Of a stretch of 64,000 bases of DNA, positions 1 to 64,000 are shown one piece after another. Position numbers and translations under genes: made by a program. Positions within the stretch are counted from its first letter, which is position 1, and every line of letters starts with the position of its first letter. The notes beneath the pieces were generated by a model. It was not told where the DNA came from. It did no database searches and saw only the letters and a program-made list of their open reading frames with translations. This stretch comes from Phaeacidiphilus oryzae TH49. GTDB lineage: Bacteria > Actinomycetota > Actinomycetes > Streptomycetales > Streptomycetaceae. The stretch is from the NCBI RefSeq assembly GCF_000744815.1, contig NZ_JQMQ01000005.1, positions 3,046,055-3,110,054 on the forward strand. The letters are read 5' to 3'.

Positions 1-2
1 TC

Positions 3-2027
3 ATGCAGGACACGCCCGAGACCGGGCAGTACGGCCAGAACGGCCCGTACGGCCAAGGCGGCCCGTACGACCAGACTGGCTCACGCCCGCACAACCAAGC
101 CGGGCAGTACGGCCAGGCCGGGCAGCAGTACGACGGCCAGGGGGCGCAGTACGGCCAGGCCGGCCAGCAGTACGGCGGCCAGCCCGGGCAGTACGGCGGC
201 CAGCCTGGGCAGCAGTACGGCCAGGGCGCCCAGTACGGCCGGCCCGGCCCGTACCAGCAGGCGGGGCAGCAGTACGGCCAGGCAGGGCAGCAGTACGGCC
301 AGGCGGGGCAGTACGACCCGAGCGGCGGCTACGGCCGGCCCGGGCCCGGCGCCGACCCCGGCCAGGACGACGGCGGCCACGGGCGGCCCCCCTCCCGGCG
401 CTTCGGCCTCTCCGGGCTTCCCGGCGGTTCGCGCCCCTGGACGATCGGCGCCCTCTGCCTCGTGCTGGTCTGCGGCGGCGCGTACGGCGCGTACGCGCTG
501 ACCTCCGGCTCCGGCGGCGGATCGGGCTCGGACAAGTCCTCGGCGCGGAGCGCGCCCCCGCCGGTCACCACCACCCCCACCCGAGCCCAGGCGGCCGAGG
601 CGGTGACCGCGTTCCTCAAGGACTGGCAGTCCGGGAACCTGGACTCGGCGGCCGGTCGGACGGACGACAAGTCCACCGCCCTCTCGGATCTGACGAACTA
701 TCGGAACGGCCTCCACCCCTCGGCGCTGACGCTGGGCTCGGCCACCGTCGGCGCGGCGGACCCCAAGGTGACCCACGCCCTGCGGAGCACCTTCCAGGTG
801 ACCGCGACGGTCGCCGGCCACCCCTGGTCCTACGCCGGCGCGGCGGACGTCCTGGACATCGGCGGGAAGCCGGTCGTCCACTGGGCCACCGACGTCCTCC
901 ACCCGGGCCTCGCCACCGGCGAGCGGCTGAAGACCGGTTCGACCCCGGCGACCACCGCGAACGTCGTGGACCGCAACGGCCGGGCGCTGACCGCCGCCGC
1001 GTACCCGTCCCTGGCCAACATGCTGGCCTCGCTGGACACCACCTACGCGGCCAAGGTGCAGAAGGCGCCCGGGACCGGGGTCGCGGTCACCGACGCCTCG
1101 GGCAAGACGCTGCGCAGCATGACCGCCTTCACCCCCGCCAAGCCCGGCACCGTCCACACCACCCTGGACGCCTCGGTGGAGGCCCGGGCCGAGAAGGCGA
1201 TCAAGGACCCGCACAACAAGAAGATGCCGTCCTCGGTGGTCGCCCTCGACTACCGGACCGGCGAGATCCGGGCGCTCGCCGGGAACGCGGCGATCGGCGG
1301 TGCGGCGGCCCCCGGCTCGACGATGAAGATGATCACCGCCTCGGCGCTGATCGACAAGGCCGGGGCGAAGCCCTCGGACTCGGTGCCCTGCGTGGCGAAG
1401 ACCGTGATCAACGGCCAGACCTTCCACAACATGGACAACGAGAAGGCCACCGGCAACAACCTGATGCAGGACTTCGCGATGTCCTGCAACACCGCCTTCA
1501 TCAACGAGTCCACCCGGAAGCTGAAGTTCGGCGACCTCAAGGACGAGGCGGACAGCGTCTTCGGCCTGGGCAGCTGGTCGATCGGGGTGCCGAGCGCGGA
1601 CCCGAGCGTCCCGGTCGAGGACAGCAAGAACATGCAGGCCGAACAGACCATCGGCCAGGGCCAGGTGACGATGAACCCGCTGGTGATCGCCTCCATCGCG
1701 GCGACCATCGCGGACAGCGGCTTCCACCAGCCGATCCTCGTCCCCGGACTGAAGCAGGTCACCGCGGCCCGGCCGATCTCGGCGAACACCGCCTCCCTGG
1801 TCCGCCAGATGATGGCGGCCACCGCGCAGTACGGCACCGCGGCCCCCCGGATGACCGGGATCAACGGCGGCGCCAAGACCGGCACGGCGGAGACGGCGAA
1901 CGGCACCAACGGCTGGTTCGCCGCCTACGACCAGGGCAACGGCCTGGCCGTCGGCGCGCTGACGGTCGGCGGCAAGCAGGGCGTCCTCTCGGCGGGCTAC
2001 GTCGCCCGGGACGTGCTGGTCGGCTAG
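3..2027 (+). CDS. Penicillin-binding transpeptidase with Gly/Gln/Tyr-rich cytoplasmic N-terminus
   Basis: Predicted class B penicillin-binding protein (674 aa) that cross-links peptidoglycan on the outer face of the membrane. Residues ~6-120 are a low-complexity run of Gly-Gln-Tyr units, followed by one transmembrane helix (~146-166), an NTF2-like/MecA-N-type region (~195-310) and the transpeptidase domain. All three active-site motifs are present: S439-T-M-K442, S494-C-N and K625-T-G. The start is the ATG at base 3; the upstream ribosome site is outside the window, so the true start could lie further left. The next gene is a close paralog in the same orientation, but a strong hairpin separates them. 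The repetitive N-terminus is absent from the paralog. The family assignment is firm; the specific role in growth or sporulation is not visible. Confidence 0.85.
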   Translation: MQDTPETGQYGQNGPYGQGGPYDQTGSRPHNQAGQYGQAGQQYDGQGAQYGQAGQQYGGQPGQYGGQPGQQYGQGAQYGRPGPYQQAGQQYGQAGQQYGQAGQYDPSGGYGRPGPGADPGQDDGGHGRPPSRRFGLSGLPGGSRPWTIGALCLVLVCGGAYGAYALTSGSGGGSGSDKSSARSAPPPVTTTPTRAQAAEAVTAFLKDWQSGNLDSAAGRTDDKSTALSDLTNYRNGLHPSALTLGSATVGAADPKVTHALRSTFQVTATVAGHPWSYAGAADVLDIGGKPVVHWATDVLHPGLATGERLKTGSTPATTANVVDRNGRALTAAAYPSLANMLASLDTTYAAKVQKAPGTGVAVTDASGKTLRSMTAFTPAKPGTVHTTLDASVEARAEKAIKDPHNKKMPSSVVALDYRTGEIRALAGNAAIGGAAAPGSTMKMITASALIDKAGAKPSDSVPCVAKTVINGQTFHNMDNEKATGNNLMQDFAMSCNTAFINESTRKLKFGDLKDEADSVFGLGSWSIGVPSADPSVPVEDSKNMQAEQTIGQGQVTMNPLVIASIAATIADSGFHQPILVPGLKQVTAARPISANTASLVRQMMAATAQYGTAAPRMTGINGGAKTGTAETANGTNGWFAAYDQGNGLAVGALTVGGKQGVLSAGYVARDVLVG

Positions 2028-2040
2028 TCGGCAACCACCG

Positions 2041-2072
2041 CGGCGCCGCACTCGACCCCGAGTGCGGCGCCG
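2041..2072 (+). terminator. Hairpin terminator after first PBP gene
   Basis: A 14-bp perfect stem (CGGCGCCGCACTCG and its complement) with loop ACCC lies 13 bases after the stop codon. No T-run follows, as is usual in actinomycetes. It implies that the second PBP gene has its own promoter in 2073-2207, where a TAGGAT (2163-2168) could serve as a -10 box. Confidence 0.7.
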
Positions 2073-2207
2073 TTCCGCGTCCCGGGAACCCCCTCCGTGC
2101 CCGTGGGTAACGGTTTGCACACACCACTCCCACTCCCCGATCAGCCCGCTGGAACATGTGTTTAGGATGCGAACAAAGTCGGGGGGCCGACTGGACGTCT
2201 GGGGGGC

Positions 2208-3863
2208 GTGAAGCGCATGCGGCGTGGTGTGACAACGGGCATCGTGGGGGTCGTCGCAGCGGGGATCCTCGGCTTCGGCGGGTACGGCGCGTACAACATC
2301 CTCCACGCCCTGACCGACACCGGCGGAAGCTCCGGCACCAGCATCGGGACGGTCGGCGGCGCGCCCAGCACCTCGCAGGCGACCGACCTGGCCCACAAGT
2401 TCCTCGACGACTGGTCGGCCGGGCGGGACGACCAGGCGGGCAGCGAGACGGACAGCCCGCAGACCGCGCAGAGCGCCCTGGACGCCTACCGCTCGGACCT
2501 CGGCGTCCAGTCGCTGACGTTCGGTCAGGTCTCGGCGGAGGCCGGCGGCGACACCGACCACCCCTCCGACGTCCGGGTCTCCTTCCAGGCCTCGCTGAAG
2601 CTCGGCTCCGGCATCGGCGCCTGGTCGTACGACGGACGCCTCGACATCACCAACGACGCCGGGCAGGCCCGGGTGCGCTGGGACAACGACGTTCTCTACC
2701 CCGGGCTGAAGGACAGCGAGAAGCTCATCGCCGGCTCGATCCCGGCCAGCGGCACGGAGATCACCGACCGGCACGGGACCGTGCTGGACACCACCGCCGA
2801 CCCGTCGCTGGGCCCGATCGTCTCCGCCCTCTCCGACAAGTACGCGGGCCAGCTGAACGGCACCCCGGGCAAGGGCATCGCCGTCGTCGCCGCGGAGAGC
2901 TCCAACGGGCAGGGCAGCGCGGTGACCAAGCGCGTCCTCAAGTCCGTGACCCAGCCCAAGCCGGCGACCCTCCGCACCACCCTGGACGCGAGCCTCCAGG
3001 CCGCCGCCGAGAAGGCGGTACGGCTCCCCGAACTCAAGGGCCTGCCCACCGCGCTGGTCGCCATCGACCCCTCGGACGGGCAGATCCGGGCGGTGGCGGA
3101 CCCTAGCGGGACCACGGCGCTGACCGGTCACATCGCTCCCGGGTCCACCTTCAAGCTGATCACCTCGGCCGCACTGCTGGACAAGGGCGGGCTCTCCACC
3201 AGCAGTCCCGCCACCTGTACGCCCACCGTCATGGTGAACGGTGAGACCTTTCACAACGTCGACAACGAGTCCGCCAGCGGCTCCACCCTCGCCCGGGACT
3301 TCGAGATGTCCTGCAACACCGCCTTCATCCGGCTCGCCGACAACCATCTGGGCATGACCGACATCAAGGACGAGGCGGACGGCGTCTTCGGCCTGGACGG
3401 TAACTGGCAGGTCGGCGTCCCCACCCCGGACGGGGCGGTCCCCGACCCCGGCGGCAGCCGGAACGAGCGGGCCGGCGACGCCATCGGCCAGGGCCAGGTC
3501 GCGGTCAGCCCGCTCACCATGGCCTCGGTCACCGCCACCGTCGCCTCCGGGACCTTCCGCCAGCCCGTGCTGTTGCCGAGCCTGCCGCAGACCCCGGCCG
3601 CCCGCTCGCTCTCCCCCTCCGCCGCGGCCGCCATCCGCTCGATGATGCGCGGCACCGCCCAGTACGGCACCGCCGCCCCGCGGCTCTCCGGCTTCAGCGG
3701 GGTCGGCGCCAAGACCGGCACCGCCGAGGTCGGCGACGGCACCAACGGCTGGTTCGTCGCCTACGACAGCCGGATCGCGGTGGCCGCGGTCACCCTCGGC
3801 GGCCACACCGGCGCCGACTCGGCCGGCTACGCGGTCAAGTCCCTTCTGAGCTCGGACGGCTGA
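2208..3863 (+). CDS. Penicillin-binding transpeptidase, tandem paralog
   Basis: Class B penicillin-binding protein of 551 aa starting at GTG 2208. It has a short cytoplasmic tail, one transmembrane helix (~residues 6-28), a MecA-N/NTF2-like region (~60-165) and a transpeptidase domain. Active-site motifs are S313-T-F-K316, S368-C-N370 and K502-T-G504. It shares domain order and many motif contexts with the preceding gene, so the pair looks like an old tandem duplication. The main difference is the lack of the Gly-Gln-Tyr-rich extension. The 180-base gap before it holds a terminator and presumably a promoter. The family is certain; the physiological role is not known from the sequence. Confidence 0.87.
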   Translation: MKRMRRGVTTGIVGVVAAGILGFGGYGAYNILHALTDTGGSSGTSIGTVGGAPSTSQATDLAHKFLDDWSAGRDDQAGSETDSPQTAQSALDAYRSDLGVQSLTFGQVSAEAGGDTDHPSDVRVSFQASLKLGSGIGAWSYDGRLDITNDAGQARVRWDNDVLYPGLKDSEKLIAGSIPASGTEITDRHGTVLDTTADPSLGPIVSALSDKYAGQLNGTPGKGIAVVAAESSNGQGSAVTKRVLKSVTQPKPATLRTTLDASLQAAAEKAVRLPELKGLPTALVAIDPSDGQIRAVADPSGTTALTGHIAPGSTFKLITSAALLDKGGLSTSSPATCTPTVMVNGETFHNVDNESASGSTLARDFEMSCNTAFIRLADNHLGMTDIKDEADGVFGLDGNWQVGVPTPDGAVPDPGGSRNERAGDAIGQGQVAVSPLTMASVTATVASGTFRQPVLLPSLPQTPAARSLSPSAAAAIRSMMRGTAQYGTAAPRLSGFSGVGAKTGTAEVGDGTNGWFVAYDSRIAVAAVTLGGHTGADSAGYAVKSLLSSDG

Positions 3864-3908
3864 CGGTACGTCAGGGCGGCGTCAAGGCGCGTCGAGGCGG
3901 CGGGGCGG

Positions 3909-5510
3909 CTAGGCGTAGACGCCCTTGAGGTTGTCCCGGGCCGGCCTGGTGTGCCCGGCCGGCCCGGCGGCGAAGGCGCGGAAGAGGTTCTCCGTGGTCC
4001 GGGTGACGAAGAGCCTGGTCCGGGCGTCCATCCCGTGGTCGCGGCCGTCGTCCCTGGTCCCGGCCATCAGGCCCTCCACCCAGCGCATGGTGCCGCTGCC
4101 GAAGACGCCGGCGCCGCTGCGGGTGCTGTAGTACGCGGAGTCCGAGAAGCTGTGCCGGCCGTTGCAGACCAGCGGCGAGTGGGCCAGCACCTCGATCGGC
4201 CGCGGGGTCGGCACCTCCGGGGTGACTCTGTCGTACTCGACACCGACCAGGTGGGCGAAGGAGTCCCCGCGGCGCACCCCGGTGCCCTCGTACAGCCAGT
4301 GGTCCGGGGTGTGGACGACGTAGGGGGCGTCCGTCGGGTAGCCCTCGTAGTAGACGCCGGTCATCGAGGACTCCGGGTCGGCGGCCGGGGGCTCGCGGAA
4401 GTCGGTGGAGACCAGTTTGCGGTCCCGGAAGTACTCCGGGTCGTTCTGCCAGTCGGTCTTGTAGCAGACGACCGAGCGGTTGGCGCCTCCGCCGCGGCCC
4501 TTCTCCAGGCGGACCCGGCGGAAGCAGGTGTTGGCGCCGAGGAAGGCCAGGTTGGTGCCGGCGTCCCGGGCCCGGGTGACGGAGGCCCGCTGCTCCGGCG
4601 TCCAGTACTCGTCGTGGCCCAGCGAGAAGAGCGCGGTGGCGCCGTGCAGCACGGTCGGGTCGAGGTGGACGTCGATGCCGGTGGTGTAGGCGAGCGGGAT
4701 GCCGAGCCGCTCGGCGAGGACCACCGCGGCCCGCTCGTACACCATGAACTTCTCCGCGCCGCTCGAGTCGTACGGCCGGTCGAAGGTGACGGAGAGCGAG
4801 CGGGTCGCATATGAGCCGTTCTCGCCCTGGTAGAGGCTGTAGCCGCCCCACAGGTTGTACGCCTGCCAGGTGGCCGGGGCGTGCATCAGCAGGGTGCGGC
4901 CGTCGGCGGAGGCCGAGCGCACCACCATCGGCACGTACCGCTGGTGGCCGTGCTCGCCGTCGAGGCGGAGGAGGTAGGCGCCCTCGGGCCAGCCGTCCGT
5001 GCCGACGGTCAGGTCCTGGTCCCAGCCGGCGTGGACGGTGCGGGTGGCCGGGAGGAAGGCGGCGGGCGACTGGCGGCGGCCGGCCACCCGGTCGGAGCGC
5101 CAGACCAGGCGGGCCTGGTCGCCGTGGTACCAGCCGACCCGGTAGGCGGAGACCCGGAAGGCGTCGGCGGTGGTCGAGACGTGCAGCCCGAAGGGCTCGC
5201 CGGGCAGGACGCTGACCTTGTCGGTGTAGCCGAGGATCGCCTCGGCCGGGCCCTGGGAGGTGATCCGCCAGTCGGGGCTGCCGGGGCGGTCGTTCTCGGT
5301 CAGCACGGAGGGGCCGTGGCCGGTGCCGGCGGAGGCGTCGCCGGCGGCGGCCGGGCCCTTGTGCCCGCCCGAGTCGGCGGAGCAGGCGGCGATGCCGAGA
5401 CCGACCGCGCCCGCGGCCACTCCGGCGGCCCCGGCGGCGAGGAACCGCCGCCGCCGAATGCCGCTGGGGCGCGCCGGCTCTTCGTTTCCGGGATTTCCGT
5501 CCTGGACCAT
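3909..5510 (-). CDS. Tat-exported lipoprotein, N,N-dimethylformamidase beta subunit-like
   Basis: 533-aa secreted protein. The N-terminus carries a twin-arginine signal (RRRRFLAAG, residues ~19-27), a hydrophobic stretch and a lipobox-like IAAC, so it is probably exported folded and anchored as a lipoprotein. The mature part resembles the large-subunit C-terminal family of N,N-dimethylformamidase (DUF6605-type), with a GHDEYW motif around the middle and many Tyr/Trp/His positions. The substrate is unknown; the family includes many actinobacterial proteins never assayed. It converges with the PBP gene (45 bases between stop codons). It stands alone, with no visible partner subunit. Confidence 0.7.
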   Translation of the reverse strand: MVQDGNPGNEEPARPSGIRRRRFLAAGAAGVAAGAVGLGIAACSADSGGHKGPAAAGDASAGTGHGPSVLTENDRPGSPDWRITSQGPAEAILGYTDKVSVLPGEPFGLHVSTTADAFRVSAYRVGWYHGDQARLVWRSDRVAGRRQSPAAFLPATRTVHAGWDQDLTVGTDGWPEGAYLLRLDGEHGHQRYVPMVVRSASADGRTLLMHAPATWQAYNLWGGYSLYQGENGSYATRSLSVTFDRPYDSSGAEKFMVYERAAVVLAERLGIPLAYTTGIDVHLDPTVLHGATALFSLGHDEYWTPEQRASVTRARDAGTNLAFLGANTCFRRVRLEKGRGGGANRSVVCYKTDWQNDPEYFRDRKLVSTDFREPPAADPESSMTGVYYEGYPTDAPYVVHTPDHWLYEGTGVRRGDSFAHLVGVEYDRVTPEVPTPRPIEVLAHSPLVCNGRHSFSDSAYYSTRSGAGVFGSGTMRWVEGLMAGTRDDGRDHGMDARTRLFVTRTTENLFRAFAAGPAGHTRPARDNLKGVYA

Positions 5511-5647
5511 CTGCCACTACCTCGCGGACCGCTCTCGACGCCGATGCTTTGTCCACCATCCTGCTGCAGGTCAGCGAGGCCCGGCGGCCCGAACTACGCT
5601 CACTTACCCAATGCTTGACTGGGAGTCGGGGCGGGAGCGGGCCGGCC

Positions 5648-6145
5648 TCAGGTCGCCGAGCCGGCGGCGGCGCCGGTGGCGAGTCCGCTGCCCCAGCGGC
5701 GGAGGGCGTCCTGGAGGTCCAGCGGGAGGACGCCCGCCCCGCCGTCCGCCGGCCAGTCCTCGCGCGGGACCCGCCACATCACCTCGAACTCGATCCCGTC
5801 CGGGTCCTGCGCGTACAGCGACTTGGACACGCCGTGGTCGGACTGGCCGACCAGGGCGTCGCGGCGGACCAGCTCCTCGCGGGCGGCGGTCAGCTCGCCG
5901 AGGGTGCCGACCTCCCACGCCAGGTGGTAGAGCCCGACGCTGCCGCGGGAGGGGGCCGGGGCGCCCCCGCCGAGGGCGAAAAGCCCGAGGTCGTGGTCGT
6001 TCAGGCTGTCCGGGGCGCGGAGGAAGGCGGCCCGGCCGGGGATCTCGGCGGCCACCCCGAAGCCGAGCACGGCGGAGTAGAACTCCACCGACCGGCGGAC
6101 GTCCCTGATGTACAGCACGGCGTGGTTCAGTCGGCGCACGGCCAT
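5648..6145 (-). CDS. VOC-family (glyoxalase/extradiol dioxygenase-like) metalloprotein
   Basis: 165-aa protein with two beta-alpha-beta-beta-beta modules of the vicinal oxygen chelate fold. The likely metal ligands are H8 (RLNHAVLYI), H74 (GLYHLAWEV) and E119 (DGIEFEVMW), the 2-His-1-carboxylate pattern of catechol 2,3-dioxygenase-like members. The C-terminal 30 residues are Ala/Gly-rich and probably disordered. It starts at ATG 6145 and is divergent from ybaK with about 150 bases between. The substrate cannot be inferred from the neighbours. Confidence 0.75.
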   Translation of the reverse strand: MAVRRLNHAVLYIRDVRRSVEFYSAVLGFGVAAEIPGRAAFLRAPDSLNDHDLGLFALGGGAPAPSRGSVGLYHLAWEVGTLGELTAAREELVRRDALVGQSDHGVSKSLYAQDPDGIEFEVMWRVPREDWPADGGAGVLPLDLQDALRRWGSGLATGAAAGSAT

Positions 6146-6297
6146 GGTGGCTGCTCTCCTCGGTTCGAAAATCCTCTTCCTAGCAAGATACCTCGTTCAC
6201 GGGCGGAACGGAGCGGGGCGGAGCGGGCGGAACGGAGTGGCGGCGGCCCCGGAAACCGATTGCCCGGCGGGCGCCCCGCTCGCTACCGTCCCGGACC

Positions 6298-6789
6298 ATG
6301 GCAACCTCCCGCACCAACGGCGGCGGTGGCGCCGCCCGCTTCCGGTCCGCCCTGGAGGCCACCGGCCTCAGCCCTGAGCAGCGCTCGTTCCCGGAGTCGA
6401 CGAGGAGCGCGGTCGAGGCCGCGAACGCGATCGGCTGCGAGCTCGCCCAGATCACCAAGTCCCTCGTCTTCCAGGTGGACGGGGAGCCGGTGCTGGTGCT
6501 GATCGACGGGGCGTCCCGGGTGGACCCCCGCAAGGTGGCGGCGGCGCTCAGCGCCGAGCGGGTGGAACGCGCGGACGCGCGGCTGGTCCGCGAGGCGACG
6601 GGGTACGCGATCGGCGGGGTCGCGCCGTTCGGCCATGCGACCCGGCTGCGGGTGCTGGCGGACGAGGGGCTCACCCGCCACCAGATCCTGTGGGCGGCGG
6701 CGGGGACGCCGAACGCGGTCTTCTCCCTGACCCCCGCCGAACTCTTCGCCCACACGAAGGCCGTACTCGCGGACGTCTCAGCGCTGTGA
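6298..6789 (+). CDS. YbaK/EbsC-type aminoacyl-tRNA deacylase
   Basis: 163-aa single-domain protein of the YbaK/ProX family, which hydrolyses mischarged aminoacyl-tRNAs (for example Cys-tRNA-Pro) in trans. The family signature is visible as AQITKSLVFQVDG (residues ~51-63, containing the conserved Lys) and as a Gly-rich GYAIGGVAPFGH segment (~101-112). The start is ATG 6298. The gene converges with the membrane protein on the other strand, whose frame, as sequenced, runs antisense through this whole gene; this gene is the credible one there. Confidence 0.85.
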   Translation: MATSRTNGGGGAARFRSALEATGLSPEQRSFPESTRSAVEAANAIGCELAQITKSLVFQVDGEPVLVLIDGASRVDPRKVAAALSAERVERADARLVREATGYAIGGVAPFGHATRLRVLADEGLTRHQILWAAAGTPNAVFSLTPAELFAHTKAVLADVSAL

Positions 6790-8021
6790 TCCCCCCGCCT
6801 CGGAGGCAGGCCCGAAGGGCCGCCTGAGGGCCGCGGGGAACCCCCGCCCAGCCCGCCACCGCAGGGTGGCGCCGCCGCGCGGGGCCACACCAGGAGGACG
6901 GCCGGGAGGCCGAGGTAGCCGAAGCGGCCGGCCGGGGCCAGCAGAAAGGCCGCGGCCAGGCCCACGGCGAGGCGGTCGGCCGCCTGCCTGGCGGTGTGCG
7001 GCGGCCGGGCCAGCACCCACCAGGTGACGGCCAGGGCGCAGGCGGCCAGCAGGCCCAGCGCCGCCGCGCGCCCGGAGGGCCCGAGTTCCGCCAGCACATG
7101 CCCCGGCATCGGGCTGGACGCCGGCGTCCGCACCCCCGCGAGTCCCAGCGGGAAGAGCACCACCTGCCGGTACATCGCCCGCGGCGCCCGCAGCGCCACC
7201 GGCACGATCAGCGCCGCCGTCCCCGCCGACGCCGCCAGCCCGCAGCGCAGCGGGTCCCCCCGCCGTCCCCGGAGCAGCAGCAGGGCGATCGGCACCGCCG
7301 GCCACGCCGTCCACTTCAGCCCGCAGGCCAGTGCCAGCACCAGCCCGGCCGGCACCGCCCGCCGCCGCGCCGCCAGCGCCGTCCCGAGGCAGCAGAGCCC
7401 GATGATCGGCAGGTCCACACCGCCGACTGCGGCCGGTAGCGCCACCAGCGGAGAGGCGACCAGCGCCCCCAGCGCCACCGCCAGCGCCCCGGCCCCGCGG
7501 TCGGCGTCCCGCGGCCGCAGCAGGTACCAGGACGCCGCCAGCGAGACCGCGAAGACCGCGAGGAACCACAGCCGCGGATCGCCCACCAGCCCGAACAACG
7601 CCATTGCCGGGAAGTAGGGGTGATAGTCCGTCACCCACAGCGGGTGCTCCAGGTACGGCGAGCCGGTGTGCAGCAACAGCCGCGCGGAGTCCCGCACCAC
7701 CGGCACCTCGGACTGCGCCCAGCCGTTCTGCCGGATCAGCAGGTACGGCACCACCAGCGCCCCGGCCAGCCCGGTCGCCACCGCCGCGCCCGCCGCCCAC
7801 CGCCGCGGCAGCAGCAGTGCCGCCGCCCCCGCGAGGGCGTACCCCGCGCCCGCCGCCGCCCCCCAGAGCCGCTGCGTGCCGAGGTGGGAGAGCAGCGGGA
7901 AGCCGGCCGCCCAGCCGGCCGCCACCGCGCAGCCGAGCACCCAGGGCCCGCGCCCGCGGATCTGCGGCTCCGCGCTCTCGACCCGTCGCCGGCCCGGGAC
8001 CAAAACCGGAGTGATCGTCAC
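6778..8021 (-). CDS. Multipass membrane protein, GT87/DUF2029-like glycosyltransferase, probable C-terminal frameshift
   Basis: About 380 residues form roughly ten hydrophobic helices, with a conserved-looking loop (HTGSPYLEHPLWVTDYHPYF, residues ~120-139) typical of polyprenol-phosphate-sugar-dependent GT-C enzymes (GT87-like). It would transfer a sugar on the outer face of the membrane; the acceptor is unknown. As sequenced, the frame does not stop but continues antisense through ybaK to 6180, giving 613 aa with an implausible Ser/Arg-rich tail. Adding one base in the CCCC run at 6881-6884 moves it to a frame that stops at 6778, just overlapping the ybaK stop as expected for convergent genes. 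I give those bounds. The start is ATG 8021. Confidence 0.6.
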
Positions 8022-8087
8022 ATCTACCGACTCTAGGAAGGAAAGACTGACGAGTCGTCACACCACGGGGGCGTTTCGCCCTCCCTC

Positions 8088-8849
8088 TCAGGTCTCCTCT
8101 CCCGGCGAACCGGTGAGGCCGTTCTCGTAGGCGAAGACCACCGCCTGCGTGCGGTCCCGCAGTTCGAGCTTGGCGAGGATCCGGCCGACATGGGTCTTGA
8201 TGGTCTGCTCGGAGAGGAAGAGGTGCTCGGCGATCTCGCCGTTGGAGAGTCCGCGGGCGACCAGCCGCAGCACGTCCAGCTCCCTGCCGGTGAGCGCCGA
8301 GACGGCCTCCGGCCGCAGGCTGCCGGAGCGGCGGCGGCGGGCCACGTCGGCGATCAGCCGGCGGGTCACGGAGGGCGCGAGCAGCGCCTCGCCCGAGGCC
8401 ACCACCCGGACCGCGGTGACCAGGTCCCGCGCGGGGGCGTCCTTCAGCAGGAATCCGCTGGCGCCGAGCGCGAGCGCCTCGTAGACGTACTCGTCCAGGT
8501 CGAAGGTGGTGAGGATGAGCACCCGGGGGACGCCCTCCCCGGGTCTCGGGGGATCCGAGGCGCCGGCGGGGGCGGGGGCGCCGGCGGCCTGAGCGCCGTC
8601 CTTGCCGAGGATGCGGCCGGTGGCGGTGAGCCCGTCCATGCCGGGCATCCGGATGTCCATCACCACCACGTCCGGGCGCAGCCGTTCGGCCAGCGCCACC
8701 GCCTGGCGGCCGTCGCCGGCCTCGCCGACCATCTCGATGTCCGGCGCCGAGGAGAGCACCGCCCCCAGGCCGTCCCGCACCATCTCCTGATCGTCGACGA
8801 GCAGCACCCGGATCGGCCCGCCGGGCTCGCGTGAGGGCCGCTCAGCCAC
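8088..8849 (-). CDS. NarL/FixJ-family response regulator
   Basis: 253-aa response regulator. The receiver domain spans residues ~12-145 with phospho-acceptor D65 (VVVMDIRMPG) and acidic pocket D19/D20. A Pro/Ala/Gly-rich insertion (~83-105) lies inside the receiver. The C-terminal LuxR-type HTH (~185-245) has the usual LTGRELDVLRLVARGLSNGEIA signature. The start chosen is GTG 8849, which overlaps the stop of the histidine kinase gene (GTGGCTGA) and has a GGAAG upstream; a longer in-frame ATG at 8906 would lie entirely within the kinase gene. It pairs with the kinase as one translationally coupled unit. Confidence 0.88.
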   Translation of the reverse strand: MAERPSREPGGPIRVLLVDDQEMVRDGLGAVLSSAPDIEMVGEAGDGRQAVALAERLRPDVVVMDIRMPGMDGLTATGRILGKDGAQAAGAPAPAGASDPPRPGEGVPRVLILTTFDLDEYVYEALALGASGFLLKDAPARDLVTAVRVVASGEALLAPSVTRRLIADVARRRRSGSLRPEAVSALTGRELDVLRLVARGLSNGEIAEHLFLSEQTIKTHVGRILAKLELRDRTQAVVFAYENGLTGSPGEET

Positions 8850-10314
8850 CGCTTCTTCCAAGTCGCACCTCCGGCAACTCCCCTGCCCCGCCTTCCCTCC
8901 GGTCACCGGTCGGCGCCTCGGCCGGGGCCGACTGCCGGGTCAGACGGCCGAGCGCGCCCAGCGCCGAGGTGCCCGCGGCCTCCGGTGACGGACCGTCCAG
9001 CGGCAGCACGGCGGTGACCTGGAACCCGCCGTGCTCGCGCCGTCCGGCCGCCAGCGTGCCGCCGAGCATCAGCGCCCGCTCCCGCATCCCGGTCAGCCCG
9101 TGGCCCCCGCCCGCGGCGGGGGGCGGCGGAGGCGAGGCCTCCAGGTCCGGGACGGCGGGCACCCCGTCGTCGCTCACCCGGACCAGCAGCTCTCCTGGAC
9201 CGTGTACCACCTCGACCTCGACGGTCGCGCCGGGCGCGTGCCGGCCCGCGTTGCTCAGCGCCTCCTGGACGATCCGGTACGCGGAGACGTCGACCACCGC
9301 CGGCACCGGCTCGTGCCCCGCGGCCAGCGTCAGGTCGACCCGCATCCCGGCCGTCCTGGCCGCCCGCACCATGTCCGGGATCGAGCGGATGCCCGGTTGC
9401 GGGGCGCGCTGCACGTCCTGCCCGTCCTCCTCCCGGAGCAGGCCGATCACCCGGCGCATCTCGGTGAGCGCCGTGGTCGAGGCCTCCCGGATCGCCCCGA
9501 AGGTGCGCAGCGTCTTCTCCGGCAGCCCCGGCTGCTTGTACGGGGCCGCCTCGGCCTGGATGGCGATCATCGACATGTGGTGGGCGACCACGTCATGGAG
9601 CTCGCGGGCGATCCTGGCCCGCTCCTCCAGCACGGCCTGCCGGGCCAGGCCGAGACGGCGCTGCTCCTCGGCCCGTACGAGATGCCGCTCGGCCTCCTGG
9701 CGGGAGTGCACCGACTCGCCGACCACCAGCACCAGGGTGACCGCGACCGCGGCCACCGCCATCACCACCGGCGGCAGTCCGACCAGGAAGAACGCCGGGA
9801 GGAGCACCCCGCAGGCGGTGAGGAGGTCCATGCCGATGGCGATGTCCCGGCCGTGGGCGAGGGCGGCGCAGAAGACCATCAGGAGGTAGGCGACGCAGCC
9901 GCTGATGGTCCACGGCCAGAACGGCGAGGGGGCGTGGCCGACCTCGGCGAAGGTGGTGAGGACCATGCCCACCGAGGAGATCCGCCAGGCGGTCAGCGGC
10001 CGCGCCGCGGCCAGCGTCAGCGGGAAGACCTGGAGCGCGGCGAGCGCCCAGGCGAGCGGCCCGAGGGAGCCGAACACCAGGTCGTTGAGCTGGAGTTCGG
10101 CCGTCCAGGCGAGGGCGGCGACCCCGGCGATCCCGGCGGCGGCGAGCACCCGCCGGGCGCGCGGGTGCGCCGGGATCACCACCGTGAGCAGCCGCGGCGC
10201 CGGAACCGCGCGATCCGGTGCGTACCAGGCCGCGCGGCCCGCGTAGCCGAGGACCCGCCGGGTGCGCGCGGCGGCTCGACGCAGGACTCCTGACGCGGCG
10301 GCGGATCCGTCCAT
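8842..10314 (-). CDS. NarL-type sensor histidine kinase (HisKA_3)
   Basis: 490-aa sensor kinase. It has a cytosolic head, about six transmembrane helices (~residues 40-200), a coiled segment, a HisKA_3 dimerisation domain with phospho-acceptor H240 (ARELHDVVAHHMS), and a HATPase_c domain with its N box (EALSNAGRH) and G box (GGGHGLTGMRERA). The extended C-terminus (~445-490) is low complexity. It is the first gene of the pair with the LuxR-type regulator. The sensory input is membrane-embedded with no extracellular domain, as in many actinobacterial DesK/NarX-like kinases. The signal is unknown. Confidence 0.88.
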   Translation of the reverse strand: MDGSAAASGVLRRAAARTRRVLGYAGRAAWYAPDRAVPAPRLLTVVIPAHPRARRVLAAAGIAGVAALAWTAELQLNDLVFGSLGPLAWALAALQVFPLTLAAARPLTAWRISSVGMVLTTFAEVGHAPSPFWPWTISGCVAYLLMVFCAALAHGRDIAIGMDLLTACGVLLPAFFLVGLPPVVMAVAAVAVTLVLVVGESVHSRQEAERHLVRAEEQRRLGLARQAVLEERARIARELHDVVAHHMSMIAIQAEAAPYKQPGLPEKTLRTFGAIREASTTALTEMRRVIGLLREEDGQDVQRAPQPGIRSIPDMVRAARTAGMRVDLTLAAGHEPVPAVVDVSAYRIVQEALSNAGRHAPGATVEVEVVHGPGELLVRVSDDGVPAVPDLEASPPPPPAAGGGHGLTGMRERALMLGGTLAAGRREHGGFQVTAVLPLDGPSPEAAGTSALGALGRLTRQSAPAEAPTGDRREGGAGELPEVRLGRSGG

Positions 10315-10386
10315 GGTGCGTCCAGAGTATGCCGGGAGCGCCCCCGGCGATTCCTCCTCGGGAAGGACACGCCTGCGGGCACCGGC

Positions 10387-11883
10387 TCAGGAGTGGAGCT
10401 TCGCATGGCGCACGCTGTAGCCGAAGTAGACCACCGCCGCCCCCGCGAGCCACGCGCCGAACGCGGCGTACGTCTGCCAGTGGAGGCCGTAGATCAGGTA
10501 CGCGCAGAACGCGACGCTCAGCACCGGGACCACCGGGTACCCCGGGACCTTGAAGCCCCGCGGCAGGTTCGGCTGGGTCCGCCGCAGCACGATCACGCCG
10601 ATCGAGACCACCGAGAACGCGACCAGGGTGCCCATGCTGGTGAGGTCCGCCAGCTCGTCCAGCGGGACGAAGCCGGCCAGCAGCGCCACGCCGATGCCGA
10701 CCACCCAGGTGTTCCAGACCGGCGTACCGGTCCGCGGCGAGACCTCGGCGAAGCGGCGCGGCAGCACGCCGTCCCGGCCCATGGTGTAGAGGATGCGGGT
10801 CTGGCCGTAGATGACCACCAGCGTGACGCTGAAGATCGAGACGATCGCGCCCAGCGAGAACATGACGGCCGGCCAGCTCGAACCGGTGACGTTCTTGAGG
10901 ATCTGCGCCAGCCCCGCGTCCTGCCCCTGGAAGATCGTCCACTTCTGGGCGCCGACCGCGGCCAGCGCGACCAGGATGTAGAAGAGGGTGACCACCCCCA
11001 GCGCGATGATGATCGCCAGCGGCATGGTCCGGCGCGGGTTGCGCACCTCCTCGCCCGCGGTGGAGACCGCGTCGAGGCCGATGAACGAGAAGAAGATGCT
11101 GGACGCGGCCGAGGTGATGCCGGCGAAACCGAGCGGGGCGAACGGGTGGAGGTTGCCGGAGTGGAACCCGGTGAAGCCGATGCAGACGAAGAGCACCAGC
11201 ACCAGCAGCTTGATCGCCACCATCACCGCGTTGGCGGTCGCCGACTCCCGCGCCCCGCGCACCAGCAGCAGGCAGCAGAGGCCGACCAGCACCATCGCCG
11301 GGACGTTCACCACGCCGCCGTCCCCCGGCGGGGCGGCGATCGCCTCGGGGAGGCTGAAGCCGAAGGCGTCCGAGAAGAACTCGTTGAGGTACTGCCCCCA
11401 GCCGACCGCGACCGCCGAGGCGGAGACCCCGTACTCCAGCAGCAGGCAGGCGCCCACCCCGAAGCCGACCGCCTGGCCGAGGGTGGCGTACGCGTAGGAG
11501 TAGGAGGAGCCGGAGACCGGGATGGCGGAGGCCAGCTCGGCGTAGCAGAGCGCGGTCAGCCCGGCGGTGATCGCGGCCAGCACGAAGGAGACGATGACGG
11601 CCGGTCCGGCCTCGGGGACCGAGGTGTTGAGGACGAAGAAGATCCCGGTGCCGATGGTGGCGCCGATGCCGATCGCCGAGAGCTGGGCGAGGCCGATGGT
11701 CCGGCGGAGGTGGCCGTGGCCGGCCTCGCCGTGGGCGGCCTCCTGGGCGGCGGCCGCACCGCCCTCCTCGATGCTCTGGCCGCTCTCCGCGATCAGGGCG
11801 GAGATCGGCTTCCGGTGCAGCATCCGGGCGCCGATCCCGGGGGTGGGGACGGGGCTGGGGGCGCCGGGGGTTTCGGTGCTCAC
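10387..11883 (-). CDS. APC-family amino acid permease
   Basis: 498-aa transporter of the amino acid-polyamine-organocation superfamily, cationic amino acid transporter type. About 12 helices are visible. The first carries IGIGATIGTGIFFVLN, the substrate-binding Gly-rich unwound helix, and a later segment is SSIFFSFIGLDAVSTAGEEVRNP, a family hallmark. The start is GTG 11883, with AGAGGACC eight bases before it. The hydrophilic N-terminus (~60 aa) contains an Ala/Glu-rich stretch. It stands as a single gene; substrate specificity is not readable. Confidence 0.85.
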   Translation of the reverse strand: MSTETPGAPSPVPTPGIGARMLHRKPISALIAESGQSIEEGGAAAAQEAAHGEAGHGHLRRTIGLAQLSAIGIGATIGTGIFFVLNTSVPEAGPAVIVSFVLAAITAGLTALCYAELASAIPVSGSSYSYAYATLGQAVGFGVGACLLLEYGVSASAVAVGWGQYLNEFFSDAFGFSLPEAIAAPPGDGGVVNVPAMVLVGLCCLLLVRGARESATANAVMVAIKLLVLVLFVCIGFTGFHSGNLHPFAPLGFAGITSAASSIFFSFIGLDAVSTAGEEVRNPRRTMPLAIIIALGVVTLFYILVALAAVGAQKWTIFQGQDAGLAQILKNVTGSSWPAVMFSLGAIVSIFSVTLVVIYGQTRILYTMGRDGVLPRRFAEVSPRTGTPVWNTWVVGIGVALLAGFVPLDELADLTSMGTLVAFSVVSIGVIVLRRTQPNLPRGFKVPGYPVVPVLSVAFCAYLIYGLHWQTYAAFGAWLAGAAVVYFGYSVRHAKLHS

Positions 11884-11984
11884 GTGCGATGGTCCTCTGA
11901 GCCGTGGCGCCGGTGTCGGCGCCGTTTGTGGTGCGTCGGCTCGCAGCCGAGCGCGTCGGGGTCTCCACACGCCGGGTCAAGCCG

Positions 11985-12020
11985 CCGCATAATATACGCA
12001 TAGATGTATGAATATAAGAA
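11985..12020 (-). promoter_or_regulatory. AT-rich patch upstream of the permease gene
   Basis: In a genome otherwise near 70% GC this stretch is about 70% AT (around ATAATATACGCATAGATGTA). It lies about 100 bases upstream of the permease start. On the minus strand it offers TATTAT as a -10 candidate, and the segment ATACGCAT/ATGTAT is weakly palindromic. This is a likely promoter/operator region; no regulator can be named. Confidence 0.35.
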
Positions 12021-12052
12021 ACGCCGCAGGTCGGGGCGCTCCTGACACATCG

Positions 12053-13171
12053 TCATGCGGAACCCCGGCTGGTGATCCTCTCCACCTCCTCCCTGGTGGG
12101 GAGCGCGGACAGGCCCCGTACGCCGCCGTGGGCCACCAGCGCGCCCGCGGCGCAGGCGAACCTGGCCGCCTCGTGCAGCGGCTCCCGCTCGGCGACGGCG
12201 ACCGCGAGGCCGGCGCAGAAGGCGTCCCCGGCCAGGGCACCCCAGCGCCCGCCGGCGTCCACCGCGCCGGCCCCCGCGCCGGCCCCCGCGCCTGCTTCCG
12301 CACCGGCCGCCGTCCCCGGCGTCGCGGTCGGCGTCCCGGCCAGCGTCGCGGACGGCATCGCGGCCGGCGGGGGGATCAGCAGCACCGCGCCGTCCTCCAC
12401 CACCAGCGCCCCCTCCGGCCCGAGCCGGACCACCACCGAGGCGGGGCCGCGCAGCGAGCGGGCCGCGTCCGCCACGGCGTGGAGGTCCGGCAGGTCCTCC
12501 GGGGCGGCGCCGACCACCGCGGCCAGGCCGTCCCGGTCCGGGACCAGGACGTCGACCATCGCCAGCAGGTCGGCCGGCACCTCGCCGACCGGCCCGGGGA
12601 TGAGGAGAACCGTTCCGCCGGCCAGCCGGGCGGCCGCGGCGGCGGCCTCGTCCGGAACGCCGGGGGCGCCGGGGTCCGCGAGGGCGCCCCTGGCACCGGC
12701 GCCGAACCGGTCGCCCGCGCCGCCGTGCTGAAGGAGCGTCACCTCGGCGTCCCGTAGCAGCGCCCCGGCGGCCGCGCAGTCCTCCGCGGAGAGCTCGGCG
12801 TTGGCGCCCGGCGACACCGCGGCGGCCTGCCCGCCGGCCGACTCGCCGTCCGGATGGAGGGTGATCCGCTGGCCCGTCATGACGTCCACCGAGCCCATCA
12901 GCCAGGCGACGTCCACGTCCTCCTCGGCCAGCGCCGAGCGGGCCAGCTCGCCGTCCGGGTCCGCGCCCACCCTGCCGAGGATCGCCACCCGTACGCCGCC
13001 CAGGCCCCCGGTGCTGCCGACGGCCAGCCGGGCCGCGGCGAGCGCCTGCCGCAGGCCCTGGCCGCCCGGCCGGCGCGCGGCGGGCCCGCCGACCACGGTC
13101 TCGCCGACGCCGGGCAGCCGGGGGACCGCCAGCGCGGTCTCCACGGCCACCCCGCCCACCACCGCGATCAT
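12053..13171 (-). CDS. PfkB/ribokinase-family carbohydrate kinase, divergent
   Basis: 372-aa protein with the ribokinase-like fold. It would phosphorylate a sugar or nucleoside with ATP. The start is MIAVVGGVAVETALAVPRLP and the C-terminal ATP/catalytic motif is ALAGDAFCAGL, with presumed catalytic base D316. The usual N-terminal substrate motif (GG-x-G-x-N-x-A) is degenerate: the Asn position is Arg in GGQGLRQALAAARL. An Ala/Gly-rich repeat insertion (~residues 283-305) precedes the catalytic motif. Both features suggest a drifted member; the substrate is unknown. The 153 bases between its start and the SEDS-PBP stop hold no gene that I can see. Confidence 0.7.
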   Translation of the reverse strand: MIAVVGGVAVETALAVPRLPGVGETVVGGPAARRPGGQGLRQALAAARLAVGSTGGLGGVRVAILGRVGADPDGELARSALAEEDVDVAWLMGSVDVMTGQRITLHPDGESAGGQAAAVSPGANAELSAEDCAAAGALLRDAEVTLLQHGGAGDRFGAGARGALADPGAPGVPDEAAAAAARLAGGTVLLIPGPVGEVPADLLAMVDVLVPDRDGLAAVVGAAPEDLPDLHAVADAARSLRGPASVVVRLGPEGALVVEDGAVLLIPPPAAMPSATLAGTPTATPGTAAGAEAGAGAGAGAGAVDAGGRWGALAGDAFCAGLAVAVAEREPLHEAARFACAAGALVAHGGVRGLSALPTREEVERITSRGSA

Positions 13172-13324
13172 GCCCGTCCCCCTTCGGCGCGCGGCAGCTC
13201 CGCGCGCGCCCGGGTCTCGGCATCCGCGTCGTTCATCGGCCGTCCTCCGCTGGTCGGTCTGCTGCTGCGATCGATCCTTCCCGAGCCGCTCGGCCGACCG
13301 CCAGCCGGTCAGCCGCTCGGGCGG

Positions 13325-16300
13325 TCAGCCACTGAGGACCGCCTGCATCACCGAGCGGGCGATCGGCGCGGCCAGGCCGCCGCCGCTGACGTCCGCCCGG
13401 GCCGCGTTGCTGTCCTCGATCACCACCGCGACCGCCACCGGCGAGCTGGACGCGCCGGACGGCCGCGCCCAGGAGATGAACCAGGCGTACGGCTTGCCGC
13501 TGTTGTCCACGCCGTTCTGCGCGGTACCGGTCTTGCCGCCGACCGTCACGCCGGGGATCTGGGCGCTGGTGCCGGTGCCCTTGGCGACCACGTTCACCAT
13601 CATGTCCTGGAGTTCGCCGGCCACCGTGGAGTCGATCGGGTGGGAGTAGGTCTCCGGCGCGAACCTCTCGATCGCCGTGCCGTCCGACCGGTCCAGCTCG
13701 CTCACCAGATGCGGCTTCATCAGCGTCCCGCCGTTGGCGACGGCCGCCGCGACCATCGCCATCTGCAGGGGGGTGGCGGCCGTGTCGTACTGCCCGATCG
13801 AGGAGAGGGCGAGGAAGGCCTGGCTGGTCAGGCCGGTCGGGAAGACGCTCTTCGAGACGCCGACCGGGATGGTGAGACCGCCGTCGTCGAAGCCGTACGC
13901 CTGGGCCGTCCTCACCATGTCCTGCTCGCCGACCTCGTCGCCGAGCTTGGCGAAGACGGTGTTGCAGGAGACCTGGAGGGCGTACATCAGGGTGGCGTCG
14001 GTGCAGGCGTCCTGGGTGGACTCGTTGGTGATCGGGTGGTCGGTGTCCGGCGGGGTGTACGGGTTCGGGCTGGTGGTGGCCGCGTTGACGTCGGTGACCA
14101 CGCCCTTGTCGAGAGCGGCCGAGGCCGTCACGATCTTGAAGGTGGAACCGGGCGGATAGGTCTGCCGCAGCGCGCGGTTGAGCATGGGGGTCGCCGGATC
14201 GTTGTTCAGCGACGTCCACTTCTGCTGGGCGGCGCGGTCGCTGCCGGCGATCAGGGACGGGTCGTAGGAGGGCGTCGAGGCGAGGGCGAGGATCGCGCCG
14301 GTGCTCGGGTCGATCGCGGCGACCGCACCGCGCGCGGAGCCGAGTCCGCTGAAGGCGGCCTGCTGGGCCTTGGGGTCGATGGTGGTCTTCACGTTCCCGG
14401 CGGCCACCTGCTGACGGGTGATCGCGTTCCACAGCGGGTAGCGGGCGAGCCGGGAGTCGGTGCCGTTGAGGATGGCGTCCTCGACGCCCTCGATCAGCGT
14501 GTTGCCGTAGATCTGCGAGGAGTAGCCGGTGACGGGGGCGTAGAGCGGGCCCTGGGTGTAGGTGCGCTGGTACCTGTAGGCGCCGGAGGTGGCCTTGCTG
14601 CCGGTGACGGGCTGGCCGGCGACGAGGATGTCGCCGCGCTTCTGGTTGAAGCGCTGGATCGCGTTCCGCTGGTTGGCCTGGTTGTTCTGGTAGTGGTTCG
14701 CCTGGACGAACATCACCCGGGTGAGGTTGGCGAGCAGGATCAGCACCAGCACCAGGCAGAAGGCCCCGACCCGCCGCCCGGTACGCGACAGCGACAACCG
14801 CCGGGCGCCGGCGGCAAGCCCTTGGCCTTCCGCCCCGTCACCCTTCCTACTCACCCCGCCCCCTCCCCTCGCCGTCCCCGGCAGCCGCCCCACCGGACGC
14901 GCCCCCGCCCCGCCGGAGCCGCCACCCGCCTGCGGCGAAGCGCCCGGGGCGGGGTCGCCGCCATCGGATCCGCCGGAACGGCCGCCCGACCGCGACGAGC
15001 CCGCCGAGTCCGGACCGCCGGCGCCGGGCGCGGCGGAGCCGCTACCCGCCTGCGGCGAGGCGTCCGGGGCAGGGTCGGTGGTGCCATCGGAATCGCCGGA
15101 ACGGCCGGCCGGGGTGGGAGCGTCGGCGCCGGGCGCGCCCCCCGGCGGGGTGGGCTCGGTCGGGAGGGGTGGCGGGGTGGGGATCGGGTCGAGGGGGGTG
15201 AGGGGGCGGCGGGCGACGTCGCTGAGGCGGATCAGGAGGGCGATCAGGACCCAGTTGGTGACCAGCGAGGAGCCGCCCTGGGCGAGGAACGGCATCGTCA
15301 TGCCGGTCAGCGGGATGAGGTCGCTCACCCCGCCCGCCACCACGAAGACCTGGAGCGCCAGCAGCGCCGCCAGCCCGATCGCCAGCAGCCGCCCGAAGGG
15401 GTCGCGGAGGGCGATCCCGCAGCGGACCCCGCGTCCCACCAGCACCGCGTAGACCAGGAGCAGCGCGGCCAGGCCGACCAGGCCCAGCTCCTCGCCGTAG
15501 GTGGCCAGGATCCAGTCCGCGTTGGCGGCGAAGCCGATCAGGTAGGAGTGCCCGAGCCCCAGCCCGGTGCCCAGCAGCCCGCCCGCCGCGAAGGCGAAGA
15601 GGGACTGGGCGAGCTGGCTGGTCCGCCCCTGCTCGGTGCCGGCCAGCGGATGCAGCCAGTCCTCCACCCTGCTGTGCACATGCGGCTCCAACCCGCCCAC
15701 CACCACGGCGAGTACGGCGACCATCACCACCCCGACCGCGATCCACCCGCTGCGCCCGGTGGCCGCGTACAGCATCACCACGAAGAGCCCGAAGAAGATC
15801 AGCCCGGTGCCGAGGTCCTGCTCCACGAAGAGCACCAGCACGCAGGCCGCCCAGACGGCCAGCACCGGCCCGATCACCCGCGCCCTGGGCAGCTCGATCC
15901 GCCAGATCCGCCGCCCGGCCAGCGCCAGCGACTCGCGGTTCACCGCGAGGTACGCGGCGATGAAGATGGCCAGCAGCAGCTTGGCGATCTCCCCCGGCTG
16001 GAAGGAGAGCGGCCCGATCTTGATCCACACCTTGGCGCCGTACACCGCCGGCATCCCGATCGGGATGACCATCAGGATCAGCCCGACCAGGATCCCCACA
16101 TACGCATAGCGCTGCAGCACCCGGTGGTCCCGCAGCAGCCACACCACCAGGATGAAGAAGAGGACCCCGATCGCGGACCAGACCAGCTGGGTCGGCGCGG
16201 CCGAGGTCCCGGCCGCGTGGTCCAGGCGGTAGATCACCACCAGTCCGAGCCCGTTGAGGAGCACCGCGCACGGCAGCAGCAGCGGATCGGCGTACGGCGC

Positions 16301-16519
16301 CCGCAGCCGCACCGCGAGGTGCGCCAGCAGCGCCAGGACGCCGAGCCCGGCCCCGTACTTGACGGTGTCCAGCGGGACCCGGCCGTTGAGGTTCGCCCCG
16401 ACGTCGGCGTAGCCGAACGCGGCGACCAGCACCGCGGCGACGGTGAGCACCAGCTCGATCCAGCGCCGCTTCGGCACGGCGGCGGGAGCCGCGGGCTCGG
16501 CGGTCGCCGGGGCGGTCAT
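13325..16519 (-). CDS. SEDS polymerase fused to class B penicillin-binding protein (RodA/FtsW-PbpA fusion)
   Basis: One open frame of 1064 codons. Residues ~20-437 form a SEDS glycosyltransferase with about 10-12 helices; the EQDLGTG motif places the conserved Asp at D235. Residues 438-555 are a Pro/Gly/Ser/Asp-rich linker containing two similar PAP-x-ASPQAG-x-GS units. From ~556 follows a PBP2-type protein: a transmembrane helix (~578-600), a pedestal domain, then the transpeptidase with S792-T-F-K795, S851-C-N853 and K996-T-G998. In Streptomyces, SEDS and cognate bPBP genes are normally adjacent but separate. Here no stop intervenes, although GTG at codon 556 could give an additional stand-alone PBP. 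SEDS and bPBP act together in polymerising and cross-linking peptidoglycan. Starts at ATG 16519. Confidence 0.85.
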   Translation of the reverse strand: MTAPATAEPAAPAAVPKRRWIELVLTVAAVLVAAFGYADVGANLNGRVPLDTVKYGAGLGVLALLAHLAVRLRAPYADPLLLPCAVLLNGLGLVVIYRLDHAAGTSAAPTQLVWSAIGVLFFILVVWLLRDHRVLQRYAYVGILVGLILMVIPIGMPAVYGAKVWIKIGPLSFQPGEIAKLLLAIFIAAYLAVNRESLALAGRRIWRIELPRARVIGPVLAVWAACVLVLFVEQDLGTGLIFFGLFVVMLYAATGRSGWIAVGVVMVAVLAVVVGGLEPHVHSRVEDWLHPLAGTEQGRTSQLAQSLFAFAAGGLLGTGLGLGHSYLIGFAANADWILATYGEELGLVGLAALLLVYAVLVGRGVRCGIALRDPFGRLLAIGLAALLALQVFVVAGGVSDLIPLTGMTMPFLAQGGSSLVTNWVLIALLIRLSDVARRPLTPLDPIPTPPPLPTEPTPPGGAPGADAPTPAGRSGDSDGTTDPAPDASPQAGSGSAAPGAGGPDSAGSSRSGGRSGGSDGGDPAPGASPQAGGGSGGAGARPVGRLPGTARGGGGVSRKGDGAEGQGLAAGARRLSLSRTGRRVGAFCLVLVLILLANLTRVMFVQANHYQNNQANQRNAIQRFNQKRGDILVAGQPVTGSKATSGAYRYQRTYTQGPLYAPVTGYSSQIYGNTLIEGVEDAILNGTDSRLARYPLWNAITRQQVAAGNVKTTIDPKAQQAAFSGLGSARGAVAAIDPSTGAILALASTPSYDPSLIAGSDRAAQQKWTSLNNDPATPMLNRALRQTYPPGSTFKIVTASAALDKGVVTDVNAATTSPNPYTPPDTDHPITNESTQDACTDATLMYALQVSCNTVFAKLGDEVGEQDMVRTAQAYGFDDGGLTIPVGVSKSVFPTGLTSQAFLALSSIGQYDTAATPLQMAMVAAAVANGGTLMKPHLVSELDRSDGTAIERFAPETYSHPIDSTVAGELQDMMVNVVAKGTGTSAQIPGVTVGGKTGTAQNGVDNSGKPYAWFISWARPSGASSSPVAVAVVIEDSNAARADVSGGGLAAPIARSVMQAVLSG

Positions 16520-16662
16520 CGGCGGTCCCTTCGTGGCGCGGGGTCTCGCATCCTGAAGGGGAATCTACCGACTGTGCGTCAGTTTGCAGGCGTTTGTCCG
16601 ATATACACCGGACCGTGTCGCCAGGAGATCCCGGTCTCACACCTGACCCGGCGTCAGTTCCC

Positions 16663-18141
16663 TCACTCCCCCCGGTACGAGCCCGCCGGGCCGACCGAGA
16701 ACCCGATCTCCGCCCCTCCGCCCGGCCGGTTGCGCGCGAAGACCCGGCCCCCGTGGAGCCGCGCCACGTCCTGGACGATCGACAGCCCGAGCCCCGAGCC
16801 CGGCAGCGAGCGGGCCGCCGTCGCCCGGTAGAAGCGGTCGAAGATCCGCTGCAGATCGTCCTCGTCGATCCCCGGCCCCCGGTCCAGGACGGTCAGCACG
16901 GGCCCGCGCACCACCACGGTGATCGGCTCGTCCATCGCCCGGCCGTCCGCCCGCCGCTGCTCCGGCCGGTCGAACTTGGAGGCGTTCTCCAGCAGGTTGG
17001 ACAGCGCCCGCTGGATCGCCGCCGGCCGCGCGGTCACCGTGGCCTCCGGGTCGCCGGAGACCAGCACCCGGATCTCCCGGCCGTTCCGCCGCGAGGCCAG
17101 CGCGGCCACCCGCTCGGCCAGGTCCACCAGCAGGACCTCGACCGGCTCCTCCTCCTCCCGGCGGTCCGCCGCCAGCTCCACCAGCTCGTTGACCAGCGAG
17201 CTGAGCTCCCGGGTCTCGCTGGAGAGGTCCTCCAGGAGCGCCGCCCGCTGCTCCTCGGGCAGCCGGTCGTAGTGCTTGAGCGCGGCCAGGTTGGTGCGCA
17301 GCGAGGTGAGCGGGGTACGCAGCTCGTGGCCGGCGTCCTGGACCAGCCGCCGCTGGTCGTCCTTGGAGCGGGCCAGCCGGCCCAGCATGTGGTCGAAGGC
17401 CCGGCCGAGCCGGCCGACCTCGTCCCGGCCGGCCACCGGCACATCGGTGTCCAGCCGCCCGGTGGAGGCCACCTCCTCGGCCGAGCCGGTCAGCCGGACC
17501 AGCCGCCGGGTGATCCGCCCGGCCACCCACCAGCCGACCCCGCCGGCCGCGACCACCACGCAGAGCGCCAGCAGCGCGGTCCGCTCACGCAGGGTGTCCA
17601 GCAGGTCCTCGGTGGCGGACATCCGCTCGGCCAGCTGGACGGCGCCCCGGCCGCCACCGAGCGAGACCGTCACCACCTTCATGCTGTCCCCGGAGACCAC
17701 CGCCCAGCGGTCGTGGATCAGCCCCCGCGAGGACGCCTCGGCGAGCCGCTTCTCCTGGACGCCGACCGGCAGCGGATCCGGCTTGGCCGGCACCGCGATC
17801 CGTCCCGCCCTGTCCAGCACCTGTATGGCCAGCCCGCCGTCCAGGGTCAGCCGGTCGTCGAGGCGCTCGCGCTTCTGGTCCGAGGCGGCGAAGTCGTCCG
17901 GCGAGAGGGTCTGCTCCTGGGTGGCCGCGACCAGGTTCTCCTGCGCCTGCTGGAACTCCTTCGCCCGGTCGTTCCGGATCAGGTTCGCCGCCGAGTCGTA
18001 GGTCAGGCCGCCGACCAGCAGCGCGACCAGGGCGGCCACGCAGGCGAAGGCGACCGCGAAGCGCATCCGCAGCCCGACCACGGGCGTGGCGTCCCGGAGG
18101 CGCAGCAGCCGGTCGCGCAGGCGGGCGCGGAGTTCGGTCAT
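16663..18141 (-). CDS. HAMP-containing sensor histidine kinase (EnvZ/MprB type)
   Basis: 492-aa sensor kinase. It has a first transmembrane helix (~29-47), an extracytoplasmic sensor region (~48-185), a second helix (~190-210), HAMP (~212-265), HisKA with phospho-acceptor H272 (DAGHELRTPLTSLR) and HATPase_c with N box (NLLENASKFD), DRGPGI and GSGLGLSIV motifs. It is transcribed after the OmpR-type regulator gene, 68 bases downstream of its stop. The pair lies next to the SEDS-PBP gene, which hints at an envelope-stress role; that link is inference only. Confidence 0.88.
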   Translation of the reverse strand: MTELRARLRDRLLRLRDATPVVGLRMRFAVAFACVAALVALLVGGLTYDSAANLIRNDRAKEFQQAQENLVAATQEQTLSPDDFAASDQKRERLDDRLTLDGGLAIQVLDRAGRIAVPAKPDPLPVGVQEKRLAEASSRGLIHDRWAVVSGDSMKVVTVSLGGGRGAVQLAERMSATEDLLDTLRERTALLALCVVVAAGGVGWWVAGRITRRLVRLTGSAEEVASTGRLDTDVPVAGRDEVGRLGRAFDHMLGRLARSKDDQRRLVQDAGHELRTPLTSLRTNLAALKHYDRLPEEQRAALLEDLSSETRELSSLVNELVELAADRREEEEPVEVLLVDLAERVAALASRRNGREIRVLVSGDPEATVTARPAAIQRALSNLLENASKFDRPEQRRADGRAMDEPITVVVRGPVLTVLDRGPGIDEDDLQRIFDRFYRATAARSLPGSGLGLSIVQDVARLHGGRVFARNRPGGGAEIGFSVGPAGSYRGE

Positions 18142-18209
18142 CGCGGATCGCTCTTCACAGGGGTTCTGTCAGTCTCCGGGCGGGGCCGCGGCGCACGGCC
18201 GCCTACCGC

Positions 18210-18950
18210 TCACGGCTCGCGCAGCGTGTAGCCGACGCCGCGGACCGTGTGGATCAGCTGCGGGGTGCCCGGCAGGTCGAGCTTCCGGCGCAGATAGCCG
18301 ATGTAGACCGCGAGGTTCTTGGACCCGGGGCCGAAGTCGTAGCCCCAGATCCGGTCGTAGACCGTGGCGTGGTCGAGGACGATGCCGGCGTTCCTGGCCA
18401 GCAGTTCGAGGAGGTCGTACTCGGTGCGGGAGAGCTGCACCTCGGTGTCGCCGCGCCACACCCGGCGGGCCGTCGGGTCGACCCGCAGGTCGGCGACGGT
18501 GATCACGCTGTCCGGGACGGCGGAGACCGCGCTCGCACCGCCGTCGACCGCTCCGCCGTCCGAGCCGCCTTCGCCGCCCACCGCCACCGCCCGGCGCAGC
18601 AGCGCGCGCAGCCTGGCCAGCAGCTCCTCCGCCTCGAAGGGCTTGACCATGTAGTCGTCGGCGCCGGCGTCCAGCCCGGCCACCCGGTCGGAGGTCTCCA
18701 CCCGGGCGGTCAGCATCAGGATCGGCGTGCGGTCGTTCTCCGCGCGGAGCACTCGGCAGACCGCCAGTCCGTCGATGCCGGGCATCATCACGTCCAGCAC
18801 CAACACGTCCGGCTTGGCCTTGTGCACCGCGGCCAGGGCCTGGATCCCGTCGGCCACGCCGGTGACCTGGTATCCCTCCACCGTGAGAAGGCGTACCAGG
18901 GAATCGCGGATGGCTCGGTCGTCCTCGGCCAGCAGTACGGTCTGGGTCAC
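18210..18950 (-). CDS. OmpR-family response regulator
   Basis: 246-aa regulator. The receiver domain (1-~120) has phospho-acceptor D53 (VLVLDVMMPGIDG) and the lysine in the MVKPFE motif. A Gly/Ser/Ala-rich linker (~122-145) leads to a winged-helix DNA-binding domain (~150-243) ending RKLDLPGTPQLIHTVRGVGY, typical of this family. Partner of the downstream histidine kinase; the order regulator-kinase is MprAB-like. The promoter region lies in 18951-19099, which contains no other gene. Confidence 0.9.
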   Translation of the reverse strand: MTQTVLLAEDDRAIRDSLVRLLTVEGYQVTGVADGIQALAAVHKAKPDVLVLDVMMPGIDGLAVCRVLRAENDRTPILMLTARVETSDRVAGLDAGADDYMVKPFEAEELLARLRALLRRAVAVGGEGGSDGGAVDGGASAVSAVPDSVITVADLRVDPTARRVWRGDTEVQLSRTEYDLLELLARNAGIVLDHATVYDRIWGYDFGPGSKNLAVYIGYLRRKLDLPGTPQLIHTVRGVGYTLREP

Positions 18951-19099
18951 GGCGGTGATTCTCTCCGGGGTCGGTGAGAGGGCGGTAAGGACGCCGCGCA
19001 GGACGTCCTCAGAGGGTCCACGTTAGAGCACCGGACTTCCCCCGGGACCCTCTCGCCGCCGGCCCGTCCCCGCCGTTCCCTGCGGGCGCCCGGCGCGGC

Positions 19100-19777
19100 C
19101 TACCGGTCGGCGTCCGGGCCCCGCCCGGACTGCGGATCGGGCTGCTCGGTGGCCCCGGCGGGGGCCTCCGCCGGGGACTGCCCGGCGGCGGTGGCCCCGG
19201 TGGCGGCCTCGCCCGCGGACTGCCCGGCGGCCGGGGCGTCGGCGTCTTCGCCGGGACGCCCGGCAGCGCCCTCGTCCGCCTGCTGCTCGGCCTGGCGCTC
19301 GGCCGCCTCGACGCCGGCCTTCACCTCGTCGGCGGGCCGCCGGGTGAGGGTCGCGCCGTACTTGGCGGCCAGTTGGTCGGCCGGGCCGCGGTCCTCCTCG
19401 CGGACCTCGGCCAGCACCGCCTGGGCGTGCTCCGGCAGGTCCACGGCCAGCACGGTGAGCGCCTCCGCGGCATGCCGGTAGGCGACGTCCTCGGCGTAGC
19501 CGGCGATCATGGTGCCGGCCACCCAGCCGATCAGCGCCCCCAGCGGGCCGCCGACCAGGCCGATCAGCCCGCCGGCGATGCCGACCCCCACCGTCGGCGC
19601 GCCGGCGTCGTGCACCCAGCCCTCCCTGAGCTGGAGCAGCCCCTCGGCGTCCCGCTCCACCCGGGCCGCCTGATGCGTCCCCGGCAGATGCTTGACCTCG
19701 GCGAACGCCTGGTCGGCGGTCTCCGCGTCGGGAAAGTCGAACGTCAGTATCAAGTGCTCTTTCGCCACGAGCGCCAT
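19100..19777 (-). CDS. DUF1269-like protein with central glycine-rich hydrophobic segment
   Basis: 225-aa protein starting at ATG 19777 (MALVAKEHLILTFDF). It has a ferredoxin-like beta-alpha-beta start (~1-50), then a Gly-rich hydrophobic hairpin (GVGIAGGLIGLVGGPLGALI, residues ~65-84), a layout seen in DUF1269/DUF3341-type proteins, and a long Ala/Gly/Gln-rich acidic tail (~150-225) that is probably disordered. The function is unknown. It stands alone, convergent with nothing, and 60 bases beyond the GH3 gene's stop. Another long frame overlaps it but is Arg-rich and not credible. Confidence 0.6.
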   Translation of the reverse strand: MALVAKEHLILTFDFPDAETADQAFAEVKHLPGTHQAARVERDAEGLLQLREGWVHDAGAPTVGVGIAGGLIGLVGGPLGALIGWVAGTMIAGYAEDVAYRHAAEALTVLAVDLPEHAQAVLAEVREEDRGPADQLAAKYGATLTRRPADEVKAGVEAAERQAEQQADEGAAGRPGEDADAPAAGQSAGEAATGATAAGQSPAEAPAGATEQPDPQSGRGPDADR

Positions 19778-19837
19778 CTTCCCCGCCCGCGCGCGCCGAC
19801 ACCTCCGCACCACGCCGAACGGCCGCCGGCCCGTCGA

Positions 19838-22146
19838 CTACGGGCGGGTGGAGTCGAGCTGTTCGAGGAGCTTCTCCAGGTCGGCCGGGGTCACCGCGCC
19901 CCCGCCGAAGTTGAGGAGGCGGCCGACCGGAATGGACGCCATCATCCGGACGATGTCAACGCCGAGGGCGTCGGCGCTCCCCTCCTCCGCCTGGAGCGGC
20001 ACCGGAGCGAGGCCGGCCAGCGCCTTGAGGCCGCCGGGCGCGGCCATCACCTCGCCCAGGGTGGAGTCCAGGGTCAGCGGCAGGTGGAACTCGTCGCCCT
20101 CGACCGGGACCACCGCGGTCGCCCGGACGTCCCGGCTGGAGGCGGCGGCCTCCACCCGGTACTCGCCGCCCTCGACGATCCAGCGGTCGAGCCGGACGTC
20201 CCAGTAGGCCAGGTCCTCGCGGTCGAGGAGGGCGCTGACCCGCTCGCTCGCCCCCGGCGCGAGGTCCACGCTCGCGTAGCCCTTGAGCTCGCGCGGCGGG
20301 CGGACCACCGCGGAGTCCGGCTTGGCCGTGTAGAACTGCACCACCTCCCGGCCGGGCCGGTCGCCGGTGTTGGTGACGGTGACGGACACCGTGACGCCCG
20401 CCGGGCCGGATTCGGCCGCCAGGCCGGAGTAGGCGAAGGAGGTGTAGGAGAGGCCGTGCCCGAACGGGAAGGCCACCTCCGCCTCGCGGGCGTCGTACCA
20501 GCGGTAGCCGACGAACAGCCCCTCGCCGTACCGGACATGGCCGTGCTCGCCGGGGAAGGACAGATACGCCGGGGTGTCCTGGAGGCGCACCGGCACGGTC
20601 TCGGTGAGCCGGCCGGAGGGGTTCACCCGCCCGAAGAGGACGTCCGCAAGCGCCCCGCCGCCGGCCTGGCCGAGCAGCGCCCCGTCCAGGATCGCCGGCG
20701 CCGCCGCGGCCACCGGCGCCAGCCGCAGCACCGCGCCGTGCGCGAGCACCACGGCGGTACGCGGCTGGACGCGGACCACCTCGGTGAGCAACTCCAGCTG
20801 CTCGGAGGGGAGTTCGATGTCCTCGCGGTCGAAGCCCTCGGACTCCTGGTCGGCCGCGAGGCCGAGGAAGAGCACGGCGGCGTCCGCGGCCGCGGCGGCC
20901 CGGACGGCCTCGGCGCGGAGGGCGGCGGCGGTGTCGTCGTCGGTGTCGGTGCCGCCCTCGGTGCTGAAGCCGGGGGCGTAGACGACGGCCGCGTCCCCGC
21001 CTCCCGCCTGCGCGCGGATCTCGTCCAGCGGGACGTCCACCGACAGCGGGTTGACGTGCGAGCTGCCGCCGCCCTGGTAGCGGGGGGAGCGCGCGAACTC
21101 GCCGATGACGGCCAGCGATCGGCCGCTCGCCAGCGGCAGCACGGGCTCACCGCCGGCCTCCCCGACCGGATCGTTCTTGAGGAGCACCACGCAGCGGGCG
21201 GCGGCCTCGCGGGCCAGGGCGTGGTGGGCGGCCGCCTCCTCGGCGGGCACCTCGCGGTCCGGCGACCCGCCGCCGGGAGCGCCCCCGCCGCCCGGCGGCC
21301 GGCCTCGGCCCGGGCGGCCAGGGCGGCGACCCTGGCCGCCGCCCGCTCCACCGCCTCGGCGTCCAGTTCCCCGCTGCGGACCGCCGCCACGACCCGCGCG
21401 TCGGAGGCACCGCCGGCGCCGGGCATCTCCAGGTCGAGTCCGGCGGCGACCGCCCTGACCCGGTCCTCGACCGCGCCCCAGTCGCTGACCACCACGCCGT
21501 CGAAGCCCCACTCCCCGCGCAGCACCGCCGTCAGCAGCCAGTGGTTCTGGTGGGCGTGGACCCCGTTGATCCGGTTGTAGGAGCACATCACGGTCCACGG
21601 CCGGGCCTGCCGCACCACCCGCTGGAAGGCCCGGAGGTAGATCTCCCGCAGCGGGCGCGGGTCGACGTCCGAGCTGGAGCGCATCCGGTCGTGCTCGGTG
21701 TTGTTGGCCGCGAAGTGCTTGAGCGAGGCGCCGACCCCGGTGCTCTGCAGACCCTCCACCCAGGCGGCAGCGACCGTCCCGGTCAGGTACGGGTCCTCGG
21801 AGAAGTACTCGAAGTTGCGGCCGCAGCGCGGATCCCGCTTGATGTTGACGCCCGGGCCGAGGAGTACGTCCACGCCGAGGGCGCGGCTCTCCCGGCCGAG
21901 CGCCTCGCCGATCCGGCGGGCCAGCTCCGGGTCCCAGCTCTGGCCGAGGCCGACGGCCGGCGGGAAGCAGGTCGCGGGGTGGCTGGCGGAGACACCGAGG
22001 TGGTCGGTCTCCCCGGCCTGGCGGCGGACGCCGTGCGGGCCGTCGGTGAGGGTGAGGGCCGGGACGTCGCCGACCGCCTTGGTGGTCCAGAAGTCGGCGC
22101 CGCTGCCGAGCGCGGCCCTGTCCTCGATCGACTGCGGTGTCCTCAT
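19838..22146 (-). CDS. Glycoside hydrolase family 3 beta-glucosidase, frameshifted as sequenced
   Basis: Reads as a GH3 enzyme that would release terminal beta-linked sugars: N-terminal TIM-barrel (LTDGPHGVR, GPGVNIKRDPRCGRNFEYFSED split over ~50-115), catalytic nucleophile D222 in VVVSDWGAVED, then a GH3_C domain (ARCVVLLKND, VNPSGRLTET) and a fibronectin-III-like end. The 5' portion (start ATG 22146, GGGGAG upstream) and the 3' portion lie in different frames. The switch maps to ~21268-21310, where one missing base in the CCCCC run at 21282-21286 would explain it. No signal peptide, so it is cytoplasmic. Divergent from a TetR gene that probably regulates it. Confidence 0.75.
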
Positions 22147-22237
22147 CTGAGCTCCCCTTGGTCGGTGCGACGCAAAAACAGTATGCCATTCGGTATTCGT
22201 GGACAAGAGTCGCCGGGCGCCCGATAGGGTGCGACGC
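22147..22237. promoter_or_regulatory. Divergent promoter region between GH3 and tetR
   Basis: A 91-base gap between two divergent starts, with an AT-richer centre. GTAT occurs twice, 12 bases apart, around GCCATTCG (22181-22196), a plausible operator/-10 area. By position it is likely bound by the TetR protein. Confidence 0.45.
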
Positions 22238-22840
22238 ATGGCTCGACGAGGCTCGTATGCGAAGGGGATCGCCAAGCGCGAGGAGATCCTGACCACCGCG
22301 CTCGAGATCGTGGCCCGCGTCGGCTACAGCCGCACCACCGTCCGCGAACTCGCCGCCGCGGTCGGCCTCAGCCAGACCGGGCTGCTGCACTACTTCGGCA
22401 CCAAGGAGCAGCTCTTCGCCGAGATCCTGCGCCGGCGCGACCAGGTCGACGTCCGGGCCGCCCGGGAGAGCCTGACCGAGTCCCCGGAGCCGGCCGACGA
22501 CCGGGAGGGCTACACCTGGATCGTCCGGCACAACGCCGAGGTCCCCGGACTGGTCCAGCTCTACTCCCGGTTCTCCTCCGAGGCCGCCGAGGAGGGCCAT
22601 CCGGCCCACGACTACTTCCGCGACCGCTATCTGACGTCCCGCCGGCGCGCGGGCGAGATGGTCCGCGCCCAGCAGGCGGCCGGCCGCCTCGCCGCCGACC
22701 TCGACCCCGACCGCCTCGCCGTCCTCCTGATCGCCCTGATGGACGGCCTCCAGGTGCAGTGGATGTACGACGGGGACGTCGACATGGCGGAGCACCTGGA
22801 GTACTTCTGGCGGCTGCTGGAACGCGGCGGGGCGGGCTAG
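22238..22840 (+). CDS. TetR/AcrR-family transcriptional regulator
   Basis: 200-aa regulator. The N-terminal HTH (~10-58) contains REEILTTALEIVARVGYSRT and the recognition helix region LSQTGLLHYFGTKEQLF. The C-terminal ligand-binding domain (~75-195) is all-helical. It is transcribed divergently from the GH3 gene with a 91-base shared control region, so it most likely represses that gene in response to a sugar or glycoside; the ligand is not known. Start ATG 22238. Confidence 0.88.
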   Translation: MARRGSYAKGIAKREEILTTALEIVARVGYSRTTVRELAAAVGLSQTGLLHYFGTKEQLFAEILRRRDQVDVRAARESLTESPEPADDREGYTWIVRHNAEVPGLVQLYSRFSSEAAEEGHPAHDYFRDRYLTSRRRAGEMVRAQQAAGRLAADLDPDRLAVLLIALMDGLQVQWMYDGDVDMAEHLEYFWRLLERGGAG

Positions 22841-22908
22841 CCGGCCTGCCCGGCCGCGGCGTCCGGAAGCCGCCAGCAATCGGGCCGGGCCGCGCCCACC
22901 CTGGAGTC

Positions 22909-23469
22909 ATGACGCAGTTCATGACGAGCCATCAGCCCCTCCCCATCCCGCCCTCGACCCTCAAGGAGCTGCGGGACCTCGACGACTCCGGCCGCCCCTG
23001 CCGGCCGTACATCGCGGGCAGCGCCGACGACCCGAACGACAGCGTCGGCTCCCCGCTGCGCTGCTGCCTGCGCCCGGTGGAGGCGGGCGAGCGGATCGCG
23101 CTGGTCTCCTACGCCCCGCTGCGCCGCTGGGCGGCCGAGACCGGCGCCGACCCCGGGGCGTACGACGAGGCGGGCCCGGTCTTCGTCCACGCCGGGGACT
23201 GCGCCGGGCCGGAGCCGGGCCGCGCGGACTACCCCTTCGCCCGCCCCGGCGTCCGGCGCGCCCTCCGCCGCTACGACGCCCGCGGCCACATCGTCGGCGG
23301 CCGGCTCCTCGACTTCTCCGCGGACCCCGCCGACCCCGCCGAATCCGGCGACCCTGTGGCGACCATGGACGCCGCCCTGGCGGAGGCCTTCGCCTCCCCC
23401 GAGGTCGTCCTGGTGCACGCCCGGGCGGTCGAGTACGGCTGCTACCTCTACGCGGTGAGCCGCCCCTGA
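22909..23469 (+). CDS. DUF1203 family protein
   Basis: 186-aa soluble protein. The order of motifs (RPCRPY near residue 40, PLRCCLRPVEAGE ~58-70, VFVHAGDCAG ~103-112, VLVHARAVEYGCY ~169-181) matches the uncharacterised DUF1203 family, with Cys and His residues conserved in those segments. Start ATG 22909. No operon partner; the downstream regulator gene begins 156 bases later. Confidence 0.7.
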   Translation: MTQFMTSHQPLPIPPSTLKELRDLDDSGRPCRPYIAGSADDPNDSVGSPLRCCLRPVEAGERIALVSYAPLRRWAAETGADPGAYDEAGPVFVHAGDCAGPEPGRADYPFARPGVRRALRRYDARGHIVGGRLLDFSADPADPAESGDPVATMDAALAEAFASPEVVLVHARAVEYGCYLYAVSRP

Positions 23470-23625
23470 GGACCGGCCGGGCGGACCGTGCGAGCGTGCC
23501 GTGCGGGTGGGCCTTGCGGGTGGGCGTCCGAGTGGGCCGTGGTCCCCGATCGCTATCGTCGACTGACTCCGGGTTCCGTCAGCCGGCCCGAGCCCGCCGC
23601 CCCGCAGCGAGAGGAACCCGCGCCC

Positions 23626-25611
23626 GTGCCCGACCTACAGGAGCTGTGCAGGATCGCCGAGTTCCGGCTCGCTCCGGCGGACGCGGGGACGGCCGCCGAG
23701 CGGGCGGTCCGACGAGTGCGGGTGCGGGTGGGGGCGGAGGTGTCGACGCCCGCGCGGGCGGAAGAAGCGTCCGAAGGGCCGGGCGCTCTCACCGACACCC
23801 TCGTCGTCGCCGACGGCGGGGGGCCCGCCCGGGCGCTCACCGCCCTGCTGGCCGAACTGGCCGAGCGGCAGGCCGCCGGCCTCGCGCTGCACGTCCCGCG
23901 GCACGGGGCGGCCGCCGTCCCCGGCACCGTCCGGTCCGCGGCCGGCCGGCTGGGCGTCCCCCTGCTGACCACCACCGCGAGCCTGGCGGAGTGGGCCCGG
24001 CTGGCCCCCCGCCTGGCGGACCTCGTCGGCCGCGAGGACCGGCGCCGCGCCGGGGACCTGGCCGCCCTCCTCGACCGGCTGCCCACCCGGCCGTCCGACC
24101 CGGACGCCCTCCTCGGCGTCGCCGAGTGGCTGTCGCAGGCCCTGCCGGGCGGGCAGGTCATGGTCAGCGACCCGCTGCGGGGAGTCCTGGCGGCGTCCCC
24201 CGCCACCGCCCCGACCGCCCTCGCGCCGCTGCTCGTCCAGCAGGCCGTCGGGGGTGTGGCCGTCGGCAGTGGGCCCCTCCGGGGCGTGCCGGCCGCGGCC
24301 GGCTCCTCCGCACGCCTCCACACCCGGATCATCCAGCTGGCGCCGACCGGCGCGACCCTCTCCGCCGCCTCCTGCGAGGCGTTCGGCGAGCGCTCGCGCG
24401 AGCTGATGCGCCGCGCGGCCCAGGTCCTGGGCCTGATCGCGCAGTGCGTCGAGGACCGCGCGGAGCGCGCCGGCCCGGCCGGCCGTACGGCGCTGAACGC
24501 GGCCCGGCTGGCGGCCTTCCAGCTGCTGATGGTGGGCGACGCGGGCGCCGCCGAGCGCGTGATGGCGGGCATCTCACCGGGACTGCTCAGCCGCGAGGAG
24601 GCGTACTGCTATGTGGTCGAGTGCGGCGGCACCGACCGCGAGGAGACCGCGGGGCCGATCGAGAGGGCCGTGGACGACCGGGCGATGCTCGTCCGCTGCC
24701 CGGCGTTCGACCACCATCTGATCGTCGTCCACCCCTGCGCGAGCGAGCCCGAGGACCGGCGGCTCCGGGAGGCCCTGGCGGAGATCGTCCGCGCCCGGCC
24801 GGGCCACCGCCTGGGCGGCAGCCGACCCGGTCCGCTCGGCGAACTGGCCGCCGCCTACACCTCGGCGGTGACCGCGCTGGTCCTCGCCCGGCGGGCGCCG
24901 GACCGGGTCGTCTTCGCCGACGAGCAGCCGCGGCTGATCGACGTCCTCGACCCGGAGCCGGCCCGGCGGTGGGCGGGAACGCTGCTGCGCCCGCTGCTGC
25001 GGCAGCCCACCGGCCGGCGCGGGCGGCTGCTGGACACCCTCGCCCTCGGCCTGGAGTTCCGCGCCGCTCCGGCGGCCGCCATCATCGGCTGCCACCGCAA
25101 CACCCTGGACGCCCGGCTCCGGACCGCGTTCAACCTGCTGGGGCTGGACCGCAATTCGGACTCGGCCCGGGTCCGGGTCTCGCTGGCCGTGCAGATCGCC
25201 GGCCAGTGGGGATACGACGAGTCGGACACCGACCCCGAGGCCGACTTCCGGGCGATGCTCTCCGGTCCCGCCGTACGGCAGTGGGCGGCGGGCGTCCTCG
25301 AACCCCTGGCCCCCGGCCCCGGCGACGGGCGCGACCTGCGGCGTACGGTACGCGCCTGGGTCACCGAGGCCGACTGCAACGCGGAGCGGGCGGCGGAGGC
25401 GCTCGGGGTGTCCACGGCCACCGTCCGCCGGCACCTCGCCGCGGTCGGCCCGCTGCTCCAGCGCGAGCTGTACATCCCCGGCGGCCAGGAGGACCTGGAC
25501 CTCGCCGCCATCGACCCCCGCCAGGAGGACGAAACCCTCAGCGGCCTCCGCCCGCTGTGGTTCGCGGTCCAGGCCCTCGCCACCGAACAGCCGTCATCTG
25601 GGCACGGGTGA
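23626..25611 (+). CDS. PucR-family transcriptional regulator with duplicated C-terminal HTH
   Basis: 661-aa protein starting at GTG 23626 (GAGAGGAAC upstream). The centre (~150-470) resembles the PucR GGDEF-like/purine catabolism regulator core. A C-terminal HTH of the PucR type (HRNTLDARLRTAFNLLGLDR, ~500-519) is followed by a second HTH-like segment with similar layout (AAEALGVSTATVRRHLAAVG, ~602-621), suggesting an internal duplication. Such regulators control catabolic or antibiotic genes in actinomycetes; no target is visible next to it. Confidence 0.7.
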   Translation: MPDLQELCRIAEFRLAPADAGTAAERAVRRVRVRVGAEVSTPARAEEASEGPGALTDTLVVADGGGPARALTALLAELAERQAAGLALHVPRHGAAAVPGTVRSAAGRLGVPLLTTTASLAEWARLAPRLADLVGREDRRRAGDLAALLDRLPTRPSDPDALLGVAEWLSQALPGGQVMVSDPLRGVLAASPATAPTALAPLLVQQAVGGVAVGSGPLRGVPAAAGSSARLHTRIIQLAPTGATLSAASCEAFGERSRELMRRAAQVLGLIAQCVEDRAERAGPAGRTALNAARLAAFQLLMVGDAGAAERVMAGISPGLLSREEAYCYVVECGGTDREETAGPIERAVDDRAMLVRCPAFDHHLIVVHPCASEPEDRRLREALAEIVRARPGHRLGGSRPGPLGELAAAYTSAVTALVLARRAPDRVVFADEQPRLIDVLDPEPARRWAGTLLRPLLRQPTGRRGRLLDTLALGLEFRAAPAAAIIGCHRNTLDARLRTAFNLLGLDRNSDSARVRVSLAVQIAGQWGYDESDTDPEADFRAMLSGPAVRQWAAGVLEPLAPGPGDGRDLRRTVRAWVTEADCNAERAAEALGVSTATVRRHLAAVGPLLQRELYIPGGQEDLDLAAIDPRQEDETLSGLRPLWFAVQALATEQPSSGHG

Positions 25612-25931
25612 ACACTCCGGCCCGCGAACTGTGCACGAGACGACAGCCGGCCCCCGCGTCCTGTGGGTGGCCGCGCACCCCGGCCGTCGATCCGTGCACC
25701 CCTGCCCTGGCACGGCCCCGGTGCCACGCCCTAACGTGCCGAACACGCCTGCCCGCCCTCGGCAGGGCCGGCGACGACGGGGGCAACGGGGGAACGGGGG
25801 CCGAGGCCGCTCCGAGAGCAGCAGCTCTCGGAGCGGCCTCGCACGACACCGACCTGGTGCGAAGGGACTGAGCCCATGACCGCAGACAGCGAATGGTCTC
25901 TGCTGGCATCCACCGACCCCCTCGATGCGCA
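25612..25931. other. Intergenic stretch with terminator and tiny ORF
   Basis: About 320 bases after the PucR gene without a recognised gene. It holds a strong hairpin (listed separately) and a 38-codon frame from ATG 25876 to 25992 whose 3' end overlaps the HAD-like gene on the other strand. I see no homology or good ribosome site for it, so it is probably not a gene. Confidence 0.4.
25802..25841 (+). terminator. Long hairpin, likely terminator
   Basis: An 18-bp perfect stem (starting CGAGGCCGCTCC) with loop AGCA, about 190 bases after the PucR stop. It would work in either direction; no U-run follows on either side. Confidence 0.6.
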
Positions 25932-26591
25932 CTACCGGCGGGGCGGTCGCTGGAGGCTGCTGCGTGCTGCGGTGATGGTTTCCGGCAGCTGAGGTTGCCG
26001 CACTTCGCTGCCGTACCGCTCGCGGACGCCATTCAGGTCCGAGGCCCAGGATGCCAGGGCAGCGAAGTCCTCGGGACACAGACCGGTCCGCGGATCCACC
26101 CTGCGCAACAACGCCGGCCCCGGGTGGTGGACGGCCACCCAGGCGCGGTCCGCCTCGGTGATCTCGTCGTCCAGCCAGGCGAACGGCTGCCCGGCCACCC
26201 AGGCGACCACCTCCGGGGTCTTCCAGAACACCCCCTCCTCCGGCACCGACCGGGTCGGCTGCCAGGTGATCCACGGCAGCTCGGGCAGCCCCAGCGCGGG
26301 CGCCACAAAGGCGTTGGCCTCCTCCTCCCACGTCGTCGCCCACACCAGCTCGAACGGCAGAGCCGTCAGAGCGGGGCCGTGATCGGGGTTGAGCCAGACC
26401 CGCAGCGGCTTGGGCCTCTTGTGCGGCATCCCCCACGCGGACAGTCGTGCGCGCTCGGCCGCCACCCAGCGGGGAGTGAGGAAGCGGTGGGTCCGGTAGC
26501 CCGCCGGCCGACGGGACGGTGGGGCGGCGTAGGGGTTCAGAGGGCCGTCGACGTCCAGGAGAAGGAACGGCCCCGGGGCGCTCCGGGTCAC
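25932..26591 (-). CDS. HAD-like hydrolase/phosphatase family protein
   Basis: 219-aa protein starting at GTG 26591. The N-terminal LLLDVDGPLNPYA (residues ~10-22) matches HAD motif I (DxD) with a nucleophile Asp. FELVWATTWEEEAN (~80-93) fits motif II, and WLDDEITEADRAWV (~138-151) supplies the late acidic motif. Such short HAD proteins without a cap are common and uncharacterised in Streptomyces. It is the last chromosomal gene before the integrated element. Confidence 0.65.
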   Translation of the reverse strand: MTRSAPGPFLLLDVDGPLNPYAAPPSRRPAGYRTHRFLTPRWVAAERARLSAWGMPHKRPKPLRVWLNPDHGPALTALPFELVWATTWEEEANAFVAPALGLPELPWITWQPTRSVPEEGVFWKTPEVVAWVAGQPFAWLDDEITEADRAWVAVHHPGPALLRRVDPRTGLCPEDFAALASWASDLNGVRERYGSEVRQPQLPETITAARSSLQRPPRR

Positions 26592-26762
26592 GCGTGCAAT
26601 GTACCGACGCGCCGGCGCGGAGATCCTTCGGCACAGCAGGATCGCGGTCTCCCCTCGGAGTCCACGCGGCGGGCGCTGAAGCGGCTCGGGAAGTACATCG
26701 AGGGGACGGCGTGGATCAAGGTCCGACGACGTAGTCGCTGCACATCACTGCTGTACAAAACA
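26592..26762. other. Intergenic, possible gene remnant
   Basis: On the + strand 26650-26745 reads as a coherent basic peptide (STRRALKRLGKYIEGTAWIKV) without a start or a complete gene. It could be a relic of an older insertion at this tRNA site. It is not assignable to a family. Confidence 0.25.
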
Positions 26763-26799
26763 CCAGAGGCCCGCTCGGAAGAACCGAACGGACCTCTGG
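26763..26799 (-). terminator. Original tRNA-Ala terminator, now stranded beside attL
   Basis: A 16-position stem (CCAGAGG-C-CCGCTCGG against CCGAACGG-A-CCTCTGG, with two internal mismatches) and loop AAGAA. Read on the minus strand it is followed by TGTTTTGT. It sits four bases beyond the left tRNA fragment, where the 3' end of the tRNA gene lay before integration. Confidence 0.75.
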
Positions 26800-26803
26800 C
26801 CTG

Positions 26804-26852
26804 GGTGGAGCTGAGGGGATTTGAACCCCTGACCCCCTCGATGCGAACGAGG
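26804..26852 (-). other. attL: 49-bp core repeat (tRNA-Ala 3' fragment)
   Basis: Identical over 49 bases to 48551-48599. It contains the anticodon arm, T arm and 3' acceptor strand of tRNA-Ala but no 5' half, so it is not a functional tRNA. This is the expected product of site-specific integration into the 3' end of a tRNA gene. Confidence 0.92.
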
Positions 26853-27094
26853 ATTCGACAGACCTGTGACCTGAGCCCTCTACACCGCGGCAGGTCAGAG
26901 CGTCGGTCTAAGTTGGTCTCGCCCGGTACGCCAAGGCGCCCCGAACAAGATCCACTCCCCTATCGCTCCCACGACATCGCACCGTGCCGGCCGGACACTC
27001 ACTACTGCGTCACCATCACGAAGGTAGCACCGTGGCCGACCCCAATACACGCGCGCCGCCCGACGGCCGCTGCCTCCACGACTCCAAGGAACCA

Positions 27095-28003
27095 CTAGAG
27101 AGAATCGCCATCTCCAGCTTTCAGCTCGGGATGAGACGCTATAGCCAATGCAAGACTTTCCAAAACCCTCTCGGGAGAGCGCTGAATTTCTGGAAACTTT
27201 TCCAAAGCACGGATCTCCATTTGAGAAAGGTTGCGGACAAAAATGGCCGTCTCGCCTTGGATGGGGAATTTGAGAACTAGAATGGAACCCGCGCGCACGG
27301 CTGCACGGGGCACCGATACCAGAGCGCCAATGATCCCTCCAACCGCCTGTGCCTCTTTAGAATCGGCTTCTGCCTGCCTCGATTCCACGTACGTGAGTTC
27401 GAGCGCACGCTCAACCTTTACCATACGAGTCGCCAGTTCTTCCCGGACCATCCTGGCGCGCCAGCTGCGCCATATTGAACCCGGCTCAGTGTCAACTTCT
27501 CCCGTCTGAACGTACCCCATAGATTCGACTAGTTTATCAACTTTTTCGACTATTCGTTCACTGACAGTAGTGTCGTCCGTGTCCAAGTAGATGGCGACAG
27601 AGATGCTGCTGGGAATCTCTGGTCCCGGCGGCTTCTCCTCCATCTTTTCCCCAAAAAGAAAATCAAAGTTTTCCTCTCGGTTTGCAATTGCCGCGATAAA
27701 TCCATCGCCTGGCAGCGAATAGATACCGACGACATCATTTCCATTACGATCCGCGAATTGCTGCGCCCTAGCATCGTAGGCATCAAATTCCGACAGGTAC
27801 TGTCGGAGCGATTCAAGTTCACGCGCCAACTTGACGGAAACAAGGTCGAGAGTTTCGCCGAGTTTGACCGTGGTTTCGGGGGGATATTGAGAACCTTTAT
27901 CCATCTGAGCGAGCAGTGCTTGCATCTCATTCAGGAGATCGGAGAGGCGACTGACTCGGTCATACATGTTTTCGTCCATGCCAAGGACGGTAGCGCTGCG
28001 CAT
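27095..28003 (-). CDS. Low-GC cargo gene, uncharacterised protein
   Basis: 302-aa protein at the left end of the element, in DNA visibly poorer in GC (near 50%) than all its neighbours, a sign of separate acquisition. Start chosen at ATG 28003 with GGGAA upstream; TTG 28024 is an alternative. Residues ~10-80 are predicted helical/coiled coil, ~85-125 beta-rich, and ~130-290 contain a ferredoxin-like start followed by a Gly/Ala/Val segment (VGGIIGALVSVPRAAVRAGS, ~218-237) preceding a beta strand. That C-terminal pattern resembles a recurrent uncharacterised actinobacterial family. No signal peptide. The function is unknown; its position beside attL and foreign composition suggest accessory cargo, possibly defence. 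Confidence 0.6.
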   Translation of the reverse strand: MRSATVLGMDENMYDRVSRLSDLLNEMQALLAQMDKGSQYPPETTVKLGETLDLVSVKLARELESLRQYLSEFDAYDARAQQFADRNGNDVVGIYSLPGDGFIAAIANREENFDFLFGEKMEEKPPGPEIPSSISVAIYLDTDDTTVSERIVEKVDKLVESMGYVQTGEVDTEPGSIWRSWRARMVREELATRMVKVERALELTYVESRQAEADSKEAQAVGGIIGALVSVPRAAVRAGSILVLKFPIQGETAIFVRNLSQMEIRALEKFPEIQRSPERVLESLALAIASHPELKAGDGDSL

Positions 28004-28024
28004 CCCAAATTCCCAGGCATCCAA

Positions 28025-28386
28025 GAAAATCTGTTGCCAACGAGAAACTTGAAAACTTCTGCTCGCAGGGTGAATTGCACAAAGGGTTCATTGTCGTACT
28101 GGCGCGCACTTCCGCCTATCGGCCTCAGTACATCAAAAATTTCACAATCACGCCAACAGTTGACTGAGTCATGCCTCTGGAATGGTGTGGAGGGCCACGC
28201 CAGCAGACGTGGCCCTGGACTGGATCGAGTGACAGGCGTCTTGAGCTTGCAGAACCCGGACAGACTGTCTGGGCTCTGCTTGTTATGCCCCGCAGGCTGG
28301 GTAGCACTAGGGAGCAGGTGACGTCTCGCGTCTTGATGCTCCGTCGGTACGGTGAGCACGCCCCTACACAACGGGAGGGCACGCGC
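28025..28386. promoter_or_regulatory. Divergent control region between cargo gene and XRE regulator
   Basis: 362 bases without a gene. The left half is AT-rich and should carry the promoter of the minus-strand cargo gene. The right half carries the palindrome at 28249-28279 and leads to the XRE start, with GGGAGG before ATG 28387. Confidence 0.5.
28249..28279. promoter_or_regulatory. Palindromic operator A upstream of the XRE gene
   Basis: Inverted repeat with 14-base arms (12 of 14 matching) around GAC; its core is CCCGGACA-N3-TGTCTGGG. The same core recurs at 30213-30245, after the XRE/flavoprotein pair. Two copies of one palindrome bracketing a regulator gene suggest an operator, probably for that regulator. 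Confidence 0.6.
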
Positions 28387-29622
28387 ATGCGTGGTCTGAG
28401 CGATCACATGAGCATCGGCGAGCGGATCGCGTTCTACCGGAAGCGTCGCGGCTACACGCAGGAAGTCTTGGCCGGCCTGGTGGGCCGGAGCACGGATTGG
28501 CTGGCCAAGGCCGAGTCCGGCCGGCGGCAGCCGCCCCGGATCGACATGCTCGGTGAGCTGGCCCGCATCCTGCGGGTGCCGCTCGGGGACCTGGTCGGGC
28601 AGCCCGTTCTGATGGAGGACGACCAGCAGCAGGACGACGTACCTGCCGTGCGGGAAGCGCTGATGAGCCCGCGTCGGCTCTCCCGCTTGCTGTTCGGGCC
28701 GGAGGCTGACGCCCAACTCCCGATGCCGGCCCCCGTCGCGACGACCGTGGAACAGCGGTGGGCGGACTACCAAGGCGGCCGGTTGGGGACGGTCATCGCG
28801 GCTCTGCCCGGACTGCTCCAGAGCGCGCAGGAACTGGAGGATCGCGCCTCGCGGTCGGCGACGGAGCGGCGGGACTGCTGGGCGGTCTCTGCGCGGACTC
28901 ATCACCTGGCTGCGACGACGCTGGCCAAGGTGGGGGAATCCGACATTTCATGGCTGGCCGCCGAGCGCGCGATGCGGGCCGCGGACGAATCCGGGGACCC
29001 CTTGGTGCTGGCGTCCGCTGCTCGCTCCGGGACGCATGCGCTGCTCGCCAACGGTCGGTACGACGCCGCCATGGAGCTGGGAGACACCACGGCAGCGTGG
29101 CTGACGCAGCGGGTAGAGGACAGCGATCCGGAAGCGCTCAGCCTGCTCGGGATGATCCATCTTCGGGCAGCCATCGCGGCAGCCCGCCAACAGGACCGCG
29201 GGACGACGACGAGCCTGCTCAACCGCGCCGAGGAGCTGGCCGATCGGCTCGGCTCGGATGAGAACTACTGGCAGACCGGGTTCGGCCCGACGAACGTGAT
29301 CCTGCATCGGATCTCCGCCGAGCTGGACTTGGACAACATCTCCTACGTGGTGGCTCATGGGGAGGTGGACGTCGACCACATGCCGCCGGAGCGCGGAGTG
29401 TCCCACCGGATCGACTACGCCCGTGCGCTCTCGCTGGCCGGCCGGAACGACGATGCGTTCGGTGAGCTGCGCAAAGCCGAGCGGACTTCGCCCCAGTTGG
29501 TGCGCAACAATCCCCGGGTACGCGAGACGCTGCGGGACCTGGTGAAGAACGCGCCGGTTACCGGTGGGGCCCGCTCGTCCGAGCTGTTCACGATGGCGCA
29601 ACGATGCAGGGCGGTGCAGTGA
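28387..29622 (+). CDS. XRE-family HTH regulator with TPR-like C-terminus
   Basis: 411-aa regulator. The N-terminal Cro/C1-type HTH (~9-70) reads IGERIAFYRKRRGYTQEVLA then DWLAKAESGRRQPP. Residues ~120-400 are helical repeats of TPR type, as in many Streptomyces XRE regulators that sense a small molecule or peptide. Start ATG 28387, preceded by GGGAGG. It overlaps the flavoprotein gene by four bases (GTGA), so the two are translationally coupled. The palindrome 108 bases upstream suggests autoregulation. Confidence 0.8.
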   Translation: MRGLSDHMSIGERIAFYRKRRGYTQEVLAGLVGRSTDWLAKAESGRRQPPRIDMLGELARILRVPLGDLVGQPVLMEDDQQQDDVPAVREALMSPRRLSRLLFGPEADAQLPMPAPVATTVEQRWADYQGGRLGTVIAALPGLLQSAQELEDRASRSATERRDCWAVSARTHHLAATTLAKVGESDISWLAAERAMRAADESGDPLVLASAARSGTHALLANGRYDAAMELGDTTAAWLTQRVEDSDPEALSLLGMIHLRAAIAAARQQDRGTTTSLLNRAEELADRLGSDENYWQTGFGPTNVILHRISAELDLDNISYVVAHGEVDVDHMPPERGVSHRIDYARALSLAGRNDDAFGELRKAERTSPQLVRNNPRVRETLRDLVKNAPVTGGARSSELFTMAQRCRAVQ

Positions 29623-30182
29623 GTTCAGCAAGTCGCGGTGTGTTGGGAGTCGTTGGCTCGGCGGCCGGCGGAGTTGAGCATTTGAGGACGGGGCTGGTTG
29701 AGCCGGCGCTGGCCGAGGGATGGCAGGTCGCGGTGACGCTGACGCCGACCGCTGGCCGATGGCTTCGGGAGTCCGGTGAGCTGGATCGTCTGGAGAAGGT
29801 CACTGGCCTACCGGTGAGGGATGCGCCCCGGATGCCGGGAGACGCACGGCCTCATCCACCCGTTGACTGCTACGTGGTGGCTCCGGCCAGCGCCAACATG
29901 GTGGCGAAGCTGGCCCTCGGCATCATGGACAACCAAGCGCTCACCCAGGTGGGCGAGGCTATTGGAACCCATGGTCTGCCTGTGGTGGTGTTTCCTCGGG
30001 TGAACGCTGCACACGCCCGCCATCCGGCTTGGAAGCAGCACCTCGCCGCCTTGCGCGAGGCAGGGGTGAGCCTGGTCTACGGGCCTGACGTGTGGCCGCT
30101 CTATGAGCCGCGGGAAGCCGCACCCGGGCGAGGGCTGCCGTGGAGTGCGATTCTCGCCGCAGCGAATCAGAGCACTATCTGA
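29619..30182 (+). CDS. Flavoprotein of the HFCD/phosphopantothenoylcysteine decarboxylase-like family
   Basis: 187-aa protein. The fold signature is LGVVGSAAGGVEHL at the N-terminus (FMN phosphate loop), then TLTPTAGRWLRESGEL, and a conserved VVAPASANMVAKLALGIMDN segment (~residues 90-109) in which PASANM matches the flavoprotein family's FMN/dimer motif. It lacks the CoaB half and the full CoaC substrate motif, so it is probably not a CoA enzyme. Coupled to the XRE regulator; the pair recurs in Streptomyces but the reaction is unknown. ATG 29604 is an alternative start. Confidence 0.75.
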   Translation: MSSASRGVLGVVGSAAGGVEHLRTGLVEPALAEGWQVAVTLTPTAGRWLRESGELDRLEKVTGLPVRDAPRMPGDARPHPPVDCYVVAPASANMVAKLALGIMDNQALTQVGEAIGTHGLPVVVFPRVNAAHARHPAWKQHLAALREAGVSLVYGPDVWPLYEPREAAPGRGLPWSAILAAANQSTI

Positions 30183-30212
30183 GGCGCCGTCAACTAGCTT
30201 GACCTGCAACGA

Positions 30213-30245
30213 CGATGGACCCGGACATACTGTCCGGGTCCATCG
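30213..30245. promoter_or_regulatory. Palindromic operator B (15-bp perfect arms)
   Basis: Perfect 15-base inverted repeat around TAC with core CCCGGACA-N3-TGTCCGGG, shared with operator A. It lies 31 bases after the flavoprotein stop and 27 bases before a small frame. It could be an operator or, as RNA, a hairpin end for the XRE/flavoprotein transcript; the 3-base loop and the shared core favour an operator. Confidence 0.6.
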
Positions 30246-30271
30246 CCTTGTGCGCCCCGAAGCTGGTTGTC

Positions 30272-30502
30272 ATGACGGAGCAGACCAGTCCGGAAGCCAT
30301 CTGGAGCGGGCTCAGCGCTGCCGAGGCGGCGCTGATCGAAGCGAGCCTGCGACGCCTCAACACCGAAGCTCAGAGCCTCCTCCGGCGAACAGGCGAAGTC
30401 AGCGAGAGGCTGTCTAGCCCTTGTCGTCGGCCGCGCGCTCAAGGCGCTCAAGGCGCTCTGACAGGTCGCCCAGTGTCCGGTGGATCGCTGCCAGCTCCTT
30501 AG
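30272..30502 (+). CDS. Possible small hypothetical protein
   Basis: 76-codon frame starting at ATG 30272 right after operator B. Residues 1-50 look like a helical protein (SGLSAAEAALIEASLRRLN), the rest is Arg/Pro-rich and overlaps the 3' end of gntR on the other strand by 89 bases. Either a real short gene with a spurious tail or a fragment. Doubtful. Confidence 0.35.
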   Translation: MTEQTSPEAIWSGLSAAEAALIEASLRRLNTEAQSLLRRTGEVSERLSSPCRRPRAQGAQGALTGRPVSGGSLPAP

Positions 30503-30782
30503 ACAGGGCAGCGAACGCGGGACTCCCGCCGTGCTCTTCCCCGACGGGAGAGGCGGGGTCGCGGACGAAGGTCCCCCGCCCCTGCTGGGAGACGACCAAG
30601 CCCTCATCCCGCAGCAAGCGGTAGGCGTTCTGAACGGTCATCAGGTGGACGCCCTCCCTCTCTGCGAGTTCGCGCCCGGTAGGCAACCGCTCTCCAGGGC
30701 TGAGGGCGCCCCGCTCGATGTCCTCACGGATCTTCGACGCGATGTCCTTGTACGTCGGCCGGGCGTCGGGGCTCTGTGTCAT
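30414..30782 (-). CDS. GntR-family repressor, KorSA-like
   Basis: 122-aa regulator: winged HTH of the GntR type (~10-76; YKDIASKIREDIERGALSPG, ELAEREGVHLMTVQNAYRLL, GRGTFVRD) followed by a short coiled-coil dimerisation tail (~88-118) instead of a ligand-binding domain. This short form is typical of AICE/plasmid transfer repressors such as pSAM2 KorSA, which silence transfer and replication genes. Divergent from the transfer operon, with three identical-core palindromes in between. Start ATG 30782. Confidence 0.85.
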   Translation of the reverse strand: MTQSPDARPTYKDIASKIREDIERGALSPGERLPTGRELAEREGVHLMTVQNAYRLLRDEGLVVSQQGRGTFVRDPASPVGEEHGGSPAFAALSKELAAIHRTLGDLSERLERLERAADDKG

Positions 30783-30795
30783 GCCTTCGAGGGTA

Positions 30796-30892
30796 ACTGG
30801 CCTAGGTCATTTTCAAACTCCGTCACCGAGACCATTGACAGCTCACATTGACCTAGGTAACTTCATCATCACCCCGAAAGACCTAGGTCAAT
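30796..30892. promoter_or_regulatory. Three CCTAGG-centred operators for the GntR repressor
   Basis: Cores at 30801-30806, 30852-30857 and 30882-30887; the fullest site reads GACCTAGGTCA. Spacing between cores is 51 and 30 bases, close to whole helical turns, allowing repressors on one face of DNA. The first site lies just upstream of the gntR start, the second inside the transfer promoter, the third just downstream of it. Confidence 0.8.
30835..30863 (+). promoter_or_regulatory. Transfer operon promoter with operator in the spacer
   Basis: TTGACA (30835-30840), a 17-base spacer, then TAACTT (30858-30863): a good housekeeping-type promoter. The second CCTAGG operator occupies 30852-30857, between the boxes, so repressor binding would block polymerase directly. 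Confidence 0.7.
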
Positions 30893-31250
30893 CGGTAGCT
30901 AGTCCGAGTGGCCCGGAGACCGGCGAGAGCCGGTCGAAGGAAGCCCTCGTTCCTTGAGAACTGAAGAGCGTTGCGTGGATCGAAGCCGGGAGTTCCGCAT
31001 GGGCCCGGCTGGCCCCCAGGTAGGTCCCTGGCTAGGCCGCACGCCTCCGCATGGGGGCCTGTAGGTCCACGTCCGCGCCGCCGCGCCCCTGCCGGGGCGT
31101 CTAGGCGTGGCATCTCATCAGCGTTTTCGCAGCCCTCCGGGGCTGTCCGTCGTGCCCGCCCGCCTCGACTGGGGGCGGTCTCGGCGGACGATCCCGGATC
31201 GTCCCGTCCGCCTCGCTGCCGGAGGCAGCGACTGATTCGAGGACTCGCCC
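30893..31250 (+). promoter_or_regulatory. Long structured leader of the transfer operon, rRNA-leader-like
   Basis: About 360 bases with no credible gene. In order: hairpin GACCGGC-GAGA-GCCGGTC (30918-30935); TCCTTGAGAACTGAAGAGCG (30951-30970), close to the conserved TTGAGAACTCAA-type motif of actinobacterial rRNA leaders; two CCGCATGGG repeats (30995, 31047); hairpin GACGATCC-C-GGATCGTC (31187-31203); hairpin CGCTGCC-GGA-GGCAGCG (31214-31230) just before the first start codon. Possible antitermination or processing leader. Confidence 0.55.
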
Positions 31251-31829
31251 ATGACTGACGTTGAGATCGTCTCGTTCGGCTACTTGCATGCTGACGAGCC
31301 GCCCGAGGCCCATCTGACCGTTGACCTCCGGGAGCACTTCCGTGACCCGCACTTCGACCCGCGGTTGCGGCACCTGACTGCGGACGACCCCCGGGTGTAC
31401 GAGGCCGTCACCACCACTCCCGGGATCGTGGACCTGCTCAGCGGGCTGGCCGGCTCTGTGCTCGGCTTCGTGAACGGCCCGTCCGCAGTGCCCGTCGTGG
31501 TCGCGCTCGGCTGCGCTGGCGGTCGCCACCGCGCCCCCGCCATCGCCAAGGCCCTCGCGCTTCGGCTCACCGCGGCTGAGCTGACCGTGGCAGTCCACCA
31601 CCGCGACGTTGGCCGCCCCGTAGTCAACCGTCCGCAGGAGCACGCCGGGGGACGTCAGGGCTGGCGGGTGCGCCTGCTCGGCGACCCGTCCGCGGTCGCG
31701 CGGCATCGGCAGGCCCGCCGGGAACCGGCGCGCGTGGATCGCCGCGACCGGGCGGAGACGCCCGCGTTCCTGGCCGCCAACGACCGCGTGATCCGCACCG
31801 AGAAGGTCATCCCCTGGTGGCGCCGCTAA
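31251..31829 (+). CDS. RapZ C-terminal-domain-like protein
   Basis: 192-aa protein, first gene of the transfer operon. Residues ~1-115 match the C-terminal domain of the RNase adapter RapZ: an FGY start, DLREHFRDPH and the signature VALGCAGGRHRAPAIAKALA (~80-99), an anion-binding GG-x-H-R loop. The P-loop N-terminal domain of RapZ is missing. The C-terminal ~60 residues are Arg-rich. Stand-alone RapZ-C proteins are common on Streptomyces plasmids and AICEs; their function is unknown, though RNA or phosphosugar binding is plausible. Start ATG 31251. Confidence 0.75.
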   Translation: MTDVEIVSFGYLHADEPPEAHLTVDLREHFRDPHFDPRLRHLTADDPRVYEAVTTTPGIVDLLSGLAGSVLGFVNGPSAVPVVVALGCAGGRHRAPAIAKALALRLTAAELTVAVHHRDVGRPVVNRPQEHAGGRQGWRVRLLGDPSAVARHRQARREPARVDRRDRAETPAFLAANDRVIRTEKVIPWWRR

Positions 31830-31928
31830 GCGCCCCCACTTCTCTTGCTCGCAGTGGGGCGGCTGCCTCGCCCTGGAATGCACCGGCAGCCGCCCCACTG
31901 GAGCCCCACACCTTGGAAAGGCAGACCC

Positions 31929-32222
31929 GTGAAGAACATCGTTGCTGGCCAGCACGCGGTCACCGACACCGAGTTCAGCGAACTCGCACTCGGCATCGAT
32001 CTCGGGATCGACCTGGAGCTGTTCACCGGCGTCCCCGGCGAGAGCGAACAGGAACGCGCCGCCCGCATGGACGCGGCCCACGACATCCTGACCGACCTGC
32101 GCACGACGGAACCGAAGCTGGCGGAGTTCGCCGAGCAGTTGCTGAGCCTTGCCGCTCTTCCACTGCGCCGCTCGCGTCCGTTCCGGAGGCGTCTCGTTCA
32201 CGGGGCGGGGGTGGCCGCGTGA
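31929..32222 (+). CDS. Small AICE-conserved hypothetical protein
   Basis: 97-aa protein starting at GTG 31929 (AAAGGCAGACCC upstream). Acidic helical centre (GIDLGIDLELFTGVPGESEQ, ~26-45) and a basic C-terminus. Its stop overlaps the GTG of the DUF2637 gene (GTGA), so translation is coupled. No function recognised. Confidence 0.6.
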   Translation: MKNIVAGQHAVTDTEFSELALGIDLGIDLELFTGVPGESEQERAARMDAAHDILTDLRTTEPKLAEFAEQLLSLAALPLRRSRPFRRRLVHGAGVAA

Positions 32223-33226
32223 ACGGTGTTCAGATCCGTTCAGCGGAGCGGGCGCTGTCGGTCGGCACATGGCTGATCGTCTCCGGCGCGATGCTGTATT
32301 CGATCCTCACCGTGACCCCGTTGATGGCCTCCCACAGTCCGCATCGGTGGGCGTGGACGGCACCGATTCTGCCCCTGGTCGTGGACGCCGCGGTGGTCAT
32401 CGTGGTGCGCATGGACTCGGTGCTCGCCCGGCTGGGCGGGCGCGGAGGGCGCTGGCCGGTTGCGCTTCGGTGGATGACCGGCGCCATGACCCTGGCTCTG
32501 AATACCGCTGATTCGGCCCTGCGCCGGGACTTGGTGGGGGTGGCGGTCCACGCGGTGGCACCGCTGCTGCTCATCGTGACCGCGGAGACCGGACTCGCCT
32601 ACCGCCGTGCCATCACCACCGCCCTGGTGGCGCTGGAGGAGCGGCAGCGGGCCGAGCGGGAACTGCGCGAGCTGGCCGAGGAGGAACGCGCGGAGCGGGC
32701 CGTTCGGCGGGCCCGGGAAGAGCGCGAGCACGCCGCACTCATGGCCCGTGAACAGCGCGACCACGAAGCCGCCTTGGCCCGCGAGACAGCCGAGCGCGAG
32801 GAACGCCGGCTGCGGGAGGAGCGCGAGCAGCAAGCCGCCCGCGAGGCGGCCGAGCGGGAGGCGCGTGAACAACGTGAGCGCGAGCGTGAACAGCGCGAGC
32901 GGGACCGTGAACGCGCGGAGCACGAGGCGGCCGAGCAGGCCGAGCGGGAGCGCCGAGCACGCGATCAGGCGCGCCTTCGTGAACAGGCCGAGCGCGAGCA
33001 GCGCGCCGAGCGTGAACGCGCCGCCCTACTGGAGCGCGGCCCGGCCGAGACCAAGCTGCCGGAGGAGGAGGCGCGCGCGATCGTGTCCGCCGCCTTCGGC
33101 GCAGGGCTACCGGTGAGGGCCGCCGCGGAGCTGTGCGGCTGGTCGGTGGGCTGGGTCTCCGGCCGCTACGCCGAGCACCGCGGTCCGGCGACCGACGGTG
33201 CCGAGCTGGCCATCGCCAGCCGTTGA
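32219..33226 (+). CDS. DUF2637 membrane protein with long charged helix and C-terminal HTH-like end
   Basis: 335-aa protein. The N-terminal ~130 residues form the DUF2637 domain with about four helices (WLIVSGAMLYSILTVTPLMA first), a family restricted to actinomycetes and frequent in AICE transfer operons, where such Spd-like proteins aid spread between hyphal compartments. Residues ~135-280 are an uninterrupted E/R/A/Q-rich helix (coiled coil or single alpha-helix). The C-terminus (~290-325) looks like a HTH (AAELCGWSVGWVSGRYAEH). The layout suggests a membrane anchor reaching DNA or TraB in the cytosol; this is inference. Confidence 0.75.
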   Translation: MNGVQIRSAERALSVGTWLIVSGAMLYSILTVTPLMASHSPHRWAWTAPILPLVVDAAVVIVVRMDSVLARLGGRGGRWPVALRWMTGAMTLALNTADSALRRDLVGVAVHAVAPLLLIVTAETGLAYRRAITTALVALEERQRAERELRELAEEERAERAVRRAREEREHAALMAREQRDHEAALARETAEREERRLREEREQQAAREAAEREAREQREREREQRERDRERAEHEAAEQAERERRARDQARLREQAEREQRAERERAALLERGPAETKLPEEEARAIVSAAFGAGLPVRAAAELCGWSVGWVSGRYAEHRGPATDGAELAIASR

Positions 33227-33284
33227 GGGCCGCCGGCCGATGCGCCTTCCACAGTCTGTGGATTGACCGAACGGAGTGAGCGTC

Positions 33285-33794
33285 ATGACCGAAGAGACGA
33301 TGCATGCCGTGGCCACCCCGCTGGAACTGGTCCGAGCGCTCGCCATGGGCTACCGCGCCGCCTTGGAGCGGGAGCGCGCCGAGGCCGAGGAGGCCGCGGC
33401 CCAGCGCGAGCGCGACCGCCGCGAGGGCGAGATCGCCATGGCCGTCTACGAGGCTGACGAGCAGGTGGACATGTGGTTCCCCAACCTGCTCGCCGGGGCG
33501 CTGCTGCGCGAGGACTGGACCGGCTACCCCAGCATGGGGCCGCTTCCGCGGCCGGGGCAGGGGGCCGGCTGCGCGGTCGCCCACCTCGGCGAGGGCCTGT
33601 GGCTGCTCCGTGAGCAGGCCGGCGCCCGTGAGCTGCCCGGCCTGCGCCTGCTGGTGCCCTGCGCGTGCGAAGGCTTCTACGAGTGCGACCGGTATCACGA
33701 GATCGAGATCGGGGAGGACCGGGAGTTGCTGGCCGCCCTTACTCGGATCGAGTCCGGCGCGTGCCTGCGCTACTTCGCCCCGGACCCCCTGTAG
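33285..33794 (+). CDS. Hypothetical AICE protein
   Basis: 169-aa soluble protein starting at ATG 33285. It has a helical charged N-terminus (~20-50) followed by a compact region with several Cys, Trp and Tyr residues (VPCACEGFYECDRYHEIEIG, ~125-144). No family recognised. Upstream, TCCACA-GTC-TGTGGA (33248-33262) is a small palindrome. Part of the transfer operon by position. Confidence 0.6.
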   Translation: MTEETMHAVATPLELVRALAMGYRAALERERAEAEEAAAQRERDRREGEIAMAVYEADEQVDMWFPNLLAGALLREDWTGYPSMGPLPRPGQGAGCAVAHLGEGLWLLREQAGARELPGLRLLVPCACEGFYECDRYHEIEIGEDRELLAALTRIESGACLRYFAPDPL

Positions 33795-33886
33795 TCCCCA
33801 TCCCCCAGCGCCCGGAGCGGGCCGTGTGCTTGCCGGCTACCAGCCCGCCCCGGACTTCCTCCCCCGGAAGAGAGGCACCCCTCACG

Positions 33887-35557
33887 ATGACAGACACCGT
33901 GACCGAGCGACCCGCCCAAGCGGTGGAGCCGGTCCAACCCGAGCCAACCGCTTCCCCGCAGGCCCCCAAGGGGCCGCCGGGCGGTCACACCCCTGGTGGG
34001 CTGCCCGCGATCCCGCTGGCAGTGGCCACCGCGAACACGACCATCGGGCTGGCCTCGGCCGGAGCGCTCGTCTCTGGGCCGGTCACCCTGGCAGCCGTCG
34101 CTGCCGGTGGCACCCTGGCGGGTGCTGCGCTGGCCCTGCGCCGCCGCGGCAACGCCCGCAGCGCTGGCCGGGCCCGAACCAGCCCTCGCCAGCGCGCTGC
34201 CGGCCCCGGCGGCGCGGGACGCGGAGCTGGTCACGGGCATTCCGGCCGCGGGTCTCGCGGTGGCTTCGGCCTGCCACGGCAGTCTCGTTCCGGGGCCGGT
34301 CGTAACGGCAATGGCCGCTCCGCGCTGGGCAATACCGGGCTCACGGCGCCCACTCGCGGTCGAACCCCGGCCGGGAGCGTGCGCGGCCTGGCCGGAGGGG
34401 CGAGGGGCCGAGGCGCCCATCGCGCCGAGACCACAGCCGCCCGCCGAGCAGGCGCTGCCGGCGGGATCGGACGCCTCGGCGCGGCCCGCGGAAGCGCGGG
34501 CGGCGGTCGGGGGCGCATGGGTGCGGTCCGGGACCTGCGCCGTTCCCGCGACCAGCAGGCGCCGACCCGGCAGCAACGCCGTCATCAGCAGCGCGACCAG
34601 CGCCGCTCGGTGGCCGATGCCCGCCGTGCGGCCAAGGCGCAGGCCCGCGAGCGGGCCCGCGCTCGCGCCGCCGTCCGCGGCCCGCTCTCCCGTACCGCCC
34701 GCGCCCTGGGTGGCAAGAGCGGTGGCCTGGCCCGACGGGCCGCCGCCCGCGCCCGCGGCGCCCTGCGCGGCGCCCGGGACGTGCGGACCGGGCAGAAGGT
34801 GCAGGACCGGCGCGCAAGCATCCGCAAGGCGGCCCACCGCCGCCGCGCCCGTATGCAGTTGCTGCGCTCGGCCCTGCGCTTCCACGGCCGGCGGCTGCTG
34901 GCCGCGGGTCTGGCCCTGCCGATCGGCGCGCTGGGCATCCCGGCCACCGCGCTGGGCCGGCGTCTGGGCTGGGAGCGCCTGATGTACCCCGGTCGCCGCC
35001 TGTACTGGCGGCTGACCGGCACCGCACGCGAGCACCGCATTGCCCGCGACCAGGCCATACGCGAGGCCCGGGACGTTGCCGATGCGCGTGCCGACGCCGA
35101 CCCCGACAACCCCGAGATCCTGGCGACCGTCCCCCGCGGCCGTCGTTCCGCCCCGATAGGAGTCCCCGCCATGGCCGATGCCGCCCCCGCCGGGTCCGGG
35201 CCCGGCTTCCTCTTCGATGAGGCCGCCTCCGAGATGGAGGCCGCCGCCCAGTCCTTCGACCCCGACGGCATGATGCACGTCTTGTCCACCTGCGAGTCCT
35301 TCCCCGACGCGCTCAACTCGGTGGCCAACACCTTCCGCATCCTCGCCGAGCGCGCCGACGCCGAGTTCCCCCTTGAGAAGGAGGTGGCCGAGGCCCTGAA
35401 CGACGTGTTCGTGCAGCTTCTGCGCGCGGTGGACGCCTCCGGCGAGGTGGCCAAGGTCTTCCGCGACGTCCACGAGCAGGACATCGCCCGCCACGAGGAC
35501 CCGCGCAACGGCATCGAGGCCGAGCGCAAGTGGGACACCACCAACAACGAAACCTGA
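33887..35557 (+). CDS. Large Arg/Ala/Gly-rich membrane-associated hypothetical protein of the transfer operon
   Basis: 556-aa protein starting at ATG 33887. A hydrophobic pair of segments near residues 45-80 is followed by a strongly basic, Arg/Ala/Gly-rich region (~85-330) that is likely disordered and could bind DNA. A further hydrophobic segment comes next (LLAAGLALPIGALGIPATAL, ~343-362), then an acidic C-terminal globular domain (~430-550; SFDPDGMMHVLSTCESFPDA). Located just before traB, as are other Spd/accessory proteins in AICEs. No known family identified. Confidence 0.55.
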   Translation: MTDTVTERPAQAVEPVQPEPTASPQAPKGPPGGHTPGGLPAIPLAVATANTTIGLASAGALVSGPVTLAAVAAGGTLAGAALALRRRGNARSAGRARTSPRQRAAGPGGAGRGAGHGHSGRGSRGGFGLPRQSRSGAGRNGNGRSALGNTGLTAPTRGRTPAGSVRGLAGGARGRGAHRAETTAARRAGAAGGIGRLGAARGSAGGGRGRMGAVRDLRRSRDQQAPTRQQRRHQQRDQRRSVADARRAAKAQARERARARAAVRGPLSRTARALGGKSGGLARRAAARARGALRGARDVRTGQKVQDRRASIRKAAHRRRARMQLLRSALRFHGRRLLAAGLALPIGALGIPATALGRRLGWERLMYPGRRLYWRLTGTAREHRIARDQAIREARDVADARADADPDNPEILATVPRGRRSAPIGVPAMADAAPAGSGPGFLFDEAASEMEAAAQSFDPDGMMHVLSTCESFPDALNSVANTFRILAERADAEFPLEKEVAEALNDVFVQLLRAVDASGEVAKVFRDVHEQDIARHEDPRNGIEAERKWDTTNNET

Positions 35558-35655
35558 CCCCGCCCCCCGCACCGCCGCGTCCCAGCGGGCCGCCCCGAAC
35601 CCTCGGGGCGGCCCGCGCCCGTTTCCACCCCCGTCGTCCTCTTGGGAGTTGCCTG

Positions 35656-37944
35656 ATGGCCCCGCAGCAACCCGCACTGAACCTCTCCAGCACCCGCCCC
35701 AAGTCCGAGACCCGCAAGAAGCGAGAGCGCGAGGCCAAGCCGACCGCGCTGCCCCCGCTGGACTGGGCCGCGGGCCACGGCCCCATCTCCGGGGCCCTGT
35801 CGGCCACCACCGGCGCGGGCGCCGTAGCCATGCTCGGTGCCGCCGCCGGCATGCCCGCGCCCTGGCCCCTCGCGGTCGGCGCGATCGGCGCCCTCGGCCA
35901 CGGAGTCGGCCACAGCATCCACCGCCGGCTCACCCTGCGCTCGGCGGTCACCCGCGCCACCTCATGGTTGCTCGCCGGCGGCTGGACCAGTTGGGCTCTG
36001 GCCGAGGGGCCGCTGCACTGGCCCGTCCTGGGCTCCCTGGTCGCCCTGGGCGTAGGGGTCGGGGCGATGGCCTCGCACGCCGCGGTCCACGAGGAGGCCG
36101 CCGAGCAGGAGCAGTTGACTGCCGAGGCTCGCGCGCTGGCCGCCAAGCTCAACGCCGACCGCGAAGACCTCGCCCACCAGTGGCAGGACCGCATCTCCCG
36201 GGTCTGCCGGGTGCAGGCGACCGTGTTCGCAGTCGAGTTCTGGCCGAGCGGCGCCGGCTACTCCCTGGCGGTAGAGCTGCCCGGAGACGGCAGTACCTGG
36301 GACCGTATCCAGTCCGCCGCCCGCGCGCTGGCCGCGGACGCCAAGCTGCCGCTCGGCTGCACCGTGCATGTGGAGGAGGGCGACCGGCAGGGCCGGGCCG
36401 TGCTGGACGTGATGACCACCAACGTCCTGGACGCCGCCCACGACTACCCCGACGACCTCTCCCCGCTCTCGGTGCTGACCGGTATCCCCTGGGGACTGCT
36501 GCCCAACGCCAACCCCGTGGTCGTCTACCTGCGCGAGTCCTGCGCGCTGATCCTGGGCCCGCCCGGATCGGGCAAGTCCACCTTCCTGGACGCGGTCCTG
36601 TCCGGCTTCGCCCGCTGCACCGACGTACTCACCTGGGTCATCGACCTCAAGGCCGGCGCGGTCGGCCGGCCCTGGGTGCGGCCCTGGCTGGAGGCACAGG
36701 GCCACAAGCCCACCCGCGAGGGCACCACGCCCCCGCCCGCGGACACCCGGCCCGGCGTGGACTGGATCGCGTCCACCCCGGCCGAGGCCAAGCGCATGCT
36801 CCGCGCGGCCCTGGCCATCAACGCCATGCGGCAGGAGGCCTATCAGGACCTGATGGACGAGCACGACACCACCCTTCTGCCGGTCTCCGCGAAGCTCCCG
36901 CAGATTCAGATCGTCATCGACGAGGGCGCGGAGCTGCTGTCCGCCGGGAACTTCCGCAACCAGACGCTCAAGGACGTGCAGAGCATGGTGTGGAGGGTCA
37001 TGCGCACCACCCGCGCCATGGGCATCCGGTTGGTCCTGACCGCCGTGGACGGCAACGTCTCCGCGATCGGCAACACCCAGGTCCGCAAGTTCTCCCCGGT
37101 CGGCGTCGCGCTGACCTCCGGCGAGGCCAACGGGGACAACGCCGGCAAGCTCTTCCGCCGGGTCAAGGTCGATGTCACCCAGCTCACCGCGAAGGGCTGC
37201 GGCGTCATCGGCGCCGCCGGCGAGGGCGGATTCGCCCCCACTGGGTTCAAGGGCTGGCGCACCGCCCCCAGCCTCGCCCGCCGGGTCACCCTCGCCACCA
37301 ACGCCACCCGCCCCTACCTGGACGAGGTCTCCGCGCGCGCCGGCAGCGAGGACTACGCCGGACGCTGGGACGCCGACCGCGCCGGCTGGCTGTGGTCCGG
37401 CACGGAGACTGCCGGGCAGCCCACCGACGCCGCCCCGACCGAGCAGCCGGGCACCTCGCCGGATGAGCAGTCCGTCTACCTCACCGACGCCCCGCCCACC
37501 GGGGGCCTGAGCCTGCGCGCCCTGAACCCCGACCACCGGCCCGAGCCCGAGCAGGACGACGCGGGAGAGGCGGGAGAGGGGGCCGCCGACGCGTTGGCGG
37601 CCCGGTTCATGGCCGAGATCGATGAGGCATACGGCACCACCGACGAACCCGCCGAGCGCGCCGGCGGACTGAACCTGTCCTCGCTCCGCGACAACAGCGC
37701 CCCCGCGACCGAGCAGGCGGAAGCCGGGCCGGAACCGGCGGCAGGTCCCGACTGGCTTCCCCGGGCGATAGACGCGATCCGCGCGGCCGGCCCGGACGGC
37801 ATGAAGCCCTCCGCGGTGGCAGAACTCGTGGGCCGCAGCCGCCTCGCCGTCCGCGCCGCGCTGCGCGCCGCCGTGCAGCGCGGAGAGCTGATCTACCGGG
37901 ACAACGGCCCGCACTCCGCCTATGTCCACACCGACCACGCCTGA
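35656..37944 (+). CDS. traB: TraB-like FtsK/SpoIIIE conjugative DNA translocase
   Basis: 762-aa translocase that should pump double-stranded element DNA between hyphae. Two or three transmembrane helices (~45-145) precede the motor. Walker A is G301-PPGSGK-S308, and the Walker B strand IQIVIDEG places D422/E423. A downstream segment (FSPVGVALTSGEAN) follows the FtsK pattern. A Pro/Glu-rich linker (~570-690) leads to a winged-helix C-terminus (~700-755; MKPSAVAELVGRSRLAVRAA), the counterpart of FtsK-gamma/TraB domains that read the clt repeats. Start ATG 35656. A repeat cluster that may be clt begins 13 bases after the stop. Confidence 0.88.
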   Translation: MAPQQPALNLSSTRPKSETRKKREREAKPTALPPLDWAAGHGPISGALSATTGAGAVAMLGAAAGMPAPWPLAVGAIGALGHGVGHSIHRRLTLRSAVTRATSWLLAGGWTSWALAEGPLHWPVLGSLVALGVGVGAMASHAAVHEEAAEQEQLTAEARALAAKLNADREDLAHQWQDRISRVCRVQATVFAVEFWPSGAGYSLAVELPGDGSTWDRIQSAARALAADAKLPLGCTVHVEEGDRQGRAVLDVMTTNVLDAAHDYPDDLSPLSVLTGIPWGLLPNANPVVVYLRESCALILGPPGSGKSTFLDAVLSGFARCTDVLTWVIDLKAGAVGRPWVRPWLEAQGHKPTREGTTPPPADTRPGVDWIASTPAEAKRMLRAALAINAMRQEAYQDLMDEHDTTLLPVSAKLPQIQIVIDEGAELLSAGNFRNQTLKDVQSMVWRVMRTTRAMGIRLVLTAVDGNVSAIGNTQVRKFSPVGVALTSGEANGDNAGKLFRRVKVDVTQLTAKGCGVIGAAGEGGFAPTGFKGWRTAPSLARRVTLATNATRPYLDEVSARAGSEDYAGRWDADRAGWLWSGTETAGQPTDAAPTEQPGTSPDEQSVYLTDAPPTGGLSLRALNPDHRPEPEQDDAGEAGEGAADALAARFMAEIDEAYGTTDEPAERAGGLNLSSLRDNSAPATEQAEAGPEPAAGPDWLPRAIDAIRAAGPDGMKPSAVAELVGRSRLAVRAALRAAVQRGELIYRDNGPHSAYVHTDHA

Positions 37945-37957
37945 ACGTCACACACGG

Positions 37958-38078
37958 CTACTGGTTAGTGGTTACTGGCCACCTTGCCACTAACCAGTAG
38001 AACCCCTCCCGCAGACCCGAACAGCCCCTAGGGAGGGGTTTCTGCGCTTGCCACTGACCACTAGCCACTAACCAGTAA
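37958..38078. repeat. Four 14-bp repeats after traB, candidate clt (TraB recognition) locus
   Basis: CTACTGGTTAGTGG (37958-37971) and its perfect complement CCACTAACCAGTAG (37987-38000) form an inverted pair. Directly abutting tandem copies CCACTGACCACTAG (38051-38064) and CCACTAACCAGTAA (38065-38078) follow. Between the groups sits a hairpin with 10-bp arms AACCCCTCCC (38001-38010) and GGGAGGGGTT (38031-38040), which could end the traB transcript. Actinobacterial clt loci are short repeat arrays next to traB. Confidence 0.7.
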
Positions 38079-38116
38079 TCGCTACGTTGCGTCACAACCG
38101 AGCCCCGGGAGGAACC

Positions 38117-38305
38117 GTGTCCATCCCCATCGCGATAGCCCTGTTCATCGTCGTGTGCATCCTCGTCCGCACCCGCTACGTCGGCCTCGGCGTCGCGGTG
38201 GTGCTCACCCTGTTCGGGTTCTGCCTCGCCTCTACCGGACTCGACTCCGTGATCAACGGGCTGCTGCACAGCGCCACCGGCGTGGCCAACCACGTCGGCC
38301 ACTGA
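38117..38305 (+). CDS. Small membrane protein (Spd-like)
   Basis: 62-aa protein starting at GTG 38117 with GGGAGGA upstream. Two hydrophobic helices (~2-17 and ~22-40) and a short polar tail. Size, position after traB and hydrophobicity fit the spread (Spd) proteins of Streptomyces conjugative elements, but sequence alone does not prove the role. Confidence 0.65.
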   Translation: MSIPIAIALFIVVCILVRTRYVGLGVAVVLTLFGFCLASTGLDSVINGLLHSATGVANHVGH

Positions 38306-38334
38306 CCCGCCTCGCCGCCCGGACGGAGACCGCC

Positions 38335-38544
38335 ATGCGCCGCTCACCACAGATCCAGCCGCTCTCGGCCGTGCACCTGCGCGAGGCCCTGGAAGCCGCC
38401 CGCGCCGGCGATGTACCCGCCTCGCTCTACCACGTGATGCGCATCGACAACGAGTCCTGGGACGGCATGCACCAACGCCTCAACGAACTCGGCGCACACC
38501 TCACCGCCCTGCTGGCCGACTCCATGAACGGGAGAACACCGTGA
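38335..38544 (+). CDS. Small hypothetical AICE protein
   Basis: 69-aa helical soluble protein (SAVHLREALEAARAGDVPAS) starting at ATG 38335. Overlaps the next gene by four bases (GTGA). No family recognised; conserved small ORFs of this type sit between traB and the replication genes in many AICEs. Confidence 0.6.
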   Translation: MRRSPQIQPLSAVHLREALEAARAGDVPASLYHVMRIDNESWDGMHQRLNELGAHLTALLADSMNGRTP

Positions 38545-38786
38545 ACGCCGATGCCCTCATTGCCGCCGGCCTGGCGACCCCGCCGCTTGCCCTAGCCGCC
38601 TTCGCCGTCCTGAGCGGTCCCCGGGACCGCCGCCGCGCCGCCATGATCCGCTCCGTCTTCGCCGAGCAGCGCGCCACCGGGGCCCCGACCGAGAGCCACG
38701 ACACCCCGCCCCCGCCCGACGACGGACACCCCGCGCCGGCCGAAGACCTGGCCCCCGTCATCGACCTGCGCCGCCGCGTCGCCTGA
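38541..38786 (+). CDS. Small single-pass membrane protein
   Basis: 81-aa protein starting at GTG 38541, coupled to the previous gene. One hydrophobic helix (ALIAAGLATPPLALAAFAVL, ~5-24) is followed by basic residues, then an acidic Pro-rich tail. Probably inner-membrane with the tail in the cytosol. Spd-like by position. Confidence 0.6.
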   Translation: MNADALIAAGLATPPLALAAFAVLSGPRDRRRAAMIRSVFAEQRATGAPTESHDTPPPPDDGHPAPAEDLAPVIDLRRRVA

Positions 38787-38802
38787 GCAGGAAGGAACCC
38801 AG

Positions 38803-39492
38803 ATGCTTCCGATACACGACCTGAACGCGCTGCTCGCCCAGGTCGCCCCGCACATGTACACCGACGCCTACGACCTGCTCCCGCCCCTGAACGGGGTGCT
38901 TCTGGAGACCGACGCGAGCCACTTGTACGCGGTCGCCACCGACCGCTACAGCTTCGCCATCGCCCGCACCCGCCCCGCCCGGGAGCGCGGCGCCATACCT
39001 GCGGCTCAGCGCTGGCGGGCCCTGCTCAGCCCAGCCGACCTGCGCGCCCTGCGCACCATGCGGCCCTTGGCCGCGGAGGAGCCCGCGGAGTTGGACTACC
39101 GCCCCGGCCGGCAGTTGGAGATCCGCATCGGCGAGCAGACGCTGCGCACTGCGGATCGCTCGGAGAAGGCCGAACGGTTCCCCAACTGGCGCTCCCTGCT
39201 CGCCCAGACGCTGGAGCGCGAGCCGGAGCTGCCCGACGACCTGGCCCTGAACCCGACCTACCTCGCCCGCTGGTCCAAGGGCATCCCCCGCCAGGACCGG
39301 TACGTGCCGCTGACCGTGTGGGCCACCGGCGCCGGCAAGCCCATCGTCTTCGCCCGCGGCGAAGACTTCATCGGCCTACAGATGCCCGTCACCCGGGAAC
39401 CCTCCGACGACCAGCCCACCGGCCGCGAAGCCGTGCGCCACGCCTGGGCCGCCGACGCGACCGCCGCCGAGCCCCACCGAGCAGCCGCCTGA
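38803..39492 (+). CDS. DnaN-like (sliding clamp-related) protein
   Basis: 229-aa protein that resembles parts of the DNA polymerase III beta clamp: PLNGVLLETDASHLYAVATD (~28-47) matches the clamp strand after the first helix, and PIVFARGEDFIGLQMPV (~183-199) matches the last strands of DnaN (the L-x-MP end). At 229 aa it is about two thirds of DnaN's usual ~370 aa, so one or more of the three clamp domains is reduced. It may serve as an element-encoded clamp or decoy during replication; the role is inferred. Start ATG 38803. Confidence 0.6.
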   Translation: MLPIHDLNALLAQVAPHMYTDAYDLLPPLNGVLLETDASHLYAVATDRYSFAIARTRPARERGAIPAAQRWRALLSPADLRALRTMRPLAAEEPAELDYRPGRQLEIRIGEQTLRTADRSEKAERFPNWRSLLAQTLEREPELPDDLALNPTYLARWSKGIPRQDRYVPLTVWATGAGKPIVFARGEDFIGLQMPVTREPSDDQPTGREAVRHAWAADATAAEPHRAAA

Positions 39493-39509
39493 CCACCGGA
39501 GAGTCCGCC

Positions 39510-39740
39510 GTGGACAACCTCAGCCGTGCCGATCTGCTCGCCCTGCTGGACGACATCCGCGCCCGCGTCGCCGCCGGCGACTCCTTCGAGGGCTGGCTCC
39601 ACTACCTCATCCCCGACAACCCCGACGCCGCCCATCCCTTCGACGTTGCCGCCGCCTACCGCATCGGTAACCGCGACGGCCAAGGCGGCATGCGCCTGAT
39701 CGGGCACCCCCAGCTCACCGAACAGGAGGCCCACCCGTGA
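39510..39740 (+). CDS. Small hypothetical AICE protein
   Basis: 76-aa protein starting at GTG 39510. Helical start (LSRADLLALLDDIRARVAAG), then an aromatic stretch SFEGWLHYLIPDN and a Gly/Asp-rich end. Overlaps the following gene by four bases. No family recognised. Confidence 0.6.
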   Translation: MDNLSRADLLALLDDIRARVAAGDSFEGWLHYLIPDNPDAAHPFDVAAAYRIGNRDGQGGMRLIGHPQLTEQEAHP

Positions 39741-39994
39741 ACCACCCCCAGCCGACCATCGCCCCCACCATCCCCGCAGACCTGGCCGCCCTGCTGGAGC
39801 GCGCCGAGCAGGACATCGCCGCACAGTCCCACTCCTACCGCACCGAGTCCGACCCCGACCACGCCGACCGCTGCGCCTGGAACACCTGGCGCACCCTCCA
39901 AACCCTGGTCCCGGCCGTCCGCGCCCTGCTGGAGCAGCCGAACCCGGCTCCCATTGTTGCCACCCCTCGGCCGAACCTGCGGAGCGCAGCATGA
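39737..39994 (+). CDS. Small hypothetical AICE protein
   Basis: 85-aa protein starting at GTG 39737, overlapping genes on both sides by four bases. Helical, with central CAWNTWRTLQTLVPAVRALLE. Frequently seen with the preceding small gene and the PP-loop ATPase in Streptomyces elements. Function unknown. Confidence 0.6.
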   Translation: MNHPQPTIAPTIPADLAALLERAEQDIAAQSHSYRTESDPDHADRCAWNTWRTLQTLVPAVRALLEQPNPAPIVATPRPNLRSAA

Positions 39995-40821
39995 GCGAGC
40001 CGTTGAGCCCTGAACTGCGATCGTTCTCCTTCGGCGGTGGTGTGCAGTCCACCGCCGCGCTGGTTCTGGCCGCGGCTGGCCGCTTGGACTACCGCACGTT
40101 CCTCTTCGCCAACGTCGGTGAGGACTCCGAGGACCCGGCCACCCTCGCCTACGTCCAGCGCTACGCCCGCCCGTACGCGGCTGACCACGGAATCGAGTTG
40201 ACCACTCTGCGCCGGGTGATGGTCCGCTCGAAGGAGACCCGGACCTTGTACGGAGAGCTGACCCGGGAAGGCTCGAAGTCGCTGAAGATTCCGGTACGGA
40301 TGAGCAACGGGGCCCCGGGAACGCGCTCGTGCACCGCGGACTACAAGATCCAGGTGATTGGGCGGGAGCTGAAGCGGCGCGGCGCCAGCGAGATCAACCC
40401 GGCCACGGTCGGCATCGGCATCTCCTTGGATGAGATCGAGCGGGCCAACAACCGGCGCTGCGAGAGGCACGAACGCATCGACTACCCGCTGCTCACCCTC
40501 GGCCTGCGGCGCATCGACTGCGCCCGCATTATCCGCGGCGCGGGGCTGCCGATCCCGCCGAAGTCCTCGTGCTGGTTCTGCCCGTTCCGCCGGCCGGAGT
40601 CCTGGCATGAGATGCGCCGCTCCCGACCGGCCCTGTTCGAGCGGGCCTGCCAGCTCGAAGACTTGCTCAACGCCCGGCGGGATGAGCTGGGCAAGGACCA
40701 CGTCTACCTGACCCGCTTTGGTAAGCCCCTGCGCCAAGCCATCCCCGACGGTGTCGATGTCCTGTTCAACCTCAGCGACGACGGCGACGGGCAGTGCGAC
40801 TCCGGGTGGTGCATGACGTAA
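39991..40821 (+). CDS. PP-loop (PAPS reductase-like) ATP pyrophosphatase family protein
   Basis: 276-aa protein of the adenine nucleotide alpha-hydrolase fold. The PP-loop is FSFGGGVQSTAA (residues ~11-22). Cys residues occur in SCTADYKIQVIGREL and SSCWFCPFRRPESW, the latter a likely metal-binding or redox pair; the C-terminus has CDSGWCMT. It resembles phage and plasmid PAPS-reductase-like proteins rather than CysH, since the sulfate-assimilation ECG-LH motif is missing. Possible roles are nucleic acid or nucleotide modification. Coupled to genes on both sides. Confidence 0.75.
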   Translation: MSEPLSPELRSFSFGGGVQSTAALVLAAAGRLDYRTFLFANVGEDSEDPATLAYVQRYARPYAADHGIELTTLRRVMVRSKETRTLYGELTREGSKSLKIPVRMSNGAPGTRSCTADYKIQVIGRELKRRGASEINPATVGIGISLDEIERANNRRCERHERIDYPLLTLGLRRIDCARIIRGAGLPIPPKSSCWFCPFRRPESWHEMRRSRPALFERACQLEDLLNARRDELGKDHVYLTRFGKPLRQAIPDGVDVLFNLSDDGDGQCDSGWCMT

Positions 40822-41159
40822 TGGCTCACCAACCGCTCGCTGCAACTCCCACCTGGAACATCGTCATGGAACGTGCCGGTCAGCGCTGCCAGTGCACCGG
40901 CCAATGCGGCGCTCGTCACAAAGACGGTGGGGGACGCTGCGAGCACCAGCACAGCAACCGCCCCGCCTACCGGCTGCTCGCTGCTCCGGCCGAGCCCGCC
41001 GCACTGCTGCTGCCCGTTCACCAGGTGGCCGCGCTGCCCGCCAGTCGATTGATCGCTTGGTGCCTGGCCTGCCGCGATCGCGCCCAGTGTCGCGCCGCCT
41101 CGGCCGCCCGCACATCCGCGACTGAGCAGGGCACCCCCGACGGCCTGTTCGACCTGTGA
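40821..41159 (+). CDS. Cys/His-rich zinc-binding, HNH-like small protein
   Basis: 112-aa protein; ATG 40821 overlaps the previous stop (TAATG). N-terminal WNIVMERAGQRCQCTGQCG followed by C and H residues (CEHQH) suggests a zinc-binding HNH-type finger, and a second CLACRDRAQC lies at ~88-97. The catalytic HNH histidines cannot be placed with confidence, so nuclease activity is uncertain. Confidence 0.6.
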   Translation: MAHQPLAATPTWNIVMERAGQRCQCTGQCGARHKDGGGRCEHQHSNRPAYRLLAAPAEPAALLLPVHQVAALPASRLIAWCLACRDRAQCRAASAARTSATEQGTPDGLFDL

Positions 41160-41321
41160 CCCCTGACCGGCGCCTTACGCCCGGCCAAGCGTCGTGCTGC
41201 CGCTGAGCCAAGGCGGAACGGCCGAGCCGGCCACGCCTGGGCGCCGAGCGCCCGCCCGGCTCGGCGCCTCACCCAACACCCGCATCAGCTCCGTTCTGCA
41301 CGCCCTCTCGGAGGCAATCTC

Positions 41322-41792
41322 ATGTCCCTCGGCGAGACCACCATCACCCTGGTTGGCAACCTGACCAGCGACCCAGAATTGACCTTCACCCCGGCCGGCG
41401 CGGCGCTGGCCAAGTTCACCATCGCCAGCACTCCGCGGTCCTTCGACAAGAACACCAACGAGTGGAAGGACGGCACCACTCTCTTCCTGCGCTGCACCGC
41501 GTGGCGCGACCTGGCTGAGCACGTCACGGAGTCCCTGGCGAAGGGCGCCCGCGTCATCGCCACCGGCCGGCTGCGACAGTTCGACTGGACCACCGAGGAG
41601 AACGAGAACCGGTCCATGTTCGTACTGGACGTAGAGGACATCGGCCCGTCCCTACGGTGGGCCACTGCGAAAGTCGAGCGCACCACTCGGTCCAATGCCA
41701 ACCGCGCCGACGGCAACGGCGGCGCCAACCCGTGGGACACCCTCGGCAGCGTCCCCGCTACGTCGGGTACGGCTGACAGCGCGCCGTTCTGA
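41322..41792 (+). CDS. ssb: Single-stranded DNA-binding protein
   Basis: 156-aa SSB. OB fold in residues ~5-110 ([46 protein letters not shown]) and a disordered tail ending in the partner-binding tip DSAPF. It would protect ssDNA during rolling-circle or theta replication of the excised element; its presence besides the chromosomal ssb fits an element with its own replication proteins. Start ATG 41322; followed by a bidirectional hairpin. Confidence 0.9.
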
Positions 41793-41806
41793 GACGAACG
41801 TCTGTA

Positions 41807-41838
41807 CCGGCCCGCCCCAACCCCCCGGGGCGGGCCGG
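41807..41838. terminator. Bidirectional hairpin between ssb and restriction-like gene
   Basis: 12-bp GC stem (CCGGCCCGCCCC and complement) with an eight-base loop, between two convergent genes. It should end both the transfer operon and the minus-strand cargo gene. Confidence 0.75.
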
Positions 41839-41842
41839 GGTC

Positions 41843-42832
41843 TCAGGTCAAGGGGAGCCCCTCGAAGCCCTCCCCGTCCTGGTACACCAGGTGCACGCCA
41901 GCCTGATGGATCAGGTCCGTAAGGTCCTCGCTGGGCTCTTCGGGTAGCAGGATCGCGGTGCGCAGATCCTCGCCGGGGATGTGCCTGCGGTAGTCGAGCA
42001 ACTGTCCCAGCGCCATCCGGATCTCGTTGCGCTTGCTCTTGCTCTTGATCTCGAACAAGACGTGATCAGTCGCGTCGTAGAGATCGACCGGAAAGGGCCG
42101 CGACTCGCCCGGGATAGTCAACTGAAAGCTGCCCACCTGATGCCCGAGCGCTTCCAAGTGCTGGGCAAACCGCGAGCGCAGACGCCCCTCGCGCCGATCC
42201 ACCCTGCGGGGTCCGACGGCCGGGTGCATCTCCGTCTCATCTGCGCCATGGAACTCAACGGGCCCCAACCGGGGCGTCATATCGAAGTCCGGCATGAACA
42301 GGGCGTCGCTGGTCTGAGCAGGCTGCTGGGCATCGGACTCGCGCACATCGACCAGAGCCGGATCCTTCGGGCGCAACCGGAACACGTACACCCGACGAGG
42401 CAATCTGTCGGCATCACGCCCCAACAACTCCTCATACGGCTCGTCGGGGTCTACCACGAACTCGCCTACGTAGCGGTGCACAACGGCGTCGCGCCCTGGC
42501 GCCTTACCCGCGGCTACGAACAGAAAGACCCGACGGTCCTTCTCCCGGTGCTTCAGCAGCTTGGCGTTATCGCCCGACAACTGCTGAGGCCCCCGCGAGC
42601 CCGCCCCGGTGTACCAGTACAGCGAGCCGTGTTCATCCGGCTCGGTCCATCCGTCGAAGGTGTAACCGTGCCGTTCGCCCTTGGCAGGGTCAGAGAAGAT
42701 GCACACCACCTTCGCTGCGACGTTGGCCACGATCCCGCCTTGCCAGGCGGTCGCCCCGGTCTCGAAGTAGGCGGCCAGATCCTCACGCATCGTCAACGTC
42801 CCCAGCGGCGGGGGGAACTCCGTGATCGGCAT
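41843..42832 (-). CDS. Type IV restriction-like protein: SRA/SBD-like domain plus PD-(D/E)XK nuclease
   Basis: 329-aa protein encoded against the element's operons. N-terminal residues ~20-130 carry YTFDGW, YWYTGAGSRGPQQLSGDNAK and VFLFVAAG-x-YVGEFVV, a layout like the SRA/sulfur-binding reader domains of ScoMcrA-type enzymes that sense modified DNA. C-terminal residues ~210-325 form a PD-(D/E)XK nuclease core: D250 (FPVDLYD), E261-I-K263, and Q277 in ALGQLLDYRR. Predicted to cut incoming DNA bearing a base or backbone modification, so probable anti-phage cargo. Start ATG 42832. Confidence 0.7.
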   Translation of the reverse strand: MPITEFPPPLGTLTMREDLAAYFETGATAWQGGIVANVAAKVVCIFSDPAKGERHGYTFDGWTEPDEHGSLYWYTGAGSRGPQQLSGDNAKLLKHREKDRRVFLFVAAGKAPGRDAVVHRYVGEFVVDPDEPYEELLGRDADRLPRRVYVFRLRPKDPALVDVRESDAQQPAQTSDALFMPDFDMTPRLGPVEFHGADETEMHPAVGPRRVDRREGRLRSRFAQHLEALGHQVGSFQLTIPGESRPFPVDLYDATDHVLFEIKSKSKRNEIRMALGQLLDYRRHIPGEDLRTAILLPEEPSEDLTDLIHQAGVHLVYQDGEGFEGLPLT

Positions 42833-42880
42833 GCCGGGAATCTACGCCACCCCACCGACAACACGCAGAAGGTGAAGCCG

Positions 42881-43765
42881 TTGCCTGAAATTCTGTTCCT
42901 GGCCTTGGAGTTAGCGAGCGCTGGATTGCCAGTGCTGCCACTGGGAGCGCAAAAGCGGCCCGTGGCCAACTGCCCGGCCTGTGCCCACATGGCCTGCGGG
43001 GGCCGTCCGAACATGCGCGCCGCCGGGCCGTGCACCTGCCCTGCTCCCTGCCACGGCTGGGCAGCCGCCACCAAAGATCCCGTTGGGCTGACCCATCCGG
43101 CCTGGCGCGCAGCGTGGCGGCGGGCCGTGGCAGTCGGGTACTACCCCGGCGGAGCCGGGGTGACCGTGGTGGACCTGGACAGCCCCGCAGCCCTCGACTG
43201 GGCCCGCACGACCCTGCCGGCCACCCGCACGGTACCCACCACCCGCGGCCAGCACTGGATCTACCGCGGTACCTGCGACTCCGCCAACGCAGTACAGCCC
43301 GGGGTGGACATCAAATCCCATTCCCAGTACGCCCGCTGGCTCGGTCCCGGAACCGGCCCCCTGGCCGACCTACCGGCCGCCATCCCTGCCCTGCTCCATC
43401 AGGGCAGGAAAGAAGCCACCCCGCCGCCGGGCGCGGGGGTGGCCTCTTCACCGCGACCGGCCGGGAGTTGGGCTGCGGAAGCCGCCGCCGGTTGCCGTCA
43501 CACCCCCGGCTACCTGCATACGGGGCTGGAGCGCGGCATGCGCAAGATCCGGGCCTGTGCCGAGTCCGGCGCCGGCTCGCAGACCTTCGGTGTCGCCCGA
43601 TTCCTGGCCGCCCAACACACACGTTGCCCCGGCCCCTGCCCCCTGGACGAGATCGGGGCGCAGCTCGTGGCCGCCGCCGGCTCGGTCGGTGTCCCCACCG
43701 AGTACGCCGAGCGCGCCGTCGCCAACGGCTTCGCCCGCGCCCTGTCCGCGGCCATGCCCGCCTGA
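42881..43765 (+). CDS. Bifunctional primase-polymerase (prim-pol) replication protein
   Basis: 294-aa protein of the AEP prim-pol family. A Cys-rich segment near the start (CPACAHMACGG, CTCPAPCHGW) may bind zinc. The catalytic strand GAGVTVVDLDSPAAL supplies the Asp pair, and GVDIKSHSQYARWLGPGTGP is characteristic of this family. Start is TTG 42881 with AGAAGG eight bases before it; GTG 42872 is possible but lacks a ribosome site. With the following DUF3631 ATPase it defines the prim-pol AICE replication class. Confidence 0.8.
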   Translation: MPEILFLALELASAGLPVLPLGAQKRPVANCPACAHMACGGRPNMRAAGPCTCPAPCHGWAAATKDPVGLTHPAWRAAWRRAVAVGYYPGGAGVTVVDLDSPAALDWARTTLPATRTVPTTRGQHWIYRGTCDSANAVQPGVDIKSHSQYARWLGPGTGPLADLPAAIPALLHQGRKEATPPPGAGVASSPRPAGSWAAEAAAGCRHTPGYLHTGLERGMRKIRACAESGAGSQTFGVARFLAAQHTRCPGPCPLDEIGAQLVAAAGSVGVPTEYAERAVANGFARALSAAMPA

Positions 43766-43794
43766 ACCCCGCACCACCACGAGGAGGTCACCGG

Positions 43795-43923
43795 ATGACA
43801 CCACCCACCCTCCACAGGCCCCTTCCCCGAGCCGCCGAGCAGTACGGCCCGGCGGCGCCGAGTCGCAGTTCGCCCCGGCTCTTCCACATCAACATCCGCG
43901 CGACGGAAGGTGCAGCCGCATGA
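43795..43923 (+). CDS. Tiny hypothetical protein
   Basis: 42-codon frame starting at ATG 43795 with a strong GAGGAGG site; its stop overlaps the ATG of the DUF3631 gene (ATGA). Pro/Arg/Ser-rich with no domain. It may be a translational-coupling leader peptide for the replication ATPase. Confidence 0.5.
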   Translation: MTPPTLHRPLPRAAEQYGPAAPSRSSPRLFHINIRATEGAAA

Positions 43924-45191
43924 GCGACCAGACCCCCACTCCGCAGGGCCAGCCGCCCGGTACGGCCGAGGACGGCGCCGCCCTGCTGGACGAAGTCGAA
44001 GCCCACCACCGGCGGTTCAACGTCTTCCCCAGCGAAGCGGCCTACGTGGCCGTGACGCTGTGGGACGCCCACGCCCACCTCATGGACTGCTTCGAGGCCA
44101 CCGCCCGACTGGCGTTCCTCTCGCCCGAGCCCGGGAGCGGCAAGACCCGAGCCCTGGAGATCGTGGACACGCTGGTGCCACGGTCGATGTTCACCGTGGG
44201 CATCAGCGCCTCGGCGCTGTTCCGCTCGGTCTCCGACGGGGAGACCCGGCCCACCGTGCTGTGGGACGAGATCGATACCGTCTTCGGCCCCCAGGCCCTC
44301 GGTAACGAGGATCTGCGCGGCCTGATCAACTCCGGCTACCGCCGAAGCGGAGGGATCTACCGCAGCGTGCGGGAAGGCGAGAACCACCGCGTCATCAAGT
44401 TCCCCGTCTACGCCGCCCTCGCCCTGGCCGGCCTCGGCGACCTGCCCGACACCATCATGAGCCGCGCCGTCATCATCCGTATGCGGCGTCGCGCCCCCAA
44501 TGAGCAGGTGGAACCGTTCCGCCAGCGCATCCACGAGCCCGAAGGCCACGCCCTGCGCGACCGCCTCGCGGACTGGGCAGACAGCGTGCGCGAGAAGGTG
44601 AATGGAGCCTGGCCCGAGCTGCCCGAGGGGGTCAGCGACCGGCCCGCCGACGTCTGGGAGCCGCTGCTCGCCGTCGCCGAGGCCGCTGGCGGGCACTGGC
44701 CCGAGCGGGCCCGGGCCGCCTGCCTGGAGTTGGTCAACGCCGCCAAGGCCAACGACAAGGGCTCCCTCGGCATCCGGCTGCTCTCCGACCTGCGCGACGT
44801 GTTCGACGGCGCCGAGCGGATGACCAGCGTCGCCATCCTCGAACGCCTCTTGGCCATGGACGACGCCCCGTGGGCCGACATGGACGGACGACCGCTCAAC
44901 TCCCGCTCTCTGGCGCGCATGCTCGGGGACTACGTCACCGAGGACAACCAACCGATCAAGCCCCGCAACATCAAGGTCGCCGGCTCGGTCCTCAAGGGCT
45001 ACTACGCCGCCGATCTCGCGGACGCCTGGACGCGCTACTGTCCGCCCCACTCCGAAACGTCCGCTACCTCCGCTACCACCGCTACCGCGCAGGTCAGGCC
45101 CCTGTTTTCGGTAGCGGATGAGGTAGCGGTAGCGGATAGGAATCCCGAATCCGCCCCCGCGAGCGAACCCGACCTCACCCCCACCGGCTGA
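43920..45191 (+). CDS. DUF3631 replication ATPase
   Basis: 423-aa P-loop ATPase. Walker A at G72-S-G-K75-T76 (PEPGSGKTRALE), Walker B at VLWDEID with D116/E117, an arginine-rich IIRMRRR segment (~180-186), and the DUF3631 C-terminal domain (~195-385; SLARMLGDYVTEDNQPIKPR). In AICEs this helicase-like protein works with prim-pol to start replication of the excised circle. The last 40 codons are overprinted on the iteron array, giving a low-complexity TSATSATTATAQ stretch. Start ATG 43920. Confidence 0.82.
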   Translation: MSDQTPTPQGQPPGTAEDGAALLDEVEAHHRRFNVFPSEAAYVAVTLWDAHAHLMDCFEATARLAFLSPEPGSGKTRALEIVDTLVPRSMFTVGISASALFRSVSDGETRPTVLWDEIDTVFGPQALGNEDLRGLINSGYRRSGGIYRSVREGENHRVIKFPVYAALALAGLGDLPDTIMSRAVIIRMRRRAPNEQVEPFRQRIHEPEGHALRDRLADWADSVREKVNGAWPELPEGVSDRPADVWEPLLAVAEAAGGHWPERARAACLELVNAAKANDKGSLGIRLLSDLRDVFDGAERMTSVAILERLLAMDDAPWADMDGRPLNSRSLARMLGDYVTEDNQPIKPRNIKVAGSVLKGYYAADLADAWTRYCPPHSETSATSATTATAQVRPLFSVADEVAVADRNPESAPASEPDLTPTG

Positions 45192-45275
45192 GCCGGGCCA
45201 TCCGCTACCGCTACCTATCCGCTACCAAAAGACAGGCTCTGACCTGCGCCGTAGCGGGTAGCGCACGGTAGCGGA
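45059..45275. repeat. Iteron array in a large inverted repeat, probable replication origin
   Basis: Eleven exact copies of the heptamer CCGCTAC/GTAGCGG and one degenerate copy (45258, ending GC) fall in four groups of three with alternating orientation: CCGCTAC at 45061, 45070, 45079; GTAGCGG at 45111, 45123, 45129; CCGCTAC at 45202, 45208, 45219; GTAGCGG at 45251, 45258 (degenerate), 45268. The halves 45059-45139 and 45198-45275 are inverted complements, best over 45087-45139 and 45198-45249. The left half lies inside the DUF3631 coding sequence. Confidence 0.8.
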
Positions 45276-45304
45276 CATCTGGAAGTACCCAACCCAACAC
45301 CGCG

Positions 45305-45344
45305 AGCGAAGGCCGTCACGCACCTCTGCGTGACGGCCTTCGCT
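45305..45344 (+). terminator. Strong hairpin terminator between replication genes and xis
   Basis: 18-bp perfect stem (beginning AGCGAAGGCCGTCACG) with loop CCTC, followed by CGTTCT. It separates the rep transcript and origin from xis-int, which therefore needs its own promoter or is read from within 45345-45384. Confidence 0.8.
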
Positions 45345-45384
45345 CGTTCTGCGCCCCGCCCATCGATCGGGAGGACGACGAGCA

Positions 45385-45726
45385 GTGACATCAGGATCCG
45401 TTACCCCCGCCCCCGCGCTGCCGCCCGTCTACAGCGCGGCCGAAGTCGCCGCCGCACTCCGTTGCTCGGAGTGGTGGGTAAAGGAGCAGGCCCGGAAAGG
45501 CTGCATCCCCTTCACGAAGCCCGGAGGCACGTACCGGTTCACCGCTGAGCACGTCGCCGAGATCCTGCGGATCTACGAGGGTGGCGCCCCGAGCCTCCCG
45601 GCAGCGCCCGAGAGCACACCGAGGGGCTGGCACAAGGCGAGGCCCGAAGCGATCGAGCCTGTACGCCGGTTGAAGGCCAGGCCGCCGCGCCGAACGCCCA
45701 AGAACCGAGCCCAGTCCGCAGCATGA
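45385..45726 (+). CDS. xis: Excisionase (Xis), MerR-type HTH
   Basis: 113-aa protein starting at GTG 45385. Residues ~14-62 form a MerR/HTH_17-type winged helix (YSAAEVAAALRCSEWWVKEQ, then IPFTKPGGTYRFTAEHVAEI) as in AICE excisionases; a basic Pro/Arg tail follows. It lies 59 bases before the integrase gene. It would direct the integrase toward excision by bending the att DNA. Confidence 0.85.
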   Translation: MTSGSVTPAPALPPVYSAAEVAAALRCSEWWVKEQARKGCIPFTKPGGTYRFTAEHVAEILRIYEGGAPSLPAAPESTPRGWHKARPEAIEPVRRLKARPPRRTPKNRAQSAA

Positions 45727-45785
45727 ATCGCTGCCCACCCGGCCTGCCGCCGGGCGGGCAGCAATAACTCAAGAGGGAGAGACAG

Positions 45786-47297
45786 TTGGGGTTCGCCGAG
45801 AAGCGCGGGGACTACTACCGGGCGCGGTTCTGGATCGCTCCCGGGAAGCTCCGCACAGTCGTTGACGAGTACGGACGGACCATCAAGTTCAAGCGCAAGG
45901 CGGAAGCTGCCAAGGTCGCCAACGACATTGAGGCGAAGGTTCGAGCAGGTACGTGGCGAGACCCTGCGGCCGGGCGGATCACCTTCGGTGCCTTCGTGGA
46001 CCGCTGGTTCGGGATGCAGGATCTGGCCGTGTCCACGATGGAGAACTACAAGACGCACATCGAGTCGCACTTGCTCCCGGCCTTCGAAAACCAGGCGCTC
46101 GGCGACATCCAACCGAAGGATGTCGCAGCCTGGCGGAAGGCGAAGCGGGACGCCGGCTATGCCGAGGGGAGCATCAAGACCTGGCGCGGCACCCTGCATC
46201 TGATCTTCGAAGATGCCATGGACGAAGGACTCATCCCCTCGAACCCCGCCTCTGTGCGGAGGGGCAGGGGAAAGCGGGCCGGGCGGTCGCGCCACCGTGC
46301 ACCGGAGAAGGCCGTAACGGACTCGCTCGGCATCCTGCACATTGCCGAGCGGGCCGCCCTGCTCTCCGGCCGGGATGACGAGTTCGTGCTGACGGTCCTC
46401 GCCGGGTACACCGGCATGCGCTGGGGCGAAGTCGTTGGGCTGGAACCCTTCTACACGCGCCGGGAGGCCGTCCGGATCGAGTGGCAGCTCTACGAACTCG
46501 ACTCCGGCAAGCTGCACCGATGCCCGCCCAAGGAGGACTCCTACCGGGACATCGATCTGCCCGAATGGCTCGCCGAACTGCTGGCTGGACACATCGCTCG
46601 GACTCAGCCGAAGCCCTGCGCCTGCCATAGGCAGGCGTACGCGTTCCGCGGGCTCGGTACTCCGAAGGGCCCAGGCGCTGCCGCGGGCCCCCGAGTGGCC
46701 GACGTCGCCCGGCTGGCCGGGGTATCCGCCGGCACCGTCTCGAACCTGCTCAACCGGCCGGAGCAGGTGTCCGAGCGCAGCAGGGCCAAGGTCGCTCAAG
46801 CGATGGAGGAGCTGGGCTACCTCCCCGGCGGTCCGCCGGCCGCGAGCGCCGCGCACTGGCGCCGGAGCGGGTTCGCGCAGCAGGTGTTCCAACCTGCCGC
46901 CACGGGGTGGTTCCCGAGGAAGGCGCCACGGGAAGCCTGCCCCGTCCCGCTGAGGGCCGAGCCGTGGCCGGGGACGCCCCTCAGCGGACGGAACTCCCCG
47001 GGGAGGGCCAACGCATGCTGGCTGCCCATCGCTCGGGGGCTCACCCCGCACGGCCTTCGCCATACGCACAAGACGGTCATGCAGGAACTCGGCACGCCGC
47101 AGAAGCTCCAGGACGAGCGGATGGGACACTTGGACGGCTCAGTCCAGGGACGGTACTCCCACGTCACCACCAGCATGCGCCAACGGCTGCTGAGCGACCT
47201 GACAGGACTCTGGGAGGCCGCGTTGACGGCTCGCAAAGAGCTGTCTCCCCGGTCACCAGTCGGGATACTGGACACTCTGCTGACTATCCGTCAGTAG
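45786..47297 (+). CDS. int: Tyrosine integrase with an internal LacI-type HTH
   Basis: 503-aa site-specific recombinase, start TTG 45786 with GAGGGAGAG upstream. An AP2-like/SAM-like arm and core-binding domain spans ~1-180. Catalytic residues: R212 (YTGMRWGEV), H422-x-x-R425 (HGLRHTH), H448 (MGHLDG) and nucleophile Y457 (GRYSHV). Between R212 and H422 lie about 210 residues, far more than the ~130 usual, because residues ~300-346 hold a complete LacI-family HTH (VADVARLAGVSAGTVSNLLN, then RAKVAQAMEELGYLP). Acts on the tRNA-Ala att sites at the element ends. Confidence 0.9.
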   Translation: MGFAEKRGDYYRARFWIAPGKLRTVVDEYGRTIKFKRKAEAAKVANDIEAKVRAGTWRDPAAGRITFGAFVDRWFGMQDLAVSTMENYKTHIESHLLPAFENQALGDIQPKDVAAWRKAKRDAGYAEGSIKTWRGTLHLIFEDAMDEGLIPSNPASVRRGRGKRAGRSRHRAPEKAVTDSLGILHIAERAALLSGRDDEFVLTVLAGYTGMRWGEVVGLEPFYTRREAVRIEWQLYELDSGKLHRCPPKEDSYRDIDLPEWLAELLAGHIARTQPKPCACHRQAYAFRGLGTPKGPGAAAGPRVADVARLAGVSAGTVSNLLNRPEQVSERSRAKVAQAMEELGYLPGGPPAASAAHWRRSGFAQQVFQPAATGWFPRKAPREACPVPLRAEPWPGTPLSGRNSPGRANACWLPIARGLTPHGLRHTHKTVMQELGTPQKLQDERMGHLDGSVQGRYSHVTTSMRQRLLSDLTGLWEAALTARKELSPRSPVGILDTLLTIRQ

Positions 47298-47362
47298 GGA
47301 CGGCTCGGAAGCGCATTTCCATGATTCAGTTGCCGGCAACGCTCGGCAGACCCAAAAGAGTA

Positions 47363-47390
47363 GAGCTGAACGCGAGTCCACGTTCAGCTC
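47363..47390. terminator. Hairpin after int
   Basis: 10-bp perfect stem GAGCTGAACG/CGTTCAGCTC with an 8-base loop, 66 bases after the int stop. Likely terminator or part of the attP arm region. Confidence 0.5.
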
Positions 47391-47422
47391 CGCCGGGCTG
47401 ACTACTGAGCGTGGCATGCAAG

Positions 47423-47486
47423 GATGTCCCGGACTACGCTCCGTCGCTACGCTGAACTACGTTCACGGAGCGTAGTCCGGGACATC
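47423..47486. repeat. 22-bp perfect inverted repeat downstream of int
   Basis: Arms 47423-47444 and 47465-47486 are exact complements (starting GATGTCCCGGACTACG) around a 20-base loop that itself contains CTACG/TACG motifs. It sits between convergent int and the NYN gene: a bidirectional terminator, or integrase arm-type sites. Confidence 0.65.
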
Positions 47487-47521
47487 GGCGCCCACCTGGA
47501 CTTAACCAAATTGTTATGTGG

Positions 47522-48133
47522 TCAGTAGGGCCTACGATCGCGGCTTTCAACGAAGGCTGACGCACCCAAAGTCGTGTGCCAGATCTTGCGCCCGGGGACC
47601 CTGAGACGTCGGCCGCCTTCCCATCCAGCTGTTTCGATCTTGCAACGCCCCTTAGAGAGCGCCATCTCAAGCGCTGGTTCAAGATCCGTGTCGTGAGTCG
47701 CGCAAACCAAGACATCAGCTTCGTGATTCATGGCACGGCTCACTAGTTCCACCGCCAGGAGCACATCGATGCCCTTTTCGCGGGCAGGCTCAGCCGGCCA
47801 CCTGGGTGGATACCGAAGGGAGCGATAGTGGACGCTCACCCGCGGGTCACGTGTCCACTCTGAGCGCTGACGTTGGCTCGCTGAGTAGAGATCTGGCTGA
47901 TGCCGGTTGCTGGGAGTACCCCGGTAAACGCATACGCTGGTGAGGATCGCACTGGCAAGCCAAGGGTCGTTCGCCTTGCTTGCTCGGATCGTCAGCAGCT
48001 GCTCGGCGAAGCGCAGCGGGTGAACCAACGTATCGCGAGCGGATGTGCCTATGGGGGCATACAGATCGCGCGCGGTGAGATGTATGTTCTGGTAGTCGAT
48101 CAAGACTCCCAGAGTTGGTTCTGAGGCAGTCAA
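47522..48133 (-). CDS. NYN/PIN-fold RNase-like cargo protein
   Basis: 203-aa protein with the NYN (LabA/DUF88) signature: LGVLIDYQNIHL places D13 and N16, GIDVLLAVELV supplies a second acidic position, and CATHDTDLEPAL the third Asp cluster. Such proteins are metal-dependent RNases. Start taken as TTG 48133 with CAGGGGG upstream; ATG 48223 would give a longer protein without family support. A minus-strand hairpin plus T5 lies immediately upstream. Its place between int and attR, outside the core modules, marks it as cargo, possibly defensive. Confidence 0.72.
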   Translation of the reverse strand: MTASEPTLGVLIDYQNIHLTARDLYAPIGTSARDTLVHPLRFAEQLLTIRASKANDPWLASAILTSVCVYRGTPSNRHQPDLYSASQRQRSEWTRDPRVSVHYRSLRYPPRWPAEPAREKGIDVLLAVELVSRAMNHEADVLVCATHDTDLEPALEMALSKGRCKIETAGWEGGRRLRVPGRKIWHTTLGASAFVESRDRRPY

Positions 48134-48155
48134 CGTCGACCCCCTGAAGTAAAAA

Positions 48156-48182
48156 CCCCGCCAGTCCCGGAGGACGGCGGGG
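48156..48182 (-). terminator. Intrinsic terminator/attenuator just upstream of the NYN gene
   Basis: On the minus strand CCCCGCC/GGCGGGG (7 bp, 13-base loop) is followed at once by TTTTT (48155-48151), then by the NYN ribosome site and start. A canonical rho-independent terminator in the leader, unusual for such a GC-rich genome. Confidence 0.65.
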
Positions 48183-48495
48183 AGCAAGGACTTCAATGTA
48201 CGTCGCACGACCAGGAGGGTCAAGCGCTTGGCGCCGCATCGCGCACCGATAGCAGAGCCAAGCCGTGAAGCCCCAGGCGGAGGCCACGGTCAGCCCGTGC
48301 AGCATTCCGCCGAGCCCCTGACGTACGGCCAGCGAGGCTCCTTCGCAGGGAAGCACCCTCGCGAGAGACCGCGCGCAAGGGGCCTCTTGCCCTCACGGGA
48401 AGCTGTTACTTGCCCCGCCAGCCAAGCCTGATGGGCTGCAAGCCGGCCGGATTTCCTTGATCCACTCCCAGGCGACTCCCAGCGGAACCCCGAAA

Positions 48496-48542
48496 GCAGC
48501 TCAGGGGCCGCTTCCCTGTTTGGGATACGGCCCCTGAGCTGC
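48496..48542 (-). terminator. Terminator of tRNA-Ala supplied by the element
   Basis: 15-bp perfect stem (GCAGCTCAGGGGCCG and complement) with a 17-base loop, eight bases past the tRNA 3' end on the minus strand, followed by TTTCGGGG. The element therefore replaces the chromosomal terminator left at 26763-26799. Confidence 0.8.
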
Positions 48543-48549
48543 TCTTCGT

Positions 48550-48626
48550 TGGTGGAGCTGAGGGGATTTGAACCCCTGACCCCCTCGATGCGAACGAGGT
48601 GCGCTACCGGACTGCGCTACAGCCCC
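48550..48626 (-). tRNA. tRNA-Ala (anticodon CGC), attR target
   Basis: 77 bases including CCA. Acceptor GGGGCTG pairs with CAGCTCC (one G-U), D arm GCGCAGTCCGGTAGCGC, anticodon stem CCTCG/CGAGG with loop TTCGCAT (anticodon CGC, reads GCG), T arm GGGGTTCAAATCCCC. CCA is encoded at 48552-48550. The 3' half (48551-48599) comes from the element. Confidence 0.95.
48551..48599 (-). other. attR: 49-bp core repeat inside tRNA-Ala
   Basis: Exact copy of 26804-26852. The first differing bases are 48600 (T, against A at 26853) and 48550 (T, against G at 26803), which defines the maximal core. Confidence 0.92.
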
Positions 48627-48687
48627 AACGAGAAGAAACTCTAGCAGGTCCGGTGGGGTGCTTTCGACCGCCCCCGGGCGGGGCCGG

Positions 48688-49764
48688 TCACTCGTTGGCG
48701 GCAGGGCGGTGGTCGTCGGCGTACTGGTCGAAGAGGGGGGTGCGGGGCGGGCGGCGGTGGTCCGCGCGGGGCTGGGGCTGCGGCTGTTCGGCGCGGGCGG
48801 CGCTCCAGGCGTCGGGGGCGCCGAGGTCCAGGGCGTCGGTGGTGCGCTTGGCGACCGGGGCCGTGACATAGGTCGGCAGCGGGACCGGGACGGGCTCCCA
48901 GCCGTCGGCGCTGTCGGCGGCCTCGGCGAAGTCGTCCCCGGTCTCGTCCGCGTCCGCGAACGCGTCCAGGTCCCGCGCGGAGGCGGAGGCAGAGGCGGAG
49001 GCGGGCTCGCGGGCGGCGGCCCGGGCGGAGGGCGCGTGGACGTGGTCGGACTCGGACTCGGACTCGCGCTCGGGCTCCGGCGCTGGCGCCGGCTGCGGGC
49101 GCTCGCGCCGCGGGGCGGAGCGTTCCGCGCGGGGGCGCGGGGCCGGTGCGGGCGCCGGTGCCGGCGCGGGGGCGGGCGCCCGGGCCGGGGCTGGGTCGCT
49201 GCGGCGGTCCATCCGGTCCGCGAGGCGGTGGCGCTCCTGGCGGCGGAGATGCGCGATGTACACGCTGAACAGCACCGCCGGGAGCGCCGGCGCCCAGAGG
49301 AACGCGGGACCCCACACCCCGGCGACGATCATCCCCAGGGTGAAGGCGACGAAGAGGAAGGTGACCATCCGCCGGCGTCGGGCGAGAAGGTCGGCACGGC
49401 GGCGCGCGGCCCCCGTGGCGGGATCGGCGCCGGAGGCGGACGCCCCGGCGTGCGCGCGGGGGCGCACGGGGGCGGGCGCGCGGTCCGGTGCGGCGGTACG
49501 GGCGGCGGGCGGCTCCGACGACGGGTCGTCGGGAGCCTCCTCCTCGCCGGTGTCCGCGTCGTCGTCCGCGGGGTCCTGGGCGGACAGCCCCTTGGCGACC
49601 TTGCGCTCCATCGCCGCCCGCCCGGAGAGCAGGCGGATCGCCGTGCTGAAGCGTTCCGTCGGACGGCTCTCGTTGAGCTCGTCCTGCCGGCGGAGCCACA
49701 TGGGCACCAGATAGGCAGCCCAGGCCCCCACGATCACCGCGTAGATGAGGCCGCTACTGCTCAC
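48688..49764 (-). CDS. glpR: GlpR-like membrane receptor for gephyrin-like Glp
   Basis: 358-aa membrane protein starting at GTG 49764. N-terminal helix SSSGLIYAVIVGAWAAYLVP (~2-21), then a cytosolic loop with an acidic low-complexity part, a pair of helices (~132-170; MVTFLFVAFTLGMIVAGVWG) and a long Ala/Pro/Arg- and Ser/Glu-rich tail with a conserved-looking end (TPLFDQYADD). The family is the one annotated as gephyrin-like molybdotransferase receptor GlpR; I believe Streptomyces SepX belongs with it. Its neighbourhood (rimJ, glp/moeA, galU) is the diagnostic context. Implicated in FtsZ-linked septation and polar growth. Confidence 0.75.
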   Translation of the reverse strand: MSSSGLIYAVIVGAWAAYLVPMWLRRQDELNESRPTERFSTAIRLLSGRAAMERKVAKGLSAQDPADDDADTGEEEAPDDPSSEPPAARTAAPDRAPAPVRPRAHAGASASGADPATGAARRRADLLARRRRMVTFLFVAFTLGMIVAGVWGPAFLWAPALPAVLFSVYIAHLRRQERHRLADRMDRRSDPAPARAPAPAPAPAPAPAPRPRAERSAPRRERPQPAPAPEPERESESESDHVHAPSARAAAREPASASASASARDLDAFADADETGDDFAEAADSADGWEPVPVPLPTYVTAPVAKRTTDALDLGAPDAWSAARAEQPQPQPRADHRRPPRTPLFDQYADDHRPAANE

Positions 49765-49891
49765 AGGTCACACGGTACGGGCGTCTCGGATCGGCTGGTA
49801 GCGATTTCGTCCGGTGTGTCGCCCCAACCTGCTCTTCCTGCCCGCTTCTTGTTACTGCTTCTGTCATATCCCAGCCGTTACCGGCTCCGTT

Positions 49892-50530
49892 TCAGCAGGA
49901 GTCGCGGCGGTTGCGTGGAGCCGCCGTGCCCCCGTCCCGCCACCGCTGGAGCATCCCGTCCGGGACCTCCTCGGCGGTGAGCGCGTACACCAGATGGTCG
50001 CGCCAGTCGCCGTCGATGTGGAGGTAGCGCGGGCGCAGGCCCTCCTCGCGGAAGCCGAGCTTCTCCACCACCCGCCGGCTGGGCAGGTTCTCCGGGCGGA
50101 TGCAGACCTCGATCCGGTGGAGGCCCATCACCCGGAAGCAGTAGTCGGCGGCCATCGCCACCGCGGTCGGGATGATTCCGCGGCCGGCGACCGACTCGTC
50201 CACCCAGTAGCCGATGTTGGCCGCGCACATCGAGCCCCAGGTGATCCCGCCCACCGTCAGCTGCCCGACCAGGCGGCCCTGGTAGGTGACGACGAACGGC
50301 AGCATCCGGCCCGAGCCGCCCTCCCGCCGCAGGAAGCGCACCATCTGCCGGAAGGTCGGCCGCGGCGGCGCGCTGCGCCCGGGGGCGGGCGGCGGGACGG
50401 TGGCCTCCCAGCGGCTCAGCCAGTCCCGGTTGCGGGAGCTGACCTCCCGCCAGTCGCGCTGGTCCCGCTGCCTTATCGGACGCAGCCCGACCGGTCCCTC
50501 GGCGAGTTCGACCGGCCAGAACTCGTTCAG
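49892..50530 (-). CDS. rimJ: GNAT N-acetyltransferase, RimJ type, probable CTG start
   Basis: 212-aa acetyltransferase: RPIRQRDQRDW near the N-terminus, core strand IGYWVDESVAGRGIIPTAVA (acetyl-CoA loop) and GLHRIEVCIRPENLPSRRVV-type helix, the signature of RimJ/RimL enzymes that acetylate ribosomal protein or other N-termini. No ATG, GTG or TTG lies near the family's usual start. CTG at 50530 overlaps the mog stop (CTGA) and has GGGAG six bases upstream, so I use it; ATG 50344 would remove the first 62 residues. Part of the mog-moaC cluster by overlap. Confidence 0.75.
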   Translation of the reverse strand: MNEFWPVELAEGPVGLRPIRQRDQRDWREVSSRNRDWLSRWEATVPPPAPGRSAPPRPTFRQMVRFLRREGGSGRMLPFVVTYQGRLVGQLTVGGITWGSMCAANIGYWVDESVAGRGIIPTAVAMAADYCFRVMGLHRIEVCIRPENLPSRRVVEKLGFREEGLRPRYLHIDGDWRDHLVYALTAEEVPDGMLQRWRDGGTAAPRNRRDSC

Positions 50531-51081
50531 TGTGAGCTCCCGGAGGACGCGGAACCGGGGGCGGGCGCGGCCGACGACGACGGGTGGTCCCCGCCGTGGA
50601 TCTGGTCGACGGCGTGCCGCAGCAGCGGCCCGAGGACGGCGAGCCCGTCCCGGACCCCGCCGGTGGACCCGGGGAGGTTGACGATCAGCGTGCCGCCGGC
50701 GACCCCCGCGAGCCCGCGGGAGAGCACGGCGGTCGGCACCTTGGCGCGGCCGTCGGCGCGGATCGCCTCGGCGATGCCCGGAATCTGACGGTCGATCACC
50801 CGTTCGGTCATCTCCGGGGTGCGGTCGGTCGGCGAGATCCCGGTGCCGCCCGTGGTGACCACCACGTCGTAGCCCTCGGTCACGGCCTCCCGCAGCACCG
50901 CCTCCACCGGCTCCCCGTCCGGCACGACCCGGGGGCCGTCCACCGAGAAGCCCAGCTCCGCAAGACCGGTGACGATCAGCGGCCCGCCGCGGTCCTCGTA
51001 GACCCCGGCCGAGGCGCGGTTGGAGACGGTGACGGCCAGCGCGGTGGGGTCGCCGGACGGACGGTCCTGACGCGGCGTCAT
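50527..51081 (-). CDS. mog: MogA/MoaB-family molybdopterin adenylyltransferase
   Basis: 184-aa protein with the MoCF fold: an ALAVTVSNRASAGVYED start, TTGGTGISPTDRTPEM (substrate-binding GG-x-GxxxxD), then LPGSTGGVRDGLAVL. It activates molybdopterin with ATP before metal insertion. ATG 51081 overlaps the moaC stop by four bases; its own stop overlaps the rimJ start. The C-terminal ~15 residues are Ser/Pro-rich. Confidence 0.85.
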   Translation of the reverse strand: MTPRQDRPSGDPTALAVTVSNRASAGVYEDRGGPLIVTGLAELGFSVDGPRVVPDGEPVEAVLREAVTEGYDVVVTTGGTGISPTDRTPEMTERVIDRQIPGIAEAIRADGRAKVPTAVLSRGLAGVAGGTLIVNLPGSTGGVRDGLAVLGPLLRHAVDQIHGGDHPSSSAAPAPGSASSGSSH

Positions 51082-51581
51082 CGCTGCTCTCCCGCTCGCT
51101 CGTGCCCGGCGTCCCGCCGGTGCCAGTCGCCGCTCTTGCCGCCGGTCTTCTCCTCCACCCGGACGTCGGTCAGCTCGGCGGCCTTGTCCACCGCCTTCAC
51201 CATGTCGATGACGGCGAGGCCGGCCACCGCGACGGCGGTCAGCGCCTCCATCTCGACGCCGGTGCGGTCGGTGGTCCGCACGGTGGCCGCGATCTCGACG
51301 GCCTCGTCGGCGACCGCGAGGTCCAGCTTCACCCCCGAGATGGCGATGGGATGGCAGAGCGGGATCAGCTCGGGGGTGCGTTTGGCGCCCATGATCCCGG
51401 CGATCCGGGCCACCGACAGGGCGTCGCCCTTCGGCACCCCCTCGCCGCGCAGGAGTTCCACCACGGCGGGGGCGACCTTGACCCGCCCGGTGGCGCGGGC
51501 GGTCCTGGCGGTGACCGTCTTCTCCGAGACGTCCACCATCCTGGCCGCGCCGCTCGCGTCGACGTGGGTCAGCCTGTCCAC
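51078..51581 (-). CDS. moaC: Cyclic pyranopterin monophosphate synthase
   Basis: 167-aa MoaC: LTHVDASGAARMVDVSEKTV at the start, then KGDALSVARIAGIMGAKRTP and LIPLCHPIAISGVKL, RTGVEMEALTAVAVAGLAVIDMVKA split over the centre. All are strongly conserved substrate-pocket segments (H of LCHP, E of MEAL, D/K of DMVKA). Catalyses an early step of molybdenum cofactor synthesis. The usual C-terminus is extended by ~12 polar residues. Start GTG 51581. Confidence 0.92.
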   Translation of the reverse strand: MDRLTHVDASGAARMVDVSEKTVTARTARATGRVKVAPAVVELLRGEGVPKGDALSVARIAGIMGAKRTPELIPLCHPIAISGVKLDLAVADEAVEIAATVRTTDRTGVEMEALTAVAVAGLAVIDMVKAVDKAAELTDVRVEEKTGGKSGDWHRRDAGHERAGEQR

Positions 51582-51630
51582 CGCTGCAGCTCCCTCTCAC
51601 CTGGTGTGCGGTGACACAACCTACCGCTGA

Positions 51631-53010
51631 TCAGTCCTCGGTGAGCAGGACGACGTCGACCTCCGCGCCGGGTTCGAGCCGGGTGGCCGCCTCCGGGACG
51701 ACGATCAGGGCGTCCGCCCGGGACAGCGGGCCGACCAGGTGGGAGCCTGATCCGCCGACCGGCTCGACGGTGCCGTCCGCCCGGAGGTAGCGGCCGCGGG
51801 CGAACTGCCGGCGGCCCTCGGGCGAGCGCAGCCCCTCCGTCAGCTGGGCCCGTACGACGGGACGCCGGACGTTCTCCACGCCGAGCATGGTGCGGATCGC
51901 CGGCCGGACGAAGAGCTCGAAGGAGATGTAGGCGCTCACCGGGTTGCCGGGCAGGCCGAAGAACGGGACCCGGCCGTCCAGCAGGCCGAACGCCTGCGGC
52001 TTGCCGGGCTGCATCCGCAGCTTGCGGAAGGCCACCTCGCCGCCGCCGGAGAGGGCCTCCTTCACCACGTCGTACGCGCCCACGCTGACGCCGCCGCTGG
52101 TCACCACCACGTCCGCGCGGCCCAGCTGGTCGGCGAGCACCTCGCGGAGGGCGCCCGCGTCGTCCGGGACGCCGCCCACCCGGTACGCCTCGGCGCCGGC
52201 CTCCCGGGCGGCGGCGGTGAGGGCGAAGCTGTTGGAGTCGGTGATCTGGCCAGGCCCGACCGGGGTGCCGGGGGCGACCAGCTCGCTGCCGGTGGAGAGG
52301 ACGACGACGCGGGGGCGCGGGCGGACCCGCAGCCGGTCCCGGCCGACCGAGGCGGCCAGGCCGATCTGCGCCGGGCCGAGCCGCACACCGGGCTTCAGGA
52401 CGACGGTCCCTGACGCCACGTCACCGCCGCGGCGGCGGACGAAGCCGCCGGGCCGGGCGGCCGGGCGGAAGACCTTCACCTCGGCGGGGGCCCCGGCTGC
52501 GGCGTCGGCGGAGGCCCCGGCTGCGGCGTCGGAGCCGGCTCGGGCGCGGGACGCGGCGGGGGTCATCCGGTCGACCGGGGTGTCCGAGCCGGTGCCGCCG
52601 TCGGTCCACTCGACCGGGACGACCGCCTCGGCGCCGGGGGGCATCGGGGCGCCGGTCATGATCCTGGCGCATTCGCCCGGGCCGACCCGCGGCAACTCGC
52701 CCGCGCCGGCGGCGATCTCGCCCACCACGGTCAGCACCGAGGGGTACTCGGCGGTGGCGCCGGCCAGGTCGGCGACGCGGACCGCGTAGCCGTCCATCGA
52801 GCTGTTGTCGAACGGCGGAAGGTCGGTGCCGGCCACGACCTCCTCGGTGAGGAGGAGGCCCTGCGCGTCGAGGAGCGGAAGGTCGATGGGTGGCAGGGGG
52901 GCGACCCCGCGGAGGATGTCCGCGAGGTGCTCGTCGACCGTCCACAGCCGGTCGCCGCTGCCCGCGCCCGGGTTCTCCTGCATCTCCTGCTGCGCCTGCT
53001 CGGTCAACAC
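51631..53010 (-). CDS. glp: Gephyrin-like molybdotransferase Glp (MoeA family)
   Basis: 459-aa MoeA-family protein. N-terminal segment DEHLADILRGVAPLPPIDLP, then FDNSSMDGYAVR (catalytic Asp of MoeA), VLSTGSELV, TSGGVSVGAYD, and GLPGNPVSAYISFE with a C-terminal beta-barrel. MoeA inserts molybdate into adenylated molybdopterin. The N-terminal ~20 residues precede the MoeA core. The genomic pairing with galU, rimJ and glpR matches the actinobacterial Glp that also binds FtsZ. An Ala-rich insertion with two ASADAAAG-like units lies at ~165-175. Confidence 0.85.
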   Translation of the reverse strand: MLTEQAQQEMQENPGAGSGDRLWTVDEHLADILRGVAPLPPIDLPLLDAQGLLLTEEVVAGTDLPPFDNSSMDGYAVRVADLAGATAEYPSVLTVVGEIAAGAGELPRVGPGECARIMTGAPMPPGAEAVVPVEWTDGGTGSDTPVDRMTPAASRARAGSDAAAGASADAAAGAPAEVKVFRPAARPGGFVRRRGGDVASGTVVLKPGVRLGPAQIGLAASVGRDRLRVRPRPRVVVLSTGSELVAPGTPVGPGQITDSNSFALTAAAREAGAEAYRVGGVPDDAGALREVLADQLGRADVVVTSGGVSVGAYDVVKEALSGGGEVAFRKLRMQPGKPQAFGLLDGRVPFFGLPGNPVSAYISFELFVRPAIRTMLGVENVRRPVVRAQLTEGLRSPEGRRQFARGRYLRADGTVEPVGGSGSHLVGPLSRADALIVVPEAATRLEPGAEVDVVLLTED

Positions 53011-53095
53011 GACCCCCTGTCGTCGGACGACTCCCCGTCGAGCCTAGCGGCTGCGCCGCGGGCGGCAGCGGGGTTCACCGGCTGGTGCGGCGGCG

Positions 53096-54043
53096 TCAGT
53101 AGCCCATCTCGGGGAGCTCGGTGGTGACGAAGGCGCGGAGCCAGTCGCGGAACTCGGGGCCGAGGTCCTCGCGCTCGGAGGCCAGGCGGACGATCGCGCG
53201 GAGGTAGTCCGCCTTGGCGCCGGTGTCGTAGCGGCGGCCCTTGAAGACGACGCCGTGCACCGGGCCGCCCCGGCCCGGGGTCCGCTTCGCCAGCTCCACC
53301 AGTGCGTCGGTCAGCTGGATCTCGCCGCCCCGGCCCGGCTTGGTCTCGTGGAGCACCTCGAAGACCGCCGGGTCCAGCACGTACCGGCCGATGATGGCGA
53401 GGTTGCTCGGCGCGGCCTCCCGGTCCGGCTTCTCCACCAGGTCGGTGATCCGCACGACCTCGCCCTGGTCCACGCCCCGCCCGCCGGGCCACTCGGCCGG
53501 CTTCACCTCGGCGCAGCCGTAGAGGTGGATGTCCTCGGGGTCGACCTCCATCAGCGCCACGACGCTGCCGCCGAGTTCGCCCTGCACCTCGATCATCTTG
53601 GCCAGCAGGGGGTCCCGCGGGTCGATCAGGTCGTCGCCGAGGAGGACCGCGAACGGCTGGTCGGCGACGTGCGGCTCGGCGCAGAGCACCGCGTGGCCGA
53701 GGCCCTTGGGGTCGCCCTGGCGGACGTAGTGCATGGTGGCCAGCTCGCTGGACTCGCGGACCTTGGCCAGCTTGTCCTGGTCGCCCTTGCCCGCGAGCAG
53801 CTCCTCCAGCTCGTAGGCGCGGTCGAAGTGGTCCTCGAGCGGGCGCTTGTTGCGGCCGGTGACCATCAGTATGTCGGTGAGGCCGGCCGAGGTGGCCTCC
53901 TCCACGACGTACTGGATCGCCGGCTTGTCGACGACAGGCAGCATCTCCTTGGGCGTGGCCTTGGTCGCCGGGAGGAATCGGGTCCCCAGGCCCGCGGCGG
54001 GGATGACGGCCTTGGTCACGGATGGGCGGTGCGCGATCGTCAT
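53096..54043 (-). CDS. galU: UTP--glucose-1-phosphate uridylyltransferase
   Basis: 315-aa GalU. The nucleotide-binding signature AAGLGTRFLPATKATPKEML spans ~15-34; other motifs are LLGDDL (metal/UTP site), a VEKP segment, and GRGGEIQLTDAL. Start ATG 54043 (MTIAHRPSVTKAVIP) is preferred over upstream in-frame ATG 54097, which would add an unrelated N-terminus. Makes UDP-glucose for polysaccharides and glycolipids. First gene upstream of glp, with 85 bases between. Confidence 0.92.
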   Translation of the reverse strand: MTIAHRPSVTKAVIPAAGLGTRFLPATKATPKEMLPVVDKPAIQYVVEEATSAGLTDILMVTGRNKRPLEDHFDRAYELEELLAGKGDQDKLAKVRESSELATMHYVRQGDPKGLGHAVLCAEPHVADQPFAVLLGDDLIDPRDPLLAKMIEVQGELGGSVVALMEVDPEDIHLYGCAEVKPAEWPGGRGVDQGEVVRITDLVEKPDREAAPSNLAIIGRYVLDPAVFEVLHETKPGRGGEIQLTDALVELAKRTPGRGGPVHGVVFKGRRYDTGAKADYLRAIVRLASEREDLGPEFRDWLRAFVTTELPEMGY

Positions 54044-54238
54044 GGCCCTGACTCTACTGGTGCGCGCTATGTGCTCCGACCGGTCCTCCACAGGCATTCA
54101 CAGCCCGCACCGAACCGCCGGAGGCCCGGTTGAGGGGCGTGGCGCCCGGCTTGTCCGGTTACGTCATCCGGATTGCAACCCGATAACCCTTTGACCCGAC
54201 AACCCGACGGCTCGGCGCCGCGGCAGCCCGGCGATCCC

Positions 54239-54931
54239 TCAGGCGGCGCCCGCCCCGGCGTCCTGCGCCTCCTGGCCGCCGCGGTCCGCGGTCAGCGCCC
54301 GGTCCGCCGCGCGCAGCAGTACGGCCGGATGCCGCCCGTCCTCCGGAAGCACCGCGCAGCCGATGGACGCGGTGATCCGGGCGCCCGCCACCTCGGCGTC
54401 GACCGCGGCCCCGGCGCGCGGCCGGTGCCGCCGCACCGTCCACCGCAGCCGGGCGGCCACCCGCTCCGCACCCTCGGCGTCCGCGCCCGGCAGCAGCAGC
54501 GCGAACTCCGCGCCGACCTGCCGGGCGACGGTGTCCCCGCGCCGGACCTCGACGGCGATCCGGTGGGCGTACTCCCGCAGCAGGGCGTCCGCCTGCTGCC
54601 GGCCGTGCGCGCGGCGGACCTCGGCGAAGCCGTCGAGGGAGAGCAGCAGCACGGCCAGCGGCCGGTCCTCGCGCAGCGCCCCGGCCACCTCGCGCCGCAG
54701 GGCGAGCCGCAGGGTGCGCTGGTTGCCGACCCCGGTGAGGTCGTCGGTGGCGGCCGTCCGCTCCAGGTCGGACCGGTCGAGTTCGAGCGCGGTGACCCGC
54801 TCGCGGAGCTGCTCGGCCTGCGCCTCGGCGGCCCGCCCGCGCCGGCGGAGCAGCACGCCCAGGGCCGCGGTCGCGGCCAGCGCCGCCGGGCAGAGCAGCG
54901 CGAGCGACTCGGTGAGCAGGCTGAGCACCAT
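54239..54931 (-). CDS. Membrane-anchored GGDEF-like protein with degenerate signature
   Basis: 230-aa protein: one N-terminal transmembrane helix (~7-25), coiled coil (~30-55) and a diguanylate cyclase-fold domain (~58-222). The beginning DDLTGVGNQRTL is canonical, but the active-site GG(D/E)EF reads VGAEF, losing the second Gly and first acidic residue, so cyclase activity is doubtful. Possibly a GTP or c-di-GMP receptor. Start ATG 54931 with GGAGGG 10 bases upstream. Divergent from the cycloligase gene. Confidence 0.75.
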   Translation of the reverse strand: MVLSLLTESLALLCPAALAATAALGVLLRRRGRAAEAQAEQLRERVTALELDRSDLERTAATDDLTGVGNQRTLRLALRREVAGALREDRPLAVLLLSLDGFAEVRRAHGRQQADALLREYAHRIAVEVRRGDTVARQVGAEFALLLPGADAEGAERVAARLRWTVRRHRPRAGAAVDAEVAGARITASIGCAVLPEDGRHPAVLLRAADRALTADRGGQEAQDAGAGAA

Positions 54932-55049
54932 CGGGATCCCTCCGCGGATCGTGGCCGGCCATGGCCCATCATGTCCGCTGGACCGACCGCGTCCCCGCAG
55001 GACACACGGCGCGGCCCGACGGCGCATTTGACGGCACAGGGAGTCTGCG

Positions 55050-55648
55050 ATGGGCAACGACAAGACGGCGCTGAGGTCACGCCTCCTCGCCGCACGTGCC
55101 GGCTCGATGCCGGAGCGGCGGGCGGCGGCGGCCGCGGCGCTGGCCCGCCGGGGCCTCGGGCTGGCCGCCGAACTGGGCGCCCGCACCGTCGCCGGCTATG
55201 TGTCGATCGGCGGCGAGCCGGGGACCCGGGAGCTCCTCGAGTCGCTGCGCCGGGCCGGGATCCGGGTGCTCCTCCCGGTGCTCCTGCCGGACAACGACCT
55301 GGACTGGGCCGAGTACACCGGCCCGGACCGCCTGGCCCCGGCCGGCCGCGGGCTGCTGGAGCCGGACGGCCCCGCCTCGGCCCGGACGCGGTGCTCGGCG
55401 CCGACCTGGTGCTGCTGCCCGGCCTCGCCGTGGACCGCGCGACCGGCCTGCGGCTGGGCCGCGGCGGCGGCTCCTACGACCGGGTGCTGGCCAGGATCGA
55501 GACGGGCGCCCCCGCCGGGCGGGCCCGCCGCCCGTTGCTGGCCACCCTCCTCTACCCGGACGAGCTGCTGGACGGCGTCCCGGCCGAGCCGCACGACCGG
55601 CCGGTGGACGCCGTCCTCACCCCGGACGGGCTCACCCGGTGGGGGTGA
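55050..55648 (+). pseudogene. 5-formyltetrahydrofolate cyclo-ligase, frameshifted as sequenced
   Basis: Codes for a ~200-aa MTHFS-family enzyme that recycles 5-formyl-THF with ATP. The N-terminal part (KTALRSRLLAARAGSMPE, AGYVSIGGEPGTREL) is in the frame of ATG 55050. From ~55370 the homologous continuation (LGPDAVLGADLVLLPGLAVD, GRGGGSYDRVLARIE, DGVPAEPHDRPVDAVLTPDG) is in another frame that stops at 55648. One missing C in the CCCC run at 55370-55373 would restore a single gene. Overlaps the convergent acylase gene by 17 bases. Either a sequencing deletion or a recent inactivation. Confidence 0.8.
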
Positions 55649-58391
55649 GCACCAGCTCGTCCCGGGTCGCGGCCTTCACCGCGGCCGAACCGTAGGGCCA
55701 GGACAGGTACTTGCCGTCGGCCCACTTCTGGGTCTGGTCGTCGTAGTGGCCCGCGAAGGCGTGCCCGGAGGAGCCGCCCACCTGGATCCACTGCGAGGCG
55801 TCCAGGTCGGAGAGGTCCACGACCATCCGCGCGGAGGGCACCCAGTCCACCCCGTAGCCGGTGGCCGCGTCCCAGCCGGAGGCGTCGACCGCCGCGCTGC
55901 CGCCGTCCACCTGGTAGGGGCCGCGGTTGAGCACCTTGTGGAAGACGCCGGAGAGGAACGCCTTCTGGTCGTTGCCCAGCATCGGCTCGTTCAGCCGCAG
56001 CATGTGCACCTTGCCCCAGGACCAGCCGGAGATCGACTTGCCCATCAGCGAGGTGAGCTCGTACCTGGCGTCCTTCATGGCCTGGGCGAGGAGCTTGTCC
56101 CGGTCGGTGGTCTCGCCCTTCTTGGAGCTGAAGTTCCACCAGCTGCTGTTCGGCTGCCCGAGGAGGTCGGTGACCACGGTCATCCACTGCTCGCCGCCGT
56201 CCGGCTGCGCCTGGTCGGGCTCCATCAGCCCGCAGACCTTGACCTGCTGCGGCTTCTCGCCGACGTCGTCGCCGGGCAGCACCGCGCTGCTGTTCTGGTC
56301 GACCAGCCGGCAGTCGCCCTTGGCCCGCAGGGTCTCCGGGAACTTGTCGCCGAAGGCCAGCTTGAGGAGGTTCCGCCAGACCGCGTTGTAGTAGGCGGCG
56401 GCCGCCGACTCGGCGTCCTGCTGGTAGTTCCAGTCCTTGAGGAGGTCCTGCGCCTCGCCGACGTAGCCGACGTCGGAGCCGGACATGTAGTCCTTGAGGT
56501 TCACCTTGAGCAGGTACGGCACCAGCGTCTTGGCCATCGTGCTGGTGTCGTCCAGCTGGATCTTCTCCATGTCGTCGGTGGAGATCCGGCCGCCGTCCGC
56601 GAACTTGGACTTGATCAGCGCGGTGATCCGGGCCGCCCGCATCCCGTAGTCGGTGTCCGGGGCGAGCCGGTAGGAGGTGCCGTCCGGGCCGGCCGCCTGG
56701 TCGGCGGAGACGAGGTAGCCGGAGCTCGGGTTGAGCGCGCTGGGCAGCTCGGACGACGGGACGGTGCCCTTCCAGCCGTAGGCGGAGTCCCAGCCCGGCA
56801 TCGGGTAGGTGCCGTTGCCGCCGGCCGTCCGTACCGAGGCCGAGCGCTCCGGCACCTCGCCGCTCGCCTGGTAGCCGATGTTGCCCGCGGTGTCCGCGTA
56901 CACCAGGCCCTGCGCGGGCGAGGTGAACTCGCGGGCGGCGGCCCGGAAGGCGCTGAAGTCGGTGGCCTTGTCCAGGTCGAGGACCGCGTCCATGGACCTG
57001 CCGGGGGTGAGCGCGGACCACTTCAGCGCGACCCCGTAACCACCCTTGCGGTCGGGGGCGTTGGTGGTCGGGGCGGGGGCGTACTGGCCGACCGTCTGCA
57101 GGGCCGTGCTGTGGTCGGAGAGGAGGGGGCCGTCCACGGTGGTGCGGACGGTGATGTGGCGGTCGCTGCCGCCGGCCACCTTGATCGTCTCCTGCCGGAC
57201 GGTGAACCTCCGGTCCCTGCCGTCGTAGAGGTAGGTGTCGGAGCCGGTGACGTCCTCCAGGTAGAGGTCCTGGTCGTCGGCGCCGAGCGGGTTGAGGCCC
57301 CAGGCGATCGACTGGTTGTGGCCGATCACCACGCCGGGCATCCCGGGCGCGGTGTACCCGGTGACGTCGTACGGGCAGGAGGAGTCGACGCTGTTGCAGT
57401 GCAGCCCCATCTGGTACCAGGGCGACGGCATGTTGACCGAGGTGTGCGGGTCGTTGGCCAGCAGCGGCTTGCCGGTGGTGGTGTGCGAGCCGGAGACCGC
57501 CCAGGCGTTGGCGCCGATCCCGGAGCCGGGCGAGCCGAGGAGGGCGGGGAGGTCGGTGAGCGCGGTGGAGAGGTCGGGGCTGGTGTTCTGCCCGCCGGTG
57601 GGCCCGCCGTTGGAGGTGTCCGCCGTCGACCCGGAGGTGCCCGAGCCCGACCCCGAGCCCGAACTCCCGGACGAGGAGGCCGGCTTGACGACGCTGCCGG
57701 CGCTGCCGGCCGAGTCCGGGAAGAGCTGGGCGATCTGCTGCTTGCTGAAGTCCTCGGAGAGCAGCGCCCGTTCGATCTCCTGCTGCATGTTGCCGCTCTG
57801 CGTCCAGGCCAGCGCCTTGAGCCAGGCGACCGAGTCCACCGGCGTCCACTTCGCGGGCTGGTAGCCGCCGTGGACGGTGCCCAGCAGGGGGTACTCGACG
57901 GAGGCCCCGGAACCGCCCGGGTGGTCGGCCAGCCAGGCGTTCACCCCGTCCGTGAAGGACCGCAGATAGCGCTTGGTCGAGGCGGAGAGCTCGTGGTCGT
58001 ACTCCTGCTGGGCCACCTGGCGCCAGCCCATGGAGCGGACGAAGGCGTCGGTCTCGATCTCGCGGCTGCCGAACATCTCGGAGAGGGTGCCGGCGGTGAT
58101 GTGCCGGTCCACGTCCATCTGCCAGAAGCGGTCCTGGGCCTGCACGTACCCCTGCGCCTGGAAGAGGTCCGCGGCGCTGTCCGCGTAGATCTGCGGGATG
58201 CCGTTCCCGTCCCGCCGTACGTCCACCGGGCCGGAGAGACCGGACAGATGGATCTGCCCCGAGGTCTGCGGGAAGGACGCGCGCACGGTACGGACACTCA
58301 GGTAACCCCCGGCCACCACGCCGAGGACTACCAGGACGGCCACCACGACGACGAGGAGTCGGGTGCGCCGGGACTTCTTGGAGCGGGGCAT
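55632..58391 (-). CDS. Penicillin acylase family (Ntn-hydrolase) protein lacking the usual Ser nucleophile
   Basis: 919-aa secreted or membrane-anchored protein starting at ATG 58391 (basic head, transmembrane/signal helix ~12-36). The A-domain (PVDVRRDGNGIPQIYADSAA, FQAQGYVQAQDRFWQMDV) and B-domain (TTTGKPLLANDPHTSVNMP, GVVIGHNQSIAWGLN) are typical. A Ser/Gly-rich spacer (~245-270) would be excised. At the autoprocessing site, where family members have Ser-Asn, the sequence is GIG-A294-N295-AW. Lacking the Ser, it may be unprocessed and inactive as an acylase, unless another residue serves. The stop overlaps the convergent cycloligase gene. Confidence 0.8.
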   Translation of the reverse strand: MPRSKKSRRTRLLVVVVAVLVVLGVVAGGYLSVRTVRASFPQTSGQIHLSGLSGPVDVRRDGNGIPQIYADSAADLFQAQGYVQAQDRFWQMDVDRHITAGTLSEMFGSREIETDAFVRSMGWRQVAQQEYDHELSASTKRYLRSFTDGVNAWLADHPGGSGASVEYPLLGTVHGGYQPAKWTPVDSVAWLKALAWTQSGNMQQEIERALLSEDFSKQQIAQLFPDSAGSAGSVVKPASSSGSSGSGSGSGTSGSTADTSNGGPTGGQNTSPDLSTALTDLPALLGSPGSGIGANAWAVSGSHTTTGKPLLANDPHTSVNMPSPWYQMGLHCNSVDSSCPYDVTGYTAPGMPGVVIGHNQSIAWGLNPLGADDQDLYLEDVTGSDTYLYDGRDRRFTVRQETIKVAGGSDRHITVRTTVDGPLLSDHSTALQTVGQYAPAPTTNAPDRKGGYGVALKWSALTPGRSMDAVLDLDKATDFSAFRAAAREFTSPAQGLVYADTAGNIGYQASGEVPERSASVRTAGGNGTYPMPGWDSAYGWKGTVPSSELPSALNPSSGYLVSADQAAGPDGTSYRLAPDTDYGMRAARITALIKSKFADGGRISTDDMEKIQLDDTSTMAKTLVPYLLKVNLKDYMSGSDVGYVGEAQDLLKDWNYQQDAESAAAAYYNAVWRNLLKLAFGDKFPETLRAKGDCRLVDQNSSAVLPGDDVGEKPQQVKVCGLMEPDQAQPDGGEQWMTVVTDLLGQPNSSWWNFSSKKGETTDRDKLLAQAMKDARYELTSLMGKSISGWSWGKVHMLRLNEPMLGNDQKAFLSGVFHKVLNRGPYQVDGGSAAVDASGWDAATGYGVDWVPSARMVVDLSDLDASQWIQVGGSSGHAFAGHYDDQTQKWADGKYLSWPYGSAAVKAATRDELVLTPTG

Positions 58392-58617
58392 CAGGGTCCT
58401 TGTGGGGCGAGGGCACTTCACCGCCGTGCGCTGCGGAGCGCGGTGGCGGGCCGACGGTAACACTACGGCGCCCGGGCCCCTCCGGACGATCCGCCGGCCG
58501 CCCGCGGCGGCCTCCCTCCCCGCCCCCTCCTCGCCGTCCCCGCCTTCGCGGTCGAATGATCAAGAGATGGTAAAATCTTGAACCCGTGACGACTTGAGAG
58601 CCGCGAGGTGCCGCTGC

Positions 58618-60114
58618 GTGTCGATAGACCGTCTCAACGTCCTGCTGCTCGCCGCCTCCGCCGTGCTGCTCGTGGCCGTCGCCGCCGTGCGCGTCTCCAC
58701 CCGGAGCGGGCTGCCCACGCTGCTCATCTACCTGGGGCTCGGGGTCGCACTCGGGCAGGACGGTCTCGGTCTCCACTTCGACGACGCGCTGCTCACCCAA
58801 GTCCTCGGCTACACCGCCCTGGTGGTGATCCTCGCCGAGGGCGGCCTCGGCACGAAGTGGCAGTCCATCAGGCCGGCCGTGCCGGCGGCCGCCGTGCTGG
58901 CCACGGTCGGGGTCGGGATCAGCGTCGGGGTCACCGCCCTCGGCGCCCGCTACCTGGTCGGCCTGGACTGGCGGACGGCGCTGCTGCTCGGCGCGATCGT
59001 CTCCTCCACGGACGCGGCCGCGGTGTTCTCGGTGCTGCGCCGGGTCCCGCTGCCGGGACGGCTCTCCGGACTGCTGGAGGCCGAGTCCGGTTTCAACGAC
59101 GCCCCCACGGTGATCCTGGTGGTCGCCTTCGCCGCCACCGGGCACTCGGTGGAGAGCTGGTACGTGCTGGTCGGTGAGGTGGCCCTGGAGCTGGCGATCG
59201 GACTCGCGGTGGGCCTGGTGGTCGGCCGGCTCGGCGAGCTGGGACTGCGCAAGATCGCCCTGCCGTCCTCCGGCCTCTACCCGATCGCGGTGATAGCGCT
59301 GATCTTCCTGGCGTACGCGGGCGGGGCGATGGGGCACGGCTCGGGATTCCTGGCGGTGTACGTCTGCGCGCTGGTCCTGGGCAACTCCAAGCTGCCGCAC
59401 GGCCAGGCCACCCGGGGCTTCGCCGAGGGACTGGCCTGGGTGGCGCAGATCGGCATGTTCGTGATGCTCGGCCTGCTGGTCGATCCGCACACCCTGGGCG
59501 GGGCGGTGCTGCCGGCGGTGGTGGTCGGACTGGTGCTGGTGCTGGTCGCCCGCCCGCTCTCGGTGGGGCTCAGCCTGCTGCCGTTCCGGCTGCCCTGGGC
59601 GGACCAGGGGCTGCTCTCCTGGGCGGGGCTGCGCGGGGCGGTGCCGATCGTGCTGGCCACCATCCCGCTGGTGCGCGGGGCCGCGGGCGCGCAGCGGCTG
59701 TTCGACACCGTCTTCGTCCTGGTCGTGGTCTTCACCCTGGTCCAGGGCCCGACGCTGCCCTGGGTGGCCCGGCGGCTGCGGATCTCCGAGCAGGCCCACG
59801 CGGACGACCTGGGCGTGGAGTCCGCTCCGCTGGAGCGGCTGCACGGGCACCTCCTCTCGGTCGCGCTGGCGCCGGGCAGCCGGCTGGCCGGTGTCGAGGT
59901 CCGCGAACTGCGCCTGCCGCCCGGGGCGGCGGTGACCCTGGTGGTGCGGAACGGCAGCAGCTTCGTGCCCGGCCTGGACACCGTGCTCAGCCCCGGCGAC
60001 GAGTTGCTGGTGGTGGCGACCGACGAGGTCCGGGACAGGGCCGAGCGCCGGCTGCGGGCGGTGGACCGCGGCGGGAAGCTGGCCGGCTGGCTGGGCACCC
60101 GGGAGCGTTACTGA
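58618..60114 (+). CDS. Cation/proton antiporter (CPA1, NhaP2/CvrA-like) with TrkA-C domain
   Basis: 498-aa transporter. About 12 helices in residues ~5-385, with VSSTDAAAVFSVLRRVPLP and ESGFNDAPTVILVV, the ND motif of monovalent cation/proton antiporters. A cytosolic RCK_C/TrkA-C domain (~410-485; GVEVRELRLPPGAAVTLVVR, LSPGDELLVVATD) suggests gating by nucleotide or ion, as in K+/H+ antiporter NhaP2. Start GTG 58618. The 226-base gap upstream, divergent from the acylase gene, includes an AT-rich GATGGTAAAATC patch near 58566 that may be a promoter. Confidence 0.85.
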   Translation: MSIDRLNVLLLAASAVLLVAVAAVRVSTRSGLPTLLIYLGLGVALGQDGLGLHFDDALLTQVLGYTALVVILAEGGLGTKWQSIRPAVPAAAVLATVGVGISVGVTALGARYLVGLDWRTALLLGAIVSSTDAAAVFSVLRRVPLPGRLSGLLEAESGFNDAPTVILVVAFAATGHSVESWYVLVGEVALELAIGLAVGLVVGRLGELGLRKIALPSSGLYPIAVIALIFLAYAGGAMGHGSGFLAVYVCALVLGNSKLPHGQATRGFAEGLAWVAQIGMFVMLGLLVDPHTLGGAVLPAVVVGLVLVLVARPLSVGLSLLPFRLPWADQGLLSWAGLRGAVPIVLATIPLVRGAAGAQRLFDTVFVLVVVFTLVQGPTLPWVARRLRISEQAHADDLGVESAPLERLHGHLLSVALAPGSRLAGVEVRELRLPPGAAVTLVVRNGSSFVPGLDTVLSPGDELLVVATDEVRDRAERRLRAVDRGGKLAGWLGTRERY

Positions 60115-60195
60115 GGGGGCCGGCGGGGTTCCGCGTGAAGTCGCGGCGGGCTGCGGTGGACTAAGGGGCGGGGAATGCCGCATCATGGATCGTCG

Positions 60196-60222
60196 TTAGC
60201 ACTCACCAAGGACGAGTGCCAG
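60196..60222. promoter_or_regulatory. CIRCE-like inverted repeat over the FmdB ribosome site
   Basis: TTAGCACTC (full left arm of CIRCE), nine bases, then GAGTGC followed by CAG (6 of 9 right-arm bases). The right end overlaps the AGGAGG ribosome site of the next gene. CIRCE is the HrcA heat-shock operator, so this gene may be HrcA-regulated. Confidence 0.5.
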
Positions 60223-60231
60223 GAGGATCAC

Positions 60232-60588
60232 GTGCCCACCTACCAGTACCAGTGCACCGAGTGCGGGAACGGCCTCGAGGCGGTGCAGAAGTTCACGGAC
60301 GACGCGCTGACCGAGTGCCCGGAGTGCAGCGGCCGCCTGCGCAAGGTGTTCTCCGCGGTGGGCGTGGTCTTCAAGGGCTCCGGCTTCTACCGCACGGACA
60401 GCCGCAGCTCCAGCTCTTCCAGCTCCACCGGCTCCAGCAAGAAGTCCGACTCCTCTTCGTCCTCGTCGTCGGCGAACTCGTCGTCCTCGTCGAAGTCCTC
60501 GGACTCCTCTTCCTCGTCCTCGTCGGGCTCCTCCTCGACCTCCTCCTCGTCGGGGTCCTCGGCCTCCTCCTCGACCTCCGCCGCCTGA
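60232..60588 (+). CDS. FmdB-family zinc-ribbon protein with polyserine tail
   Basis: 118-aa protein starting at GTG 60232 behind AGGAGG. Residues 1-55 form the FmdB ribbon: PTYQYQCTECGNGLE and ECPECSGRLRKVFSAVGVVF, with two C-x-x-C pairs for one zinc. Residues ~58-118 are almost only Ser with scattered Lys, Asp, Thr and Gly, a disordered tail. FmdB proteins are small, widespread and of unknown role. Followed 31 bases later by the phosphorylase gene. Confidence 0.85.
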   Translation: MPTYQYQCTECGNGLEAVQKFTDDALTECPECSGRLRKVFSAVGVVFKGSGFYRTDSRSSSSSSSTGSSKKSDSSSSSSSANSSSSSKSSDSSSSSSSGSSSTSSSSGSSASSSTSAA

Positions 60589-60619
60589 GCGGCCTCCGCG
60601 AGGCTCTAAGCTGCTCGCC

Positions 60620-61474
60620 ATGGCGAGCAGCAGCACCGCGGCGGAGATCGGCGTCATCGGCGGATCGGGGTTCTACGCGTTCCTGGACGACGTGACCGAG
60701 GTCACCGTCGACACCCCGTACGGACCGCCGAGCGACTCGCTCTTCGTCGGCGAGGCGGCCGGGCGGCGGATCGCCTTCCTCCCCCGGCACGGCCGCCACC
60801 ACCAGCTGCCGCCGCACCGGATCAACTACCGGGCCAACCTGTGGGCGCTGCGCTCGCTCGGCGTGCGCCAGGTGCTGGGCCCGTGCGCGGTCGGCGGCCT
60901 GCGGCCCGACCACGGGCCGGGCACCCTGGTCGTCCCCGACCAGCTGGTGGACCGCACCTCGGGCCGGGTGCAGACCTTCTACGACGGGCTGCCGCTGCCG
61001 ACCGGCGAGGTGCCGAGGGTGGTGCACGTCTCCACCGCGGACCCGTACTGCCCCGCCGGGCGGGACGCCGCGCTGCGCGCCTCCCGGGGCTCCGGCTGGG
61101 AGCCGGTGGACGGCGGGACGCTGGTGGTCATCGAGGGCCCCCGCTTCTCCACCCGCGCCGAATCGCGCTGGTACTCCGCGCAGGGCTGGTCGATCGTCGG
61201 GATGACCGGGCACCCGGAGGCCGTCCTCGCTCGTGAACTGGGGCTCTGCTACACCTCGCTGGCGCTGGTGACCGACCTGGACGCCGGGGTGGAGACCGGC
61301 GACGGCGTCACCCACGAGGAGGTCCTCGCGGTCTTCGCGCAGAACATCGACCGGCTGCGGACCACCCTCTTCGACGTGGTCAAGGAGCTGCCGGCGGCCG
61401 CGGACCGGGACTGCCTGTGCGCCCACGCGCTGGACGGGCTGACCACCGGTCTCGAAGGCCTGCTGGAGGACTGA
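60620..61474 (+). CDS. S-methyl-5'-thioadenosine/purine nucleoside phosphorylase
   Basis: 284-aa phosphorylase of the PNP/MTAP family: GVIGGSGFYAFLDD (phosphate-binding loop), FLPRHGRHHQLPPHRINYRA (conserved His/Arg), VIEGPRFSTRAES and VGMTGHPEAVLA (ribose and base site). Cleaves 5'-methylthioadenosine, or possibly another purine nucleoside, with phosphate in methionine salvage. The base-site GMTGHPEA differs from the GMTNMPE of classical MTAP, so the preferred base is uncertain. Start ATG 60620. Confidence 0.85.
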   Translation: MASSSTAAEIGVIGGSGFYAFLDDVTEVTVDTPYGPPSDSLFVGEAAGRRIAFLPRHGRHHQLPPHRINYRANLWALRSLGVRQVLGPCAVGGLRPDHGPGTLVVPDQLVDRTSGRVQTFYDGLPLPTGEVPRVVHVSTADPYCPAGRDAALRASRGSGWEPVDGGTLVVIEGPRFSTRAESRWYSAQGWSIVGMTGHPEAVLARELGLCYTSLALVTDLDAGVETGDGVTHEEVLAVFAQNIDRLRTTLFDVVKELPAAADRDCLCAHALDGLTTGLEGLLED

Positions 61475-61518
61475 GGCCGAAGGCCGCGACTCCCCAACCT
61501 GCCTTGCGGGTGAGGCAG

Positions 61519-61545
61519 TTATCCACATCTGCGGACTTGTCCACA
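61519..61545. promoter_or_regulatory. Two DnaA boxes in the gap after the phosphorylase gene
   Basis: TTATCCACA (61519-61527) and TTGTCCACA (61537-61545) lie 18 bases apart in the same orientation. The first is the classic DnaA box, the second the form preferred by Streptomyces DnaA. Confidence 0.6.
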
Positions 61546-61631
61546 GGCCGGAGCTGTGCAGCCCCGTACCGCCCGCGCCGCCGGGAGGCTGGTTCCCACG
61601 ACCAGCTCTCCCCCACCAAGGCGGTGCCCCG

Positions 61632-62536
61632 ATGCGACTCCCCGCCCCCTCCTGGCCCCACCCGGCCTCGCCCACCACGGCGACCCAGTCCCCGGCCGGC
61701 TTCCCCGCCCGCCGGGTAATCCTGCCGGCCGGGCCTCCGCCCTCCCCCGCCGAGGTGCCGCCGCCGCCCGCGCCGGGAGCCGGCCGAGGGCCCGACCCGG
61801 GGCCCGACGTGGGTCAGTACGGCGGCGACCCCGCCGCGGCGGCCGAGGCCGAGGACTGGGGGTACGGGGACCCCTGCCTACCGTCGCCGGCCGTGAGCGG
61901 CGCGCCGGTCGCCGAGGGCTGCTCCGCGGAGTACACCCGGCCGGAAGGCGCGGGCGGCGGATGGGAACTCGACGGAGGAGGCGCCGGCCCACACCCGTGG
62001 GGGCGACCGGAGGGCTCCACCGAGCCTCCGCGATACGGCGGCCACGGCCGGACGGAGGGCCCCGGCGCGGGGGGCTGGGCCTTCGCAGGCGGAGAGGCCG
62101 CAGCGTTCGCGGCGACCCCTCGGCGCGACACCGGGGGCCAGGCATGGGCCGGGGATGACGACGGCAACGACGGCGGCGCCCCCGGAGCGGACGGAGTGGA
62201 GGTCGGCGGCGGTTGGCAGGCCAGCAGGGGGGACGGCAGCGGCGTCGGGGGCCCTGCCGGAGGCGGCACCGAGGGGGCGGCCGGCGGGCCGGAACCGAGC
62301 GCGCGCCGGTGCCGGAGGCGCGCATCGTGCCGGGGTTTCCGGCGATCCGCGCCGGCGGGGGGCGGCATCGGATGCCCGCGGCGCTGCGCCGGCGGCCGGG
62401 GCCCGTGGCCGCGGGACTGCTGGTCGCGGCGGCCACCCTCAGCGCCGGAGCGCTCCGCTCCGCGAGCTCCCCCGCGTCACATCTGTCCGCCGCGCCACTC
62501 GCCACTCAATGTCCCCGCGTTCACTCTCCCGAGTGA
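61632..62536 (+). CDS. Pro/Gly-rich protein with C-terminal membrane helix, probable frameshift
   Basis: Between the phosphorylase and mscL no frame is clearly coding throughout. From ATG 61632 a Pro/Gly-rich, acidic frame runs to ~62310. After that a second frame gives a coherent ending (PVPEARIVPGFPAIRAGG, then RRRPGPVAAGLLVAAATLSA, a transmembrane helix) stopping at 62536. One missing base near 62300-62325 would join them. A signal-anchored protein with a short outer tail is plausible; a SAF-domain protein often precedes mscL in Streptomyces, but that domain is not seen here. Confidence 0.35.
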
Positions 62537-62625
62537 GCCGATGATCAGGGAATTCACCAGGACCTTCGGTCAATTGGTACGGTCCTGCCCGACTCGTACC
62601 CATCTATTCCTCTGAAGGCGGGGCC

Positions 62626-63090
62626 ATGAACGGCTTCAAGAAGTTCCTGATGCGCGGCAACGTCCTCGACCTCGCGGTCGCGGTCGTCATCGGCGCGGCA
62701 TTCACCAACATCGTCAACGCGCTGGTGAAGGGCGTGATCAACCCGATCGTCGGGGCCTTCGGCACCACGGACCTGACGAACTACAAGTCCTGCCTGTCGG
62801 GTTCCTGCACCCAGGCCAAGGACGGCACCGTCACCCACGGCATCTACATCCTGTGGGGCGACGTGGTCAGCGCCGCGCTGTCGTTCCTGATCACCGCCGC
62901 GGTGGTGTACTTCCTCTTCGTGCTGCCGATGAACCGGCTGATGGCCCGCTACATGAAGCCCGCCGAGGTGGTGGAGGAGAAGCCGGTCGAGGCGGAGATC
63001 CCGGCCCAGGCCACCGCGGACTCGCGGGAGATCGCCCTGCTGGCGGAGATCCGCGACCTGCTGGAGGCGCAGCGCAACGGTCAGCGCTGA
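62626..63090 (+). CDS. mscL: Large-conductance mechanosensitive channel
   Basis: 154-aa MscL. Amphipathic N-terminal helix (MNGFKKFLMRGNVLDLAVAV), first pore helix with the Gly/Ala-rich AVVIGAAFTNIVNALV, periplasmic loop holding two Cys (SCLSGSCTQAK, a possible disulfide), second helix ALSFLITAAVVYFLFVLPMN, and a cytosolic helix at the end (EIALLAEIRDLLEAQ). The homopentamer opens under membrane tension during osmotic downshock. Start ATG 62626 with GAAGGCGGGG upstream. Confidence 0.93.
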   Translation: MNGFKKFLMRGNVLDLAVAVVIGAAFTNIVNALVKGVINPIVGAFGTTDLTNYKSCLSGSCTQAKDGTVTHGIYILWGDVVSAALSFLITAAVVYFLFVLPMNRLMARYMKPAEVVEEKPVEAEIPAQATADSREIALLAEIRDLLEAQRNGQR

Positions 63091-63162
63091 GGCGCGGGGC
63101 ACCCGTGGCCGTATCGCCCGTGACACCGGTCACACCGGCGACGCCGCTGACGCCGTGCCGGC

Positions 63163-63393
63163 TCAGTCGCCGTGGTGCGGGGGCCGCTCCCGCAGATACC
63201 AGTCCAGCGAGTCGTCCCGCCCCGCCGAGGACGGCCGCTCGCCCCAGCCGCGGTCGGTGTCGTCGGCCGAGACGGCGCTGAGCGGATCGTCGAAGACGAT
63301 CCGCTCAGCGCGTCGGCCGTCGCCGCTCTGCGGCTTCCTGCCCTTGTTTTCGTTTTCGTCGTTGCCGTCGTTCTTGTCGTTCGTCTGATCCAC
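63163..63393 (-). CDS. Small acidic conserved hypothetical protein
   Basis: 76-aa protein starting at GTG 63393 with GGAGG seven bases before it. Asn/Asp/Lys-rich start (DQTNDKNDGNDENENKG), a central RIVFDDPLSAVSADD and an end DDSLDWYLRERPPHH. Not assigned to a domain family; it looks like a short conserved Streptomyces protein. It precedes nothing on its strand. Confidence 0.6.
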   Translation of the reverse strand: MDQTNDKNDGNDENENKGRKPQSGDGRRAERIVFDDPLSAVSADDTDRGWGERPSSAGRDDSLDWYLRERPPHHGD

Positions 63394-63448
63394 GAGACCA
63401 CCTCCAGCGCCGCACCCCGTCGGGCGGCTCAAGGGTACGTCCGACCGG

Positions 63449-64000
63449 TCAGGCCGCTTCGAAGCCGGCGTGGTCGGCGATCTTGCGGAGCTCCGCCAGG
63501 GCGTGCTTCTCGATCTGGCGGATCCGCTCGCGGGTCAGGCCGTGCTGCTTGCCGACCTCGGTCAGGGTGCGCTCGCGGCCGTCCTCCATCCCGTAGCGGG
63601 AGCGGATGATGGACGCGGTCCGCTCGTCGAGCCGGTCGATCAGCGTCTCCAGCTCCTGGCGGCGCATCATCACCATCACCGCGTCCTCGGGGGACTCGGC
63701 TCCGGTGTCCTCGACCAGGTCGCCGAACTGGGTCTCGCCCTCGTCGTCCACGGTCATGTTGAGGCTGACCGGGTCGCGGGCCCAGTCCAGGACGTCCTTC
63801 ACGCGCTCCGGCGTGGAGTTGAGCTCGGCGGCCACCTCCGCCGGCTCCGGGTCCCGGCCCAGCTGCTTGTTCAGCTCACGCTGCACCTTGCGGATCCGTC
63901 CCAGCTCCTCGACCAGGTGGACGGGGAGGCGGATGGTGCGGGACTGGTCCGCTATGGAGCGGGTGATGGCCTGGCGGATCCACCAGGTCGCGTAGGTCGA
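63449..64000 (-). CDS. Principal-type (HrdB-like) RNA polymerase sigma factor, 3' part
   Basis: 184 C-terminal codons; the 5' part lies beyond the window. The visible part starts in region 2.3-2.4 (TWWIRQAITRSIADQSRTIR), continues through region 3 (LPVHLVEELGRIRKVQRELN) and ends with region 4 (SRYGMEDGRERTLTEVGKQH, LTRERIRQIEKHALAELRKI, the -35-binding HTH). Group 1/2 sigma-70; Streptomyces has HrdA, B, C and D. The ending FEAA and acidic spacer are unlike HrdB, so a group 2 member (HrdA/HrdD-like) is more likely. Confidence 0.88.
   Translation of the reverse strand, partial: STYATWWIRQAITRSIADQSRTIRLPVHLVEELGRIRKVQRELNKQLGRDPEPAEVAAELNSTPERVKDVLDWARDPVSLNMTVDDEGETQFGDLVEDTGAESPEDAVMVMMRRQELETLIDRLDERTASIIRSRYGMEDGRERTLTEVGKQHGLTRERIRQIEKHALAELRKIADHAGFEAA

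Follow-up and report, generated by a model that had tools for sequence, protein, structure and literature searches.

A candidate iteron origin at the end of a DUF3631 gene in an AICE of Phaeacidiphilus oryzae TH49

An array of short repeats at the end of a DUF3631 gene is very probably the replication origin of the AICE that carries it, once this is excised: an iteron origin, for which the DUF3631 protein would be the initiator. An iteron origin had been proposed at this place in an earlier note made from the same 64,000 nucleotides of P. oryzae TH49 (the window), and the proposal is supported, at the level of sequence comparison, by the conservation of the array, its position, its switching together with a predicted winged helix, and its occurrence in two circular extrachromosomal elements.

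The element and its putative initiator

The array sits inside a 21.7-kb tRNA-Ala AICE bounded by 49-bp att repeats (Table 1), which carries an FtsK-like gene, SSB, prim-pol, DUF3631, an Xis-like gene and a tyrosine integrase. The features by which AICEs are recognised (int, xis, rep, FtsK-like tra and tRNA att repeats) were all found, the tra match lying below Pfam's cut-off. Both the array and the DUF3631 gene occur once in the genome, and the DUF3631 domain is present in 213 of the 391 genomes of the same order that were searched. The integrase (45786-47297) has a LacI-type helix-turn-helix (residues 305-347, E 1.4e-16) inserted between its two recognised domains, and the gene at 38803-39492, with the SSB gene further on, weakly resembles the DNA polymerase III beta clamp, its E value of 4.5e-4 not reaching Pfam's cut-off.

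In the window DUF3631 is preceded by prim-pol, and tblastn places prim-pol likewise in most of 58 loci. When this prim-pol type was searched against Pfam, the proteins of the window and of locus L002 were both without a match; relatives from L004, L023 and L033, 62-65% identical to the window's, match PF09250 at 1e-9 to 1e-10. A structure prediction for the divergent protein was too poor to use (mean pLDDT 49.5).

In Pfam searches up to E 5, the DUF3631 protein matched DUF3631 and, weakly, AAA_16; no match was obtained to DUF927 (Cch, SaPIbov1 Rep), to D5/Primase_Cterm (Cch2, SaPI5 Rep) or to the iteron-plasmid initiator families Rep_1/Rep_3. The AlphaFold2 model (51 sequences, mean pLDDT 70.1) consists of an AAA+ core, poorly modelled at residues 119-180, and a well-predicted C-terminal winged helix (residues 283-375, numbered from the codon at 43917), which finishes 19 bases before the first iteron. 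Foldseek gave weak matches (best E 1.6e-3, none at or below 1e-3). In a second fold comparison all 50 neighbours listed were MCM-family chains, the best reaching Z 12.3 (237 residues, 4.0 A). The 50 include no SaPI or Cch structure, which is not evidence that such neighbours are absent. The model predicts an MCM-like AAA+ helicase core, a feature shared with initiator helicases of SaPI/SCCmec type, and the protein is probably an initiator helicase.

Organisation of the array

The array (45061-45274) consists of GTAGCGG heptamers in four triplets that alternate in direction, and a position count bears out the 11 exact copies and one degenerate copy announced in the earlier note. The whole window holds 26 copies, against 8.7 expected and a number reached in 0 of 100 dinucleotide shuffles, and 11 of them are packed into 214 bp. 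In the outer left triplet both spacings between heptamers are 9 bp, as also in relatives, and the inner left one has 12 and 6 bp; measured between starts, outer and inner iterons are separated by 32 bp across the core in either half.

Table 1. Position of the array, of its parts and of the surrounding features in the window
Feature	Coordinates	Strand	Remarks
Distal att repeat, 49 bp	26804..26852	+	Marks AICE end
Divergent prim-pol gene	42872..43765	+	Without own Pfam match; placed through relatives
DUF3631 (RepAM) AAA+ gene	43920..45191	+	Pfam PF12307, E 7.6e-65; model and fold comparison
Codons of predicted C-terminal winged helix	44763..45041	+	Model
Residues 351 and 358	Codons 44967-44969, 44988-44990	+	Inside predicted winged helix
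Outer left iteron triplet	45061..45085	-	Exact starts 45061, 45070, 45079; coding (SATSATTAT)
Left core box GCAGGTCAG	45089..45097	+	Sequence scan
Inner left iteron triplet	45111..45135	+	Exact starts 45111, 45123, 45129; coding
Inner right iteron triplet	45202..45225	-	Exact starts 45202, 45208, 45219; non-coding
Right core box CTGACCTGC	45239..45247	-	11 bp before first outer right iteron
Outer right iteron triplet	45251..45274	+	Exact starts 45251, 45268; degenerate GTAGCGC 45258-45264
Proximal att repeat, 49 bp	48551..48599	+	Inside tRNA-Ala 48550-48626 (-); marks AICE end

Such an array might also belong to a rolling-circle origin, in which the iterons would do no more than position the DUF3631/RepAM protein for nicking at a nearby site. 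In its cited part, PMC3218068 indeed predicts RepAM proteins to be rolling-circle initiators with pC194-like nick sites; however, no rolling-circle Rep family was matched by Pfam profiles up to E 5, the model is MCM-like and the layout of the array is mirror-symmetric. The rolling-circle prediction suits this anatomy poorly, and we regard a rolling-circle origin as very unlikely.

Conservation of the array and exchange of its neighbours

A protein-similarity scan yielded 56 loci, a plasmid collection three records and a phage collection two; the 57 loci analysed, close and moderately distant, are 53 from the scan, the window and the three plasmid records. An array was scored when at least four exact copies of one heptamer, both strands being used, clustered in 260 bp where the DUF3631 domain ends. 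By this measure 56 of the 57 loci carry an array, in which the heptamer occurs 4 to 15 times, and one (L055) has none; among the controls, two of 336 shuffles and two of 112 upstream stretches reached four copies, and none exceeded four. The same design, which the earlier note had suggested looking for in other prim-pol AICEs, is present there. Among 55 further DUF3631 loci, 28 passed the exact-word test and 27, many of them partial or distant domains, failed it.

Two of the arrays lie on complete circular extrachromosomal records, NZ_CP108827.1 (13.5 kb) and NZ_CP108973.1 (14.3 kb), the circular elements of Streptomyces sp. NBC_00859 and S. longwoodensis NBC_00735, which encode an integrase, a helix-turn-helix gene, DUF3631, prim-pol and FtsK/TraB; each has 13 copies in about 1.1 kb at the DUF3631 gene end. 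The Amycolatopsis locus L053 has, beside a first array of GCCGTAC at the gene end, a second one of 12 CGGTAAC copies, 235-391 bases past the DAWxRYC codon.

The genes around the array vary. Prim-pol is of two types, which cross the iteron classes described below and separate the sister initiators L002 and L003; Tra types vary within one DUF3631 clade with the same iterons (tb60 in L028, tb61 in L034 and L061); and of 58 loci, the window among them, 5 have the window's Xis and 12 its Int, yet the array stays. By these comparisons, prim-pol, Tra, Xis and Int types appear to be exchanged independently of the array.

This bears on two other functions that the array might have. It could be mainly an operator for control of the rep or the xis-int genes, either by the DUF3631 protein or by some other regulator: it precedes xis, and replication initiators often regulate their own genes too. 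Against this, the array is placed at the 3' end of rep, a scan of 44900-45500 that covers sigma-70-type promoters only gave no match, and the downstream genes change while the array stays. A regulatory side role may exist, but as the main function it has little to recommend it. It could also be a transfer (clt/TRS-like) site of the FtsK-like Tra or an excision site of Xis/Int, since xis and int follow closely downstream and the element has a tra gene as well. We rejected these sites, because the genes in question are swapped while the array persists; the repeat type does not track the Tra type, which differs within one clade and iteron class, and such a function seems highly improbable.

Iteron classes and the winged helix

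The iterons of an array change class together, array-wide, to CCGCTAC, CCGCCAC, CCGTAAC, or CCGCAAC and CCGCCAC mixed at set positions, and two elements of different class (L003 and L007) were found on one Kitasatospora contig. On a DUF3631 tree computed without the overprinted tail, 10 changes of class label are needed for 56 loci.

In 51 close loci, residue 358 splits the classes fully (V in 28 of 28; T or F in 22 of 22; A in L007) and residue 351 nearly so; both lie in the predicted winged helix, and they are two among many columns that differ between classes, class and phylogeny being entangled. L007, of class CCGTAAC, has 6 of its 20 unique residues at 351-358 (hypergeometric p 3.7e-7 for a stretch chosen afterwards), and other loci have at most three in any eight-residue stretch. 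L008 differs from all four of its sisters at 17 positions, among them 351G and 358T, which are absent from all 28 CCGCTAC proteins and are the majority residues of the other class; its count is not unusual, as 9 of the 28 CCGCTAC loci have one to three other-class residues elsewhere, the window three. If L008 acquired its winged helix and array jointly by recombination, the same link between iteron and winged helix would result. As judged from the aligned relatives, changes of iteron class appear to coincide with residues 351 and 358, and the comparison suggests that the winged helix is the part of the DUF3631 protein that reads the iterons.

In a test for incompatibility, avoidance of the same class by co-resident elements was not significant: 2 of 27 pairs share a class (L141/L142 in genome G164 and L163/L164 in G304) against an expected 0.164, P 0.067. 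The sample was a selection of 54 loci, five of them unclassified, from 26 genomes with at least two DUF3631 matches, leaving out for example G230; class assignment is rough in one group, and avoidance might also arise from shared integration sites.

Coding overlap and symmetry of the halves

The DUF3631 stop codon is at 45189-45191, which places six of the 11 exact copies inside the coding sequence. When the codons of the gene tail were redrawn synonymously 20,000 times, at most three of these six copies were obtained (mean 0.16). Among the 51 close loci, of which the window is one, 15 read the outer iterons in frame 0, 34 in frame 1 and two in frame 2, and the gene extends over the whole left half in 35, over the outer iterons only in 15 and over none of it in one. 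Because relatives use three frames or end the gene before most of the array, selection acts on the array as DNA, overprinting being incidental, and a peptide-driven origin of the repeats was rejected on these grounds and on the redraws. The physical locking of gene and origin claimed in the earlier note thus describes the window, where the left half is coding, but does not hold as a rule. In L026 the DUF3631 frame runs on uninterrupted through the array, for 1647 nt, and its end resembles an integrase C-terminus.

The two halves, of 77 and 76 nt, are an inverted duplication with small indels: in a gapped alignment, 69 of 72 aligned columns are identical, with nine gap columns. The near-perfect arms of about 80 bp that had been described are valid only if such indels are allowed, because the longest exact ungapped arms measure 17 bp, 62 nt apart, and the longest ungapped pair 41 bp at 80%. 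The large cruciform also envisaged there is correspondingly weak. Outside the iterons, the identity of the gapped halves is 0.94 in the window and 0.55-0.90 in other loci, and a cruciform as a conserved function was rejected, the halves of relatives being less alike than the window's. That a repetitive protein tail (SATSAT...VADVAD) or a cruciform explains the pattern, the heptamers not being protein sites, is the least probable reading: the left half is coding in the window and the halves are complementary, but the same repeats recur in the non-coding right half, and the frames, gene ends, redraws and lower complementarity of relatives speak against it.

No Rfam match was found in 44500-46000. 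A perfect 20-bp hairpin with a 4-nt loop (45303-45346), possibly a terminator, lies between the array and xis.

An inverted core box

The outer triplets enclose an inverted pair, GCAGGTCAG and CTGACCTGC, which is absent from the earlier note. At a distance of 11 bp from the outer iterons, 32 of the 57 loci have a box CNGGTCA/TGACCNG on the left side and at least 45 have it on the right; the same box is found in DUF3631 clades with other iterons (TGCCGTC, TCCGTCC, AC(C/T)CGTC). The inverted pair GCAGGTCAG/CTGACC(A/T)G occurs in 82 of 152 distinct regions, in 0 of 112 upstream stretches and in no shuffles; by iteron group the counts are 35/69, 12/24, 12/13, 20/21 and 1/3, and 2/22 for regions without a group. 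Any box was present, in the same order, in 65, 24, 12, 20 and 1 regions and in 10 without a group; of the 112 upstream stretches 26 contained one, as did 3 to 14% of the shuffles.

In the four large iteron groups the left box is mostly 11, 22, 12 and 13 bp from the iterons, and in three of them the right box is at 11, 12 and 13 bp; for the TGCCGTC group the right spacing was not recovered in the 152-region scan. Most inverted pairs are 73 bp apart in two of the groups. A search for the pair alone in 245 genomes, outside whose range the window's own pair falls (150 bp apart), gave 77 places among the matches listed, compared with 24 for the reversed pattern, and by hand count 26 of these 77 are at most 1 kb from a DUF3631 domain of the 391-genome search. 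A stretch that starts with GCAGGTCAG(A/G)AGGGG(T/C)G and has a hairpin-like body recurs in several Streptomyces-family genomes (e.g., G031, G069, G103, G108, G157, G159, G206); it is not among the pair places matched to DUF3631.

Proposed mechanism and implications

We propose that the C-terminal winged helix of the DUF3631 protein would bind the heptamers, that the MCM-like AAA+ core would assemble at each half of the array, and that two oppositely facing complexes would melt and unwind the region, on whose opened strands the adjoining prim-pol would prime. The core box beside the outer iterons might serve in melting or priming, or as the site of a common factor; initiators and origins would be paired through the heptamer sequence, and the repeats inside the gene end would be a tolerated coding by-product. 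The loading of two initiator complexes, favoured already in the earlier note, fits the mirror-symmetric layout and the SaPI precedent; as drawn by analogy it stays a conjecture, and direction, stoichiometry, melting and priming at the array are likewise inferred.

To the fuller reading we give an even chance: a two-tier DUF3631/RepAM origin, with variable iterons, array-wide and read around residues 351-358, plus a near-invariant inverted GCAGGTCAG pair, would be served by two MCM-like assemblies together with prim-pol instead of a rolling-circle mechanism, and elements would fall into specificity groups according to their iteron code. If true, DUF3631, a domain of unknown function, gains one as an origin-reading initiator helicase, the rolling-circle replication assumed for RepAM AICEs becomes directly testable, and the predicted specificity code (residues 351 and 358 versus iteron) could be checked by swaps. 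DUF3631 elements could also yield a family of small replicons for actinomycete vectors. In the literature searched no description of the array was found, although an earlier one may exist in work outside its scope such as the original pMEA300 papers, and the name DUF3631 appeared there in PMC3218068 only.

Comparison with known systems

DUF3631 corresponds to the RepAM family, and 12 of 40 prim-pol AICEs have an adjacent repAM gene, according to the part of PMC3218068 cited here; for these elements (pMEA300 type) that part predicts a rolling-circle initiator and names no iterons. For other prim-pol families, PMC5862659 (cited in part) had already noted MCM-like helicases in bacterial integrative plasmids, and winged helices that might read the origin. 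In plasmid RA3, oriV was mapped experimentally to the 3' end of the initiator gene and the downstream repeats (PMC9455977, in the portion considered); RA3 is a different kind of plasmid, with long repeats, and is likened to the window by origin position, not by protein family.

The closest parallels are two staphylococcal helicases, SaPI Rep and SCCmec Cch2. In each, the C-terminal domain binds short repeats that follow directly 3' of its own gene; SaPI Rep apparently acts as two hexamers and has a primase in the same module, and CCPol-MP primes at the Cch2 repeat site in vitro (all from the excerpted text of PMC7581432). The DUF3631 loci share with them the order of genes and origin, with repeats directly downstream of the helicase gene (56 of 57 loci) and partly overlapping its end, and a primase encoded beside the helicase (prim-pol; PF09250 in relatives). 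Because the same parts stand in a like order, DUF3631 assembly would be expected at both halves of the origin. Unlike SaPI Rep, the window's helicase belongs to DUF3631, not to DUF927 or D5/Primase_Cterm, and unlike the SaPI Rep origins its array has alternating heptamer triplets, an extra inverted core box and a part within the gene. The putative origin of SCCmec Cch2, in the same excerpt, has three short direct AAGTG repeats and goes with an A-family polymerase primase, whereas the window has an archaeo-eukaryotic prim-pol. By analogy, the window's replicon would work like the SaPI Rep and Cch2 origins, with a helicase family that is distinct by sequence.
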